From Sanderia malayensis (taxonomy: Eukaryota > Cnidaria > Scyphozoa > Semaeostomeae > Pelagiidae), in contig RQOL01000139.1 in the NCBI GenBank assembly GCA_013076295.1, forward strand, positions 806,001-870,000: a DNA stretch of 64,000 nucleotides. The letters are read 5' to 3'. Below are positions 1 through 64,000 of the stretch, one piece after another. The position numbers and the translations under genes were made by a program. A model generated the notes under the pieces. It was not told the DNA's origin, did no database searches, and saw nothing but the letters and a program-made list of their open reading frames with translations. The stretch's first letter is position 1. The number at the start of each line of letters is the position of its first letter.

Positions 1-318
1 GCTTTCCGCTTGATACCATGAAGGGAAGATTTTGCTGTCTCCTTTGTTACTTTCTTCACATTCTCTCCAGCGGCTATGCGTTTCAGAGCTTTCTCTCCAT
101 GTTCTTTGATGACTGGAAGTGCTACCCTCTTAGCAGCTTTTACTCTTTTGGGCCCAATAAGTTTCAAGATTCTTTTCACAACAGGTGCTGCTCTCTTTAT
201 GATTGTACCAAGCCACGGCCACTCGGTCTGGGATAATAAGAGGAGGTGGGGTGATCTTGTAAATTGGGAAATCATATAATGATCTGAGGTTTGACTTGTA
301 TACTGGTCGATCATACAT
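1..318 (-). pseudogene. Polinton basic core/minor-virion-like protein, C-terminus off-window
   Basis: The minus strand begins at an ATG near 318 with MYDRPVYKSN, a Tyr/Pro-rich start. Around 220-240 the good reading shifts frame and becomes strongly basic and alanine/lysine-rich (for example IIKRAAPVVKRILKLIG), running off the left edge of the window. A short N-terminal region followed by Lys/Arg/Ala helices resembles adenovirus-like core or minor capsid proteins of Polintons. The frameshift makes it a pseudogene in this copy. The family call rests on composition and context, not on a diagnostic motif. Confidence 0.5.
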
Positions 319-465
319 GTTTCCTTCTGAAATGAAGTAAAAACGTTGGCTTCGTCTTATAGAACTTTATAGTTTAACCCAGTTCATTCAACATTTGATT
401 TAAGCTTTATTGTTGGATTAAAGTTACTATTAAGTGAACATGTTAAGTAGAAATCGTTGATCATC

Positions 466-792
466 TTAACTGAATTGTAAGTCAATCCGGCACTTTTCTT
501 CAAACTGGTTAGATATATCCTGTAGTGTTTCCCAATCGTAGATTCTAATGTTGATTGACTTTATGTTTGAAGTTATAACATCATATGATGGTGGGTTGAT
601 AGATACTTTGGGAATGGTGTCTTTCCTATCATCATCATAAACCACCAATCCCAATAGTGGAATGATGTCTCCACTTATAATAAAGTTACAACAAACGGCA
701 AAGACGTTGTGATTTACGCTCACATCTTTTCGAAAGAATGTACATCCAATCATTCTACATTTTGTAACACCCATTAGTGGCTGAGTTAACAT
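466..792 (-). CDS. Hypothetical Polinton protein, 108 aa
   Basis: A minus-strand frame starting MLTQPLMGVTKC, with mixed beta-like sequence and a C-terminus in a charged stretch ending RIDLQFS. It lies between the basic core-like gene and the capsid-like gene on the same strand and is probably a virion or accessory protein of the same element. I recognise no domain. The start is the first Met of the frame, and the true N-terminus could lie further upstream. Confidence 0.4.
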   Translation of the reverse strand: MLTQPLMGVTKCRMIGCTFFRKDVSVNHNVFAVCCNFIISGDIIPLLGLVVYDDDRKDTIPKVSINPPSYDVITSNIKSINIRIYDWETLQDISNQFEEKCRIDLQFS

Positions 793-883
793 ACACTTCT
801 ATTGGTTAGTGTTATGTACATGTTCAAGTTACAGGCCTGATCCTTACGGTAATAGATGTCTCACCAGTATATTGTTTAAATGA

Positions 884-1261
884 CTAGAAGAATGTTGCAT
901 TTATAGGATTATCATCATCATCATCCAACTTGATAGATATTTGTTGAAATCGTAGTTTCTCCAAGGGAGCAAACACTATGTTCTTTGGAGCAAAATATCC
1001 CACATACGTATCAAGTTGCACATCATAAAACGACAGCTTTCTCAATACTCGTTTCTTTTCAATTCCACCAAGATAGTTGCTTTCTAGAAGATCACATTTC
1101 ACATTTATAGCTGTATGTGGATTTACATGTACACCATCTTTGATTCTCGTTAAACATTTGATCTTCCCTCCTTTAACTGAACCCCCATCAGCTTTCTTTT
1201 TGTATATGATCAAATTCATACATTGCAGAGGTCGCACCACATCTCCTATTTTATAATTAGA
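884..1261 (-). pseudogene. Polinton capsid-like protein, 3' half (cut by the 9.8 kb insert)
   Basis: The minus-strand reading enters from the insert at SNYKIGDVV and runs to a stop after an Asp-rich tail (DDDDDNPINATFF). Residues translated from the repeat upstream of SNYK are not part of the gene. The 5' half lies at 11084-11692. Removing the insert plus one copy of ATTAGA puts both halves in the same frame. The half-protein has alternating hydrophobic and charged residues compatible with a beta-rich virion protein. The match to Polinton minor capsid proteins comes mainly from the N-terminal half. Confidence 0.6.
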
Positions 1262-1329
1262 CTGTGGGTCATCACTCGCTTCGCTCGTTCGCCCCAGCCC
1301 TTGAAGTAAAAGAAGCTTCATCTGGTTGG

Positions 1330-1815
1330 CGCACTTCGTGCGCTGCATTCGCTTCGCTCATGCCTCTTTCAACCCCACGTACAATGGGTTAGCTCGCTGC
1401 GCTCGCCTGTCTATTTATTATCAAGAAACATAGACTGGTAGGGCGCACTTCATGCGCTGCATTCGCTGACGCTCATGCCTCTTTCAACCCCACGTACAAT
1501 GAGTTAGCTCGCTGCGCTCGCCTGTTTATCTATTATCAAGAAACATAGACTGGTAGGGCGCACTTCGTGCGCTGCATTCGCTGACGCTCATGCCCCTTTG
1601 AACCCCACGTACAATGGGTTAGCTCGCTGCGCTCGCCTGTTTATCAATTATCAAGAAACATAGACTGGTAGGGCGCACTTTGTGCGCTGCATTCGCTGAC
1701 GCTCATGCCTCTTTCAACCCCACGTACAATGGGTTAGCTCGCTGTGCTCGCCTGTCTATCTATTATCAAGGAACATTGACTGATAGGGCGCAGTTCGTGC
1801 GCTGCATTCGCTGAT
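1330..1815. repeat. Tandem repeat of about 118 bp, four copies, rich in short palindromes
   Basis: Four near-identical tandem copies of a head module. Each contains GGGCGCACTTCGTGCGCTGC, then CATTCGCTGACGCTCATGCC, CAACCCCACGTACAATGGG, TTAGCTCGCTGCGCTCGCC and AAGAAACATAGACTGGTAG. Each copy holds at least two perfect mini-hairpins (GCGCACTTCGTGCGC and GCTCGCTGCGCTCGC-like). The series ends at the first CATA array. Confidence 0.85.
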
Positions 1816-2625
1816 GCTCATGCACATACATACATACATACATGCATACATACATACATACATACATACATACCTACATACATACATACATACATGCATA
1901 CATACATACATTACATACATACATGAGCTGGGTTCGGTCGCTTCGCTCCCTTCCCAGAGCCCGTCTAGTAAACAAAGCTTAATCTGGATGGCGCGCTTTG
2001 CGCGCTACATTCGCTGCCGCTCATGCCTTTACATACATACATACATACATACTATACCAACATACTATACCTACTATAAAATCATACTATACCTACATAC
2101 TATACCAACATACTATACCTACTATAACTTCATACTATACTACATACCATACCAACATACTATACCTACTATACCTACATACTATACCTACATACTATAC
2201 CAACATACTATACCTACTATACCTACATACTATGCCTACTATACCTACTATAAAAACAAACTATGCATACTATACCTACTATACCTACTATGAAAACATA
2301 CTATACATACTATACCTACTATAACAACATACTATACCTACTATGCATACTATAAAAACATACTATACCTGCTATACCTACTATAAAAACATACTTCAAA
2401 TACTATACCTATACTATACATGCTATAAAAACATACTATACCTACTACACTTACTATAAAAAATACTATACATACTATACCTACTATAACAAAATACTAT
2501 ACCTACTATGCCTAATATAAAAACATACTATGCATACTATACCTACTATAACAACATACTATACCTACTATACATACTATAAAAACATACTATACCTACT
2601 ATGCCTACTATACAAACATACAAAC
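1816..2625. repeat. Unit 1 microsatellites: CATA array, second head, then CTATAC arrays
   Basis: CATA repeats from about 1820, a second GC-rich head at about 1926-2030, then long arrays built from CATACTATACCTACTATA-like words with interspersed ATAAAAACATA. No gene is present. Long open frames here are translations of the repeat. Confidence 0.9.
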
Positions 2626-3404
2626 ACTTGTGGAAAGTTGAAATGTGGAAAATCGTGCAAATAGCGCCTGAAAAATTCATAACTTTGACTTTGTTTTAAT
2701 TGGGCCTAACCATTGCAAGCATGCCGAATATTTCAACTCAAAATACTAATCAAAGCTATCACCTGTGTTCCCAATTGTTTCCTGCAACTCTCCAGGTCTT
2801 TGAAACAATTAGCAGCTCTTTACAAAGAAAATTCAGCTCGTAAAACACTTTGAAAGGCGCCCTTTGTGTGCAAAACAAAAACACACGTCTTCTCCAAAAG
2901 TACCTGCTGCAACCAAGGGCGAATAACGAAAAACAACCGAAAATTCGCATACGTCGCCCGCAACAGAGGGCGAGAAACGAAAATTGATCGACAACCCACG
3001 TGGGTCGTGCGAGCCAATCAAATTACAGCAAAAGGCAAAACAGGTCACATGAGCAGCGAATACTGTGCTCGAAAATGGAGTTTGCAGCGCGAATTTGGAA
3101 GTTTGCCACCGTCAACGGTAGTTTTTTCGTGATAGCACAATTAGCAGGATAATTAGTGGAATAATTCAATAATTTGGGAGAAAATCGAAAAACAAAATCC
3201 ATTACCCTGGTTAAATTAATAAACTAAGCATTCAGTGTGAATTTCATTGCCATATATCCACATACAAAAAAGCCTTTGTGATTACACGGTTCGCTGTTTC
3301 AGCCCATTGTTTTTGGGCGTTCGACCTATTGTTTCGGGTCAAATCTATTGTTTTTGGCAAGGAAAATGCGTCATCACGTGACATCACAGAATATATATAT
3401 TAGA
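2626..3404. repeat. Unit 1 AT-rich tail
   Basis: A single-copy-looking stretch sharing words with the later tails: an aagcctttgtg block, an MCATTGTTTTTGGGCG-type block, a TCACGTGA box, and a terminal run of AT ending in ATTAGA. It is more diverged than the other three tails. No protein-like frame was seen. Confidence 0.65.
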
Positions 3405-3544
3405 CTAGCCGGGGGCACTCGCTACGCTCGCTTCCCGGAGCCCGTCAAGTACAAAAAGTTTAATGTGGTTGGCGCGCTTCGCGCGCTGCATTCGCTCCCG
3501 CTCATGCCCATACATACATACATACATACATACCTACATACATG

Positions 3545-3576
<32 letters not shown>

Positions 3577-5005
3577 CATACATAAAAACAGACATAACAT
3601 ACATACATACATACATACCTACATACATACATGGGCCGGGTTCTGTCGCTTTGCTCCCTCCCCGGAGCCCGTCAAGTAAACCAAGCTTAATCTGGTTGGC
3701 ACGCTTCGCGCGCTGCATTCGCTGCCGCTCATGCCCATACATACATACATACATACATACATACATACATACATACATACATACCTACATACATACATAC
3801 ATACCTACATACATACATACATACATACATGCATACATACATACATACATACATACATAAATACATACATACATACATACATGAGCCGGGTTCGGTCGCT
3901 TCGCTCCCTCCCCGGAGCCCGTCGAGTAAACGAAGCTTAATCTGGTTGGCGCGCTTCGCGCGCTGCATTCGCTTCCGCTCATGCCCATACATACATACAT
4001 ACATACATACATACATACATACATACATACATACATACATACATACATACATACATACCCTACGATACATACCCTATGATACATACCCTACAATACAAAT
4101 TCTACGATACATACCCTACGATACATACCCTACGATACATACCCTACAATACATACCATACAATACATACCCTACAATACATACCCTACAATACATACCC
4201 TACAATACAAACCCTACAATACATACCCTACAATACATACCCTACAATACATACCCTACAATACATACACTACAATACATACCCTACAATAAGTACCATA
4301 CAATACATACCCTTCAATGCATACCCTACAATACATACCCTACAATGCATACCCTACAATGCATACCCTACAAAACATACCCTACAATAAATACCATACA
4401 ATACATACCCTACAATAAATACCATACAATACAAACCCTACAATACATACCCTACAATACATACCCTACAATAAATACCCTACAATACATACCCTACAAT
4501 ACATACCCTACAATAAATACCCTACAATACATACCCTACAATACATACCCTACAATAAATACTCTACAATACATACCCTACATAACATACCCTACAAACA
4601 TACCCTACAATACATACCCTACAATACATACCCTACAATACATACCCTACAATACATACCCTACAATAAATACCATACAATACATACCCTACAATACATA
4701 CCCTACAATACATACCCTACAATACATACCTTACAATACATACCCTACAATACATACCCTACAACACATACCCTACATAACATACCCTACATAAAATACC
4801 CTACAATACATACCCTACAATACATACCGTACGATACATTCCCTACAATGCATACCCTACACTACATACCCTACAATACATACCTTACAATATATACCCT
4901 ACAATACATACCCTACAATACATACCTTACATTACATACCCTACAATACATACCCTACAATACATACCCTACAATACATACCCTACAATACATACCCTAC
5001 CATAT
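3405..5005. repeat. Unit 2 heads, CATA arrays and CATACCCTACAATA minisatellite
   Basis: Three GC-rich heads (about 3405-3508, 3632-3732 and 3883-3985) alternate with CATA arrays, followed by a minisatellite of 13-14 bp (CATACCCTACAATA) from about 4057. Each head repeats CCGGGTTCGGTCGCTTCGCT, a CCCCGGAGCCCGTC block and GTTGGCGCGCTTCGCGCGCT. Confidence 0.9.
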
Positions 5006-6008
5006 TTCCCCCTGGCAAGCGACCACCCAGCGGCCCCCCCCTGCCGCCCCCCTAAAAGCCGTTTCTTCTGAAAGTGAAAAAACGAATTCATCAACGTACT
5101 TTAAAAACACTAAAACTTTCAAATTAAATTAACGTGGCGAATTTTCGTCCTACAGAACTCACGAAAATATCAAAATGAAGCTAATAGCTTGGCGAACATT
5201 TATCGAAAGTATTTGGGTGAAAAAAACAAAGTTTTGGCAGGCTAAAAAATAATTTTCGCAAATGCAAAACACACGCGTGTTGCTTGAAAATTTCGTGTTT
5301 TCCAGCAAAACCCAAACTCGGCCAAAACTGTCCAAAATCAGAGGAAAATCGACAAAAGAAAAAAAACAAAGCCATATAACTTTAGTTCTTGGGTAAATAA
5401 ACAGTTATCGAAAGTTTAAATGGAGAAAATCGGCCCAGAACGACCCGAGAAAATCAAAATTGTCTTCGTGTTTTGGTTAGGCCCTCGAGCCGAAAGAAAA
5501 ACGTGAGTTGAAACAAAACAAAACTCGTGCTATTTTTAGCCAAAAACAATTGAATAAAGGAAATACCTTGAAATAATTGTTCACCAATTCTCTCCACAGG
5601 TCTGGAGAACAATTAAAAGGTCTTTACAATTGATTTCCGGCACGTATTCACGTTTAAACCCGAGCAACTTGCCGCCCGTTCAACCGAAAAAACACGTGCT
5701 TCTCCCTGCTCGTTTGCATCTCATTAACTCCGTCCTCGGAGCTTTCTAGAAGGTCGGAACACAAAATGGGTCATAACTCTCGAACCGCTGGGGTTAGAAA
5801 TTAGCGGAAAGCTTTACTGTGATCAGCGTAATACAGCGATCATTTTGATACCAATTTGCACCCTTATTGACCACCCACAAAAAAGCCTTTGTGTTCACAA
5901 CGAAATTCCTTTGATCCCATTGTTCGGTCGAACGTCGATTGTCCACCAAGCAATAGCCCATTGTTTAGAGTCGGCGGGTCACGTGTCGACGTAGATTATA
6001 TAATAGAG
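5006..6008. repeat. Unit 2 AT-rich tail
   Basis: Begins with CCCCCTGGCAAGCGACCACC after the minisatellite and ends with GGGTCACGTGTCGACGTAGA, then ATTATATAATAGAG. It closely matches the tails at 7246-8325 and 9621-11077. No coding potential was seen. Confidence 0.8.
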
Positions 6009-7245
6009 AAGCCGGGGGTCCGGTCGCTACGCTCCCTCCCCGGAGCCCCCCAAACAACAAAAGTTTAATGTGGTTGGCGCGCTTAGCGCGCTGCATTCGC
6101 TCCCGCTCATGCCCATACATACATACATACATACATACATACATGCATACATACATACATACATACATACATACATACATACCCTACAATACATACCCTA
6201 CAATACATACCCTACAATACATGCCCTACAATACATACCCTACAATACATACCCTACAATACATAACCTACAATATATACCCTACAATACATGCCCTACA
6301 TAACATACCCTACAATACATACCATACAATACAAACCCTACAATACATATCCTACAATGCATACCCTACAATACAAATCCTACAATACATACCCTACAAT
6401 ACATACCCTACATTACATAACCTACAATACATACCCTACAATACATACCCTACAATGCATACCCTACAATACAAACCCCACAATACATACCCTACAATAC
6501 ATACCTTACAATACATAACCTACAATACAAACCCTACAATACATACCCTACAATACATACCCTACAATACATAACCTACAATACATACCCTACAATACAT
6601 GCCCTACATAACATACCCTACAATACATACCATACAATACATAACCTACAATACAAACCCTACAATACATATCCTACAATGCGTACCCTACAATACAAAC
6701 CCTACAATACATACCCTACAATACATACCCTACAATACATAACCTACAATGCAAACCCTACAATACATACCCTACAATACATACCCTACAATACATACCC
6801 TACAATACATAACCTACAATACATACCCTACAATACATGCCCTACATAACATACCCTACAATACATATCATACAATACATAACCTACAATACAAACCCTA
6901 CAATACATACCCTACAATACATAACCTACAATACATACCCTACAATACAAAGCCTACAATACATACCCTACAATACATACCCTAGAATACATGCCCTACA
7001 TAACATGCCCTACAATACATACCCTACAATACATACCCTACAATACATACCCTACAATACATACCCTACATACATACCCTACGATACATACCCCACAATA
7101 CATACCCTACAATACATACCCTACAATACATACCCTACAATACATACCCTACATACATACCCTACAATACATACCCTACAATACATACCCTACAATACAT
7201 ACCCTACATAGCAAACCCTACAATACATGCCCTACAATTACCTGT
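6009..7245. repeat. Unit 3 head, CATA array and CATACCCTACAATA minisatellite
   Basis: One GC-rich head (6009-6113), a short CATA array, then about 1.06 kb of the 13-14 bp minisatellite with single-base variants. Non-coding. Confidence 0.9.
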
Positions 7246-8325
7246 AAAATTGTTGTTGAAATTAAATTGATTTGATTTGATTTGATTTGATTGGATACCC
7301 TACCATACATACCCTACCATAATTCCCCCTGGCAAGCGACCACCCAGCGCCCACCCTGCCGCCCCCCTAAAAGCCGTTTCTTCTGAAAGTGAAAAAATGA
7401 ATTCATCAAGGTACTTTAAAAACACTAAAACTTTCAAATTAAATTAACGTGGCGAATTTTCGTCCTACACACCCCACGAAAATATCAAAATGAAGCTAAT
7501 AGCTTTGCGAACATTTATCGAAAGTGTTTGGGTGAAAAAAAGAAAATTTTGGCAGGTTAAGAATTAATTTTCGCAAATGCAAAACACACGCCTGTTGCTT
7601 GAAAATTTCGTGTTTTCCAGCAAAACCCAAACTCGGCTAAAACTGTCCAAAATCAGAGGAAAATCGACAAAACAAAAAAAACAACCCCAGATAACTTTAG
7701 TTCTCGTGTAAATAAACAGTTATCGAAAATTTAAATGGACAAAATCGGCCCAGAGCGACCCAAGAAAATCAAAATTGTCTTCGTGCTTTCGTTAGGCCCT
7801 TGCCTCAACACAAAAAACGTGAGGTGAAACAAAACAATGCTCGTGCTATTTCCACCCAAAAACAATTAAATAAAGGAAATACCTTGAATTAATTGTTCAC
7901 CAATTGTCTCCACAGGTCTTGACAACAATTGACACGTCTTTACAATTCATTTCCCGCACGTATTCACGTTTAAACCCGAGCAACTTGCCGCCCGTTCAAC
8001 CAAAAAAACACGTGCTTCTCCCTGCTCGTTTTGCATCTCATTAACTCCGTCCTCGGAACTTTCTAGAAGGTCGGAACACAAAATTGACCATAACTCTCGA
8101 ACCGCTGGGGTTAGAAATTAGCGGAAAGCTTTAGTTTCATCAGCACAATGCAGCGATCATTTTCTTACCGATTTGTACCCTTATTGACCCCCAGAAAAAA
8201 GCCTTTGACTGGCAACGCCCGCTCCTTTGATCCCATTGTTCGGTCGAACGTCGATTGTTCAAGAGACAAGGGGGCATTGTTCACAGTCGGCGGGTCACGT
8301 GTCAACGTGGATTATATAATAGAGA
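7246..8325. repeat. Unit 3 AT-rich tail with a short TTTGA array
   Basis: Starts with a TTGATTTGATTTGATTTGAT microsatellite near 7265-7293, then the shared tail from CCCCCTGGCAAGCGACCACC to the terminal TATATAATAGAGA. The sequence is parallel to the unit 2 tail. No gene seen. Confidence 0.8.
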
Positions 8326-9620
8326 CTAGCCTGGGGCCCGGTCGCTACGCTCCTTCCCCCGAGCCCCCAAGCAACAAAAGTGTAATGTGGTTGGCGCGCT
8401 TCGTGCGCTGCATTCGCTCCCGCTCATACCCATACATACATACCTACATACATACATAAATACATACATACATACATACATACATACATACATACATGCA
8501 TACATGAGCCGGGTTCGGTCGCTTCGCTCCCTCCCCGGAGCCCGTCAAGTAAACAAAGCTTAAGCTGGTTGGTGCGCTTCGCTGCCGCTCATGCCCATAC
8601 ATACATACATACCCTACAATACATACCCTACATAGCATACCCTACAATACATACCCTACAATACATACCCTACAATACATACCTTACAATACATACCCTA
8701 ATATACATACCTTACAATGCATACCCTACACTACATACCCTACAATACATACCCTACAATACATACCTTACAATACATACCCTACAATACATACCCTACA
8801 ATACATACCCTACGATACATACCCTACAAACATACCCTACAATACATACCCTACAATACATACCCTACAATACATACCCTACAATACATAACCTACAATA
8901 CAAACACTACAATACATACCCTACAATACATACCCTACAATACATAACCAACAATACATACCCTACAATACATGCCCTACATAACATACCCTACAATACA
9001 AAGCCTACAATATATACCCTACAATACATACCCTACAATAGATACCCTACATAACATACCCTACAATACATACCCTACAGTACATACCTTACAATACATA
9101 CCCTACAATACATACCCTACAATAGATACCCTACATAACATACCCTACAATACATACCCTACAATACATACCTTACAATACATACCCTAAAATACATACC
9201 CTACAATAGATACCCTACATAACATACCCTAGAATACATACCCTACAATACATACCTTACAATACATACCCTACAATATATACCCTACAACACATACCCT
9301 ACATAACATACCCTACAATACATACCCTACAATACATACCCTACAATACATACCCTACATAACATACCCTACAATACATACCCTACAATACATACCCTAC
9401 AATAAATACCCTACAATACATACCCTACAATACATACCCTACAATAAATACCATACAATACATACCCTACAATAAATACCCTACAATACATACCCTACAA
9501 TACAAACCCTACAATAAATACCCTACAATACATACCCTAAAATACATACCCTACGATACATACCCTATAATACATGCCCTACATAACATACCCTACAATA
9601 CATACCCTACAATACATACT
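8326..9620. repeat. Unit 4 heads, CATA array and CATACCCTACAATA minisatellite
   Basis: A head at 8326-8430, a CATA array, a second shortened head at about 8507-8597, then the 13-14 bp minisatellite to about 9620. Non-coding. Confidence 0.9.
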
Positions 9621-11077
9621 ACGACGCAACATTTCTAAAGAAAGTAAAGGTGGGAGGTCGGATCCTCCCCCCTGGCAATCGACCGCCCAGCGCCCACCCT
9701 GCCGCCCCCTGAAAGCCGAAGGTTGATAGCTTCAGTGTGAAGTTTGGAAAAAAAAGTTGCCTTCAAAAATTAGCTTCATGTTGGTGTAATTTGAGTTAAA
9801 ATGGACAAAGTTTGACCAAGTTAGGGGAATTTTTGTGTTTCTAAAGTTGGCTGATGAACAATATTTTTCACGGCTTTGGTGTTGGGCTGCACTAAATACT
9901 CTCTTAAAATTCAAAACAACACTGTTAAGAAATGTGACTATATTTATCGGATTCGCTGTTTTCTTAGGTAAAGTTTGATATAATTTTTATTAGAGATTGA
10001 ATTTAAATTTTCCAGGATTGATGATACCTTGGCGAATAAGCATCGAAAGTAATTGGGTGCATTTGAAATGCTTTTCGCAATTTTAGTTGGGTATTTTTGA
10101 AGCTCAAGACATGATTTTGTTAATCAAAAATAGCCGTGAAATCAAGCCCCTACAAAAAATAGCATTTAAAACACGATTCACCAACTGTCAAATTAAATTA
10201 ACGTTGCCAATTTTTGTCCTACAGAACCCACGAAAATATCAACATGAAGCTAATAGCTTGGCGAACATTTATCGAAAGTATTTGGGTGAAAAATACAAAG
10301 TTTTGGCAGCTTAAAATTTAATTTTCCCAAATGAAAAACACACGCGTGTTGCATGAAAATTTCGTGTTTTCCAGCAAAACCCAATCTTGGCTAAAACTCT
10401 CCAAAAACAGAGGAAAATCAACAAAACAAAAAAAACAAAGCCATATAACTTTAGTTCTTTTGTAAATAAACAGTTATCGAAAGTTTAAATGGAGAAAATC
10501 GGCCCAGAACGACCCGAGAAAATCAAAATTGTCTTCGTGTTTTGGTTAGGCCCTCGAGCCGAAAGAAAAACGTGAGGTTAAACAAAACAAAACTCGTGCT
10601 ATTTAAAGCAAAAAACAATTGAATAAAGGAAATACCTTGAAATAATTGTCCACCAATTGTCTCCACAGGTCTTGACAACAATTGACACGTCTTTACAATT
10701 GATTTGCGGCACGTATTCATGTTTAAACCTGAGCAACTTGCCGCCCGTTGAACTAAAAAAACACGTGCTTCTCCCTCTCGTTTTGCATCTCATTAACTCC
10801 GTCCTCGGAACTTTCTAGAAAGTCGGAACACAAAATTGGCCATTGGCCAACTCCCGAACCGCTGGGGCTAGAAATTAGCCAAAAAGTACAAAATGATCAG
10901 CAGAATGCAGCGATCATTTGGATACCAATTTGCACCATTATTCGCACCCCACAAAAAAGCCTTTGTGTTCACAACGAAATCCTTTTCATCCCATTGTTTT
11001 TTCGAACGTCGATTGCTCACCAAACAATAGGTCATTGTTTAGAGTCGGCGGGTCACGTGTTGACGTAGATTATATAT
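9621..11077. repeat. Unit 4 AT-rich tail (longer copy)
   Basis: Begins with the CCCCCTGGCAATCGACCGCC version of the tail start. It has about 0.45 kb of sequence not found in the other tails (about 9720-10190), then rejoins the shared tail to the terminal TATATATATTAGA. It ends the insert. No gene seen. Confidence 0.7.
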
Positions 11078-11083
11078 ATTAGA

Positions 11084-11692
11084 TATAAGAGATAGATTGA
11101 TACTTAGTGTATGACCCATTATGTTCTTCCAAGTATTAGTCAAATGCCCTTCTAATCCAAGGAAATATGCTAGGGGTCTTGAAAATCTAATGAACAGCAA
11201 ACTAGTTTGTGTTGTTTTCTCTGGTTCGTAGTATCCTAATGATCTTAAATCATCCTTCATTTCAAACTCTACCTTTCCTTCAATCAAGGAAACTGATAAC
11301 ATATTCTTAAACTGATAACCAAAATCAGGGAAATCCAGTAACATGTCATTGAATAATCTCTTGAATTCATAGTACATGAGAGTGTTATCTCTCGTCTTGA
11401 TGATGTCTTTATCGAGAAAGATTTTCTCCTAAAAAAATCCATATACTCCCCAGTTCATCATGTGACCATCTTTATCTGTGATCACGGCATACTCATTTGA
11501 AATTGAAAACCAATATTGATCATACAATCCTTGCTCTCCTCTATCTGGTAGGATCATTTGTAATAATCCCATTTCCCACTTTCTCTTGCTATCTAAGTTG
11601 AATACATGAGGTAAAGTTCCCATATAATCAACTAACTTTTTATCAGTGGTGAATCCTGAAGTAAGGACCAAATCAAATTCCTCATCAATCAT
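11084..11692 (-). pseudogene. Polinton capsid-like protein, 5' half (cut by the insert)
   Basis: A minus-strand gene starting near 11692 (MIDEEFDLVLTSGF). An early segment reads LPHVFNLDSKRKWEMGLLQM, the pattern of a Polinton virion protein family in which a short beta strand, a polar stretch and a W-E-x-G-L motif stand near the N-terminus. One in-frame TAG (11429-11431) after GVYGFF interrupts it and the same frame then resumes. It is severed at 11083 by the 9.8 kb insert, and the remainder is at 884-1261. A minor capsid or penton-like role is inferred from the family resemblance and element context. Confidence 0.6.
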
Positions 11693-11802
11693 ATCCCCTC
11701 CAATTGTGCTTCATCAACCCACTCGTCAAACTGTGGTGGATAGCCTCACCATCTTATTAAATAGGCGCTTTTCCTATTTTTCTTTTTCCATTTAAGAACC
11801 TC

Positions 11803-12085
11803 TTAAATGGAATAATTAAATGGTAAATACATGAGTTGTAGTTCTTTCTTGTAGAAACGATCGCTCACTTTCTCAACTTTAAGGTCTTCAACTTCATACA
11901 TTGTTGGTAGCCTTTCTTTAAAAACTTTGCTAATCTTAAAAATTTCTTCAGTGTAATTTTGTAAATAGCCTTACTTGAACAACCTCTTTTCAGACTCAGC
12001 CTAACGTAATCACCAACTTTGAAATTGACTTGTCTCCTTCTCATCTGCTTTCCAAACAACTTCTCTCTAACAGTATTAGCACTGT
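11803..12085 (-). pseudogene. Polinton integrase, C-terminal region (frameshifted)
   Basis: The minus strand contains NFKVGDYVRLSLKRG, the small SH3/chromodomain-like fold expected after the integrase core. One frame change later it reads YTEEIFKISKVFKERLPTMY and ends after KKELQLMYL. These are typical of the C-terminal part of Polinton integrases. It is separated from its catalytic core (13047-13696) by a LINE fragment. The frameshift and interruption make it non-functional. Confidence 0.75.
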
Positions 12086-13046
12086 TTCAACATAGAATTT
12101 GAAAATGTTTTAAGACCATTAAGAGAAAAAATGAAGGAAGCAAGATCACAAGTACTTCAATAAAAAGTCAAGTCTACCAACCGAGCTGGAATATGCAGAT
12201 GACTCAGATTTCCCATTTGAATGTAAAAATGAAGCAGAACATCTGAAAAGAATAGTTAAGGAAACACTAGGGGAGAGAAATTTAAAAGTTAATGATGAGA
12301 AGACAGAGGAAACGTTTATAAATAAAAAAAAAGAAGAAGAGCAATGAAAAACGAAGAAAAACAAAGAAATTAGGATCGTTATTAGGAGATTATGAAGACA
12401 TGAGAAGGAGAGAACAACTTTCAAAAAATTGCAATGGCTGAAGTAAAGAAAATATGGAAAAAGTCAAAAATCAACAACAAGAGAAAATTACAGTTATACA
12501 AGACCCTAGTTAAACCAGTGTTGACATACAATTATGGAACATGGGGATTAACAAAGAAGGAAACAGAAACTCTTAATTGTATTCATCGTAAACAGCTGAG
12601 AAGAATATCACAAGGATACCGAAGTTTAACAAACAAACAATTGTACGAAGAATGTGAAGAAAGAGAGTTAAGCGAAGACATGAAAGATACTCGATGGAGA
12701 ACATTTGGGCCTATGCTAAGACTCCCATTAGAAGCACCATGTCAGCAGGCCATGGACTGGTACTTTGAGATACCAGATACTGCCAAAAAATACAGGGGAA
12801 ATCAATGAATAACATTGCCGGTGAAATTGCACAACGATATTGTAGAGGGAAACAACAAAAAAGATATAGAAGTAAAACAATTTAAAACTAGAGATGATTT
12901 AGTCGCATTGAGAGAACTAGCTAGAAACAGAGACAAATGGAAGGAACTTTCTAAAATAATTTGCAGCGTTGCATGAGGCAAACAGTGCATGTAACTTGCA
13001 AGCACTGCAAGCCGGATATGCTATATTATTATTATTATTTTTATTG
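12086..13046 (+). mobile_element. Non-LTR retrotransposon (LINE) reverse-transcriptase fragment inserted in the integrase
   Basis: The plus strand carries LEYADDSDF near 12187, the YADD catalytic box of LINE reverse transcriptases. Further on is a region (12434-12808) with IWKKSKINNKRKLQLYKTLV and YNYGTWGLTKKETETLN, the usual thumb and C-terminal part of these enzymes. It ends in TATTATTATTATTATTT at about 13024-13043, like the 3' tail of some LINE clades. Only the 3' end of the element is present and several frames are needed to read it. It splits the Polinton integrase. I could not define a target-site duplication. Confidence 0.75.
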
Positions 13047-13696
13047 ACAGCTCATGATCGCATACCGATGGATCGATGGTAGGTGTTGCTATAGGAATGA
13101 ACAAACTCTTGTAAATTATCGATGTATCTGAGAGTGTTTCTTGCTGTAAAGTATCTATACATGCGACCTTTTAGCGTTCTATTGAACCTCTCCACAATGG
13201 CTGCTTTTACTTCATTGTTAGCTGTGCAGAATCCAATGTCTTCTTTCTTCAGCAATTCTTGAAAATCTTTATTCATGAATTCACTCCCCTTATCTGACCT
13301 CACCTTTTGTGGCCGTCTTTCAAGCAAGATATCTTGAAAGGCTCTTACAATTTCTCCTGATGTTTTCCTCTTCAGAGGTTTCACCCAAGCATACTTACTG
13401 AATGTATCAATACAAGTTAATAGGAATGTAATGTTTTCATTCTCTTTCTTCAAATAAGCCATGTCAACAAGATCACATTCCCAGAAATAGTCTATATTGT
13501 TAGTAATTATTCTCTCACGTTTAAAATTCCTTCTACTGGGTTTATGTAATGAATTTGCTAAACTAGTTTTACTCCATTCCCTAACATCTTTAATTTTTAG
13601 ATTAGGGATCAACTTCTTAAATTCCCTATATGCTTTACCTAAACCCCCAAGAGAACCAGGCACAGAAGGATCAGAATATAACTTTTCAATATTCAT
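13047..13696 (-). pseudogene. Polinton integrase catalytic core (rve family)
   Basis: An intact minus-strand frame of about 214 residues (13052-13696) with the DDE triad: first Asp in FWECDLVDMAYL, second in KVRSDKGSEFMN, and Glu in AIVERFNRTLKGRMYRYF. An N-terminal KLYSDPSVPGSLGGL stretch is typical of Polinton integrases. The enzyme would integrate the element's DNA into chromosomes. Reading stops at YHRSIGMRS, where the LINE insertion begins; the C-terminal part is at 11803-12085. Confidence 0.88.
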
Positions 13697-13798
13697 AAAA
13701 CATTAATTAACAACTGCATCAACTTAACGTTTGAACATCGTTTCTTCCTTTTCCTTCTCCTCCATTTTGAATGATGTGTTGTTTTTATAACCATTTTT

Positions 13799-13933
13799 TC
13801 ATCTCCACTCACCTTCGGTGGTACTTTCTTCTTCCTTGTAACCTTCTTTTTCCGTCAGTGGAAGCTTGTTTGAGATTTCCTTCTCAGGTTCTTGTTTGCT
13901 GGGAAGCAAGATTAATTTCTCATAATCCATCAT
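13799..13933 (-). CDS. Small hypothetical Polinton protein, 44 aa
   Basis: A short minus-strand frame, MMDYEKLILLPSKQEPEKEI onward, ending EGEWR. It is rich in Glu and Lys and lies between the ATPase and integrase genes on the same strand. I do not recognise it. The position and the acidic/basic makeup suggest a small accessory protein, but it could be a decayed remnant of a longer gene. Confidence 0.4.
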   Translation of the reverse strand: MMDYEKLILLPSKQEPEKEISNKLPLTEKEGYKEEESTTEGEWR

Positions 13934-13973
13934 TATTATCATCTGTTACTGGTGCTTAAACATTCAACCCTAT

Positions 13974-14630
13974 TTATAGTTTTTTTGGTTTGAATATAAT
14001 CATTGGAGCTTCACGTGGAAAGATGTTTGTTCTAAATGGCACATCTTCATCAGTGGATCGGGTGAAATCACAGAGTAAGTATCCATATAATCTAGCAGTG
14101 GCGTCATTGTAGATATTAATAAATGTTTTCAGAGAAGATGGCATGATTTGCTGCGGAAGAAATTTGATTTGACTTCTATCTCTTGGATTTTTAAATAGAA
14201 CTTGATATTGTGTGTTCAGAGCAAGATTTCTCATTTCGCTACCTCTTGGAAATGGATTCTGCATCATCACAATTATGTTTATGTTAAGGTGAGACCTACC
14301 CTTTGTAAACAACTTCCCAAGGTCTTTAAAGTTTGCTATTTCATGCATTAGATCATCAACAATGATGGTTATCCTTTTCTTTGACCTTTCGATTTCCTCA
14401 TACAAGTTTTCAGGTAAGTCAACAATAAATCTACAATGACCTGGAAAAACTTTCTCAATGCGTTCTTTCTCGTCCCAGAGATCTACCACAAGTATAAATA
14501 TTGTCTGCCACCAACAATAATCGTGTTAAAGTTGTGTGATAGGTTTTCCACCCAAGTCGTCTTACCACTTCCACTAACACCAGATAATATTAGAGAAAAA
14601 GGCGCTTTGAATCTCAGATCATAAGTCATT
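13974..14630 (-). pseudogene. Polinton DNA-packaging-type ATPase (FtsK/HerA-like), frameshifted
   Basis: The minus strand opens at about 14630 with a Walker A P-loop (LSGVSGSGKTTW, near 14560-14590). It reaches GGRQYLY, and one base later the frame changes to a long segment with VDLWDEKERIE, then a Walker B-like strand (RITIIVDDLMHEI) and a downstream NINIIVMMQNPFPRG sensor-like segment. This order is that of Polinton/adenovirus-like packaging ATPases. The single-base frameshift near 14490 breaks the gene in this copy. Family members drive DNA into capsids. Confidence 0.8.
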
Positions 14631-14660
14631 TTTATAACACATTTCAACTAACATCATACT

Positions 14661-14670
14661 CCTTATATAA
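14661..14670 (-). promoter_or_regulatory. TATA box upstream of the ATPase gene
   Basis: TTATATAAGG on the minus strand, about 30-40 bases upstream of the ATPase start codon. The spacing would give a very short leader. Confidence 0.45.
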
Positions 14671-14873
14671 CAACATAGGAACTTTTACAATTAATTAAAC
14701 ATTGGAATTTGTGACGTTCTTATAACGTTCAAGGGAATGCTGTTTCACATACTCTCAAAACCATCTTACTCAGAGTTTGTAATACGTATCTTGATCTTTC
14801 TAGAGATTTTCCACTCAGCATTTCATTGTATAATCTTTCAAGCTGATCATTGTGATCGGAATGTTGTTTATGT

Positions 14874-15371
14874 TCAATCTTCAAGCATTGCTTTTTTGAA
14901 TGATTCCTTCCCCTCAGTTAACATGTTTGTACTTGCATAATCAATGTGAAATGTTATGAACTTGAATGCATTTGTTGCCATACAGTGTGCACTATGTTCA
15001 ATGTGAGGATCAATAATAGATTTGAAACACTTCTTACAATACTCCTTTGCTTTTCTTGAAATGTAATTCAGGAGGATTGCTGAATATGCTTCTTGAATCT
15101 TATCATTTGACAGTTGTTCAATTGATAACTTCATGTTAGAAGGTCTTTTTCTTTTAGATGATTTCACTACTGATTCATCATCACCCTTCCTTTTGGCTGA
15201 TTTAACTGCTAACTCGTCACTGGGTAGATCATCATAATCATCCTTCCTTTTAGGTGTGTCTTCAACATCATAAAGTAGCAAATTGAGCAGTGCCCTTATC
15301 ATTTCTTCATTGAGATTAACTCCAATCTTAGTTGGTTTCTCACCTTTCCACCTTCTTACACTGAGACAAAA
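14874..15371 (-). CDS. Hypothetical Polinton protein with acidic/basic linker, lower part
   Basis: Open on the minus strand from 15371. An initial SVRRWKGEKPTKIGVNLNEE is followed by repeated PKRKDD, AKRKGDD and SSKRKRPSN blocks that look like nuclear-localisation signals, then a C-terminal helical part containing CKKCFKSIIDPHIEHSAHC, a possible zinc site. The RRWKG...PTKIGVNL stretch faintly recalls the PC4 single-stranded-DNA-binding fold, but I would not rely on it. The segment at 15375-15770 probably belongs to the same gene, separated from it by a TAA and a frameshift. Confidence 0.45.
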   Translation of the reverse strand, partial: FCLSVRRWKGEKPTKIGVNLNEEMIRALLNLLLYDVEDTPKRKDDYDDLPSDELAVKSAKRKGDDESVVKSSKRKRPSNMKLSIEQLSNDKIQEAYSAILLNYISRKAKEYCKKCFKSIIDPHIEHSAHCMATNAFKFITFHIDYASTNMLTEGKESFKKAMLED

Positions 15372-15374
15372 TTA

Positions 15375-15770
15375 TTGTGGTTTATCTCCGTTTTGTTGAA
15401 TGTAAATTTCTATCTTAACCATACCATCACCAACAACATCTGGACGACCTTCTAACACTTCTGTGTATAGCGATAGAAACGTTATTGTTACTCTAGGTGA
15501 ATGTTATATTGCTTAGATATAACATTCACCTTCATTGATTCTGGTAAACTCTTTGAATCCTTTCCTTCAAATTCAACCTGTCCATCTTCACTGACAGGAG
15601 GATGATCTTTGATTATGGATAACAAACGCTTCAGCGTAATTTCTAAAAATCCTATGCTCTTTGTGAAACCCTTTTCTTTATTATTCACCTCCAGAGTTAG
15701 AGCATATTTATCACCAATGAGTTTTTTATGTAAAGGGAGGTTGTGACCAGGCCATCTCCATCAGTTCTGT
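15375..15770 (-). pseudogene. Hypothetical Polinton protein, upper part (broken)
   Basis: Minus-strand coding-like sequence in at least two frames: LTLEVNNKEKGFTKSIGFLE down to KVNVISKQYNIHLE, then RVTITFLSLYTEVLEGRPDV up to a TAA at 15372-15374. It leads directly into the 14874-15371 frame, so both are likely one gene with a frameshift and a stop. It begins just after the leader module at 15786-15830. Function unknown. Confidence 0.45.
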
Positions 15771-15785
15771 ATATTAGTTCGATTG

Positions 15786-15830
15786 TGAATTATTCTTGAG
15801 CTCTTATCTCCGCGAACTTCTTGTTTTGAA
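15786..15830 (-). promoter_or_regulatory. Duplicated leader module, copy 1
   Basis: About 45 bases reading on the minus strand as AAGAAGTTCGCGGAGATAAG then AGCTCAAGAATAATTCA. It nearly matches a second copy at 16541-16586. Both sit at the start of a minus-strand Polinton gene, which suggests a shared promoter or 5' untranslated segment. Confidence 0.6.
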
Positions 15831-15918
15831 TGAAATTTCGTTTGACATTCCTCTCTTTTTATTCTCTACCACCACTTTCATTAACCAATCAACAATCGAT
15901 TACATAATTGTTCGAATG

Positions 15919-15931
15919 TTCTAGAACCTTC
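15919..15931. promoter_or_regulatory. Heat-shock-element-like site
   Basis: TTCTAGAACCTTC, a perfect three-unit TTCnnGAAnnTTC heat-shock element. It is followed by TTTCGAAGTTTCTAG, which adds partial units. It lies in the gap upstream of the minus-strand gene that ends at 14874. A CCAAT box is at about 15886. Confidence 0.45.
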
Positions 15932-15986
15932 TTTCGAAGTTTCTAGTTATTATTGAAAGGTGGTGTTAGCATTCGAAGTTCGAATG

Positions 15987-15999
15987 TTCTAGAACTTTC
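15987..15999. promoter_or_regulatory. Second heat-shock-element-like site
   Basis: TTCTAGAACTTTC, again TTCnnGAAnnTTC, 68 bases from the first. The surrounding TTCGAATGTTCTAGAA is repeated at both sites. Confidence 0.45.
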
Positions 16000-16055
16000 T
16001 TTCGAAAGTGCTTGAGGTAAATTCTTTTACAATTTCTGTTTGAACTTTAATCATA

Positions 16056-16541
16056 TCAATTTAAAAATTTATACTGATTCCACTCTATTAAATCTCCAGT
16101 TAAATAATAATACAGCAACTTCGCCAACCTTCCATTTCCATCAGGAAAAGGATGAATCCATAATAACTATGCTGTATATTCTATTGGATTATAGTAATGC
16201 TGCCTCTTTATTAATCGGTTTAATAAAATTTCTATCTGATCAGGTTTACAACATTCCATTATCTCTGTTTCACTCATGTGTGGACATCTTACACTACTTG
16301 CAAATTTACCATGATATTCAGGTAAAATAAATTCATGTGTTTCTTTTACCATGTCAGTGTCGATTGTAAATCGAGTAAGGTAATTTCCATCAAGCACAAC
16401 CTCTCTTATCGTTCTTAGATATACATAAGCATCCTCTAAATTTGTCATGTTTATACATTCATCTTCACCTTCTGACTTTAAAATAGAATGTAACATCTTT
16501 CTTTTTATTTCATCAACATTAATTCTGTATACTCGATTCAT
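16056..16541 (-). pseudogene. Fic-domain protein (one in-frame stop)
   Basis: The minus-strand gene starts MNRVYRINVDE at 16541. About 124 residues of helical sequence lead to an in-frame TAG (16167-16169). The same frame continues into LLWIHPFPDGNGRLAKLLYY, which contains the complete Fic active-site motif HxFx(D/E)GNGRxx(R/K) at about 16128-16154, then ends at 16056. Fic enzymes transfer AMP or related groups to target hydroxyls; the His is catalytic and the Asp binds Mg. Only the stop separates the motif from its N-terminal part. The spacing before the motif (NPIEYTA then IHPF) is normal for the family. Fic genes are not part of the standard Polinton core set as I know it. Confidence 0.8.
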
Positions 16542-16586
16542 TATGAATTATTCTTGAGCTCCTATCTCCACAAACTTCTTATTGGA
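16541..16586 (-). promoter_or_regulatory. Duplicated leader module, copy 2 (Fic gene)
   Basis: The minus strand reads AAGAAGTTTGTGGAGATAGG then AGCTCAAGAATAATTCATA, and the Fic ATG follows at once. It is homologous to 15786-15830. The likeness continues a few bases into the following coding start (CGAnTATACAGAA). Confidence 0.6.
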
Positions 16587-16647
16587 AATGAGCTTTTTGT
16601 CTGAGATTCGTTCATCTACTTCTTTCAATTTTGTTCATTTAAAAATG

Positions 16648-16950
16648 TTAGGTTCTTACTCTTGCTATTTTTATAGATCTAGTCCCACTTCGTCTACCTT
16701 TCATATGCTTCTTTCGAACCAGCTTCCTTCGCATCCTCCACTTTCGACCACCTTGCATTTTCCTCATAGCTGTGTCTAAACCATATCCAGCTGCAACGAT
16801 TGCTCCACCTTTTGCAGCTTTCTTAACACCTCTCAATGCTATCTTCTTAAAAGCTTGTTTACTAACTCATTGTATTATCGCTCTTCCACCCTGTCTTACA
16901 GCTTGTTTAATAGCTTGTCTAGCTGCTACACGTGCTATTGCAGAACCCAT
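16648..16950 (-). pseudogene. Arg/Lys-rich core-like Polinton protein (one in-frame stop)
   Basis: Starts MGSAIARVAARQAIKQAVRQ at 16950. A TGA at 16867-16869 interrupts it, then the same frame continues with GVKKAAKGGAIVAAGYGLD and a very basic C-terminus (WRMRRKLVRKKHMKGRRSG). The Gly/Ala hydrophobic centre and Arg-rich end resemble DNA-condensing or membrane-active core proteins of adenovirus-like elements. A TATA box sits about 50 bases upstream. The stop disables this copy. Confidence 0.6.
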
Positions 16951-16998
16951 GTTTGTTGATTTCCTCTCTCCTCTCCTTTCACGTTTTCATATTCTATC

Positions 16999-17008
16999 CC
17001 TTTTATAC
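16999..17008 (-). promoter_or_regulatory. TATA box of the core-like gene
   Basis: GTATAAAAGG on the minus strand, 50-58 bases before the ATG at 16950. Confidence 0.5.
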
Positions 17009-17154
17009 TTTCCTTCACCCGTCATTAGTTTAGTTGCTTCAACTCCACAATAATCCTTCAACATATCGTCTATCAGCATTGATGCTACAACACCATGCTG
17101 CTATGCCAGCCATGATGATATTATAGCTATTAAATTGTAGTGTTTCTCCTTCTT

Positions 17155-17349
17155 TTATAATCTATTTCTTAAATTCTTCATCTGCATTACCCACTTATCG
17201 CGTTGTTTTTTCAATACTCCGGCAGCTCTCCAAAATTCTCTAGGGATGAACTGTAGGGGTTTTGGTTTTTTCCAACCCTTTTTCCACATTGTTGGTTTCA
17301 ACTCTCGCTGTAATCCTGGCAGTGGTGTTGCTGTAATAGCTGTTTTCAC
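17155..17349 (-). CDS. Small basic protein, 64 aa
   Basis: A minus-strand frame starting MKTAITATPLPGLQRELKP, with KKGWKKPKPLQFIPREFWRA in the middle and many Lys/Arg/Trp residues. It lies between the core-like gene and the second Fic-like gene and is likely another small virion or DNA-binding protein of the Polinton. No domain recognised. Confidence 0.4.
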   Translation of the reverse strand: MKTAITATPLPGLQRELKPTMWKKGWKKPKPLQFIPREFWRAAGVLKKQRDKWVMQMKNLRNRL

Positions 17350-17491
17350 AATCCAATTTTGTATATTCTTAAAGAGCCCCTTACCTACAAGCGTCCTAGA
17401 TCACTTTCTGTTAGACTTCCCCTTTCGTGCATGTATTCGCATCCTTCCCCTCCGACCTTATGCCATTTTGATTATTGTAATGATGCAGATT

Positions 17492-17501
17492 CCTTATATA
17501 G
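17492..17501 (-). promoter_or_regulatory. Possible TATA box for the 17155-17349 gene
   Basis: CTATATAAGG on the minus strand, about 145 bases upstream of the ATG at 17349. Same CTATATAAGG/TTATATAAGG type as the ATPase promoter. Confidence 0.35.
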
Positions 17502-17529
17502 ACCCATGCATACAAATAAAAACACGCAT

Positions 17530-17880
17530 TTACATGAGGATATCATTTTGTGTAATTTCAACATCTCCCCATTCTCTAAGAACACAATCATATTTAATGT
17601 TATAAAGTAAACAATCCACCCATAAACTACTAATATTGTATTGTTTCTTTGTGTGATGATAGATAATTTGCTTCTCTATCCAAAGGAGTATCACAGCAAA
17701 TCTTACCAAGTTTCCATTTCCATTAGAAAAACTTTTATTGAATAGTGTTTTCAAGGTATGATTGATCCCGTCTTTCCATTCATCTTCATTCACCGGAGAT
17801 TCTTCAATCAGCAACCCATCTTCAGCATCCCTAGATTGTGGTAGATTACCCAAATTAACGCTTATTCGAGCAAATCCCAT
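17530..17880 (-). CDS. Degenerate Fic-like protein, 116 aa
   Basis: The minus-strand frame MGFARISVNLGNLPQS onward contains LFNKSFSNGNGNLVRFAVIL near 17700-17745. This aligns with the Fic loop (HPFxDGNGRxxR), but His is replaced by Lys, the acidic residue by Asn and the first Arg by Asn, while GNG and the last Arg are kept. If it is a Fic fold it should lack normal AMP-transfer activity. It lies on the same strand about 1 kb from the intact-motif Fic pseudogene. An upstream frame (LGKVYKNLHKF) suggests that the true start is further 5'. Confidence 0.5.
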   Translation of the reverse strand: MGFARISVNLGNLPQSRDAEDGLLIEESPVNEDEWKDGINHTLKTLFNKSFSNGNGNLVRFAVILLWIEKQIIYHHTKKQYNISSLWVDCLLYNIKYDCVLREWGDVEITQNDILM

Positions 17881-17922
17881 AAACTTGTGTAAATTCTTGT
17901 ATACTTTCCCAAGACATATGCG

Positions 17923-18077
17923 TCAAACTTGAACCTTTGTATTAATGCCCATTACATCTCTAAAATGTTCCTTCAAATAGACTAAGAGCAAATCTTTTTT
18001 TGTTCTTTGTAGAAATGATCTAAAGTCATTAATTATAATGTGTGCTAATGTTAACAACATCTTTGCTACTGAGATAA
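17923..18077 (-). CDS. Fragment of hypothetical protein cut by a MITE
   Basis: The minus-strand frame IISVAKMLLTLAHIIINDF to DVMGINTKVQV holds a hydrophobic helix followed by a basic stretch. Its 5' side is replaced by the MITE at 18080-18623; residues beyond 18077 are MITE sequence. It may be the N-terminal part of the 17530-17880 gene. Function unknown. Confidence 0.35.
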
Positions 18078-18079
18078 TA

Positions 18080-18623
18080 CCGTAAATGACGAAATTAGCG
18101 CCCCCTGCCAAATAACTGCCGCTGCCGAATAAGCGCCCCCAGGGGTAAAGGGTATTTTTGTAATAAGCGCCCCTGTTTGAATAAGCGCCCCCTTCTTGAA
18201 TAACTGATGGTCAGAAGACGATCTGATCCATTGTTTCAAGGAAAAGCAGCTTTGCCAAGCTGGAAGGGAGGTTTTAAAAAGTCAATTGTCAATCCTAAGC
18301 GAAGTTGATCCATTTGAAATTGGGGAAAGCGATGTTGCAATAGCAGGACCTGAATTTCTAATGGTTCATTCTGACCATGAAGAGGATGAAGAAATCGACA
18401 TCTTATAGGGCATTTCATTTTTTAATTCTTTTGTATTAGGCCTGTTATAATATTCATCAAAAATGAACTGAAAGACAACTGGAAATAAATTTTCTCCCTT
18501 AAATTGTTTCAGCAAATATTAATAAGTGCCCCTGCCGAATTAACCGCCCCCGCTGAATAAGCGCCCCCTCTAAAAGTTCATTTTTTAAACAAGCGCCCTG
18601 GGCGCTAATTTGGTCATTTACGG
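18080..18623. mobile_element. MITE, 544 bp, TA target duplication, CCGTAAATGAC termini
   Basis: Terminal inverted repeats of about 25 bp: CCGTAAATGACGAAATTAGC at the left, and the reverse complement of CCGTAAATGACCAAATTAGC at the right. They are flanked by TA (18078-18079 and 18624-18625), as for Tc1/mariner-type elements. Just inside both ends are clusters of AATAAGCGCCCC-like words. No transposase gene. Confidence 0.8.
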
Positions 18624-18765
18624 TAAATGAAATCCGTCGTTTTTATAGATTACTCGAAATCCCTTCGAACGTCAATGAAGATGCCCATAATTTCCTTCTC
18701 TTATACCTTTACCACGTTCGAATGATGATGTAATTTTTTAGCCAATCAGACTATATTATTTCGTT

Positions 18766-18778
18766 TTCTAGAATGTTC
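18766..18778. promoter_or_regulatory. Third heat-shock-element-like site
   Basis: TTCTAGAATGTTC (TTCnnGAAnnTTC), with AGCCAATCAG, a CCAAT box, about 25 bases upstream. It lies between minus-strand genes to the left and the plus-strand frame at 18852. Confidence 0.45.
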
Positions 18779-18851
18779 TGATATTCTTTCAAATATTAGT
18801 TATTATGATTAGTTTATTTTAGAGTTTGAGAAGAAGAAGAGGAAGAACAAT

Positions 18852-19100
18852 ATGAATGTACTAAATATTGAAAATGGCATATTAATGGTATTTGAATGTC
18901 CGGTGTTTTGGACACTTTTACCTTTTTTAAGTATAAAACATCGCTGTTCGAGTAATAATGATGAAGGTTGTGATGATGGTGATGAAGAAAATTATGAAAA
19001 TAATGAAGTGATTATGAAGATCTTCATATATGCATTGAGGGATAAAAACATAAAAAGATTTACTATAATAAATGATGAAGAGGATGATGAACTAATTTAA
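18852..19100 (+). CDS. Hypothetical acidic protein, 82 aa
   Basis: MNVLNIENGILMVFECPVFW onward, with a central Asp/Glu/Asn-rich stretch (CDDGDEENYENNEV) and an acidic end. It follows the CCAAT and heat-shock-like sites and is the first plus-strand frame beyond the Polinton genes. Unrecognised; it might belong to the Polinton as a divergent gene or be a neighbour. Confidence 0.35.
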   Translation: MNVLNIENGILMVFECPVFWTLLPFLSIKHRCSSNNDEGCDDGDEENYENNEVIMKIFIYALRDKNIKRFTIINDEEDDELI

Positions 19101-19292
19101 TAATAATGATAATAATGGTAATAATGATAATTGAGAAAACGTATTACTGTGTGTATTCTTATATGTTTCTACCTCTCAACTGCCCTTGCATCACTTTGTG
19201 GCTCAAACCTTGTACCTTCAATTCATTATGAGGAGATCATTGAATCATTTAATGCTGATGTAGGTGAAGAAAATTATTCATGACCGATTCAT

Positions 19293-19841
19293 TTGAACCC
19301 GTACTATGAAGCTTTTATTGAGTATATAATTGGAAGAAAGGGTTATGTACCAAAATCATTAACATATTCCGAGTTAATATATAGAAAAGAAGAAATAAAA
19401 ACAGATCAGTTGAGAAGAATGTTAAGTCGTTGGAATGGAAGAAATGATAAAGAAGATTATATAGGTGTAAATGATGATGATATGTGTATTGATAGTGGTT
19501 TTGATGCTAGATTTGAGAGTGAATATAGTTTGGTGTTGATATTCAGAATGTTGTTAAATAAATTACGAAAGAACTACCCACCATTCCTAACGATTGAAAA
19601 AGGTTCCACAATAATGCTCTCAAAGGGAAAGAATGGAGAAAAAACATCAACTTCAACCTTTATGGTCTAATTGATGATGATATTGATAGACGAGAGTTGT
19701 GGCAATTCACTCCTCATTGGTATACAGATGATATACCAACATTAACAATTTGTAGAAGATGTGGAATGGAATGGAATAGATTTGCACAATGTGATTGCAA
19801 TATTACATGTAATGATGGGGATATCGATTCTTTAGTGCAAT
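19293..19841 (+). pseudogene. Hypothetical protein with C-terminal zinc-knuckle-like motif (frameshifted)
   Basis: MNPYYEAFIEYIIGRKGYVP opens a frame to about 19670. One frame change near 19630 leads into NINFNLYGLIDDDIDRRELW and ends with TICRRCGMEWNRFAQCDCN, a C-x2-C...C-x-C cluster that could bind zinc. No family recognised. It is acidic and Asn-rich like its neighbour at 18852. Confidence 0.4.
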
Positions 19842-20913
19842 AATTTTCTAATATGTCAATTAGTGAAAATCAGTTTAAAGAATGTGAATAACCGACAGAT
19901 GGTAATGATGTTAGTGAAACTCTACTCACTCCTAGTCATTCAGTTAAAAATTTGGACTAGCCAAGCTGAGTTTATTAATTATCTATCATCTTATTAATTA
20001 TAGTTTGTTTAATTGTTAATTGTTAATTTCTCAATTTTAATTGGTAATAGTTTAATTATGATAGTTTATGCAAATACTCACATGTCTTCTTGTCTACTCA
20101 ACCTATGGTCATGCATCAAGAAAGTGCTACTACAAGCTATTAAACTGCGCATGCGCCCCCGACAGGTGAGCTAGAACCGGCCTCGACAGGTGAGCCAGAA
20201 CCTGCCTTTTATATTCTACTCCCAGAGTTGCCCATATATATTAAAATATATAACAAAGAGGTTGCTATACCAACTAAAATAGTAACGAAGATAGATACAA
20301 TTCGCGAAATTATGTCTTCAAAAGAGTGCCACAAAGAATATCTGCTAGATATACACAAAGTATTGCAGCTATAAAATTCAGTAGAACTTTGATATGCAAC
20401 AGCAGAACATACATTTAATATGATGGATCAAATACAGACATAGCTAAGGTCTAGTATGACAGCAAACAGCTTAAGCAATAATATGTTTGCTAATCTGCAG
20501 AAATTAGCGCACAGACACCATCAACTCAGAAAAAGTTGTCAGTGAATTCGTTAAAAAATCAGAGAGACGCAAAAACTACTTTGGAATATTTTAAGGCTAT
20601 AAACGCATTTCATATTTCACATTTCAGAACTATATTCTGTTAAATGTTTTACTTATTCATCATATTTTGCAATAATTGCAAATGTGCCCTTTATGAGCAG
20701 CTACCCCGCCTCCTAACAATCATCCGGTGCCCCTGATCACAGCGTGTGATGGAGCAGAGAACATATTCTAGTGTCCGCCTTTTCGTGGTTTGTTGCTAAT
20801 TCCTCTACATGCTCAAACCCGTGCTGAGTGATTTTGATACAACTTTTATGCAGTGCAAAGTAAAGAACTCTTTCAAAGCGTTTCTTTCATTGATCCAGAC
20901 TTCTGGTACAAGT
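19842..20913. other. No recognised feature
   Basis: AT-rich non-coding sequence. The only structure seen is a short near-repeat near 20150-20210 (GACAGGTGAGCTAGAACC and GACAGGTGAGCCAGAACC) beside GCGCATGCGC. Confidence 0.6.
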
Positions 20914-21780
20914 TCAAAAAGGCGTTCTTTTTGTTCTGTTGCCCCAAAATGAGTTCAAGTTCACAGGGACTCTGACATTCGATTTCTTTATCACAAACGT
21001 ATTTGCTACACTTCTGAGATTTCCCTCTGCATTTTTAATGGAGATGTCCCTGTATGTGTCACATATAATGTAAACAATTTTGTACCTGTGCGGAATTTCA
21101 TTTAATAACTTTATAGCAAGCATCTTCAATGTTTTTGGTACTTTCACCAAAGATCAAAGAGTTGAATAAGATCAATTGCATAGCATCTCCATCTTCCACA
21201 AAATCAATTTCAATGATTATTGATGTTAATGCTGCATCAAGTAGTTTACTCTTGGGAGTTTTCCTACGAATTCATCTGCGGTTGCCAATGAAAGCAGAGC
21301 TGGTGCAAGAGGGAAAGAAAGAGCATTGTCAACATCGATTATAGACTTTTCTTTGGAAGATATAGCTATTAGAGGACCTAGTATATCTGTTTGAACAGTG
21401 ACATCTTGAATCATGAAACCTTATGGCTAAAGCTTTGTTCTGCTTGAAACACCATTGAATTCTCTCCAGGGCTTTCGTTCAATTGCATCAAAAACTTTAG
21501 AGCCGGTTCGCCACCCCGATCAAGTAGTTTTTGAAACCCTAAAACAATTCTATTCCTCTTTTCTCTCTTGATACCAATTCATGGCAAATCTCCTCTGCTA
21601 GCGATTTACTGGGTGAAAGGCTAAACAGTTTCTGTTTGTCCAAACAATCTCAAATGGATTAATGAAGATTTCCTTTAAACTGCCAATAACTTTCAAAACT
21701 CTTTTTTCCGGCTTTTTAACTTCACTGGCTTGAAGACATTTCCGTGGATTTTTTGCTTGAACTGGCCTATTCAGGACCAA
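20914..21780 (-). pseudogene. Academ-like transposon gene fragment (FEN1/PIN-type family)
   Basis: The minus strand reads VIGSLKEIFINPFEIVW, then after several breaks NALSFPLAPALLSLATADG, then IVYIICDTYRDISIKNAEGN near 21000-21100. The last two segments match the family also seen in elements B (47584-49253) and C (34826-46921) of this window: P-L-x-P-x-x-L-x-L-A-x-x-D-G-x-R-R and a Y-R-D-I-S-I-K-N-A-E box. The fragment is crossed by stops and frameshifts and has no ends that I could define. Confidence 0.55.
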
Positions 21781-22247
21781 TTTCTCATAGGTGCGATCTT
21801 GGTGTGCGAAATCTTTTATTCCACCTGAAAAAATATATAATTATATTATTTATTATGATCATTTTATACAGTTAATCATGAGAAATATGTTAAATCTCAT
21901 TACTCTTTATGGGTAATTTATGCCATATGGCAAATAAAAAGTGATTGGGTCAGAGGGCTTCCCCCTATTGTTTCCACTCCACTTTGATCTGATTTTACAT
22001 GGTGTAATACAGCAGTCTATTGAATCAGAAAGCATGCAAAGCAGCCTCGTAACCAAGTGAGAAATTTTCGTTACTGGAAGAAGTGTATGTTTTTGGATTG
22101 TGATGCTTGGATGTTCAATGACATCAAATATAAAATAAGTCCCACTGTATGTTGCAATTATTATTATTTTGTGATCGTTTTTGGATGCTTGTTGCTGTGG
22201 TGAAATGTTCTTTCAGGGCTCTTGAAGTCGGAAGCCAAAAAAATGTC

Positions 22248-24505
22248 CTAAATATTTATTTGCCATATCGCAAATATGACCCACATTGGGCATGTTTCAT
22301 TGCTTCAAATGGTAATGTCTAAATGATAAAATTTTATACCAAGAGCCTTGAATTAGCATTTTACATTCACATAAGCAGTTTAGAAAGCTCATCTTCACAT
22401 TGCATTCAATGAGTTTTATTTCCAACCATTATTATAAAGTAAAAACTGCCAATCAACAAATAGGCCTAACAAATAAATGATTTTCTTTGCAGCATTAAAT
22501 AAAAGTTTGAAAACATGGAGAAACAAACACGACAGCATATAAGATATAATGTCCAGGATGCAATTAACTTTGTCATGTTGCCTGGTGAGTCAGATTCAGA
22601 GCTGTGAGACCTTGATGATGATGATGATTGTGAAAATGAAACAGAGTTCTTCCAATCAAAAGATTGTGCTGAAGTGGACGACAGCAGTGAAGATGACGAT
22701 GATATTTCTCTTCCCTTAGTAGATGATAAGGGAAAAGAGTCTGATATTGATGATGACAGTCATGGTATAGCTGCAAAATCAAAAAAAGGAAAAAGAAGAA
22801 TTCGGAGAAATCTGTCTTTCGCTGCCGCAATTGAGAGCCTCCAGTCACCAACAGTGATTTCAAAGGAGCAGCTATCAGTCTTCCACCAAAAGAATTTGAC
22901 CAGTTGACACCATTTTGGTATTTTACACAGTTCTGGGACATTGACATGAGTAACCATCTCGTAGAGCAGTTTTCTGTCCAGTGTGCAGAAAGCTGGAAAG
23001 AGCACAAACACCTACCGAAAAGAGCTTGAACAGCTAATTGGCGTTATGATGAAAATGGGGATTGTGAAAATGCCCCCTTACCAAAATTACTGGTCACAGT
23101 CAGCACGCTTCGCCCCAATAGCTGATGTCATAAGTCACAACCGCTTCAAGGAACTCCGTAGGTTTTTGCATGCAAACAATAATTCAAAGAAGGATGAAGA
23201 AAGGGATAAAGACAACAAACTGTTCAAAGTGGCACCTATTCTTGAAGCATTAAAGATCAATTGCAGGAAGATTGAGCAAGAAGAATTTCAATCCATTGAT
23301 GAACAGATTGTTCCTGCAAAGACAAAGTTCAGTGGCATTCGTCAATATAACCCAAAAAAACACCAAAAATGGTGTTTCAAAAACTTCGTCCGTGCAGGTG
23401 AGAGTGGATTCATGCACGACTTCTTCTTTTATGCTGGTGCTAAAAGTGCTGGGACAACAACATGTGGGGCAGCAGATGTTGTCAAAAAACTTTGTGAAAC
23501 AATGCCGTCAAAACTTAACCACAAGTTGTTCTTCAACAACTGATTTTGCACCCTTCAGTTGTGTTTGGAGTTGAAAGCAGATGGTATTCTCACAGCAGCA
23601 ACTCTTTGTAAAGACAGGGTAGCTGGATGCACTACTGTCTACTGTCCGATACAGAATTGAAACAAAAAGGCAGAGGAAGTTTCTGCTTCCAAACAGATCA
23701 GAACGCTGGCCTTAGCATTGTCAAATGGTATGACAACAAGCCTGTCCATTTAGTCTCCACATATATTGGAGTACAAGCTGATGAAACCGTGAAAAGGTTT
23801 GATCGTAAAAGAAAAATGCATGTCCAAGTGGAATGTCCTAATGTCGTCAAGAGATACAATAAGTCAATGCGAGGCATTGACCTAGCAGACATGCTTATTG
23901 CATTGTATAGAATGAGAATTAAAACAAAGCGATGGTATCTTTCTTTGATTTTCCATTCCGTTGATATAGCAAAAGTCAATGCTTGGTTGCTATACGGCAG
24001 GTATGCCAATCAGTTGAAAATTCCAAAAGCAAAGCGATTGTCACTGCTAGGTTTTATTAGTGAGATATCACAGTCTCTCATAAAGGCAGAAAAAGCATCG
24101 CCAGCTCCAAGATTTGCTGGAAGACCTCCGAAACGAAGCATGATATGTGAAGAAGAGACAAGAGCAAAGCGTGGTTGTGTACCTAAAGTTGCTTTGCTTG
24201 ACATAGATTCAAGATTTGATCAGTATGGCCATTGGCCAGAGCACAAAGAGAAAAAAAACATGTGCAGACACTGCAGAAAAGGCTACAGTAGAGTAAATTG
24301 TCAGAAATGCGCACTTTGTTTATGTTTTCATGGACAAAACAATTGTTTTACTCAATTTCATATCAAATAAAAGTAACTTCAGATGTGCATAATCATTAAT
24401 CTATCATTTGCGAAGTTTTCTAACCAGTAACAGGTTTTTTTTACGACAACACCCCTTTTGCTGCTTTTTGCTTTATCGGTCATATTTGTCATATGGCAAA
24501 AAATT
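22248..24505 (+). mobile_element. piggyBac-type element (approximate limits)
   Basis: Contains a piggyBac transposase pseudogene. Inverted copies of TTTGCCATATsrCAAATATG are seen near 22250 (TTTGCCATATCGCAAATATG) and near 24488-24503 (opposite strand), with another at about 21930. They may be subterminal repeats. No TTAA duplication could be assigned, so the limits are provisional. Confidence 0.5.
22515..24370 (+). pseudogene. piggyBac transposase (broken; second catalytic Asp changed)
   Basis: Starts MEKQTRQHIRYNVQDAINFV and has an acidic N-terminus. It then carries piggyBac segments in order: PFWYFTQFWDIDMSNHLVEQ, MGIVKMPPYQNYWSQS, the first catalytic Asp in QSIDEQIVPAKTKF, RGIDLADMLIALYRMRIKTK near the third, and a C-terminal cysteine cluster (MCRHCRKGYSRVNCQKC). 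In-frame stop at DSEL|DLDD, frameshifts near 22880 and 22990, a TGA after FFNN where Trp is expected, and a frameshift near 23620. The usual D of the second catalytic box (F-D-N-W) is Asn here. Inactive. Confidence 0.85.
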
Positions 24506-24647
24506 ATAATTCTCAGGTAAAATTAAATTTCCAATAATTATTTCTTGAAATGTGTTATTAGGGAAATGGGCACTCATTGCTTAATGTCATGCGCCCATAG
24601 TTATGAGGTAGCAACGTGTTATCAACATTCAAAGCAAATGGTCAGCA

Positions 24648-24905
24648 ATGGCGTCTTTGCAGCAAGTCATAAGTTTGTCAGGTTTACTGCGATCCTTTAA
24701 GGAAGATTCAAATTGCATCAATAAAGGAGAAGTTAAATATAACTCTAGGTTTTTTCTGGAAGTTAAATTTAATGGCATGGAAATATCGGCAAGCGTGCGA
24801 GCATCTATGAAAGATCACTCTTACAAGGTTTGTCTAATTGTTGATTGGTGATATCGATTCTGCAACTTGTGAGTGCCCCACAGGCAATTGGCTTTGTAGC
24901 CATAT
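24648..24905 (+). pseudogene. SWIM zinc-finger gene, 5' part (cut by transposon)
   Basis: MASLQQVISLSGLLRSF... then SASVRASMKDHSYKVCLIVD and, after a +1 shift near 24845, DIDSATCECPTGNWLCSH. This is the SWIM zinc finger C-x-C...C-x-H. Coding stops abruptly at 24905, where the 24906-29645 element begins, and resumes at 29646 as MAATATYLNKKG. Invertebrate genes of this type often join SWIM to a YqaJ exonuclease domain, but that domain is not visible here. Confidence 0.75.
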
Positions 24906-25182
24906 CAGCTAGGGATACTAAACTCGATCGGGTTTCAGAAACCCGAACGAGTTTCATGCAGCTCGATCGGGTTGCAAATTCTATTTTAGGCCCTCTCAAT
25001 GAAACCCGATTTGTGGCAATTGCAAAAATCACCAACAAGATAGTCCCGTAATCGAAATAAAAACAGAAGTAATATGATGTGTTCGGCATAAACAAACTAA
25101 AACAAAACTTTGTCCATTTCATGTTTGGAAAGATGTTCTTCCATAATTTGCTTAACACTTGCAAGTTTAGTCTCCTTTACTC
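24906..25182. repeat. Left terminal inverted repeat of the 24906-29645 element
   Basis: Mirrors 29104-29645. Its inner part encodes the last codons of the HIRAN gene (EEHLSKHEMDKVLF). Near the tip is a short internal inverted repeat, CGATCGGGTTTCAGAAACCC. Confidence 0.88.
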
Positions 25183-25615
25183 GGAAAACATACAAGCAAG
25201 AGTTTTCTGCTCCACCACCTGGGACATCTCGCCCAAACTTTGAGCGAGATCTTTTGAATTTCTGGTGGACATGGATATCTGCTGCATGTCTAGCATTCCG
25301 TCCAAAACATTTTATTGGCTCAATCAGTGTATCTTCCGATAAAATTTTTCTGAAAACTTTGCATAAATTTGCAGGAACTCTTCCAATCTGCCTGCCCAGG
25401 ATTCCTTCTGCTTCTTTCGACTTGTATTTGTCTTCTAAGTTCATGGGCACCATCACCTTTATAGCATTTAGGTCATAGGAGTTATGATCTTCTCTCATCA
25501 CGGTTAATGGAATGTTTTGCGGTGGCTTGATTTTGAACATGTGATACCCTTTAATGGACCAATTTATGCAAACTTCATTCTTAATGGTATTTTGAACTGA
25601 GCAACAAGAAGCCAT
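25097..25615 (-). CDS. HIRAN-domain protein
   Basis: A minus-strand protein of about 172 residues if MASCCSVQNTIKNEVCINW is the start (an upstream Met at 25687 is possible). Its core is GYHMFKIKPPQNIPLTVMRE then HNSYDLNAIKVMVP and GRQIGRVPANLCKVF: the HIRAN pattern of a hydrophobic strand, R-E-x-x-N-x-x-D-x-N-A-I-x-V and an I-G-x-x-P loop. HIRAN domains bind DNA 3' ends and stalled-fork structures in HLTF-like proteins. Stand-alone HIRAN-like genes in invertebrate transposons may help recognise element ends. The last 20-odd codons lie inside the terminal repeat. The frame is intact. Confidence 0.7.
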   Translation of the reverse strand: MASCCSVQNTIKNEVCINWSIKGYHMFKIKPPQNIPLTVMREDHNSYDLNAIKVMVPMNLEDKYKSKEAEGILGRQIGRVPANLCKVFRKILSEDTLIEPIKCFGRNARHAADIHVHQKFKRSRSKFGRDVPGGGAENSCLYVFRVKETKLASVKQIMEEHLSKHEMDKVLF

Positions 25616-25974
25616 GTTATGAAAATTTAGAAAATATACTGTTTGTGATTCACCGTCTACTGCTAATGAAAAATAAGAGAATGACACCGGGTCACTCTGT
25701 GCAAGTTATTATTGCAAGATTTTAGATCAGGAATTTGCTTGGTCGAAACCTCACTTGATTGTATCAATCCACATATAAGGCAATGTCATAATAAACAATC
25801 ATGTCGAATGTCCATTCATTTTATGTAGCAATTTCTCGTATAAAACAAAGCTAAGTTCAAAGCCAAAGAAATTTCTCCAAGCTGAGTGAAAAAGAATGAG
25901 TAATACCAGCAAATCTGAAATTTCTAAAGTGTGGTGCTAAAACACATAACAATGATCGTCCAACTGGCAGACTG

Positions 25975-28378
25975 TTGAAAATAAGAGAGCCAAAGGGGAA
26001 AAAGGAAGGTAAAATTAAAATTAGTAAAGAGCAAGCAACACAGCTTGTAGTAAAGCTTCTGGCACATTTGTGTCAGGTCACAAATAGTCAGCTGATGTAC
26101 GAGAATCGCTGCACGTTATTACAAGCCGTTATGCCCCTTAGCGTTATTACAAGCTTCGCGAATAACGTTATCGACGAAAAGTTCTCTCTGCAAAGAGAGG
26201 TTTCTTTGTGTCCCCGCATGTGGTTTTTTGAGAAATTGACAACAGAAAAAAAAGAAAAGATTAAACCCAATATTTGCCTGTCGAAGATACGCACTTCCAG
26301 AGATGCTTTCATTAGCAGCAGATTAAAAGTCGTGAGGAAAGAACAATGTTTTGAAAGGGAACAAATCATTGACTATATAGACAATCATGTACAATCTCTA
26401 TGCGAGGCAGAAACAGAAAACCCTTGCGTCGATTGTGGAGGAGCAAATGATATCGCATATAATACATGCAGAAATTGTAATGAGGCTCTGGCAAAGTCCA
26501 AAGTAACCATAAGTGACTTCATTGACTGTAACAAAGAGATCCATATTTCAAAAGTATTTGCAGATTTTGTAGATGGCAAAAAATTGTGTGCAAAATTAGA
26601 ACCGGAGAGCCGGACTTGGTGAACCCTAATGACTATGAAAACATTGCGCAAATTTTAAGAAATCTCGGTAAGCATGCTGGAATCAAACGATATATTGCTG
26701 GAGGAACAGGGAGGCAGTGGTTGATAATAGAAGTAGATGGCCTTATATATTGTATAGTCAAACAACTAATATTTCATACACTGCATTGCCCAGTGTGTAA
26801 AACATCATGTATTGGTGCAGATTCTTTTAATACGCACAAGTGCACACTTTCAAAAAACATTGTTCCTGAACATGAATTTGATTGGCTAATTTTGCAACCA
26901 GACTCATTACATTTGAAATGAATGCTTGCAAGTCCATTATGAGTTTCAATTGGGAAATTTTTGGCGAAGAGGTCATACGGTTTCTGGGCTTTACAGCCAC
27001 AAAAGCACTTGATTACGCAAAAAGATGCTCCGACCACCACAAGATCATGCAGCTGATGTACATAGCCATTGCCGATGAATTGCTAGTGCCATTTGTTCGC
27101 AACGGCATGAAGTTGGACTTAGAGATATCTGTCAACAGATATTGGGCAGGGTATCAAGAGTCAACTATAAATCCAAATTACACGTACATGATGCAAGTTA
27201 CATTCACATATTTACATAATCTTATGCTGTTTCACGAAGGAGTTAGAATGGGAGACTATAGTCTAGCTGAAGCTGCACGAGAGCATGTTCGTTTGCTGCC
27301 AGTCGAGTGAATAATCACGGACACTATCAACTGGAAATCAACAAGAACGTGGAAGCCTGGGTAACATCTGGTGTACCAACAGATGACAACTGGTTTACAA
27401 TATTTAGAAACCTGGATGAGCTGTGTAAGGTAAGACAAATGTAGCTGTACTGAAAATCAATGTGCACAGAAAAAACTTTACAAAATATATTCTGGACAAA
27501 AAAAGTGTCATTTAGTCTATCATGCTTTGTCATCTGCAGGCGAGTTGGGCTGACGCATTTTGTATGCCCCCAATAGCCGCACTCTCCATTGTCGCATCTG
27601 ATCCACTCATATGCAACTTTGCTGAGCTCTCTCTTTAATTTCACATCATCTTTACTTTTGTATTTGATCCTACACCCCCTGCATGTATTGCAATCATTTT
27701 TCTTTGCATTACGTTTTCGTCTCGCTTTTCTCTTTGAGCCAGGCAAGTCTACAAGTGGAGCCAATTCGGCTTTCACTTGTGACATGGCCAATGACTTTCT
27801 TTTTGACACCTTTGTTGGTGTATACGACAGCGGTGCTTGGCCTTCCTTTTCAGACTTATTTGCTGGTATCTTCTCTTCTTCCTCTGCAATTGGCAGCATG
27901 TGTCTTACAATTGTTTTTTCTTTTGCATTTGCTTGAATTCATGGCTTGTATCTTATTTTCAGTTCTATTTCCACACCTCCAATTTGCTGCAAGTGATCTA
28001 CCTGTATGGCGATATAAACTTTACACAGTAATTATTTTGTAGATAAGAGATAATCTGTTAGAAAAGATTGGTTGTAATCGTTCTGATGCTTTAAATAGAA
28101 AAGTTCCGGGGATCAAGACCTCAGAAGTAGCAAAAATCTGTTCAACCTTCCGAAAGGTATCATATTTCAACACTCCAATGGAAGCAGCCATGCAGCAGAG
28201 TACAATGGGTGCAGAATTAAATCCTGCCCTACGGAATTTTACAACTCTTGCAGTAGACATAAAAGGTAAGTACATGGAGGGATTTGTTTCTTGTCCAGAA
28301 GTAGCCTGTTCTAAAGCAACAGCTTGCATTGCAATTACAAAAAAAGAGTTGGAAAAACAGAAAAAAGCGGAGGAATGA
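25975..28378 (+). pseudogene. Transposase-like gene of the 24906-29645 element, two exons
   Basis: Exon 1 (to 27429) has a four-cysteine zinc site (PCVDCGGANDIAYNTCRNC), a second cysteine/histidine site (LHCPVCKTSCIG...HKC), then FDWLILQPDSLH, MNACKSIMSFNWEIFGEEV, FTATKALDYAKRCSDHHKI, NPNYTYMMQVTFTYLHNLM and GVPTDDNWFTIFRNLDELCK. It ends at a GTAAGA donor. Exon 2 begins after TTTTGTAG at 28043 in matching phase. Frameshifts near 26618, 26915 and 27308 break the copy. I recognise the family as a recurrent uncharacterised protein of invertebrate repeats, possibly related to DUF6589-type proteins. Its position inside paired inverted repeats makes it the best transposase candidate. Confidence 0.6.
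27540..27930 (-). CDS. PHD-like zinc-finger exon
   Basis: The minus strand, inside the intron of the opposite gene, encodes a Lys/Arg-rich stretch (SKRKARRKRNAKKNDCNTC) followed by CRGCRIKYKSKDD and then EWIRCDNGECGYWGHTKC. The W-x-x-C-D...C...W-x-H-x-x-C ending is that of PHD-type fingers. It probably forms an exon of a minus-strand gene that may also include 28388-28640 and perhaps the HIRAN frame. The exon limits are not certain. Confidence 0.5.
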
Positions 28379-28387
28379 CCTTCTCAC

Positions 28388-28640
28388 CTTCTTTATCACT
28401 GTATTTATACGGCGGCAAATAGACATTTGGCACCATCGATTGCACTTGAAAACAGGTTTCATAGGACCTGTGTGGTGTTGGGATACTTCATTACTTATTA
28501 CTTCAAGCGACGTCCCTTGTTCAGTCCAACCCAGACTTGGGTCGTTTAGCTCGTCGAGGTGAGCAAAATCAATTGTTGTTAAGTCTTTCTGGCTTGTCAT
28601 TTCGCTTCTCAATTCAAGTAAAATATGTCTCACCACCACA
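28388..28640 (-). CDS. Possible exon upstream of the PHD-like exon
   Basis: A minus-strand frame including MTSQKDLTTIDFAHLDELND and NRWCQMSICRRINTVIKK, followed at 28387 by a GTGAGA splice donor. It overlaps the 3' end of the plus-strand gene on the opposite strand. Function unknown; assignment to the PHD/HIRAN transcript is inference. Confidence 0.35.
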
Positions 28641-29103
28641 ATATACTGGGTTTTATAGCATTTGTACATAGTTTATATATAGTTCACAAGTCTCGGCTCT
28701 TGATATTAATCTTTTCCTGCACTTGACCATAAGAAAAAATTCTTATATATGTCAGATATCTTTACTAGCTTGTAGAAAACTGCAATCTGAAATAGAACAG
28801 ATGAAAGTAAGTTATAGCTAACAGTTGAGTTGCAGGCCACATGTTTTCATTACTTTTGATTAACCAGGATAACAGAAGAAAACACTAGAGAAAAGTTTTG
28901 TAATATTTATTTTCATTGAGAACGAAATATATACATTTAACACACAGATGTGTTTAAAGAAATATTTCAGACCTTCAAATTTACCAACTTGCTCATCATG
29001 CTTATCACGTGCTTTTCATAGTTCATTTTACATGAACAAAAACTATAATGATTTTTCGTGCTCATTTAATAACACGTTTTGCGTAGTGCTCTTACGTTCA
29101 TCG

Positions 29104-29645
29104 CGTAAAAGAGATTAAACTTGCAAGAGTTAAACAGATTATGAAGAAGAACATCTTTTCAAACATGAAATGGACAAAGTTTTGTATTAGTTTGTTTATG
29201 CCGAACACATCATATTACTTCTGTTTTTATTTCGATTAGAATTAATGATTAGATTTGTGTTTGATTTAGAAATTATAAGAATTCTCAGAAAGGAATGCTT
29301 TGCTTTCAATATTGTTGAAGACACGCGCTGGTTTCAGTATCGTATGCAATAGAACAATAAAACAATAAATAACAATGATATGAGGCCATCAAAACTAAAC
29401 TTGAATGTTGTGAAAAAACGGCGGGGACAACCCCCAATTTCTTTCACGTAATATATGTATTGTCACATGTAGATTCTGAATCAATTATCAGTTTTATCCC
29501 CCGGGACCGTCTTGTTGGTGATTTTTGCACTTGCAACCAAATCGGGTTTCATTGAAGAGGCCTAAAATAGAATTTGCAACCCAATCGAGCTGCATGAAAC
29601 TCATTTGGGTTTCTGAAACCCGATCGAGTTTAGTATCCCTAGCTG
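29104..29645. repeat. Right terminal inverted repeat with internal 263-bp extra segment
   Basis: Inverted copy of 24906-25182. It repeats the HIRAN C-terminal codons on the plus strand (EEEHLFKHEMDKVLY at about 29147-29190). The extra 29239-29501 segment has no partner in the left arm. The 28641-29103 stretch just inside shows no gene. Confidence 0.85.
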
Positions 29646-29969
29646 CATATGGCTGCTACGGCAACTTATTTAAACAAAAAAGGTTTTTTGAAGACAAGTT
29701 TACCCAACAGTTGGATAGCACGTCCAAAACAACCAACAAAGAAGCAGGAATCGGCTCCTAAAATGATGAGTGATTTCGTTAAATCTTCAAAGCTACAATC
29801 ATTGACAAAACGTCTTGAGACATTGAAAAATTTGGGTCACTTTTCAATGAGAAACATAATATTTTTGGAAAATAAAGAGCCACCCCCCTCCCCCCAAATC
29901 AATGTTGCTATTTTTGATGGACAGGTTCATCAGGGAGTGCTAAAAACACTTTCTAAACACCCTCAACAT
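29646..29969 (+). pseudogene. SWIM zinc-finger gene, 3' part
   Basis: Resumes after the transposon with MAATATYLNKKGFLKTSLPN, the continuation of the SWIM finger, then WIARPKQPTKKQESAPKMMS and a Pro-rich stretch ending TLSKHPQH. Beyond 29969 there is a G-rich run (GGGGGAGGGGGG) and no further coding is clear. Confidence 0.7.
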
Positions 29970-30307
29970 TGAATAGGGGGAGGGGGGTCTGTTTTTTTCG
30001 GGACATATGAGAAATATTTTAACTGTCTCACACCTTATGGCGAGGATTGTCTTTGGTGAAAATTCCTAAATATAAGGCCAGCATGCCCGATTTTATCTAC
30101 TGTGGGCAATTTCAACACGCTGAGTTCGAATCTGGTGCTCAAAATTGTGTAACTAATGTTGATTAGCTTTTGTGACGAAGACAATTAGAAAAAAATGCTG
30201 TGCAACACAATATCACGAGATTGTCAAAGCAGGAGTTTCAGGATAGAATCATTGAAACTATGAACAGAATACCAAAGTGGAAAATAGACAAAACAATTAG
30301 TCTGGCC

Positions 30308-30466
30308 AACGAATAACACACGGTTAATGGACGATTAACGGACGGATAACACCATGGTCTATAGTTATTCAGTATTAAATTTAACGATTAACACGGTTAA
30401 CGGCAATTATTTTAAAATATTAGTGATAATATTTATAAGAATATGCCGTTAACCGTGTTATTCGTT
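30308..30466. mobile_element. Small MITE, 159 bp, AACGAATAACAC termini
   Basis: Left end AACGAATAACACACGGTTAA; right end GCCGTTAACCGTGTTATTCGTT in inverted orientation. The interior holds more GGTTAA/TTAACC words. No target duplication is clear. The flanking 29970-30307 and 30467-30653 stretches hold nothing recognised. Confidence 0.65.
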
Positions 30467-30653
30467 GTAAGACAGGATCCATACGAGGGATAACACTTTC
30501 TCCCCAGTCCTCTGACCCGTATCTTTCCCAGTTCTGCAAGCAAAGTGTGGTTTGGTTGCAAAAGTTTGGATGCTTTCTGCTTCTTAGACAAGAATCTACT
30601 GTTTTTCTGGCAAGGGAAGTATATTTTTCTTATTTTTACTGTCCTTTTGTATC

Positions 30654-32105
30654 ATGGATGATGAATCTGGGGCCATTTCTGTTCTCAGAGACATTGTTCC
30701 TCATGAAAATTATATGGAAGGAGAACCTTCCGTTCAGACTGATAGTGATATTCGTCAAAATGACCAGCATCAGAGTGATGAAATAGAAACCGACACCAGA
30801 GATCAGTATGATTCTCTTTCAATTGCTGGGAGTGCATACTCTCGTGTGTTTATCCCAGAAGATAAATCTTCTGAGTCAAACCTGAAGACTGCAACATTGG
30901 CTAGAACAGATTGGCCTCCCTGGGCTCCTTGTTTGATCAACCTGCTTCAGGTTGCCAGGAGAAGGTTACAAAAGTCATCAATTATTCGGAGCCACCAAAA
31001 ATTGATTTCAAACAGGAGGCTTTGGGTTTTGTTGATGATGACAAACCAATTTTTAAGTGCAAGAGGTGAACCAATTTCTCAAAAGTTGGCGGAAAAATTG
31101 ATCTTTATTGGCAGAAATATGCCACTCAAAGGTAATTATTGTGAACTATTCACAGGAAATATAAATTGCCATCTAATCTTCCTAAGATTGCTGTTCCGAG
31201 TATGCCTGGTGATGTTTTTAAGTTAAAATCATTGAAAGACTCGAAATGAGAAAAAGCTTTATGCAACCCAACAAATTTTGGTGAAATAACTGCTATTTTA
31301 TCTTCAATTTGCAATACTCTCTTGCAAGCTGACAAGACCAACATCATGGTTGACTGAAAACAAATCATTTCTGAGGCCTTTGATGCCGTTACATTATTTT
31401 CTCATTGCTCTCTTGAGATTGGAAACAGGAGAAGAGCTAATGTAAGAAATGCCTTTGACCCTGAAATCAGAGATATTTGCGATGTGTCTGCAGAACAATT
31501 TGAAACCTCTTTGTTGGGTGAAGATTTTCACAAAACAGTAAAGGATGCCAAAGAAACGGCAAGAATTGGTCACATTGCTGAACACCCAAAGCATGAGAAT
31601 GCTGCAACGCAGTTTATAGCTCACCCTCATCATCAACAGAGTCGACCTTCCTCTTCATGAAGGGAGAAATTTTTAGGATGGGGCTGGAAACCTGGACCAG
31701 GGCCCCAAAAATTTCGCAGAAGGAACAACTTCCAAAACTAACAGTAAGTGCTTTTGAAAATACCAATCCATTTTTGATTGACTATTTGAATCACAGAACA
31801 AAAAACTTCACAGCAGGAAATATCAAATCCAAAATAACTGTTTGGGAGGGCCTTCCTTCTGACCTGGAAACAATGAGAATCCATGGTCCATGGTCTAACA
31901 TTAGAATTTGAGGATACACCTTTTTTTTTTTTAAATGTTGTTCAAAGGACATTCTCCAGTGCAGAGAAGACGTTTCTTTACTCTGAAATTGATAATTTAT
32001 TGCAAAAGAAGGTCATTGTTTCGTTTTCTTCTGAAGAAGGGGAATATATTTCCGCAATATGTTTAGTACCCAAGGAGAGTGATTCATTTTGTCTCATATT
32101 AAACT
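30654..32105 (+). pseudogene. DIRS-like retrotransposon, gag and N-terminal reverse transcriptase (cut by element B)
   Basis: Starts MDDESGAISVLRDIVPHENY and continues in shifting frames through gag-like sequence (NYSEPPKIDFKQEALGFVDD; RRANVRNAFDPEIRDICDVS; LLGEDFHKTVKDAKE). It then reaches the start of a reverse transcriptase: LPSDLETMRIHGPW, FSSAEKTFLYSEIDNLLQKK and ISAICLVPKESDSFCLILNL. This order is that of DIRS-type elements. Several frameshifts are needed. At 32106 element B begins. The remaining RT is at 50119-51386 and about 100 residues appear to be missing between them. Confidence 0.75.
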
Positions 32106-32408
32106 TATTGGCGGTAGGTACCAACTCAGAGCGGAGAAATTTAAATGAACATTTTCAAGTAGCTATGGACATGGATAAATAGAAAAATGATGGTGAACAG
32201 GGAACTGTTGGGGTTTAAGGGGTAAAAATGGGGGTTAAAGGCAATCACTTCAACTTTTTGCCTCTGCGAAGGAACAGTTGTCAATTTTCACTCTTTCTAC
32301 TGTTTGGGCAGCGATTCTTTTTCTAATGATGGATGCAGGGGTTAATTCCTTACCACCTTTGTAATGTCCAAACTGTTGCTATAAATTGAATAATCACATG
32401 GTCAATCG

Positions 32409-32976
32409 TTACACTTTTTACCTTATTTGGAATAATTGTCGTTTCCAGAAACATCTTAAAATTCCTATGCTTCATGACTAGTAAAATGACAACTGTGAAT
32501 AAAAACTCAAGTGCGTCTATGTATATTACAGGAAAGGTATGACCCGTCGTATGTAATGTATAAGTGTCCATGTCTTCAACCGCTCCCGATCATCTATTTA
32601 TTACTTGGCATTTTTTAGATCAGAAAGAAAAATGGAGAGTCATTGCTTAAATTTCACGAGAAGGTAAGCCATGGCTCAACCTTTTGTTTAATCCAATTTA
32701 ACACTCACATCGCATTTGTGCAAAGTGACATAGTAGTCCTTCTGATAATGTAATCTACCTGTTCCTACCTCATAACTGGGCAGTAGACTGTTTTAAACCG
32801 CGTTCGACGTCACCACGCGAAATTGCCACTATCAGTGACTATTATTACCGAAATCAAGATTTCTTAATCGTTGCACATGTTCGAGATCTTGATCCCGCAC
32901 ATGTGCAACGATAGAGAGACGATCTTCAACGATTGTCTGATATCTTGAAGCATAGAATGATAGAGTTATACAAGCC
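32409..32976. other. Element B left interior: no gene; one perfect hairpin
   Basis: AT-rich, no coding seen. A perfect 14-bp inverted repeat, ATCGTTGCACATGT at 32867-32880 and ACATGTGCAACGAT at 32899-32912, could form a hairpin with an 18-base loop. Confidence 0.6.
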
Positions 32977-33617
32977 ACATGATAACCATGTGATACCAAG
33001 TATACCTAGTTTTGTTTACAAGAACATTTGGAATGGTCAATATTTTAAATGTTTCGAGAATCTTCTAAACAGTAGTCAAACTTAAGGGGGCTGTATATAG
33101 TTCAAATCAGTTCAAAAATAAAATTTGGAGAAAATTGTTTTTCGCTATACATTGAGCCTATGGCTATCCAAGTTGAATAGCTGAACAGCTTAAAAATTCC
33201 TTGTTTGTGCGGCAAGAGAGTACTGCACATTGCACAAGAAATATGTTAAAAAACTTGCGCTTAGCCAAGCTTGCAAATGAAGAAAAAGCTGATGGTGTTA
33301 AGATTCAAGATTTTTCTCTTCTTGCTCAAGCACTTTCTGAAGGAGCAGTTTGCAGAATTTGTTTGTCGAAAAAGGTCAAGATTAGAACTGTTTCAAAACA
33401 ATCAAGATAGAGCAGGTCTGGCAGAATCAATAATAATGAGATGCTCAAGTTGTGACAATGAAACCTCATTCTCTACAAGCCATAAAGTACCTGGAAGTAG
33501 AGGTGGTATCACATAATAACCATGTGATACCAAATATACCTAGTTTTGTTTATAAGAACATTTGGAATGGTCAAATTTTAAATGTTCCAAGAATCTTCTA
33601 AACAGTAGTCCAACTTA
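32977..33617 (+). repeat. Direct repeats of about 108 bp flanking a Mutator-family gene fragment
   Basis: The copies at 32977-33085 and 33511-33617 share ACATnATAACCATGTGATAC, CTAGTTTTGTTTA and AGAATCTTCTAAACAGTAGT with few differences. Between them lies a coding fragment. The arrangement could be a local duplication bracket or a small LTR-like unit; no primer site or polypurine tract was seen. Confidence 0.65.
33201..33516 (+). pseudogene. Mutator-like protein N-terminal fragment
   Basis: The frame LRLAKLANEEKADGVKIQDF leads into GAVCRICLSKK, then shifts by one to LELFQNNQDRAGLAESIIMR and CSSCDNETSFSTSHKVPGSR. This cysteine-rich N-terminus (C-x2-C...C-x2-C) followed by the T-S-x-K-V-P-G-x-R-G box is common in Mutator-like transposase genes of invertebrates. 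Only about 105 residues remain, with one frameshift. Confidence 0.6.
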
Positions 33618-34230
33618 AACAGACTAGCCTTCCCATTCTAAAATGTCTCTGTATAGGTCATATATAGTGGAGTAAAATTTTAGGAATCCGTGACCAATTT
33701 CACCAGACCTTGTTTTGAAGGTGTTTTCTAGATCAGAAAAATGCGCTGAACAAAATGAGCTTGGGGGAACCTCTCAAAAATTTGAGCGTTTTTGCCCAGG
33801 GGGTAATGTCTGAAGTGGGGCAAATTTTCTCTTGAAATTACCATAAAAACTGATTCGACCCTGTAAAAGTGACCAAATTTGTACCAAATGAGCCAGTCCA
33901 CAGACCAACACCAACAAGGCATCATCCCCCACCACAAATACCCCCAAAATTACCTTTTTACATATATATGACGGGGGGTCACGTATCCTACCCCCTGATT
34001 TTCAGTGATAATGGGTATATTGCACTATTTCATGCTATGAGTATCAATTGCTATCTAAATATGCTGCTTCCTGCTTTGAAAATACGAGAACTAAGTGTGT
34101 TAACTGCAAAATGCATTAAAGAACTTCTTTCTGACCTCTGGATACTCTGCCCCAGTCCCCTAGAAAGTTCACTTTATGGTTCAAAATGAGAAAAAATGCA
34201 ATATGATCTTTGTTATTGGAGGCGTTTGTA

Positions 34231-34825
34231 AACTTATCTGAAACTTTGTAAAGAAAGTATAGTTTAAGCTGAATTCTAGCCATAACATCGGAAGTCCTTC
34301 TGAACTGTGGCTGGATACAATTTCAAGGATTCATTACATCGATGTACATTGGAAACTCCAAAGTTGGTACATTGAATACGTTTGGCAAGTCACAACTGGA
34401 TATAACCATGCTGTTGGATCATATTAGATTTGAAGGTTTGTAGTTATATCTTTTTATCCGTTCTTATTTGGTTCCTTAAGTTTAAGAAAGTTTGCTACAA
34501 GAAGCTCAATAAAAACTTAATCTGAAAGTAGGCCTATCTTACAATAAAATTATTACATTTTGAGTAGCAAACGCTTCTTTAAAGTTTTATCGATCATTGC
34601 GTCTAATTTTCTATTTTCTGAACGCTTTAATCCAAAGTACTATAATCAAATATAATATTAATCTCATGTGTAATTAAATTGCAAGTAATCTCATGTAATC
34701 TCGTGTGGCTGATAGTCCCGTACACTTTCCTTGGTGTGATTTGCGCTTTGTAAAATATGTGCATAACCCTGACTATTTGATTATATTTTACTTTAGATGT
34801 TCCGTGAAAGTGAATTCGTGAAGAA
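34231..34825. other. Element C leader region, no gene recognised
   Basis: AT-rich sequence between the left arm and the first codons of the element C gene. No clear promoter or exon was identified. Confidence 0.5.
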
Positions 34826-37800
34826 TGTCTAAACCGTTGCTACAACCGACCCCGGAATCATCGGAATCAAAAGGAGAGAAGAGAAAAAGTGATGCTATAG
34901 ATCTAGACACTTGCATTCTATGTAAGAAAGCGTGTAACGAAAACAAAAGCGATTTTCCAGTTTCTTCGTGGGATAGGCTGAAGAGCTTTGCACTGCAGTG
35001 AAGAGGGCTTGATAGATATGGAGATGTTTTTGAGACTGTTCGTTGGGAGGAGGGCCCATCAGGCCTGTTCTTTCATAAAATTTGCAAAACAGAGTTTACA
35101 AGCAGACGAAAACTGCAACAGCAATCACTAGGAAAGAAAAAAAAATACAGAACGAGAGAATGAAGCAGCTGCAACTAATAAGGAATGCTCTGAAGGAACT
35201 GAGCCTAAACGTCCCAGCCGGAAGTAGAGGAGCAGCACAGGATACATACATGAAAAACCTATGCATCTGGTGCATGAAGCCAGAAGACAAGAAAAAGCCA
35301 GGACGAGACAGGTGGCACCTTCTTCAAAAGATGAATTCATGGAATACTTTCAAAAGGAACACTATGTACCTTGAAGATGCTACAATGCGAGAGCGCATAC
35401 TGGCTGTAATACGCTGTACACCAGATCCATTTGCTGCAGAGATTCGCTACCATAAATCCTGCTGGAAGAAATACATCAGTCCTGCCTATAGTTGGGAGAG
35501 CAATGATCAAAGATTCCATTTACAAGATGTGCATTTGTCTGAAGTGAAAGAAATATTTTTTCTCATGTACGGAAAGTAGTCATCGAGATGAACGAGCCAC
35601 GAACTTTGAAAGGGCTCCTTCTGGAATATGAGAATATGCTTAGAAATTTTGGTTTTGACACCAATACAACGAAAACAAGTACTACAAAGATTATGCTTCA
35701 GAAAGAGTTCGATGACAAGATAGGATTCCATAATCGGTATCACAAGAACATGAGCACTATTGTGTATGACACTTCTTCGGGAGGATTGTTTATTGAAGCA
35801 GCAATGTACTCATGGGGAGTTGACAATGAACAACTACTCAACACGGTTGCAAGGCGGCTGAAAAACAATTTTGCAGGTGATGCACGCATGAGCTGGCCAA
35901 CTCGCGTTGATGAGCTTGAACAAAAGGAAGAACCCAACCTCATCTTAAGAAAGTTTTTAACATGGCTTAAGGATCCAGCAGCAAAAGACTTTGATGAAAA
36001 TTGTAAAAGTCCAGAGATTGCTTCTTTAGCATCGCTGCTATACTCTTTCATTAGCGGAAACCTCTCTTCTTTCCAAACAAAGTTGTTGATGACAATTCAT
36101 GGACTCACAAGAAGTCGCGAGATAATAGATCTAATGAAAAAATTTTCGCTTGGAATAAGCTATCAAGATGTTCTTGATTTGTATGCTGCATGGGCTAAGT
36201 TTGAATTAAAGACAGACGAGGGTTGCCCAGAAGAGATTGCAAGCAATGTTCCTGGAACTGTTATCCTTGACAATGACGATTTTCAAGACGACACGCTGAC
36301 CGGTGCAGGTACATCTCATCGAACAAATGTAATGTTTGTACAACCTGAAAACACTACCAATGTAATTTGCAATGAAAATCGCCCCAAACTCTCTTTAACG
36401 AAGTCCTTAGATGTCGAGAAAATAATTGCGGAGCAAAATAGGCTTTTGCCATACAAGACATTCAAACGTGGAGTGCCAGAAGTGCGAAAGCACATTGATG
36501 TCACGCCAACAGATACTAAAAAGCAAAGGGCTCGAGGAATAATCCATTCTTTGACACGTCTTGATGAAAATGGTGAGACTGTTTTGCCCGAAAATCAAAG
36601 CACCAATTCATTTTCAGGATTTCAATCCAATATCCAGCTTTTTCCTGTCAAGAGTAAGCCATTCTTTTATCTGACGCTGTCTAAGCCACCTGGAAAGTCT
36701 GTTGTTAACGAGGTCATGAACCGTGTAGTAGCCGTAGCAAAGAAGAAGTCAATGCCTTTTGTCCAGCTTGTTGGCGACCAACCAGTTTATACGCTTATTG
36801 TCCAGCTAAAATATGAAAATGCTGAACAGTTCGATCTCATTGTGCCTTTTTGGGTCCCTTTCATATGCAATGCTCTTTCATGTCAGCAATGAATAAAAGA
36901 TTTAAAGGCTCTGGGTTGAGTGATGTTCTTGTTGCAGCTGGTGCTGTTGCTGAGGGTTCAGTGGACAGAGCACTTGGTGGAAAGCATTACAAGCGAGGTA
37001 TTCGATGTCTCTGTTTAATGTACGAGGCACTAATCCGTCAAATAGTCCAAGAAAGCATCGGTAGTGGTCAGCATCTACAGCCAGAGACCAAAGAAATGCT
37101 TCGGATACTGCAAAAGCCATTAAGTACAACAAGAGAGAATCTAATATCAGCTCATGATACCTTAGAGGCAAGTCAAGAGTTCTCAAACTTTATTTCTAAA
37201 GCATTTGAGCAACTAGAACACTCTGAGAGTCATATGGCTAAATATTGGCTGAGTTTTTTGGAAATGGTCGAAATACTTATGCAAAACATCCATGCTCTGA
37301 GAACCCAAAACTGGGAAGAATTTAAGATTTCTCTGAGATCAATGTTGCCATGGATGCAAATTTATGACAACAACAAGTATGGAAGATGGCTCGTTAAATT
37401 CTGGCTGCAGATGAGTTGTTTACCTGAAGAAAAGGCGCAGTACCTGTACCAGGGATTATTTGCCCAGTCAATGACAGGTAAGCCCTACTCTTGCTTGCCA
37501 CTGGATCTTTGGATCGAAATGACGATGAACAAGGGGTCCAAAATGAAAGCTGGCTGGAAGAGAATTTTGCAAAATGAAAAGATGCTTATGATCCACACAC
37601 GCAACGCCAATTCAGTGAATACAGTTAGAGTTGCACTTCATGCCATGGCAAACTTGAGAAAAGCTACAAAAGGCCATAGAGAAAATTCAACCTTCAGACT
37701 AAAGACTGACGAGCAGGTAGTTCAAGACATCGATAAGTGCTTGACTGAATTCAACTCCAAACCATTCGACCTGTCAAATGACACCCTCAGGACTCTTCAG

Positions 37801-39204
37801 ACGGTAATGATTGCCTCTGACAAGCTTGTTCATGATTTTGAAACGGCTCACAGAGATGGTGAAGTACTTGTTACCAAATTCTTTAAGGAACGAATGTTTT
37901 CTAATGAGAAATCATTTGACGACACAATGCATAGAAACGCAAGGCACACCTTCGACAAGCCACCTTCAACAGAAAAAGAGAAAAGTGCGACCATTCCTAA
38001 GACTGTTGCAATGGAAAACAAAGCTATGGCTCAAATTATAGCCTTAGAACAAAGCAGTGCAGCCAAAATTGACCTTGTGCAGATCATGGGTCATCATGTG
38101 ACAGAAGAGTGCCTCTCAATATTTAATATAAACGCAACTATGATCAAAGTACAGAAATCAAAGTTAGTTGAGAAACTCAAATTTGTGTCATTGAGTCCAA
38201 TGGACAGTTACACGGCAATAGTTGATATGGGGTTTATATGGAGACTGGCTACACCTACAACAGAGGACAGGGAAAAGAACGATGGAACTTACTACACTTG
38301 GAATGATTATGCTGATAGAGTTTTTTCTCTTGTTTTGTCAAGGCACCGAAATGCATCTGAGACCATTTTCGTAAATGACCCGTACGATTTGGAGATGAGC
38401 ATCAAAGACAGCGAGCACGATTGCAGAGCAGGGGCGTATTCTCATGTCGGAGGCACAAGAAATGTTTTTATTCGGATGGAGGATAGGCTGCCGCCTTCAA
38501 AAGAATTTCAAAATCTTCTCTCGCAGCTTTACATCCTAACATCAACCTCATTTACTCCGTAAGAAATAAATGTTGGAAACTGTTGAATACTGAGGAAAAT
38601 CTAGAAATCAAAGAGTTTGAATGCCGCCATGTAGAGGCGGATACAATTTCCGTCTTCCTATATTCTCAAATAAGAAAGCAGGGTGCTGTTGTTCCTGTTG
38701 TAATCGACGCTGAGGACACGGATTTTCTCGTCTTGGCTGCACATGTCGCTCATAAAGTAAATGGTATTTTGGGCTTGAAGAGAAAGAAAGAAATATACGA
38801 TTGCAAGCAACTTTGTACAGCAGAAGTATCTAAAATTATTGTACCTCTTCATATACATACAGGAGCTGATGCCGTATCGGGTTTCTTTGGGCATGGAAAG
38901 AAATCTGTCGTGGAAAAAACAGTGAAATCTTCAGATGCAATGCAACTGTTGAAAGATGTCCGGAAGAGCGTGCCTGCAACACCAGAGGTAATGGAACATT
39001 TGGCGAATTTTACAATCAGGCATGTGTACGGTGACAGGAAAAGCACGACATTGGTTGAAGCGCGAGCATTGAAGTGGGAGAAAATGAAAAATAAGTCTAC
39101 ACGCGGTATACCTCCAGACGAAGACTCCCACGACTTGAAAGCAAAGCGAATTAACTACCAAGCAAATATTCTGATAAACTTTGACAAGCCTGATCATCCT
39201 CCTT
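34826..39204 (+). pseudogene. Element C Academ-like gene, main part (FEN1/PIN-type nuclease family)
   Basis: Starts MSKPLLQPTPESSESKGEKR with a cysteine cluster (CILCKKACNEN...HKICK), then CIWCMKPEDKKK...RYHKSCWKKYI. After these come MNEPRTLKGLLLEYENM, LTRSREIIDLMKKFSLGISY, the box TLTGAGTSHRTNVMFVQPE, and a long helical region. The C-terminal part holds FECRHVEADT, VVIDAEDTDFLVLAAHV and HIHTGADAVSGFFGHGKKS. These acidic clusters resemble metal-binding residues of FEN1/XPG-type PIN nucleases; the family norm T-G-C-D is T-G-A-D here. Broken by a TGA near 35000 and single-base frameshifts near 35150, 35578, 36855 and 38560. Interrupted at 39204 by element D. Confidence 0.7.
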
Positions 39205-39435
39205 TATGGAGCGGCAGGGGGGTCAAAAATAATTGGTGATCGTGTTATCCCACCGTTGCGATACGACCCCGGTTTGTAAAACCGGCATCGTGATTCGTAC
39301 GACCCCCATTTTCAAAACCGGCATTGAGATTACGACGCCCATTTACAAAATCCAACCGAGAAACCTCGTTTTCAATTACGACGACCATTTGCAAAATCGA
39401 ACCGAGAAACCTCGTTTTCAATTACGACGCCCATT
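39205..39435. repeat. Left inverted arm of element D, two 46-bp tandem units
   Basis: Begins TATGGAGCGGC. From 39330 it has two copies of the 46-bp unit (TTACGACGnCCATTTnCAAA, then ATCnAACCGAGAAACCTCGTTTTCAA), then a partial third. Each unit contains the hairpin word CGAGAAACCTCG. Confidence 0.9.
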
Positions 39436-39541
39436 TTTCTCCAATGTTACTTCCTTAGTTACTTCTTCTCATCACGGAAGGGAATGACTATTTTCTGTTC
39501 TGATCTTTTCTTCAGTCTTCTCATAGCTTTCTAATATCAAC

Positions 39542-42500
39542 ATGGCAAATAAGGATCAGCAGGAAATCAAAAAGGCTCTTGTAGAGCTGAAAAGGGCACT
39601 AAGTAATACCGAGAAGCAACTGAACTTAGAATCACCGTCAAATTCAACATCATCGAGTCCGAAAATCGATGCTGATTCTTCCCCATTTGATCGTGTTTCA
39701 GCAAATTTCAGGCGAGTATCTGTCTTTTCATCGTTTTTCAGGTCTGGTCAGGTAGGCAGTTAGCAATTTAGCATAAATGTAGCCTAAAGTTAGCATACCT
39801 GTAGCCTATATCATACTTAGCGTGACAAGCACTCAGCCTTAAACCCAAGCTACATTTCCTATACATACATTTCCATTCATTCAGAATCAAGTGCTCTATC
39901 CTATATTACCATTATATAATTAACCCAAAAATGCTTTTTATTCTAAAAATTTTACAAACAAATTTCCATCATCAAATATAAGACACAAGGGCACAAAAGT
40001 CTGTAAGTTGACCACCTTAATACTTCTTCTTTACATCCATTATAGATAACATCAGTTGTTGAAAAATTGAAACAAACTGTGTGCAAATCTTTAAAGTAGT
40101 TTGCTTGATTTCTTTACTATCAGAAGAATCTTGCAATTTGAGGCTCTGAGATTTGCCTCTGCAACTTTCTAAAAGTGTTGCATTTTAAATTATTCCCCCT
40201 TTCTAGGGTGCTGTGGTATTAGATGGACCTACTGTTAATTGTCTAACATGTAAACAGGATGTTGAAATATCAAATTTTAAGAAACATCATTGTGCTTCAA
40301 CAAGGTTAGCATTTGTTCTGTTAGGTCATTTTTGAACATGCTTGTGCCCATCAATATTTTTATTTTTTATTTTCATGTTTTACTTTTTTATTATAAGAAT
40401 TTGAAGTTATGCCTATGCCTGCTATAGAAAGTAAAACTTCTGTAATCTCCCATTAAATTTCCAGCAAACAAGAAAATGAAGTCATTGAGATAGAGGAAAT
40501 CGCAGAAAATGAACAGGTAGCTTTGCAAAACTTATGCTAACATAGGCTAACTGCTTTGAGTTAACTTTGAATACTAACGCAACAAACACTTTTTGTCTTT
40601 CAAGGGTGGGAATAAAGGTGATGATTTGGATGATATTGATGTAGATGATTTCTTCGCGGATACCTTCGGAAATGGGGTAGAAACCATGGCTCAAACTGAA
40701 TTTACTCGAAATAAATTGATCGAGGAGCAAGACAAAGAATATGCTCAAAGCCTTGCTGCAGACAGAGAAAAGGTAATATAAGCAGTGGCGTATCATGACT
40801 TCAGGGAGCGGGTATTCTGTGACACAAGACGAGTGTAGCGAGCAATAAAGGGGACATTTGGGGTTTACCCCCACAAATTTTTTTGAGACCACGCCCTTTG
40901 GAACATCTTAAAACGCCCTCTTTGCAATTAGTTATTGTCAATAGAAAAATTTAATTTTTGAACAAATGTCATAACTTTTCTTTTCGATGCTATTCGTTTA
41001 ACTTAGATGTGGAAGAGAGGAGAAGAGACAAATAGAATTTTAGTTAGGCCTAACTAACAGCCTAATCGATTAACACTATCACAACCAACAACTGTGTACA
41101 ATGCCTTTTTGAAGGGCTTTGCTGTTTGCAGACTGCCACTGCAGTATACTTCATTTAAATACAATAAAACTTAGCAAAAGTACTTTGATCTTCCAGGAAA
41201 ACAAAAAGCAGGTAGAAGAGCAGTCAAAGGAAGAAGTGGTCAAGGTAAATAATTGCATTTTGAAGCATGTACTTTCTCTCCACCTTGACCTATGCCTGTT
41301 TGACTACCACTTTCTTGTTACGCTGATTTCTACCAAAATTATTTGCTTTTTCAGTTTAGAGAAAAATGTAAAATTGAATTAACAGAAGAACGAGATGCTG
41401 GAAATGATGTAATTCCATTGAAGTTCCGAATGCCCAATGGACAAATGCTTAATCGTCGGTTTAAGAAAACAGGTGATGTTGAGGTGCGTATTAACATAAT
41501 TACAACATTATAACATTACAACATTATAATTATTGACTAATGTCATCATTGTCTAGTGTGATGGTTGATGAGAAAAAGGGCATGGTCAGTGGCTTACCAT
41601 GTGGCCATCTACATGGTAAACACCCATTTATAAGTAACAATACTTATAAATATATCATAAATACTATTAATACTTATAAATACTTATAAATACTTATATA
41701 TATATATATATATATATATAAATATATATAAATATAAATCTTGTAAATACTTATAAATAATTATCCCTCACTAATTTTCTCCTTTAATATTGGAAGTGCA
41801 GTGTATTTGTACCTACACTGGAGGAAAAAATTATCATGCAGTGATCTTTTTAAAATAAAAAACACCTAACCAGACAAGAGTACATTGACATGTGTACCAC
41901 TTCTGTCATTTTTCCCAGATTCAGCTAGTTGACAGTCTTGCTACAATTCATTTTAGTCTATATAAACTTGGCGCAATATTCCAGTGTTCATTTAAGTGAT
42001 TTGTCATAGGTGGTGGTGAATTTTGTCGGTAGCCAGGAATCATCAACTCTGTCTTTCCACATGCAAAGCCCGTCTTTGTGTTCCCCTAACTCAATTTCAA
42101 AGAGACAATCATTGTCAGAATTGGGCATTAATAAACCTTGTACATTCAATGTGTATTGGGATGGAAATGAACCACCTGTAAGTATCAGCTTCAATTTTTC
42201 TAAACTATTATAGGTGTTAAAACATCCCTTGTTCATTGGACCAGTCTCTGATATTGAGAACATCCTGTAATTGACAAATAAACAAACAAACATGTTTTCA
42301 TAAAATAACAATGAAACATGTTTTCATTATCCAAGTCTCCTTGGTCTGAATATGTGAATATGGAATTGGAAAGTTTTCTTATTTCATTGACATCATTTTA
42401 ATCCTAGCTTGAACAACAAGGCATCAACGTTCCAAACATGTCAAATGCAACTGATTTCAATTATGCACAGCCGAATAATGAAGAAACAACAGCAGTATAA

Positions 42501-43668
42501 AATGGAACTGGGTGTGTACTGCAAATTGATAATGCATTGCTTACAATATGTTAAAGAAGCCCAGCCATTCTCACCACATGGCACGGGTATAGCACTTTTA
42601 AATGAATAATGGCTAAAATAAATGGACCTGTAGATAAGGTATTGACCATGTTGATTCTGTTTCAGATCTGATGACGTGGTGAAAGCTAAGATACGTAGAA
42701 CTTTCATCATTAAGGACATGATTTCCACCTTTAGCGATTCCAAAATTCTTGGGAGAAGGATTGAAATCGTCCCAGTGAATGAAAGAGGTCAGCTGGAAAA
42801 CGCCGATGATCTAGGTGGTGTTTATCGCGATATCCTTTCTGCTTTTTGGGCAGAGATAATGAAGGCTAGTTTCACTGGAGAAACAGAGATGGTTCCTGTT
42901 GCAAGGCACGACTATCATGAGGATGACTGGAAAGCTGTTTGCCGAATTCTTTTGAAAGGCCTTAAAGACATCAACTACTTTCCTCTTAAAGTGAGCAGGG
43001 CATTTGTTGGTGCTGCATTTTTTTGAAATCAGGTAATAAGTGCAGAGGCTTTGATGGAAAGTTATTTCAATTTCCTTCCCTTGGCGGACATGGAGGTGTT
43101 AAGGAATGCCTTAAAGGAAAATGAAATTGAAGAAGATGTTTATGATACTCTTTCCTCCCTGGAATCTTACAGAGTCCCGCGCACTACCACGGAATTGAAA
43201 GAGCTTGTGACAGAGCTAGCAAGAAGAGATTTGCTAATGAAAACAAGCTACATAAAGGAAGCCTGGGAAGATGTCCTATCAGGCCAGATGACTGTAAAAA
43301 ATCTGTCCACATTGAACGGCATTTACGAACGCGGTAAGGCTACAGGAAAGAAAATTTTGAAACTTCTTTGTGCAGAGCCGAAAAATGATCGGGAGAGCGA
43401 AACTCTTAAATACTTAAAAGAGTTCATCAGAACACTGAAGAAGGAGGACATTCCTATTTTTATGCGATATACAACTGGGTCAGATATGCTGTGTGTAGAG
43501 AAAATAGATGTTGTTTTCACGAAAATAACTGGCATGCAAAGAAGGATTGTTGCACACACATGTGGACCAGTGCTTGATGTGCCTGTCACTTATGACTCGT
43601 ATCCTGAATTCAAAGAGGAGTTCTTAACCCTTTTGAAATGCGGTTATTGGAGTATGGACTTTGCATGA
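39542..43668 (+). pseudogene. Transposon-borne UBX-like/HECT E3 ubiquitin ligase, nine exons, two in-frame stops
   Basis: Exons by splice signals: 39542-39751, 40207-40304, 40465-40516, 40605-40772, 41197-41244, 41355-41483, 42010-42177, 42408-42511 and 42666-43668. All phases agree, giving about 659 residues. Exon 2 has a CLTCKQDV...HHC zinc-finger-like motif, exon 3 an acidic EVIEIEEI (possible SUMO-binding motif), exon 4 EEQDKEYAQSLAADREK as in FAF/UBX proteins, exons 6-7 a UBX-like IPLKFRMPNGQMLNRRFK. The last exon is a HECT domain whose active-site Cys lies in VAHTCGPVLDVPVTY. HECT enzymes pass ubiquitin through this Cys to substrates. A TAA (42497-42499) and a TGA (43024-43026, where the frame expects another residue in AAFF|NQVIS) make this copy defective. 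Related G2E3-like genes are often seen near integrase-core genes in fish and invertebrates. Confidence 0.8.
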
Positions 43669-43945
43669 GATCTCCATATACATCATGCTCAAGTTTAAGG
43701 TTTTTTTCTCACGGATTGTTTGTTGTCTTACCATAACGTTATGTTTTGTTGTCTTATCATCATCCTTATGTTGTTTGGTAAATACTCATAATATTTTCTA
43801 CATTTAATATTATTCGTATGCAATCCAAATAAGTTTTGTTGACAATGTTTGAATAAAACATCACCCATTGTGCTTATGCCGTTTGCCTAGGTTATTGATT
43901 TTGCGCTATCGATATGTTTCATTGTTATGTTTTTGAATCACCATT

Positions 43946-46354
43946 TCATGTTATGTTGTTTAGCATGTTTCTCGTCGCTTGCATGGCTTTTTCGTAAACA
44001 TCAATACCAAAGCAGTTGCTCTCTGCATTTCGAGCAATCTGTGTTGATAATTCATCAATCTGTTCATTTGTGAGTGGATCTGAGGATACAGCTATATCCA
44101 CATCTGCTTCAATTTCTTCCTCACATACAGGCCCATCCCAGTCAATGCCATACTGTGTTGCATCGTCCTAACAAAGCAAACGTTCATTTAGTGAAATTCC
44201 CTTTCGAAACTTTATCAAAGTTACACAGGAATGAAACAAAAAGGAACGTGTGTTAGAAACAAGCCCTAGCAGTGTTTTGCTGAGGTAGCATTGCATTAAA
44301 TGTGAAGGAGGAATTATTTTTTCTTGGTGAACAAAAATTGTCGTTGACCTAAAAAAGTATCAGTGAGTTACTTGTTTATTTTATTGTCACTTGTTGTTTA
44401 GTTGCTAGTTTATTTTCTTACTGTTGAATGCTGTATGAATAAGATAAACAATCTTGCCTGACACGAGGGCTCCCAAATTTGATCAGAAATATCAGAATTA
44501 TTTCCAAACGCTTTGTGTTGCCCTTCTATCCAAAGCTGATTGGGGGTAACACTCTTCTCAGTTCTGAGTTTATGGCAATTCCAAGCTGTTGTAAATTCGG
44601 CTAGATGTCTGTTTATCCTTTCTTTGTAGACCCATTGTAGCACAAACATTTCCACTTCATCTTTTACATTTAGCATTTCTGATACTTCCATGTATACAAA
44701 TAGGCAATAGTAGATGTAGATAACCCCCAAGTACACATCCACCCACAAACGTTCTATCCATTGGTTGTGAACACTTTTTCCAGTGATAAAGCTACCTCTG
44801 TCTGGACCTCTGTCTGGGTGGGTAAACATGTACCAGGCAACATCAACATTCTCTACTCCCATATCACCGCGTACCCTAGATGGGAGTCCATATTTCTCAA
44901 CTGCAGTCAAAAATTCTCTGAGTACAGTTTCTGCTTTGTTGTTTGTGTTACACGAGAGGAACATTATTTTCCGGCTATATCCGTCAATGCAACCATGGAT
45001 TACAAATCCCCATCTATAAAACAAAATATAACCAAACATTGTGATGTTGAAAATTTCAAAAAGAAAATATGTAAGCCTTTAGGCAAACGGCATTGAAATA
45101 AAGGGTCAAAAAGTTCAATCACTTGAGATCGACAATATTGTCTTAAGAATTTATAAACAAATACACGCTTTTTTTATAAGAAACTTGGCTCAGCACATAG
45201 TACTAAAATTTTCTTAAATTTGCTATTGTTCTAATAAACAATAGAACACAAGAATCTATTGTACTTTCGAAAAAATCCTAGTTCTTAGTTCCTTACAAAG
45301 TGGTTCCTTATAAAAAAGTGTGTAACTAGTAAAAGACGAGCAAAAATTCAAGTACCTTGAAGTAAGAATATTTAAGAAAATTTAATAACGTTTCGGGCCT
45401 TTATCGAAGTGACGTTTACACTCAGTTACAGTACAAAAGTGGTATACATAGATAGGTATATAAAAATGAAAACGAGACTTAAAGAAAAGAGGTGAATAAA
45501 TACAGTAATAATAAAGCTAGTCTAGACTAGCTAGAAAAACTCTGCACAGAATGATTTATTACTCGATAGGCATTGGCCCAGACAAACACGACTTAAATCT
45601 GTAATAAATAATAAGGTTTTCATACAGAGGGTGTCACTTTACAAATGTTACATCTAATGTACCTTATAAGCTTATGGTGTCCATCTAAATGCCATAACGT
45701 CAATATTCCAGGCACTTTGTATTGCCTCCTTGCAGTGGTCGTGATTTGCAGTGCTCTTGTTAATACGCCTTCTGGATCTACTCTTCGCATCGACTGCCTT
45801 ATCCTTCGTTCTAAAACTTTTATGTCTTCAGCAATCAGCAAGCTTTGCATCCTTCTATATCCAGCATTTGGGTTCTTTTTGATCAACCCTTTAATCTTGC
45901 TCTCTAGCTCCTCGTCATTAATTTGTGAATACGTTTGACCAATCGACAGATTAAAATGTCTTAGTCTACGTTTGACAGTACTGACACTAGTGGATATCAT
46001 TTTGGCTATCATAGGAACACTAAAATTGTTTTCGAGATAGAATTCAAGCTGCATTTCGGTGATATTGTATTTTGGTCTTCCCTTGGAACTATTCATTAAT
46101 CTTGGAGCTTTATAACCAAATTCGCATGGTGAAGTTGATGATTTTTGGCATAGTGTGGAAGTTAATTTTGCTAACGATTGTATTTCCGTATCTACACCAT
46201 ACAATGCATTGCATCTCGAAATCAGAGTGTTCAAGTTGTCGATTCGGTACTGCATGTAATCCCATTCAACTGACGAAATGCCTGATAAAATGCCTGAAGC
46301 GATATTTCTGCTGGTAACATTATGAAATCGCATGAAATTATTAACATTCATCAC
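43946..46354 (-). CDS. IS3EU-like transposase (rve DDE integrase fold), three exons
   Basis: Exon 1 46354-45663, exon 2 45013-44458, exon 3 44167-43946, giving 489 residues with consistent phases. Exon 1 has helix-turn-helix regions ([36 protein letters not shown]) and ends at the first catalytic Asp in [11 protein letters not shown]. Exon 2 has [16 protein letters not shown], the second Asp in [12 protein letters not shown] and Glu in [15 protein letters not shown], then [15 protein letters not shown]. Exon 3 has [18 protein letters not shown]. Intron 2 uses a GC donor (CAG|GCAAGA). I see no stop or frameshift, so this may be an intact transposase. The start lies about 30 bases inside the right arm. 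It would cut and integrate the element by DDE chemistry. Confidence 0.85.
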
Positions 46355-46385
46355 TACATATACTCATATACGCTTTTTGTAATCT

Positions 46386-46697
46386 TAATTGAAAACGAGG
46401 TTTCTCGGTTCGATTTTGCAAATGGTCGTCGTAATTGAAAACGAGGTTTCTCGGTTCGATTTTGCAAATGGGCGTCGTAATTGAAAACGAGGTTTCTCGG
46501 TTCGATTTTGTAAATGGGCGTCGTAATTGAAAACGAGGTTTCTCGGTTCGATTTTGCAAATGGTCGTCGTAATCTCAATGCCGGTTTTGAAAATGGGGGT
46601 CGGACGAATCACGATGCCGGTTTTACAAACCGGGGTCGTATCGCAACGGTGGGATAACACAATCACCAATTATTTTTGACCCCCCTGCCGCTCCATA
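46386..46697. repeat. Right inverted arm of element D, four 46-bp tandem units
   Basis: Inverted copy of 39205-39435, but with four 46-bp units (46389-46572) instead of two. It ends GCCGCTCCATA, next to CTCCTT. Confidence 0.9.
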
Positions 46698-46703
46698 CTC
46701 CTT

Positions 46704-46921
46704 CTCCCCTCAACCATGGTTGGACCCTGGAAAATGGAAAGTGTCAGCCACTAAGGTACACAAAGGCCCCTGTGCCAGAGAAGTTTGAGCTGCCTGCATC
46801 AGTGGGTGATGATGAAGACGATGACGATGGCAATGCATCGGACACAAGTAGTTTTTGCGGAAGCGACAGTGACTTGGACGACGAGGTATCGGAAGAAGAA
46901 TGCAAGAGTGATTTGGAATAA
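46704..46921 (+). pseudogene. Element C Academ-like gene, C-terminal end after element D
   Basis: Continues the interrupted gene in frame from SPLNHGWTLENGKCQPLRY to an acidic tail (GDDEDDDDGNASDTSS) and a stop. The N-H-G-W...P-L-x-Y pattern is the normal end of this family. The usual cysteine repeats after it are absent and an acidic stretch takes their place. Confidence 0.75.
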
Positions 46922-46976
46922 AGCGACGTAAGAAAATATATTGATAATACAATTAGCAGACAATGCCAACGTAGCC

Positions 46977-47135
46977 TCGCTCCACCAGGCGTATATCCTC
47001 CACGGCAATATATGCCTGGTCATATTTGAATATATTTTTCGGGCTTCTTAGCCTCAAGGCTCAAATCTCAACCCCGAAAAATGTCCTCAAAAGGTGACCA
47101 GGCGTATTGCCATGGATATAGGCCTGGTGGAGCGA
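46977..47135. mobile_element. MITE, 159 bp, arms of about 45 bp, inside element C
   Basis: The left arm starts TCGCTCCACCAGGCGTATAT; the right arm is its inverted near-copy, ending GGCCTGGTGGAGCGA. The arms also share GGCAATAnnnGCCTGGTCA. The centre is short and non-coding. No clear target duplication. Confidence 0.7.
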
Positions 47136-47583
47136 TGATCACATCAATATCATAAAACAGTGAAATGCGTAAAAACACCTCCAATAACAAAGATCCTTAT
47201 TCCCATTTTTTCTTATTTTGAACCATAAAGTGAATTTTCTAGGGGACTAGGTCAGAGTCTCCAGAGGTCGGAAAGAAGTTCTTTAATGCATTTTGCAGTT
47301 GAGACACTTAGTTCTCTTATTTTCAAAGCGGGAAGCAGCATATTTAGATAGCAGTTGATACTCATAGCATGAAATAGCGCAATATACCCATTATCACTCA
47401 AAATCAGGGGGTAGAATATGTGACCCCCGTCATATATATGTAAAAAGGTAATTTTGGGGGTATTTGTGGTGGGGGATGATGCCTTGTCGGTGTTGGTCTG
47501 TGGACTGGCTCATTTGGTACAAATTTGGTCACTTTTACAGGGTCGAATTAGTTTTTATGGTAATTTCAAGAGAAAATTTGGGG

Positions 47584-49253
47584 TGACAGATCGGTTTGCT
47601 GCCATGTGCAAGAATAATAGCTTGCAGTTTACTTTTAGCTGTTGTGCGTCTTGTACCACCGGGGTTTGCCAAACTCAAAGGCACAGCACTCAAGGGATAC
47701 TTTAATGCCCCTTTGTAGTCAATCAACTGCCCAGTCTTTGCTGAGAGAGATAAAGACTTGCAAGAATGTTACGGTTGGCTTCAATGGTTTTTATTTGGGA
47801 TGATTCTTTTATTTTAACCTTTCTGCTTTCACTTGCAAACAATTTTACTTTTGTGCGTTTTATGGGATCATGAAAGCGTTTGTTGTTGCCGAGAAGTCTT
47901 TCGTTTCGAAAATTATCATATTCTTCTTCATCAATTTCTCTTAGTTTCTTTGCATCAAATGCAATTTGAACCGCAAGAGGAATACCAGAGCTTACATTCA
48001 ATAACTTGGTTTTATCAAGCTCGGCAGAAAACGGGTTAATATATTCTCCCTTGAGAGTCCGGACAATGTTAGGGACTAACTTTTCAGATTTCAAAATTTG
48101 AGATGGCCTTAAAGGTTTATAAATTGTTGATGCACTGTTAATATCTGCCATTTGAAGTAGTTCTTTCATGATTTTCTTTTGTTCAGCACGGTTTAATGTC
48201 CACTTTAACATACTTGCCCTATCGGATGCAAAATGGGTGATTCCTCCTATAGTTTTTGCACCCTGGATCAGAGTTTGTTCCCCTCTTTGATCAATTGCAA
48301 CTCTTAAGGGAAACTTTTCTTGTGCTTGCACAGACATACCTTTTGCGCGCAACAGATCCTTTAATCCAGGATACAGTTCTTCCATCCTCAAAAGAACTTC
48401 CATAAAATGAGCCATACCGAGCGTAATTAAGTTTCTGAGGAGAGAAATAAAATGGCAAAAAGTATTTCCAGCAAAGCCTGCTTAGATCGAAATTGTTTTC
48501 TTGAACAGCAATATGGGCCAAATGTTGCTTTTCCATTCAATCCAAATAGAAGCTCAACCAAAATTGTGCTGTAAGGCCAAATTTGCCATGGCAAACAGAC
48601 TGTTGAAATTCTTGGGATTTGTCGATGAAGCCTGTTTCACCTAATGTAACATGAGGATCGAATTCTTGCTCCTTAGCAGCCACCACATAAGAATGAGGAA
48701 TAACCAAGTCAAACTTGATCAAAAATCGCTCAAACATGAGTCTCTAGTGCTTCTGAAAAGCAAGCATGAACAGTCCATGCACGGTTATAATGTGTTCCAC
48801 TCAAGACTGTAACTCCACTGTAACTTCATCAAATCTTGTTTGCATCGTGGTTATTTTCCATTTCTTTGATCGTGGAAATTCTAGTCTGCTTTCGGCAGTA
48901 ATCGCAATTGGGGAATCTTCTTGAAATGCAATCATATGTGTCAAATTTATAATACCATGACCAGTTTGGGTCTCAATGTTCATATTAAAATTGTCAACCC
49001 AGAAATATGTTAACACTGTCTGATTTTCATCACAAGGAAAGAGTGGCAAAGCTTGGGTATTTTTAGCTAAAAGCTGCAACTTTTCGGCTTGAGCAGTTTC
49101 AATTTCGCAAACCAGGTTATATTCAATACAATGACCAAGGTGATTCAAAATTTGATCTGTTTTCTTACCGGTCAAATTGTGGAGCCCTACGCCAAGTAAA
49201 AAGTGTTTTGATGTAATACATTTCCCTCTTGTCACACCAAAAATTAGACCCAT
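47584..49253 (-). pseudogene. Element B Academ-like gene (interrupted by element C)
   Basis: The minus strand starts near 49253: GVTRGKCITSKHFLLGVGLH, LNHLGHCIEYNLVCEIETAQ, LTYFWVDNFNMNIETQTGHG and IINLTHMIAFQED. After breaks come LNYARYGSFYG, MEELYPGLKDLLRAKGMSVQ, GEQTLIQGAKTIGGITHFAS, LRPSQILKSEKLVPNIVRTL and YPLSAVPLSLANPGGTRRTT. It is the same family as the element C gene and the 20914-21780 fragment. Several frameshifts (near 48800, 48540, 48410 and 47725). Coding ends at CHP where element C begins. Confidence 0.65.
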
Positions 49254-49814
49254 GCCATCATGACCAGCTCATGACCTATTTTATCGATTATTCATGCTCT
49301 ATGTCCTATTCAGTCAGTGTATTGAATTCATTTCATTGTATCCCTTCAGAATTTGGTTTTATGAACTGTAAACTGCTTACACAATAGCCTACTTAAGTTA
49401 TGGCTCTTTCAAAAAGGATGTGTGAAGTAGATTGCACAGAAACTGCATAAATATTGAAACCTTAGTAAGTGGCAATGACGTCAATAATCTATCACGTTTT
49501 ATACTCATCCACATAGCCATGTGTTTTTGAATGAAACTGTTGATTCGTTACAAAGTGATTATAAGCTGATTTTCCTTTCACGCAACCCAGTTTCCGCATT
49601 CTAATCTTAGCCCATCTTACAGGCCGAGAACACCTTAAAACAAGACTGGAGTAAGGGCGCTCCGGGGCTCTTGCCCCCAAATAGTCAACAAACTCCATTT
49701 TCCTGGTAGTTTAACATTTATTCATTGTTTTCTTCAACAGTAGCACAACCTCAATAGGCTTTTGGCCCTTCATACTGCCCTGCAGCGGTCATTCCAAACA
49801 AGGTAAAAAAGGGA
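49254..49814. other. Element B right interior, no gene recognised
   Basis: Between the start of the minus-strand gene and the right arm. No coding or repeat structure seen; it may hold the promoter of the 47584-49253 gene. Confidence 0.5.
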
Positions 49815-50118
49815 TAATTGATCACGTGACTATTCTAATTATAGCAACAAGTTAGTATTTACACAGGGTGAATTAAAATAACTCCTGCGTTCATCATTAG
49901 AAAAAGAATCGCTGCCCTAACAGTAGGAAAAGATGAAAATTGACAACTGCTCCTCCACAGAGGCAAAAAGTTGAAGTGATTGCCTTTAACCCCCGTTTTT
50001 ACCCCTTAAACCCCAGCAGTTCCCCGTTCACCATCACTTTTTTATTTACTCATGTCTTTAGCTACTTGAAAATGTTCATTTAAATTTCTCTGCTCTGAGT
50101 TGGTACCTGCCGCCAATA

Positions 50119-51386
50119 TAGCCTGCTCTAACAAGGTTGGCCATATGATCATTGCTTGCATTGATGATATTTTGATCAGGATCGAATCTTATGATTCCTG
50201 CGAAAGGGCTGTGATTGATACAATAAATTTGTTTGATTCTTTAGGTTTTGTAATACATCCTACAAAATCTGTATTTATCTCAACAAGAGAAATTAATACT
50301 TGGGTTTCATGATAAATGACTTTGTCATTTATAATTCAACCTCAATGACTTTGTCATTGCCAAAAGAGAAGATGTTGTCATTAAAAATGGCATGTGATCA
50401 GATTATTCTTTTACCACGTCAGACTATTCGTAAAATTGCCTCTGTGACAAGTAACATAGTGAGTGTTTTTCCTGCTGCTGAATATGGACCACTATATTAT
50501 CGTGCTCTGGAAGAATTTAAGATCAAAGCTCTTAAACAAAATAAGGGGAATTTTGGCAATATGATGCCTTTAACAGATGGTGCACTTACAGAACTAGAAT
50601 GGTGGTCACAAAATGCTCTTAATTTTGCAAAAGAATATTATGACTATGTTATTGCAACTGATGCCTCAAAGTTGGGCTGGGGAGCAGTCCTTGGTGAATC
50701 TTCTACAAATGGAACATGGTCCACTGAAGAAGTTAGTTTTCAAACATTAAAACTTCAAACAAAAAAAGACCATTAAAATTTCGTGTGATAACTCTACTGC
50801 CATCTCGACAGTAAATAGAATGGGCAATTGCCATTCTACCCCATGCAACAATTTTGTGAAATTAACATGGGAGGGGGCCAAGTCCAGAGATAAATGGCTT
50901 ACTGCCTCTCACATACCTGGTGTGGAGAATATTCTAATAGATCAAGAGTCCAGATTACGTGCGACAAGATTAGAATGAAAATTAAATCCAAAAATATTCA
51001 AATATATTTTATCTGGGGAAATTTGAAATTTCGCCAGCAGTTGATCTTGTTGCTTCCAGACTGCATTACCAGTTGAAACCATTTGGATCTTTTAGACGTG
51101 ATCCAGAAGCATTTACAGTTGACGCATTTCATCTTAATAGGTCAAAACTTTTATTTTATTCATTTCCATCATTCTAAATTATTCCCAAAGTTTTGCAAAA
51201 AATTTTAGCTGAGGGGGCGATTGGTCTCCTTATTTTGCCAGATTGGCCAAATCAGGCATGGTATCTGCTTTTTACGAAGCATGCTTCAAATCTTATTACT
51301 ATTCTCATCGGATTGTGGACACCAAATTTCAATAAGAACAGAAATTCCATGAAAGATTTGTGCCCTAGGGACCTAGCAATTATTTA
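50119..51386 (+). pseudogene. DIRS-like reverse transcriptase (3' part) and RNase H
   Basis: Resumes after element B with GHMIIACIDDILIRIESYDS, the RT catalytic box with C-I-D-D in place of Y-x-D-D. Then LGFVIHPTKSVFIS, the connection region LPKEKMLSLKMACDQIILLP, and an RNase H start, YVIATDASKLGWGAVLGESS. A stop and frameshifts follow near 50300, 50775 and 51180. It belongs with 30654-32105 on one side and 58465-58846 on the other. It ends near 51386, where element E begins. Confidence 0.75.
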
Positions 51387-51492
51387 AGGCCATGGCTTTC
51401 TTTCATTCACTCCTTTCAAGCAACGATCTGTTCGACAAGAGATATTTTTTGTGATGTCTAATTAACCTCGCCGTCACCTTACCACCTCCATC

Positions 51493-54113
51493 ATGGCCCA
51501 AATTCCCGGCCATGTGCAGCGGGAAGATGTAGTACAAGCCATTTTGGGCCATGAAAATAACGGTAATAATATTCAAGCTCGACCTGAGGCTCAGACCCAA
51601 CGGGTCCGTCAAGCCGAACCAGGCAACCAACAAGAGCAAGAAGCACGTGCTGGAAACCCAATTCAACATCAACACGTTGCTCAAAATCCAGGCGTGGTAG
51701 GTGAGCCTCATTTAATATGCTTTTTTTTACTGTTGGTTGGTTAGTCCTTCGACTTCGTTAGTTTCTGTTTACTACTGCCTATTTATGTAGGTTCCCTTTT
51801 ACGCAGTATGGGCATGCGTGAGACGTCGCACGTGTTGGTTGATGTGGTATCTGCCCTTATTTTTACTCGATTTTTTTTTTCATAACAAATTCATTGATGG
51901 GTTAATTTTGTATTTCTAGTAATTTTAATATGGTCTAATATATGCCCTTCTGTAGTTTGGTGGCTTTTCCGGATAAACTTCCCTACAGTATATGCCTTTT
52001 TTATGCTTTTTTGCTAAGTGTGCATTCTCTATATCATGTAAATAGAAGTATTCATTATACTGATTACTATATATCTTATGGCCATTTGCCCTAGGTGGCT
52101 TTGTAATTTGTCTTTGTGGCCATTTGCCCTAGGTGGCTTTATAATTTAATGTCTTCATGGCTATTTGCCCTAGGTGGCTTTGCCATTTAAGTATGTCATG
52201 GCCATTTGCCCCAGATGGCTTTATAATTTCATGTATTTATGGCCATTTGCCCTAGGTGGCTTTGTAATTTAATGTTTTTGATGGCCATTTGCCCTAGGTG
52301 GCTTTATGATTTAATATTTTTATGGCCATTTGCCTTAGTTGGCTTTATAATTTAATGTTTTTTATGGCCTTTTGCCCTAGGTGGCTTTATAATCTAATGT
52401 TTTCATGGCCATTTGCCCTAGGTGGCTTTATAATTTAATGTTTTTATGGCCGTTTGCCCTAGGTGGCTTTATAATTTAATGTTTTTTATGGCCTTTTGCC
52501 CTAGGTGGCTTTATAATCTAATATTTTCATGGCCATTTGCCCTAGGTGGCTTTATAATTTAATGTTTTTATGGCCATTTGCCATAGGTGGCTTTGTAATT
52601 TAATGTTTTTATGGCCATTTGCCCTAGGTGGCTTTATAATTTAATGTTTTTATGGTCATCTGCCCTAGGTGGCTCCATAATTTTATGTATCATGGCCCTT
52701 TGCTCTAGGTGGCTCCAAATATATCTTATGGCCATTTGCCCTTAGGTGGCTTTATAATTTAATGTTTTTATGGTGATTTGCCCTAGGTGGCTTTACAATT
52801 TAAAGTGTTTTAGGGCCATCTCCCTAGGTGGCTTTGTAATTTAATATTTTATGGTCATTTGCCCTGGGGGGCTAATAACTTAATGCATGATGACCATTTG
52901 CTATAGGCGGCTTCAAATGTATCTTATGGACATTTGCCCTAGGCGGCTTCAAATTTATCCTATGGTCATTGGCCCTAGGTGGCTTTATAATTTCATGTAT
53001 TTAATGGTTATTTGCCCTATAGGTGGCTCTTCGTAATTCTTGATGGGGCAGTTGCCCCAGAGTGATCAGAAAATTCACTTTTTCTCAATCTAGACAAATG
53101 CTTTATTAGCTTGCTTTTGTGTTTCACGAAGGGCCTTGGCTATCATTTGTAACTTCCTAAGTTTAATTCAATGATCTTTGGTTAGCCTGCAGCCTTTATC
53201 TCTATTTTGTTGCACAGTGCCTTTAAGTGGTTGTATTTGGGCTAAAAGGTGATTCTTAGTTTATGCGTTATATGGCTGTTTTTCAAGATTTGTTCTATTT
53301 TTGCCACATATGTCATGAAGTTTGATTAAACCCTTTGGTCAATGAGCTAATTCGCTGTTTTATTTGCACCCTGGTTAATATTCATCCTTTAGTAATTCTT
53401 GTTTCCCTTCATTTCACAGGGGAATGATAATGATATGCAAGCATTGCTGGGTAGACTGGCTGCCTTAGAGAACCGCAATAGGCCGACAGTCTCGTCTCTT
53501 AAGAAGGGAATCATTCAATATGCCTTGAGACAAACATCTGACTTTGATAAATATGAGGCGCTAGCGAAGGTGGAGAGCCTGAAGAATGTCAGCAAAGACT
53601 TAAAGGACAAAAAAGCAGATTATTACGCCAATACGCATGCTGCTCTGTTGGAAAGGATTGACAAACCTAGTGTTTTTAAAGTGTTTTTAAAGATTATATC
53701 CTGTCACTTCTAGGTGGCCGAGACTATCAGAAAATTATAGAGTTTCTAAGATCGACAAGTCGTTTAAAGACAAGGAATCATCTGTGAGGGCGCAGGCCTT
53801 CCATCCTCAGCTTCCACCACTGCAGATGCCATCTGCCACTCATGGTAATCAGTTTCAGGGCCAGATTCCACCTACAGCCTTTGGTTCATTCGTCCCTCAT
53901 CAAAATGTTCCTTACCTCGCTCCGTACCATCCGGGCATCCATGGTACACCCTTGTTGGCTTCCTCCCCCAGGCCTGCTCTCCCGGCGTTCGGCAGACAGC
54001 CAAGATTTTGTACTTTCTGCCATATGAATAATCACACTTATGCAACATGCTTCAGAAGAAGACGGTTTATGCCATATCAGAGAAGCCGCAATAACAACTC
54101 TAGCAATAACAAT
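51493..54113 (+). pseudogene. Element E gag-like gene with an intron
   Basis: Exon 1 (51493-51696) starts MAQIPGHVQREDVVQAILGH and is Gln/Asn-rich. A GT donor follows at 51697 and an AG acceptor at 53419, and the phases join as GV|GNDNDMQALLGRLAALENR. The second part continues through a helical region (LKKGIIQYALRQTSDFDKYE), needs a frame change near 53700, and ends with a proline-rich stretch and a zinc knuckle, RFCTFCHMNNHTYATCFRRR. The gag protein would package element RNA. The 1.7 kb intron holds the minisatellite at 52070-53045. Confidence 0.65.
52070..53045. repeat. Minisatellite of about 41 bp in the gag intron
   Basis: About two dozen copies of ATGGCCATTTGCCCTAGGTG followed by GCTTTATAATTTAATGTTTT, with scattered substitutions and one-base length changes. 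The core GCCATTTGCCCTAGGTGGC is close to an inverted repeat. The rest of the intron (to 53419) shows nothing further. Confidence 0.92.
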
Positions 54114-54622
54114 TAGCTGTTGACTTTCCATTTGTGTTTTTCACGAAATTTTTGTAGTTATTTGTTATAATAATTTGCTACGCTATAATGATATAACTCT
54201 GGATAAGCGATTTGATTTCATTTTGTTGTCTTCTTCCTGTGTTGGTCGAAACAAGGTTGGATGATACCTTCGCCTTGTTTTTTATTATCGTCATAAGAGT
54301 CCTAATGCATATCATGGCAAATTGTCTATAACCCTAAGGTTTCGGTGCGGTAGAAATTTTCTTTGGCGTTTTGGTATAAACTCTATAGAATTTAATTCCT
54401 TTGCTAGTGTAACCTACTCAAATTTTTTATCTTTTTCCATAGGGCTGTCTGTTTGGTTGCCAGAAGTCTTTCTCTCCCCACCTATCAAGCCAATTGGGGG
54501 TCTAACTCGTAGGCCTTTACACTCGGTCGTGGACTGGGTTCCATGCGGCTTGGTCGGAGGGTCCCTTTTCTTCCTACTTTTTCTCTTTTAAGATTCATTT
54601 CTATAGATTTGATATTTCATTT

Positions 54623-56760
54623 TTGTATTTAAAAGATACTGCCCTGTCATTCGAAGCTAAATTACAGCCTTTGCTGGTTGATCATGGCATAAGAAGCAGA
54701 GAGAATATTTCCTGGATTTGTAAGGATGGTGGACCCTCCGTCCCAGCCGTTTTGGAACCCTTGACCTCAATAGATGATATTCTATGTGGAAATCGAAAAG
54801 CCAACGGGAGAGATTTGATTTTTAGAAATCCTGATTATTTTGTAGCAGGTGAATTACACCACCACTCGGATACTTGGGATACAATTCTGGAAGGTTACCA
54901 CAAAAGAGATGAAATTCTAAGTTTTATTCAGTCAAAAGTTTCTGTATTCGATTTTATGGTGCCCTTCAAGGGTGATTTTAAGGGGAGAAGATATGATTCA
55001 GAAAGGCCACCCAGATTAGCATTGCCTAACAGTAAAAGCTGTGTTGATTTTGAGGATTTCATTAATGAATGCATTCTTGAACGAGTTGGCAATGGGTCGC
55101 TGTCAGTTTGGGGTAAAAGAGGGGAATGTACCCCCCCCCCACATCTGGTTATGCCAATAACTATCGAGCCCTCCAAACCTCGCATGTGCCACGACGAGCA
55201 GTTTCTGAACTTATGGATGAAGGCTCCCTCGGTAAAGCTTGATCCCATCACTGATTTATGTAGGAAAGAATCATTTTCAAACGAAATTGGATGATAAGTC
55301 AGGATATGACCACATCGAGCTAACGGATTTTTGGCCTCCATTGGCAAAATTGGTATTTTGTGTATAATACTTTGCCTTTTGGTTGGAGCCCTAGTGCATA
55401 TGTTTACCAAACCGTAGGGCTCGGGGCCTCACACTTCATCCGCAGCAATGGTGTTCCGATTTCTCAGTACATAGATGACAGGCATATTGGACAACTAAAC
55501 CCTGGAGTCAAACCTGGTCGAGAGTGGACTAATTTCGAGTTAGCAGAGGCGAGTTTATTCTTCTGTGCCCTAGTTCTAGTGCATTGTGGGTATTTTATTG
55601 GGATAAAAAAGTCAGTTTTGGAACCCGTTCAGAGAATTGTCTACCTGGGGATGATATCCGATTCAGTGGATCAAACTTTCCGTCTCCCACAAGAGAAAAG
55701 GGAAAAGTTTTCTATCTTAAGAGAGTCCCTTCTCAAGGCAAATCATGCATCACTTAATACTCTACAAAAATTCGCAGGGAAAATTGCCTCTTTTTCTCTG
55801 GCAGTTCCTGCTGCGAGGTTGTTCTCGCGGGAGATTTATGACGGTATTAGCAAAGGTATAAAGAGTACCAAACGGGTTAAAATAACTACCGATATGAGAG
55901 CGGAGATTGAACATTGGAGATTCTTGGATTCTTGGGACGGTCACTTACCATGGAAGGATGAGAAGCATATAAGAATCGCTCTATGCTCCGATGCTTCAAA
56001 TTCGGGTTGGGGTGGAATCTTATTTTCCCCAGATGGCTCGACGCGTTCAGTTGCTCGTGATTATTGGTGCGTTACTGATGCAGCCTCTCCTATAGCCTTA
56101 CGGGAGGCAAAAGCTTTGCATAACACATTAATTGCCTTTTCAAATTCTATTCAAAATCACAGGGTAGATGCTGAAGTTGATAATACAAACCTGTTCCGCT
56201 TCTGGAACAATGAGGGAGGTCGAAATCAAGATCTTGTAAAGGAAATGAAGCAGTTGTTTTTTCTTTGCCTTAAGCTAAATGTCACTCTCTCTTTAAGCTA
56301 CACACCTTCCGGAAAGATGGCTGCTGACGCTCCATCAAGATTTTCATCTGATATTGATTGCCGTTTGTCAGAAAAAGCATGGCAGCACGTTGAATCATTG
56401 TTTGGTCCTCATAGGTTCGATCTTATGGCGATTCCCTCAAATGTAAGGAAAAACCGTTCAGGAGCTGACTTAAAGTTTTTCTCTCCGCATCCATGTCCCA
56501 ATTCTGCAGGGGTGAATGTCTTCGCACAGTCCTTCGTGTCGGAAGAGAATTATTACATCTTCCCGCCGTTCGTACTTATTGGTCCACTCTTAAAATTCCT
56601 TAAAGATTCTCCGATTCGAGTGACCTTCCTTGCCTTTGATGTATCGCCGAGAAAGTTCTGGTGGCCTCTAATTAATTCATACGCAGCTGACAGTTGTTTG
56701 TTAGGGGAAAAGGGCCAAAAAGATGTCATATTTTTCCCTCCAGACAAGAAGTTGGGCTAG
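54623..56760 (+). pseudogene. Element E reverse transcriptase and RNase H
   Basis: The first frame (54623-55294) has an N-terminal region with VMPITIEPSKPRMCHDEQFL, the RT entry motif. Two frame changes near 55270 and 55350 lead to YNTLPFGWSPSAYVYQTVGL and the catalytic box ISQYIDDRHIGQ. Then comes IGIKKSVLEPVQRIVYLGMI, RNase H (IALCSDASNSGWGGILFSPD) and DAEVDNTNLFRFWNNEGG, ending in VIFFPPDKKLG at 56760. The Y-I-D-D-R box is a variant common in DIRS-order elements. A poly-C run near 55130 is a weak spot. The upstream stretch 54114-54622 shows no clear gene. Confidence 0.82.
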
Positions 56761-56819
56761 CACACAAGACCATTTCCATGGGATTTGCATACATTTAGAA
56801 TCTTTTTCTAACTTTCTTT

Positions 56820-58169
56820 TCAGAACGAACCTGAGATACCTAGGATATGGAAGCCAGCTGTACGCTGCGTGGAGTGTGGTCACCCTAATGACCATCATCA
56901 TCATTTTTGTCAGCGATGTGGTTGCAGAAGAGGAACCTTTCAGTTGACCACTGAGCCATCGTTAGTGGACATTGACCAGGAGAAAATAAATGATAGATTA
57001 GTTCGCCTTGCACAGTTTAAAAATAACAAGCCGTACCAGAAACAGAAATGTTGTCTCCAGGCTCAGCTCGAGTCCTTTCTTTGGTCTCTTCCTGAAAAAA
57101 AACGATAGCTGCTGCGTCCCCAAGAGATGTCGTGCATTTCCTGGTTTGGAGGGATAAGTTCGGCAAGACAGTTGTTCATTCCGAGGCCTGCTTAGCACAA
57201 AGAAATTCAGGTAACTGTTTATGCCGACGAGGTCTCGCTGCTGGCACAGTAGATAACAATATTGGAAAATTTAGGTCAATTTTTAGGGAAGTTGGTAGAG
57301 GAACCAGCTGGAACTGCGAGTTGAACACTGGGAATCCTGCTACTCATTCCTTGGGCAATGAGTACCACGCTCTAGTGCTTGAGGAACAAACCATCGCGAG
57401 AGCATTTCCAGTTCAGGCTGTACCCCTGTTCATGGATAAGCTAGAAAAGCTTTGTATTCATCTTAGGTCTCGGATGCTAGAACAAAACCTCAAGCCTGTA
57501 TTCTTGTACATTCTGGCCAGGGATCTGGCCTTCTTCACAATAGATTTTTTCTCGGGTGATCGAGCGTCAGATTTGGGGAGAGTTAAGTCAACGGAGGTAG
57601 TACGTCTAGAGGATGGTAATGGGTACGTTTTTAAGCAAGTATATGGAAAGTACTTAAGGGGAAACAGAGCTCACGTCTTTTCTATTCAACGAATACCAAA
57701 GTCCCCTATCTGTCCTGTAAAGAATCTGTTGTGCTATCTGGAGTTGTCTCAGAACATGGGGTTAGATCTCAGCACAGGTTTTTTATTTAGAGCAACGGAT
57801 GGTCACGCAAGAATTAAAGCGGAACCGTTCGTTGGTTCATCCTTGGGTAACAGAGTGCAAAAGCATTTGAATGACCTATCCATCAATCAGGGTGAGACAA
57901 TGCACAGCCTTAGAAGTGGATGCTCCATTACTCTCGCGATGCTTGGCGTCTCGGACAAGCAAATAGCAGGTCATATCGGATGGAAGAGCACTGAAAAGGC
58001 TCAGTATTACTGCCAGTATGATAAGGTAACCGGTGCAGGATGTCCTTCAAGGATTCTCTCACAGAACGCAGCCACTCATTCTTCTGCTTCGCCAACTTCT
58101 AAGTACCAGTTAGAGCGAGATTTCCGGGATATGAACAGTCTGAAGAATGCTAAGCCTTCATATGACTGA
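56820..58169 (+). pseudogene. Element E tyrosine recombinase with N-terminal zinc ribbon (one frameshift)
   Basis: Begins after a likely splice acceptor near 56822 with RCVECGHPNDHHHHFCQRCG, a C-x2-C...C-x2-C zinc ribbon. A poly-A frameshift near 57100 leads to VVHFLVWRDKFGKTVVHSEA and a complete catalytic domain. The first Arg is in FSGDRASDLGRVKS, the H-x-x-R box in TMHSLRSGCSITLAML, a further His in AGHIGWKSTEKAQ, and the nucleophile Tyr in YYCQYDKV. Tyrosine recombinases of this type integrate circular cDNA without target duplication. Only the A-run shift disrupts it. Confidence 0.82.
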
Positions 58170-58464
58170 TTTGATTCTGTACATTTCGATCATCGATTCG
58201 TTTTCTTGAGTTATGGAGAGATAACCTTTTTCAGTAAATTGTGTCACTTTTTATCTACGTTGACTCCCCCTTTTTCTGTTCATGTTGATATACAAACAGG
58301 TTATCGCTGAGAGCACCCCATTCCTCGTTCTAGTTGGAAGGAGGTTCTTGCAATTCGATGGGAATAGATTACTATTGCTCCTAGCAAAGATTTCTTACAC
58401 CTCCCAAACCATCCGACGGAAGTTCATCCATTGCAAAGGACACTTCAGCTACCCTTGTCAGTAA

Positions 58465-58846
58465 GAAAATAGTCCAGGTTAGTTTCATATCCCAGAATGC
58501 CATTTCAACTATTAATAAATCTTGGAATGATTGTACTAAATCTCAGTATGATCCATTTATAAAACAGTGGTTTGAATTTAGCAAAGAAAGTGAAATTGAT
58601 CCAGACGAAGCTACAATTGTTCATGGTATTTATTTTTTTATGACTACTGTATCCAGATGGGTAAAATCTACTTTAGATTTATCAGGCATAAATATTCATA
58701 CCTTTTCAGCTCATTCCACTAGGAGTGCTGCTACATCAAAGGCAAAGTTGTGTGGAATGTACTTCATATATTCCTTATTTCATATTTCATATTTTAAGGG
58801 TCGCACTATCAGCAGAAGCTGGTTTTCCAGGGGCCCTGTTAACTAA
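58465..58846 (+). pseudogene. DIRS-like tyrosine recombinase, deleted
   Basis: Reads SQNAISTINKSWNDCTKSQY and QWFEFSKESEIDPDEA, the N-terminal arm-binding part. It then jumps directly to RWVKSTLDLSGINIHTFSAH and STRSAATSKAKLCG, which includes the H-x-x-R box. Most of the catalytic domain between is deleted. It is the 3' end of the outer DIRS-like element. The 58291-58464 stretch between element E and this fragment is not recognised. Confidence 0.7.
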
Positions 58847-58859
58847 AAAACAATAATTA

Positions 58860-60048
58860 CAAATTAATGCTAAAATCGACGATACTAAAAAGCGGAACAC
58901 GCCAGAACAAGCCAAGAACAGGCTGAACACTTCAAGAACAAGCCAAAAATACGCCAAGAACAGGTCGAAATAATCGTTAAAAAGCCAATAACAATCCATT
59001 GTGATCAATAACTAAGCTAGAAGATGCCATTCTTACCATTTGAGTAACTTTTCTTGAAGTTAGAACATTAATTTTTAACTTTCTTGTCCAACATTTAGGC
59101 CGCCATGATAACAACAATTCACTTCCATTGTTATTGCAAGCTTTTGTTGTTTTCTACCAATCATGCAAATGGAGATTGCCTTAGACATTTATCACTTCGC
59201 CATCAATGTCTGAGGCAATCCCCATTTCTTTCCTGACGTGACTTAAAACACTCCAGGACAGTTTGACTTGATGAAGTGAAGTGTGTCAATAATCTCTTGT
59301 TCGTGTATTTATCTTCTTAAATACTAGTTAATTAGCAAAAACATATGTTATTATTTCCTTTAACTGCATTACCAGTACGGTATTTTAGCTAATTAATGTC
59401 CACCTTCTTTGCACCACTGATTCCTACTTGCAACAGCAATAAGAAAGGTTTGATATTAGCGCATCCCCTATGTATTAATCGAAAGAACTGCTGGATAGAA
59501 GTATGAACTGACATCTTTTACTTTTTATATCTATAACAACATTTTTAAAACTATGCAAAACATTGTCATTTGTTTAATTAAGTAGTTTCAAAATTTCAGG
59601 GCTTTCAAATAAGCGTCCCACCTTTAATAACTCCACCTTTAATAAGCGCCTGCAAAATATTTTAAAGGTTCGTAATACAGTATGTTAAGCAATTCGTATT
59701 TTTGTCATTAAAACAAGGGTGGTGCAGGATGTGATGTCACGTGTGTGCTCATCACCTGATCCTTTATAGTAATTGTTGCGTGTTTTATTCCTGTATTTAT
59801 TGTAATTTTACTTTTTTACTTAGTGATTTACTTATGCTGATTTCATGTCTTGTGTTGACTGTTGTGTACTGTGTATCTGTCATTGGCGTAATGTGTTTCC
59901 CGTTGTATCTTCCGTTGTTAACATATGTTATCCAGATTATTCATGTACTTATCTAATAGAGTTTAGTTAATATCCTCAGTTACGATTTTGTGATTGAAGA
60001 ATATAGTGCGTGAACACACCGTCTTTCTGAATTATCTGGCCACCAAAA
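58860..60048. other. No gene; one long hairpin and a MITE scrap
   Basis: AT-rich. The arms AAATGGAGATTGCCTTAGAC (59167-59189) and 59205-59227 form a 23-bp inverted repeat with two mismatches. Near 59610-59650 are TTTAATAAGCGCCTG-type words like those in the 18080-18623 MITE. Near 58890-58960 is a short series of CAAGAACAGGC-like repeats. Confidence 0.6.
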
Positions 60049-61024
60049 ATGGATTCTGTTATTCGTGCGAATAAGGATAAGGTATGTCAATGTTATTGTC
60101 TAAAATTGCTCATATAAACGTTGAAGGGCGACATTCGTTCCTTTATCAAGATTTAACTTGTATATTAAATTGAAACATTTGTTGAATGCATACCGTAAAT
60201 CCTCGAATAAGCCCCCGGGGGCTTATTTGCAGAAATGAATTTTAGGGTTGGGGCTTATTCAAGATACCATCAGTTGAGATCATTTTTCAATATGTGCAGT
60301 ATGTCACTAACAATTATGCAACGCTTGCCACATCTTTGCACTTGCACTACCGTCAATCCTCGAATAAGCCCCCGGGGGCTTATTTGCAAAAACGAAATTT
60401 TGTCTGATTATTGTTCAATATTAAGCAAAATAAAAGCTATACGATGGAGCCTATCAATAGAGTTATTGGTTTAAACTTGTTGCTATTTGCAACACATTCA
60501 CTAAACAATATTCTTCTGGAAAATTGGACTCAATATCCTTGCAAATTATTATCAAAATGGGGGCATATTCGGTCGGAGGTGGTAGCTTATTCGAGGATTT
60601 ACGGTAAACTGCTTGTCTTTTCTTGCCTTTTCTTTCTTGATCAATAACCAAACAATAGATAATATATAAAGTTGTATAAAACACTTCCCAACTCATTTTT
60701 TGCAATGCGATTTGTTTCCAGCTAACTATGGTGCCACATGGACCGTTGTTCAAATGCATGGACAACATTCCATTTTGTATGTGTGAAAACCTAGAGTACA
60801 TATCCAATGCATACATTTGCAACGCGATTCGCGATGTCCATGTGTTACAAGACGCGATGAAGGAAGAACATGCAGAAATGCCTACCATGATCGCATTTGG
60901 TTTTGATATACCTAAATACGATGAAGCGGCCAATTTGGAAGGATTGCAGAATCTACCTAATGCTGTTGCAAACGTTTTCTTGGATTATTCGGCAAGTGTA
61001 CTTTTTTCTTTACATTGTTACTAG
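60049..61024 (+). CDS. Possible two-exon gene of unknown function
   Basis: Exon 1 (60049-60081) encodes MDSVIRANKDK and ends at a GTATGT donor. Exon 2 starts at 60722 after TTTGTTTCCAG in matching phase and reads LTMVPHGPLFKCMDNIPFCM, CENLEYISNAYICNAIRDVH, EEHAEMPTMIAFGFDIPKYD. It runs to a stop at 61024 or to an earlier unseen donor near 60990. The protein is mixed and cysteine-containing with no known domain. It is one of very few frames here without damage. The intron contains the 60193-60604 MITE. It could be a host gene or an unrecognised element. Confidence 0.45.
60193..60604. mobile_element. MITE, 412 bp, TA duplication, CCGTAAATCCTCGAATAAGC termini
   Basis: Left tip CCGTAAATCCTCGAATAAGC; right tip is its exact reverse complement; TA at 60191-60192 and 60605-60606. 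Next to the left tip is the palindrome GCCCCCGGGGGC. A second left-type head (CCGTCAATCCTCGAATAAGC with the same palindrome) lies at about 60351, so two copies may be nested or in tandem. Confidence 0.8.
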
Positions 61025-61582
61025 CATATTATAAAATGTCATGAAAATCCATGTACACGAGTGCCCCACTTTCATGGCGATCTGTAATCTTTACATTTTA
61101 TTAACAATTCTATTAAGCCCCTTTCTCTATTACGCCATCTCTTTTTTAATCCTTTCTTCGATACAATATTTTGCATTAAACTTTCCTTCTGCTATATAAA
61201 ACCCGCCTTAAGGGGAAACTCTCGGAAAATTGTTATCACGTGCTGGACTTTGCATTGTGTAACGGATTTTGAGCATGTATGCCACCCTTGCTTCCTTGTG
61301 TGATTCCGTCTGAATTTCTCCCGATTTTTGTGGCTACTGCCTCGATGAAGAGGTGTAGCCACTATGCTATCGTCTTGAGTCAGTGAGTGAGTGAGTGAAA
61401 GAAATTGGTTAATCACGAGGATTCTCGGTTTTTCATCGTTAACAATTCTCGGTAACTATTGACAGTGTTTGTTCATGGTAGGTCATCGTGTATTCTAGTT
61501 CTATTTATTACTACCTAGTCTAATTTATTTTCCAATTATTGTTTGCTTTAAAGAATATAAAGCAAAAAGACATAATGATTTT
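61025..61582. other. No gene; strong short hairpin and GAGT microsatellite
   Basis: GTGGCTACTGCCTC (61330-61343), loop GATGAA, then GAGGTGTAGCCAC (61350-61362) form a stable hairpin with one bulge. It is followed at about 61380-61398 by GTCAGTGAGTGAGTGAGTGA. No coding seen. Confidence 0.6.
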
Positions 61583-61861
61583 ATGGTTAATAGTCTTTAT
61601 TTAGGTGATTGCTCGTTTTCATCGACATTGCCAATGAAAATCGTGTTTCTCGACAAAAGGCCGACTGGCCGAATCGTCAACGTCAAGTCAAATTTCCAAA
61701 CGCTTACGATGGAAGAATTCCTTTTCGAAGCCGTGAAATCTCAATTAATTTTCTATTTGGTACCAGAAAATAACCAAGGTCAAAGTCGCAGCAGTCTTCG
61801 ATTTTTTGTTTCTCTTGATTTTGTCAAATTTTTTTCAAAAGATTTCATCGAAGTGGCCTAA
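61583..61861 (+). CDS. Hypothetical frame, 92 aa
   Basis: Frame MVNSLYLGDCSFSSTLPMKI, then VFLDKRPTGRIVNVKSNFQT and a hydrophobic C-terminus. The middle part looks protein-like, and a likely splice acceptor (TTTATTTAG) precedes GTGATTGCTC near 61604, so it may be an exon. No family recognised. Confidence 0.25.
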   Translation: MVNSLYLGDCSFSSTLPMKIVFLDKRPTGRIVNVKSNFQTLTMEEFLFEAVKSQLIFYLVPENNQGQSRSSLRFFVSLDFVKFFSKDFIEVA

Positions 61862-62037
61862 GTTGTTATCAGCTTATCGTAATATGCAAAAATTTTCGCA
61901 TCAAGCGAAAAATTCGAAAATTCGTTTCAGGATGCTTAAATTTTATCAGAAATTCAGAATCACTATTTATTAGGGACTATTAATCCTGTGACTGGTAACA
62001 AATTTATATTTCCATGCAAATATGTGGTTTTTCGGAG

Positions 62038-62640
62038 TTAAAAGAAAATCTTTGAAATATCACCACGAAAGGGGTGATATTTCTTCCAGTATTGCATACA
62101 CGAAGCTGTTGGCTGTAAATGTCGAAAAACGGCTTTGAAAACTTCAGTAGATTTGAAGCCAGTGTAAAACGCAACTTCACTTTCTCTTGACAATTGCTCA
62201 AAGGCAAACCCTGGTCCAACAATGGTGGCTTCTTTTGAAACACTCGCTATTTCCGCGTCATCAACATATGTCGAAGAGGCTGGTTTCTGTGAATCTGTTG
62301 TCGTCTCGACCTTTTTTTCCAAACGTCTGCTTTTTTTAGGGGAACGGTTGTAGTGAGTCTTTACTTTTGTGCTGAAACTTTCCGTTAAAAACAAAGTTGG
62401 GTTTGGTTCGTCGAATGTTGGCTTTCCATTTACAAAGTGGTTAGAGCAGACCCGAGAAGACTTGCATATTTTGTACTCTTTTCTTCCTTTTGCGACTTGT
62501 TTCTCCCAAATGCTAAACTTTGCAGGATCCTTTGGAAAATTATGAAATTTGAGGTTTTCCACATGCCCTCGTTTCTCATTTTTTTCTAGTGGTAACCAAG
62601 ATTTATTATTACAACCAGCAACACAGCAACTTTCTTGCTT
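62038..62640 (-). pseudogene. THAP-domain transposase fragment (ISL2EU-like)
   Basis: The minus strand reads SCCVAGCNNKSWLP near 62610, then FHNFPKDPAKFSIWEKQVAK and SSRVCSNHFVNGKPTFDEPN, the C2CH THAP zinc finger with its W and F-P positions. After a linker come FEQLSRESEVAFYTGFKSTE and FKAVFRHLQPTASCMQYWKK, the helical region that precedes the DDE domain in THAP-bearing IS4/ISL2EU-type transposases. The catalytic domain is absent, ending at GDISKIFF. No in-frame ATG precedes the CC box; an upstream TGA suggests a missing exon. Confidence 0.65.
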
Positions 62641-62773
62641 TGCTCATGATTAAAAAATTTCGATGTGGTCTTGAAGCAGTTTTAGAAATCTTACATATGA
62701 ACTACAATAGGAAGCCCTTCCCTTAGTTTTCACGAAGTGTTAACGGTGATTCAAGTCATTGAAAAGAAAGATA

Positions 62774-62976
62774 CCGTATTTCCTCAATCAAACAAGGAAC
62801 TTTTGGGGGGGCGCCTAATCGAGGGGGGCCATTATTCGAGGGGGGGCGTTTATTGGAAAGTACAAGATCACAGGCTCTGTCATTGGGTCCAGAAACGAGA
62901 AAATGGTTTAGTTGAGCCTTGCTTTATCGAGCAACATGGTAGAAATCGAGGGGGGCGTTTAATCGAGGAAATACGG
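62774..62976. mobile_element. MITE, 203 bp, TA duplication, CCGTATTTCCTC termini
   Basis: CCGTATTTCCTC at the left and GAGGAAATACGG at the right, with TA outside both (62772-62773 and 62977-62978). Inside both ends are G-rich GGGGGGCGTTTAATCGAGG-like words. The CCGTA start is shared with the MITEs at 18080 and 60193. Confidence 0.75.
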
Positions 62977-63740
62977 TATTCAAAAACATCCGGTTCCAAA
63001 GACCTGTTACAACACTTTGTCATCTACGTAAATACTAAAGTCATCACCTGAAGAATCAGGTGACCAAAATGGGGATGTCTTTGGCATGCGATATTTCAGC
63101 CAATCCGAATGCTATCCTCAAGTGAGACATACCGAATGAGAGACCATTTCATAATGTATCAGAAAAACATTATTCGGCCTACCTGGGGGCAAGGAGCTCC
63201 GAGAAAACTTGACAACAAGAAGGTGCCCCCAAAATTAGGCCACGAACACTGGGTCACGTAATTGCAGATGAATGGGCAAGAAAACAATAGAATGCCGTAA
63301 GTTTGAGTATTTGACAATAAATACTGATGTTTTACTAATAAATTACAGCCGATTCATGCTAAAATATTGAGTTTTTCTATTTTTCCTGCATTTTTTAATT
63401 TCGAGTAAATTTCTGTTTACTCCCGGCGGCCTGGGGCGAGCAAAATTTTCCCACCTTTCATAATGGCTGCCATAACCGTTCAATCGTGTATAGTCTAGCT
63501 AGAAAGGTCTTAAAATGTTATTTATTACATTCAAATATTAAACAATTACATTTTCATTAAAAACTATTTATTAAAATTCATTTTCTATGTAATTTTAGAA
63601 TGGTAAAAAGTGAATCCCATTCCCATCTGGTTTTCTATTCCCCATTCCCAGGAAACAAAATCCCAGTCCCAGTACATCCAATCCCATTTCCCAGCCGAAA
63701 ATCAGGCCAATCCTATTCCCATTCTACCCCTTCAGGACCC
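62977..63740. other. No gene; CCCATTCCC-rich stretch
   Basis: Non-coding AT-rich sequence, then from about 63610 to 63730 many irregular ATCCCATTCCC and CCCAGTCCCAG words, a degenerate simple repeat next to the LINE end. Confidence 0.6.
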
Positions 63741-64000
63741 TCTATTAAGGGACTAGTACAAAATTTTGGCACCACAACATATCAGAATGCAAGGAATGGA
63801 AGATTCTGTAAAGTGCCCAAAATAAACACCAGGTCAACAAGGAAGATACAAACAGTGAAAGAAAACAGCCTCTATATAAAAGGTCCCCAGCTTTTCAATA
63901 ATCTGCCAGCCAGTATTAGAGACCTCACCAATTGCAGTAGTGACATTTTTAGACTAGATGAGTACCCCACACTGATACCAGATAAGCCCAGATGTCCTGG
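63741..64000 (+). pseudogene. LINE reverse-transcriptase C-terminal fragment, runs off the window
   Basis: An open plus-strand frame of about 86 codons to the window edge: SIKGLVQNFGTTTYQNARNG, then YIKGPQLFNNLPASIRDLTN and FRLDEYPTLIPDKPRCPG. The G-P-x-L-(F/W)-N-x-L-P-x-x-I-R pattern is the conserved C-terminal end of many non-LTR retrotransposon ORF2 proteins. Only the 3' portion is visible; the strand and position suggest the last part of the element. Confidence 0.65.

Follow-up and report, generated by a model that had tools for sequence, protein, structure and literature searches.

Positions 39205-46697 of the window (the whole 64,000-nucleotide stretch of Sanderia malayensis DNA analyzed here, contig C45:806001-870000), flanked by CTCCTT, hold what is in all likelihood a complete IS3EU-type transposon with two tail-to-tail genes, one encoding an IS3-like DDE transposase (rva_4) and the other a HECT ligase with ubiquitin-system modules. 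The module ahead of the HECT domain is predicted to be UBX in this element, and zinc-finger or CUE-like modules, matched below cut-off, are candidates for that place in other families. Anatomy, association, and conservation show that such elements in the S. malayensis genome regularly include the ligase, which is under selection as part of them and is not a chance passenger. The features of the window element are listed below; L010 is a second element of the same family, located elsewhere in the genome.

39199..39204: left target site duplication, CTCCTT (sequence; empty sites)
39205..39436, plus strand: left terminal inverted repeat, which begins TATGGAGCGGC and contains 36- and 46-nt subrepeats
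39542..39751, plus strand: HECT gene exon 1 (splice model; identical sites in L010; gene model P0002)
39980..39981: point at which a 1,249-bp piece retained by L010, with most of an N-terminal exon, is absent
40207..40304, plus strand: HECT gene exon 2, with a Cys/His zinc-finger-like motif by eye (splice model)
40465..40516, plus strand: HECT gene exon 3 (splice model)
40605..40772, plus strand: HECT gene exon 4 (splice model)
41197..41244, plus strand: HECT gene exon 5 (splice model)
41355..41483, plus strand: HECT gene exon 6, start of the UBX domain (splice model; domain search)
42010..42177, plus strand: HECT gene exon 7, remainder of the UBX domain (splice model; domain search)
42408..42511, plus strand: HECT gene exon 8 (splice model)
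42498..42500, plus strand: in-frame TAA in exon 8 of the window copy; no stop at that place in L010
42666..43668, plus strand: HECT gene exon 9, HECT domain and final stop
43024..43026, plus strand: in-frame TGA in exon 9 of the window copy; no stop at that place in L010
43561..43563, plus strand: catalytic cysteine codon, HTC motif (read from the sequence; invariant in the HECT alignment)
43946..44167, minus strand: transposase exon 3
44458..45013, minus strand: transposase exon 2 (GC donor if the exon ends here)
45663..46351, minus strand: transposase exon 1
46466..46697, minus strand: right terminal inverted repeat, 97% complementary to the left one
46698..46703: right target site duplication, CTCCTT (sequence; empty sites)

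The window element is a mobile DNA element with confirmed ends, inverted repeats, a target site duplication, and an empty site. The CTCCTT duplications and perfect ends described in an earlier note on this DNA are both exact, with exact TATGGAGCGGC termini at 39205 and 46697. Each terminal inverted repeat measures 232 nt; the two are 97% complementary and contain tandem 36- and 46-nt subrepeats (39262-39436 and 46386-46573) whose copy number is unequal between the sides, the 46-nt subrepeat being present in 2.3 versus 4.1 copies. When the flanks were joined, the resulting 180 nt, which contain one open frame through the junction, were matched without interruption at six other places in the genome with 92-97% identity (five matches span positions 1-180 and one spans 8-180). 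The C45 copy gives two half matches only, which meet at the duplication. These six uninterrupted target paralogues exclude chance for the window element, and together with the split C45 match indicate that the element transposed into a multi-copy sequence. The target (window positions 36826-39204 and 46704 onward) is itself a multi-copy coding sequence whose upstream frame weakly resembles DUF6589 (E 1.7e-4, below the cut-off). Since its copies at C566 and C6 are inverted neighbors about 1.1 kb apart, the target may belong to another mobile element.

IS3EU is a Repbase superfamily described as having long inverted repeats with TA..TA ends (TAYGG..CCRTA), a target duplication that is usually 6 bp, and an rve-like DDE transposase; fungal families also have a second, oppositely oriented gene (PMC10045372 and PMC12730594, each available in part). 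TAYGG..CCRTA termini, a 6-bp duplication, and an IS3/IS481-like rve DDE transposase are all present here, and on published features (TATGG..CCATA ends, 6-bp duplications, rva_4 transposase) the window element is classed as IS3EU-type. The earlier note had proposed this type, and the ends and duplication agree with the features given in the accessible portions of those papers (PMC10045372, PMC12730594). The same termini bound the related elements L009, L010, L015, and L038-L041. To our knowledge, no HECT gene occurs in GingerRoot, a group that was compared by description only. GingerRoot resembles the element in its integrase-like transposase, 6-bp duplication, and mostly TA..TA ends (PMC10045372, in part).

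The transposase gene has three exons on the minus strand, as the earlier note proposed, and its frame is open in the window copy. Its product matches the Pfam domain PF24764 (rva_4) with an E value of 1.6e-77; the rve match (E 9.8e-5) lies below its cut-off. D223, D280, and E317 are invariant across 18 aligned transposase rows and presumably constitute the catalytic triad. In gene model P0010, exon 2 continues for about 14 more residues and then joins exon 3, and both versions keep the frame. The closest named relatives of the transposase are cnidarian.

The ligase gene (39542-43668, plus strand, nine exons) is convergent with the transposase gene and is broken in the window copy. The earlier note took it for an intact gene with a consistent nine-exon frame, a claim that does not survive the in-frame TAA at 42498-42500, the in-frame TGA at 43024-43026, and the missing 1,249 bp. 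The missing piece corresponds to L010 element positions 777-2025, and the exon found there (1856-2047) is used in gene model P0009. P0002 (window copy) and P0009 (L010) are EukProt gene models, near-identical and therefore taken to come from S. malayensis. That the 1,249-bp difference is an insertion in L010 was rejected, as the conserved "..YIRPIQ" stretch, mostly encoded by that piece, is kept in L009 and in the distant protein P0131. A 42-nt intron (42991-43032) that would bypass the second stop was likewise rejected: L010 and L009 are coding across that stretch, and 43024-43026 is thus a true stop. The reading that the HECT gene of the window is an intact and functional nine-exon gene, or is rescued by alternative splicing, draws on P0002, which links exon 8 to a later acceptor and avoids the first stop. 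P0002 nevertheless terminates at the second stop, without the C-lobe and the catalytic cysteine, which refutes this highly improbable reading for a full HECT. The L010 ligase has lesions of its own, namely a 4-nt deletion that breaks the frame and after which P0009 terminates, and a stop in exon 6 that P0009 splices around. Since the lesions differ between the two copies, their ancestor was probably intact, and the breakage in the window copy is most simply decay after insertion.

The UBX domain of the window ligase scores above the Pfam cut-off (E 1.3e-6, 29 bits versus 21), which bears out the convergent multi-exon gene with a UBX-like region and HECT active-site motif noticed earlier. Against solved structures the UBX region gives a weak match to FAF1 (E 0.013), and inspection of the window UBX by eye found no clear FPR-type p97/Cdc48-binding loop. 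The Pfam HECT match of the window protein alone is C-terminal and below cut-off (E 0.012), and the loci L037-L041 score above it. A profile built from nine element HECT proteins matches E6AP (PDB) with an E value of 1.3e-17 over profile positions 4-316, through the catalytic cysteine, which is invariant in all nine aligned proteins, down to 14% identity to the window protein. The ligases of different families diverge strongly in their N-terminal parts, and C2HC and CUE matches in families other than that of the window are below cut-off. Structure prediction gave a usable model for one of the two HECT types defined by the tree below. P0130, the type-B gene model of L040, was modeled by AlphaFold with a mean pLDDT of 70; starting at residue 201, values of at least 72 are reached in 30 of the 39 blocks of ten residues, with dips to 42. 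Foldseek matched this model to HECT structures with E values down to 7.2e-11 (AREL1) and a probability of 1.0, the TM-scores by query length being 0.25-0.43 among the 50 matches listed. Prediction of the type-A fold was poor (pLDDT 50) and the model unusable. Sequence and modeled fold show the element ligases to be HECT proteins, with predicted activity. They have the HECT fold and catalytic cysteine in common with the cellular ligases E6AP, HUWE1, AREL1, and NEDD4, but the similarity is distant, the N-terminal modules are different, and the element HECTs form two deep clades in a tree without cellular HECT. A search of 5.8 billion proteins with HECT queries returned 9 and 10 matches, none bearing a functional name. 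P0003, P0004, P0006, and P0008 are HECT proteins with a common but different N-terminal region and are perhaps ligases of related elements elsewhere.

The earlier note suggested a search for further copies by the inverted repeats. In the 184-Mb genome this search, which gives a lower bound, found at least three elements of the window family: the window element, L010, and L015. The two long ones carry both genes. L010 is 8,548 bp long and encloses both genes at a different site with its own duplication (GAATTC), differing from the window element by 102 mismatches in 7,270 aligned columns; L015 (1,088 bp, duplication GTCTGC) is an internal deletion without either gene. L009 represents a related family (7,747 bp, duplication GAAGTT) and also carries both genes, its HECT and transposase being 63% and 78% identical to those of the window in the stretches searched. 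Nine elements have facing 11-bp ends, and the 6-bp duplication is exact in seven and has one mismatch in two. The short elements L011-L014 and L016 (0.8-2.6 kb) have little in common beyond their 11-bp ends and a 6-bp duplication, which has one mismatch in two of them, and are likely non-autonomous derivatives of related families. Five further loci (L037-L041) were chosen for open HECT frames of 472-782 aa. In four of them (L038-L041), TATGG ends and 6-bp duplications (three exact, one with one mismatch) enclose both genes in 4.7-5.3 kb; no TATGG ends were found in L037. The same end search on the reversed sequence of seven loci gave no matches. Each gene of L038 and of L040 consists of one long open frame.

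The association between HECT and transposase genes is general in the S. malayensis genome. HECT matches fall into at least 233 clusters and transposase matches into at least 158, in lists that are incomplete (scoring covered 150 of 378 candidates in the one case and 150 of 572 in the other, and hit rows overlapping already entered ones were left out of the cluster tables). A HECT match lies within 3 kb of 93 of the 158 transposase clusters, tail-to-tail in 92 of the 93 with a median gap of 791 nt; proximity alone was measured for most of these pairs, the ends having been located for a minority. Random placement of the transposases within the observed extents of the contigs gave a mean of 11.9 pairs (standard deviation 2.9, maximum 23 in 2000 trials); this shuffle was preferred over a uniform-density expectation of 1.5 pairs, which is too low. 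An earlier count with fewer HECT queries placed 58 of 123 HECT clusters at most 2 kb from a transposase, 57 of them convergent. At each of the ten highest-ranking transposase loci, L027-L036 (the window, L010, and L009 among them), the element profile finds a HECT match on the opposite strand with an E value of at most 8.6e-7; the match is weak in L033 (44 bits) and in L032, L034, L035, and L036 (25-44 bits at best). No listed transposase lies within 3 kb of 140 of the 233 HECT clusters, and 65 of the 158 transposase clusters are without a HECT match within 3 kb. Four of these 65 were sampled: L058 and L059 contain diverged HECT pieces and L057 is masked by N. L060 (C619:156300-161300) has a transposase, no HECT was found in about 3.3 kb downstream, and a ligase-free family is possible there. 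Searches of viral contigs gave 53 pattern matches, none of which was confirmed. The idea that the ligase is true cargo of the element is sustained by the enclosed genes of L010 and L009, by four further families with ends, and by the tail-to-tail association; such HECT genes lie dispersed alongside transposases and do not sit at fixed host loci. The refuting conditions set in the earlier note were thus checked with results that favor cargo.

Trees were built from 22 paired loci chosen from those in hand, all 22 of which passed the length filter; near-copies (such as L010, L021, L023, L025, L052, and L054) and the weak-HECT loci L032-L036 were omitted. The HECT tree separates two deep clades, A (nine elements, including the window) and B (13 elements), with support of 100/100. 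The transposase data reject the carriers of type A as one clade (AU p 1.5e-16, or 2.2e-8 without the long-branched L022). The two trees have 6 of 19 splits in common, and the transposase and HECT distances are correlated (Mantel r 0.28, with 4 of 5000 permutations as high). This partial agreement and the rejection of clade A therefore indicate that the ligase often travels with the transposase and that exchange, or repeated acquisition, has also occurred. The transposase of L022 (C781:1044906-1046924) is on a very long branch and its HECT is an ordinary type A. The transposases of L041 and L042 (type A HECT) and of L039 (type B HECT) group together with support of 88/86.

Constraint on the HECT gene, which the earlier note proposed to measure by dN/dS, is visible between families as restraint and is not found between the two sister copies. 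In 7 of 13 comparisons, which are between families, dS is saturated and dN is 0.30-0.67. Of the remaining six, two have more than 10 changes, with dN/dS values of 0.37 and 0.58, and the others have at most 7 changes. Over the compared parts, the window and L010 HECT genes differ by 20 nonsynonymous and 4 synonymous changes, a proportion near that of the sites themselves, and thus there has been no constraint since these copies parted.

The ligase is presumably active and would work in trans for the element. As a tentative but credible reading, it may act with the transposase in the nucleus, where it would ubiquitinate the transposase or the strand-transfer complex; the marked complex would then be dismantled, or the dose of transposase limited. 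UBX may point to the p97/Cdc48 unfoldase, in parallel to Mu, which uses ClpX to remove its transposase. Neither near-full copy of the window family (the window element or L010) has an unbroken ligase gene, and hence the ligase may not be needed in cis for every jump. The same two-gene element could instead direct its ligase against the host, marking silencing, DNA-repair, or cell-cycle factors for destruction, a possibility of some weight though on balance doubtful. The TET/JBP dioxygenases of fungal IS3EU, which undo methylation, are a precedent; they are interpreted as an escape from silencing in the part of PMC12730594 that is available. The strongly differing N-terminal parts would be expected if targets differ, and a general counter-defense could have moved between transposase lineages as these HECT genes have. 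Such targets are putative, however, and the adaptors seen here are UBX, C2HC, and CUE-like, which are known as binders of the ubiquitin machinery and not of silencing factors.

Two further explanations dispense with a function for the element. If the ligase were a captured host gene, carried by chance and spread by hitch-hiking, a broken and unconstrained gene in the two near-full copies would be unsurprising; two deep HECT clades over 22 elements, restrained dN between families, the invariant cysteine, and the tail-to-tail layout in 92 of 93 pairs already disfavor this, and it is very unlikely. That transposases insert preferentially beside resident HECT genes, making the two neighbors and not one element, would fit the pairs known by proximity alone. 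It is refuted for the window, L009, L010, and L038-L041, where one inverted-repeat pair and one duplication surround both genes, and a nearly identical unit with both genes is present at another site, leaving it a negligible probability. Nuclear cooperation of ligase and transposase can be extended to a broader proposal, clearly speculative and unlikely as a whole: animal IS3EU would have evolved a ubiquitin arm of their own, in which an exchangeable HECT fitted with UBX, zinc-finger, or CUE-like adaptors sends the transposase-DNA complex to p97/Cdc48, a eukaryotic counterpart of ClpX acting on Mu transposase, and spread of the elements would be the source of many orphan animal HECT genes.

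The literature search found no paper on a HECT-bearing transposon or on HECT in IS3EU, and prior annotation in Repbase or Dfam is possible; HECT is not mentioned in PMC12314368. Unclassified repeats matching G2E3 have been described in one fish (PMC5638112, in part), which agrees with the earlier note's suggestion that G2E3-like HECT genes may multiply together with integrase-core genes in animals. DNA transposon lineages such as Kolobok and other superfamilies have likewise acquired different accessory proteins, but these are nucleases, a helicase, or KolX and not ubiquitin ligases, according to the available part of PMC9587614. In fungal IS3EU families that carry TET/JBP, the gene opposite to the transposase encodes an alpha-kinase in addition to TET/JBP (PMC12730594, in part), whereas here it encodes a HECT ubiquitin ligase. 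By analogy, these cases suggest that IS3EU may keep a second slot for modifying enzymes. The finding ties a protein-modifying enzyme to a whole transposon group in an animal-like genome. It gives the swarms of unexplained HECT genes, which annotation may attribute to the host, a concrete origin, and makes it testable whether a eukaryotic transposon uses ubiquitin on its own transposition complex or on its host.
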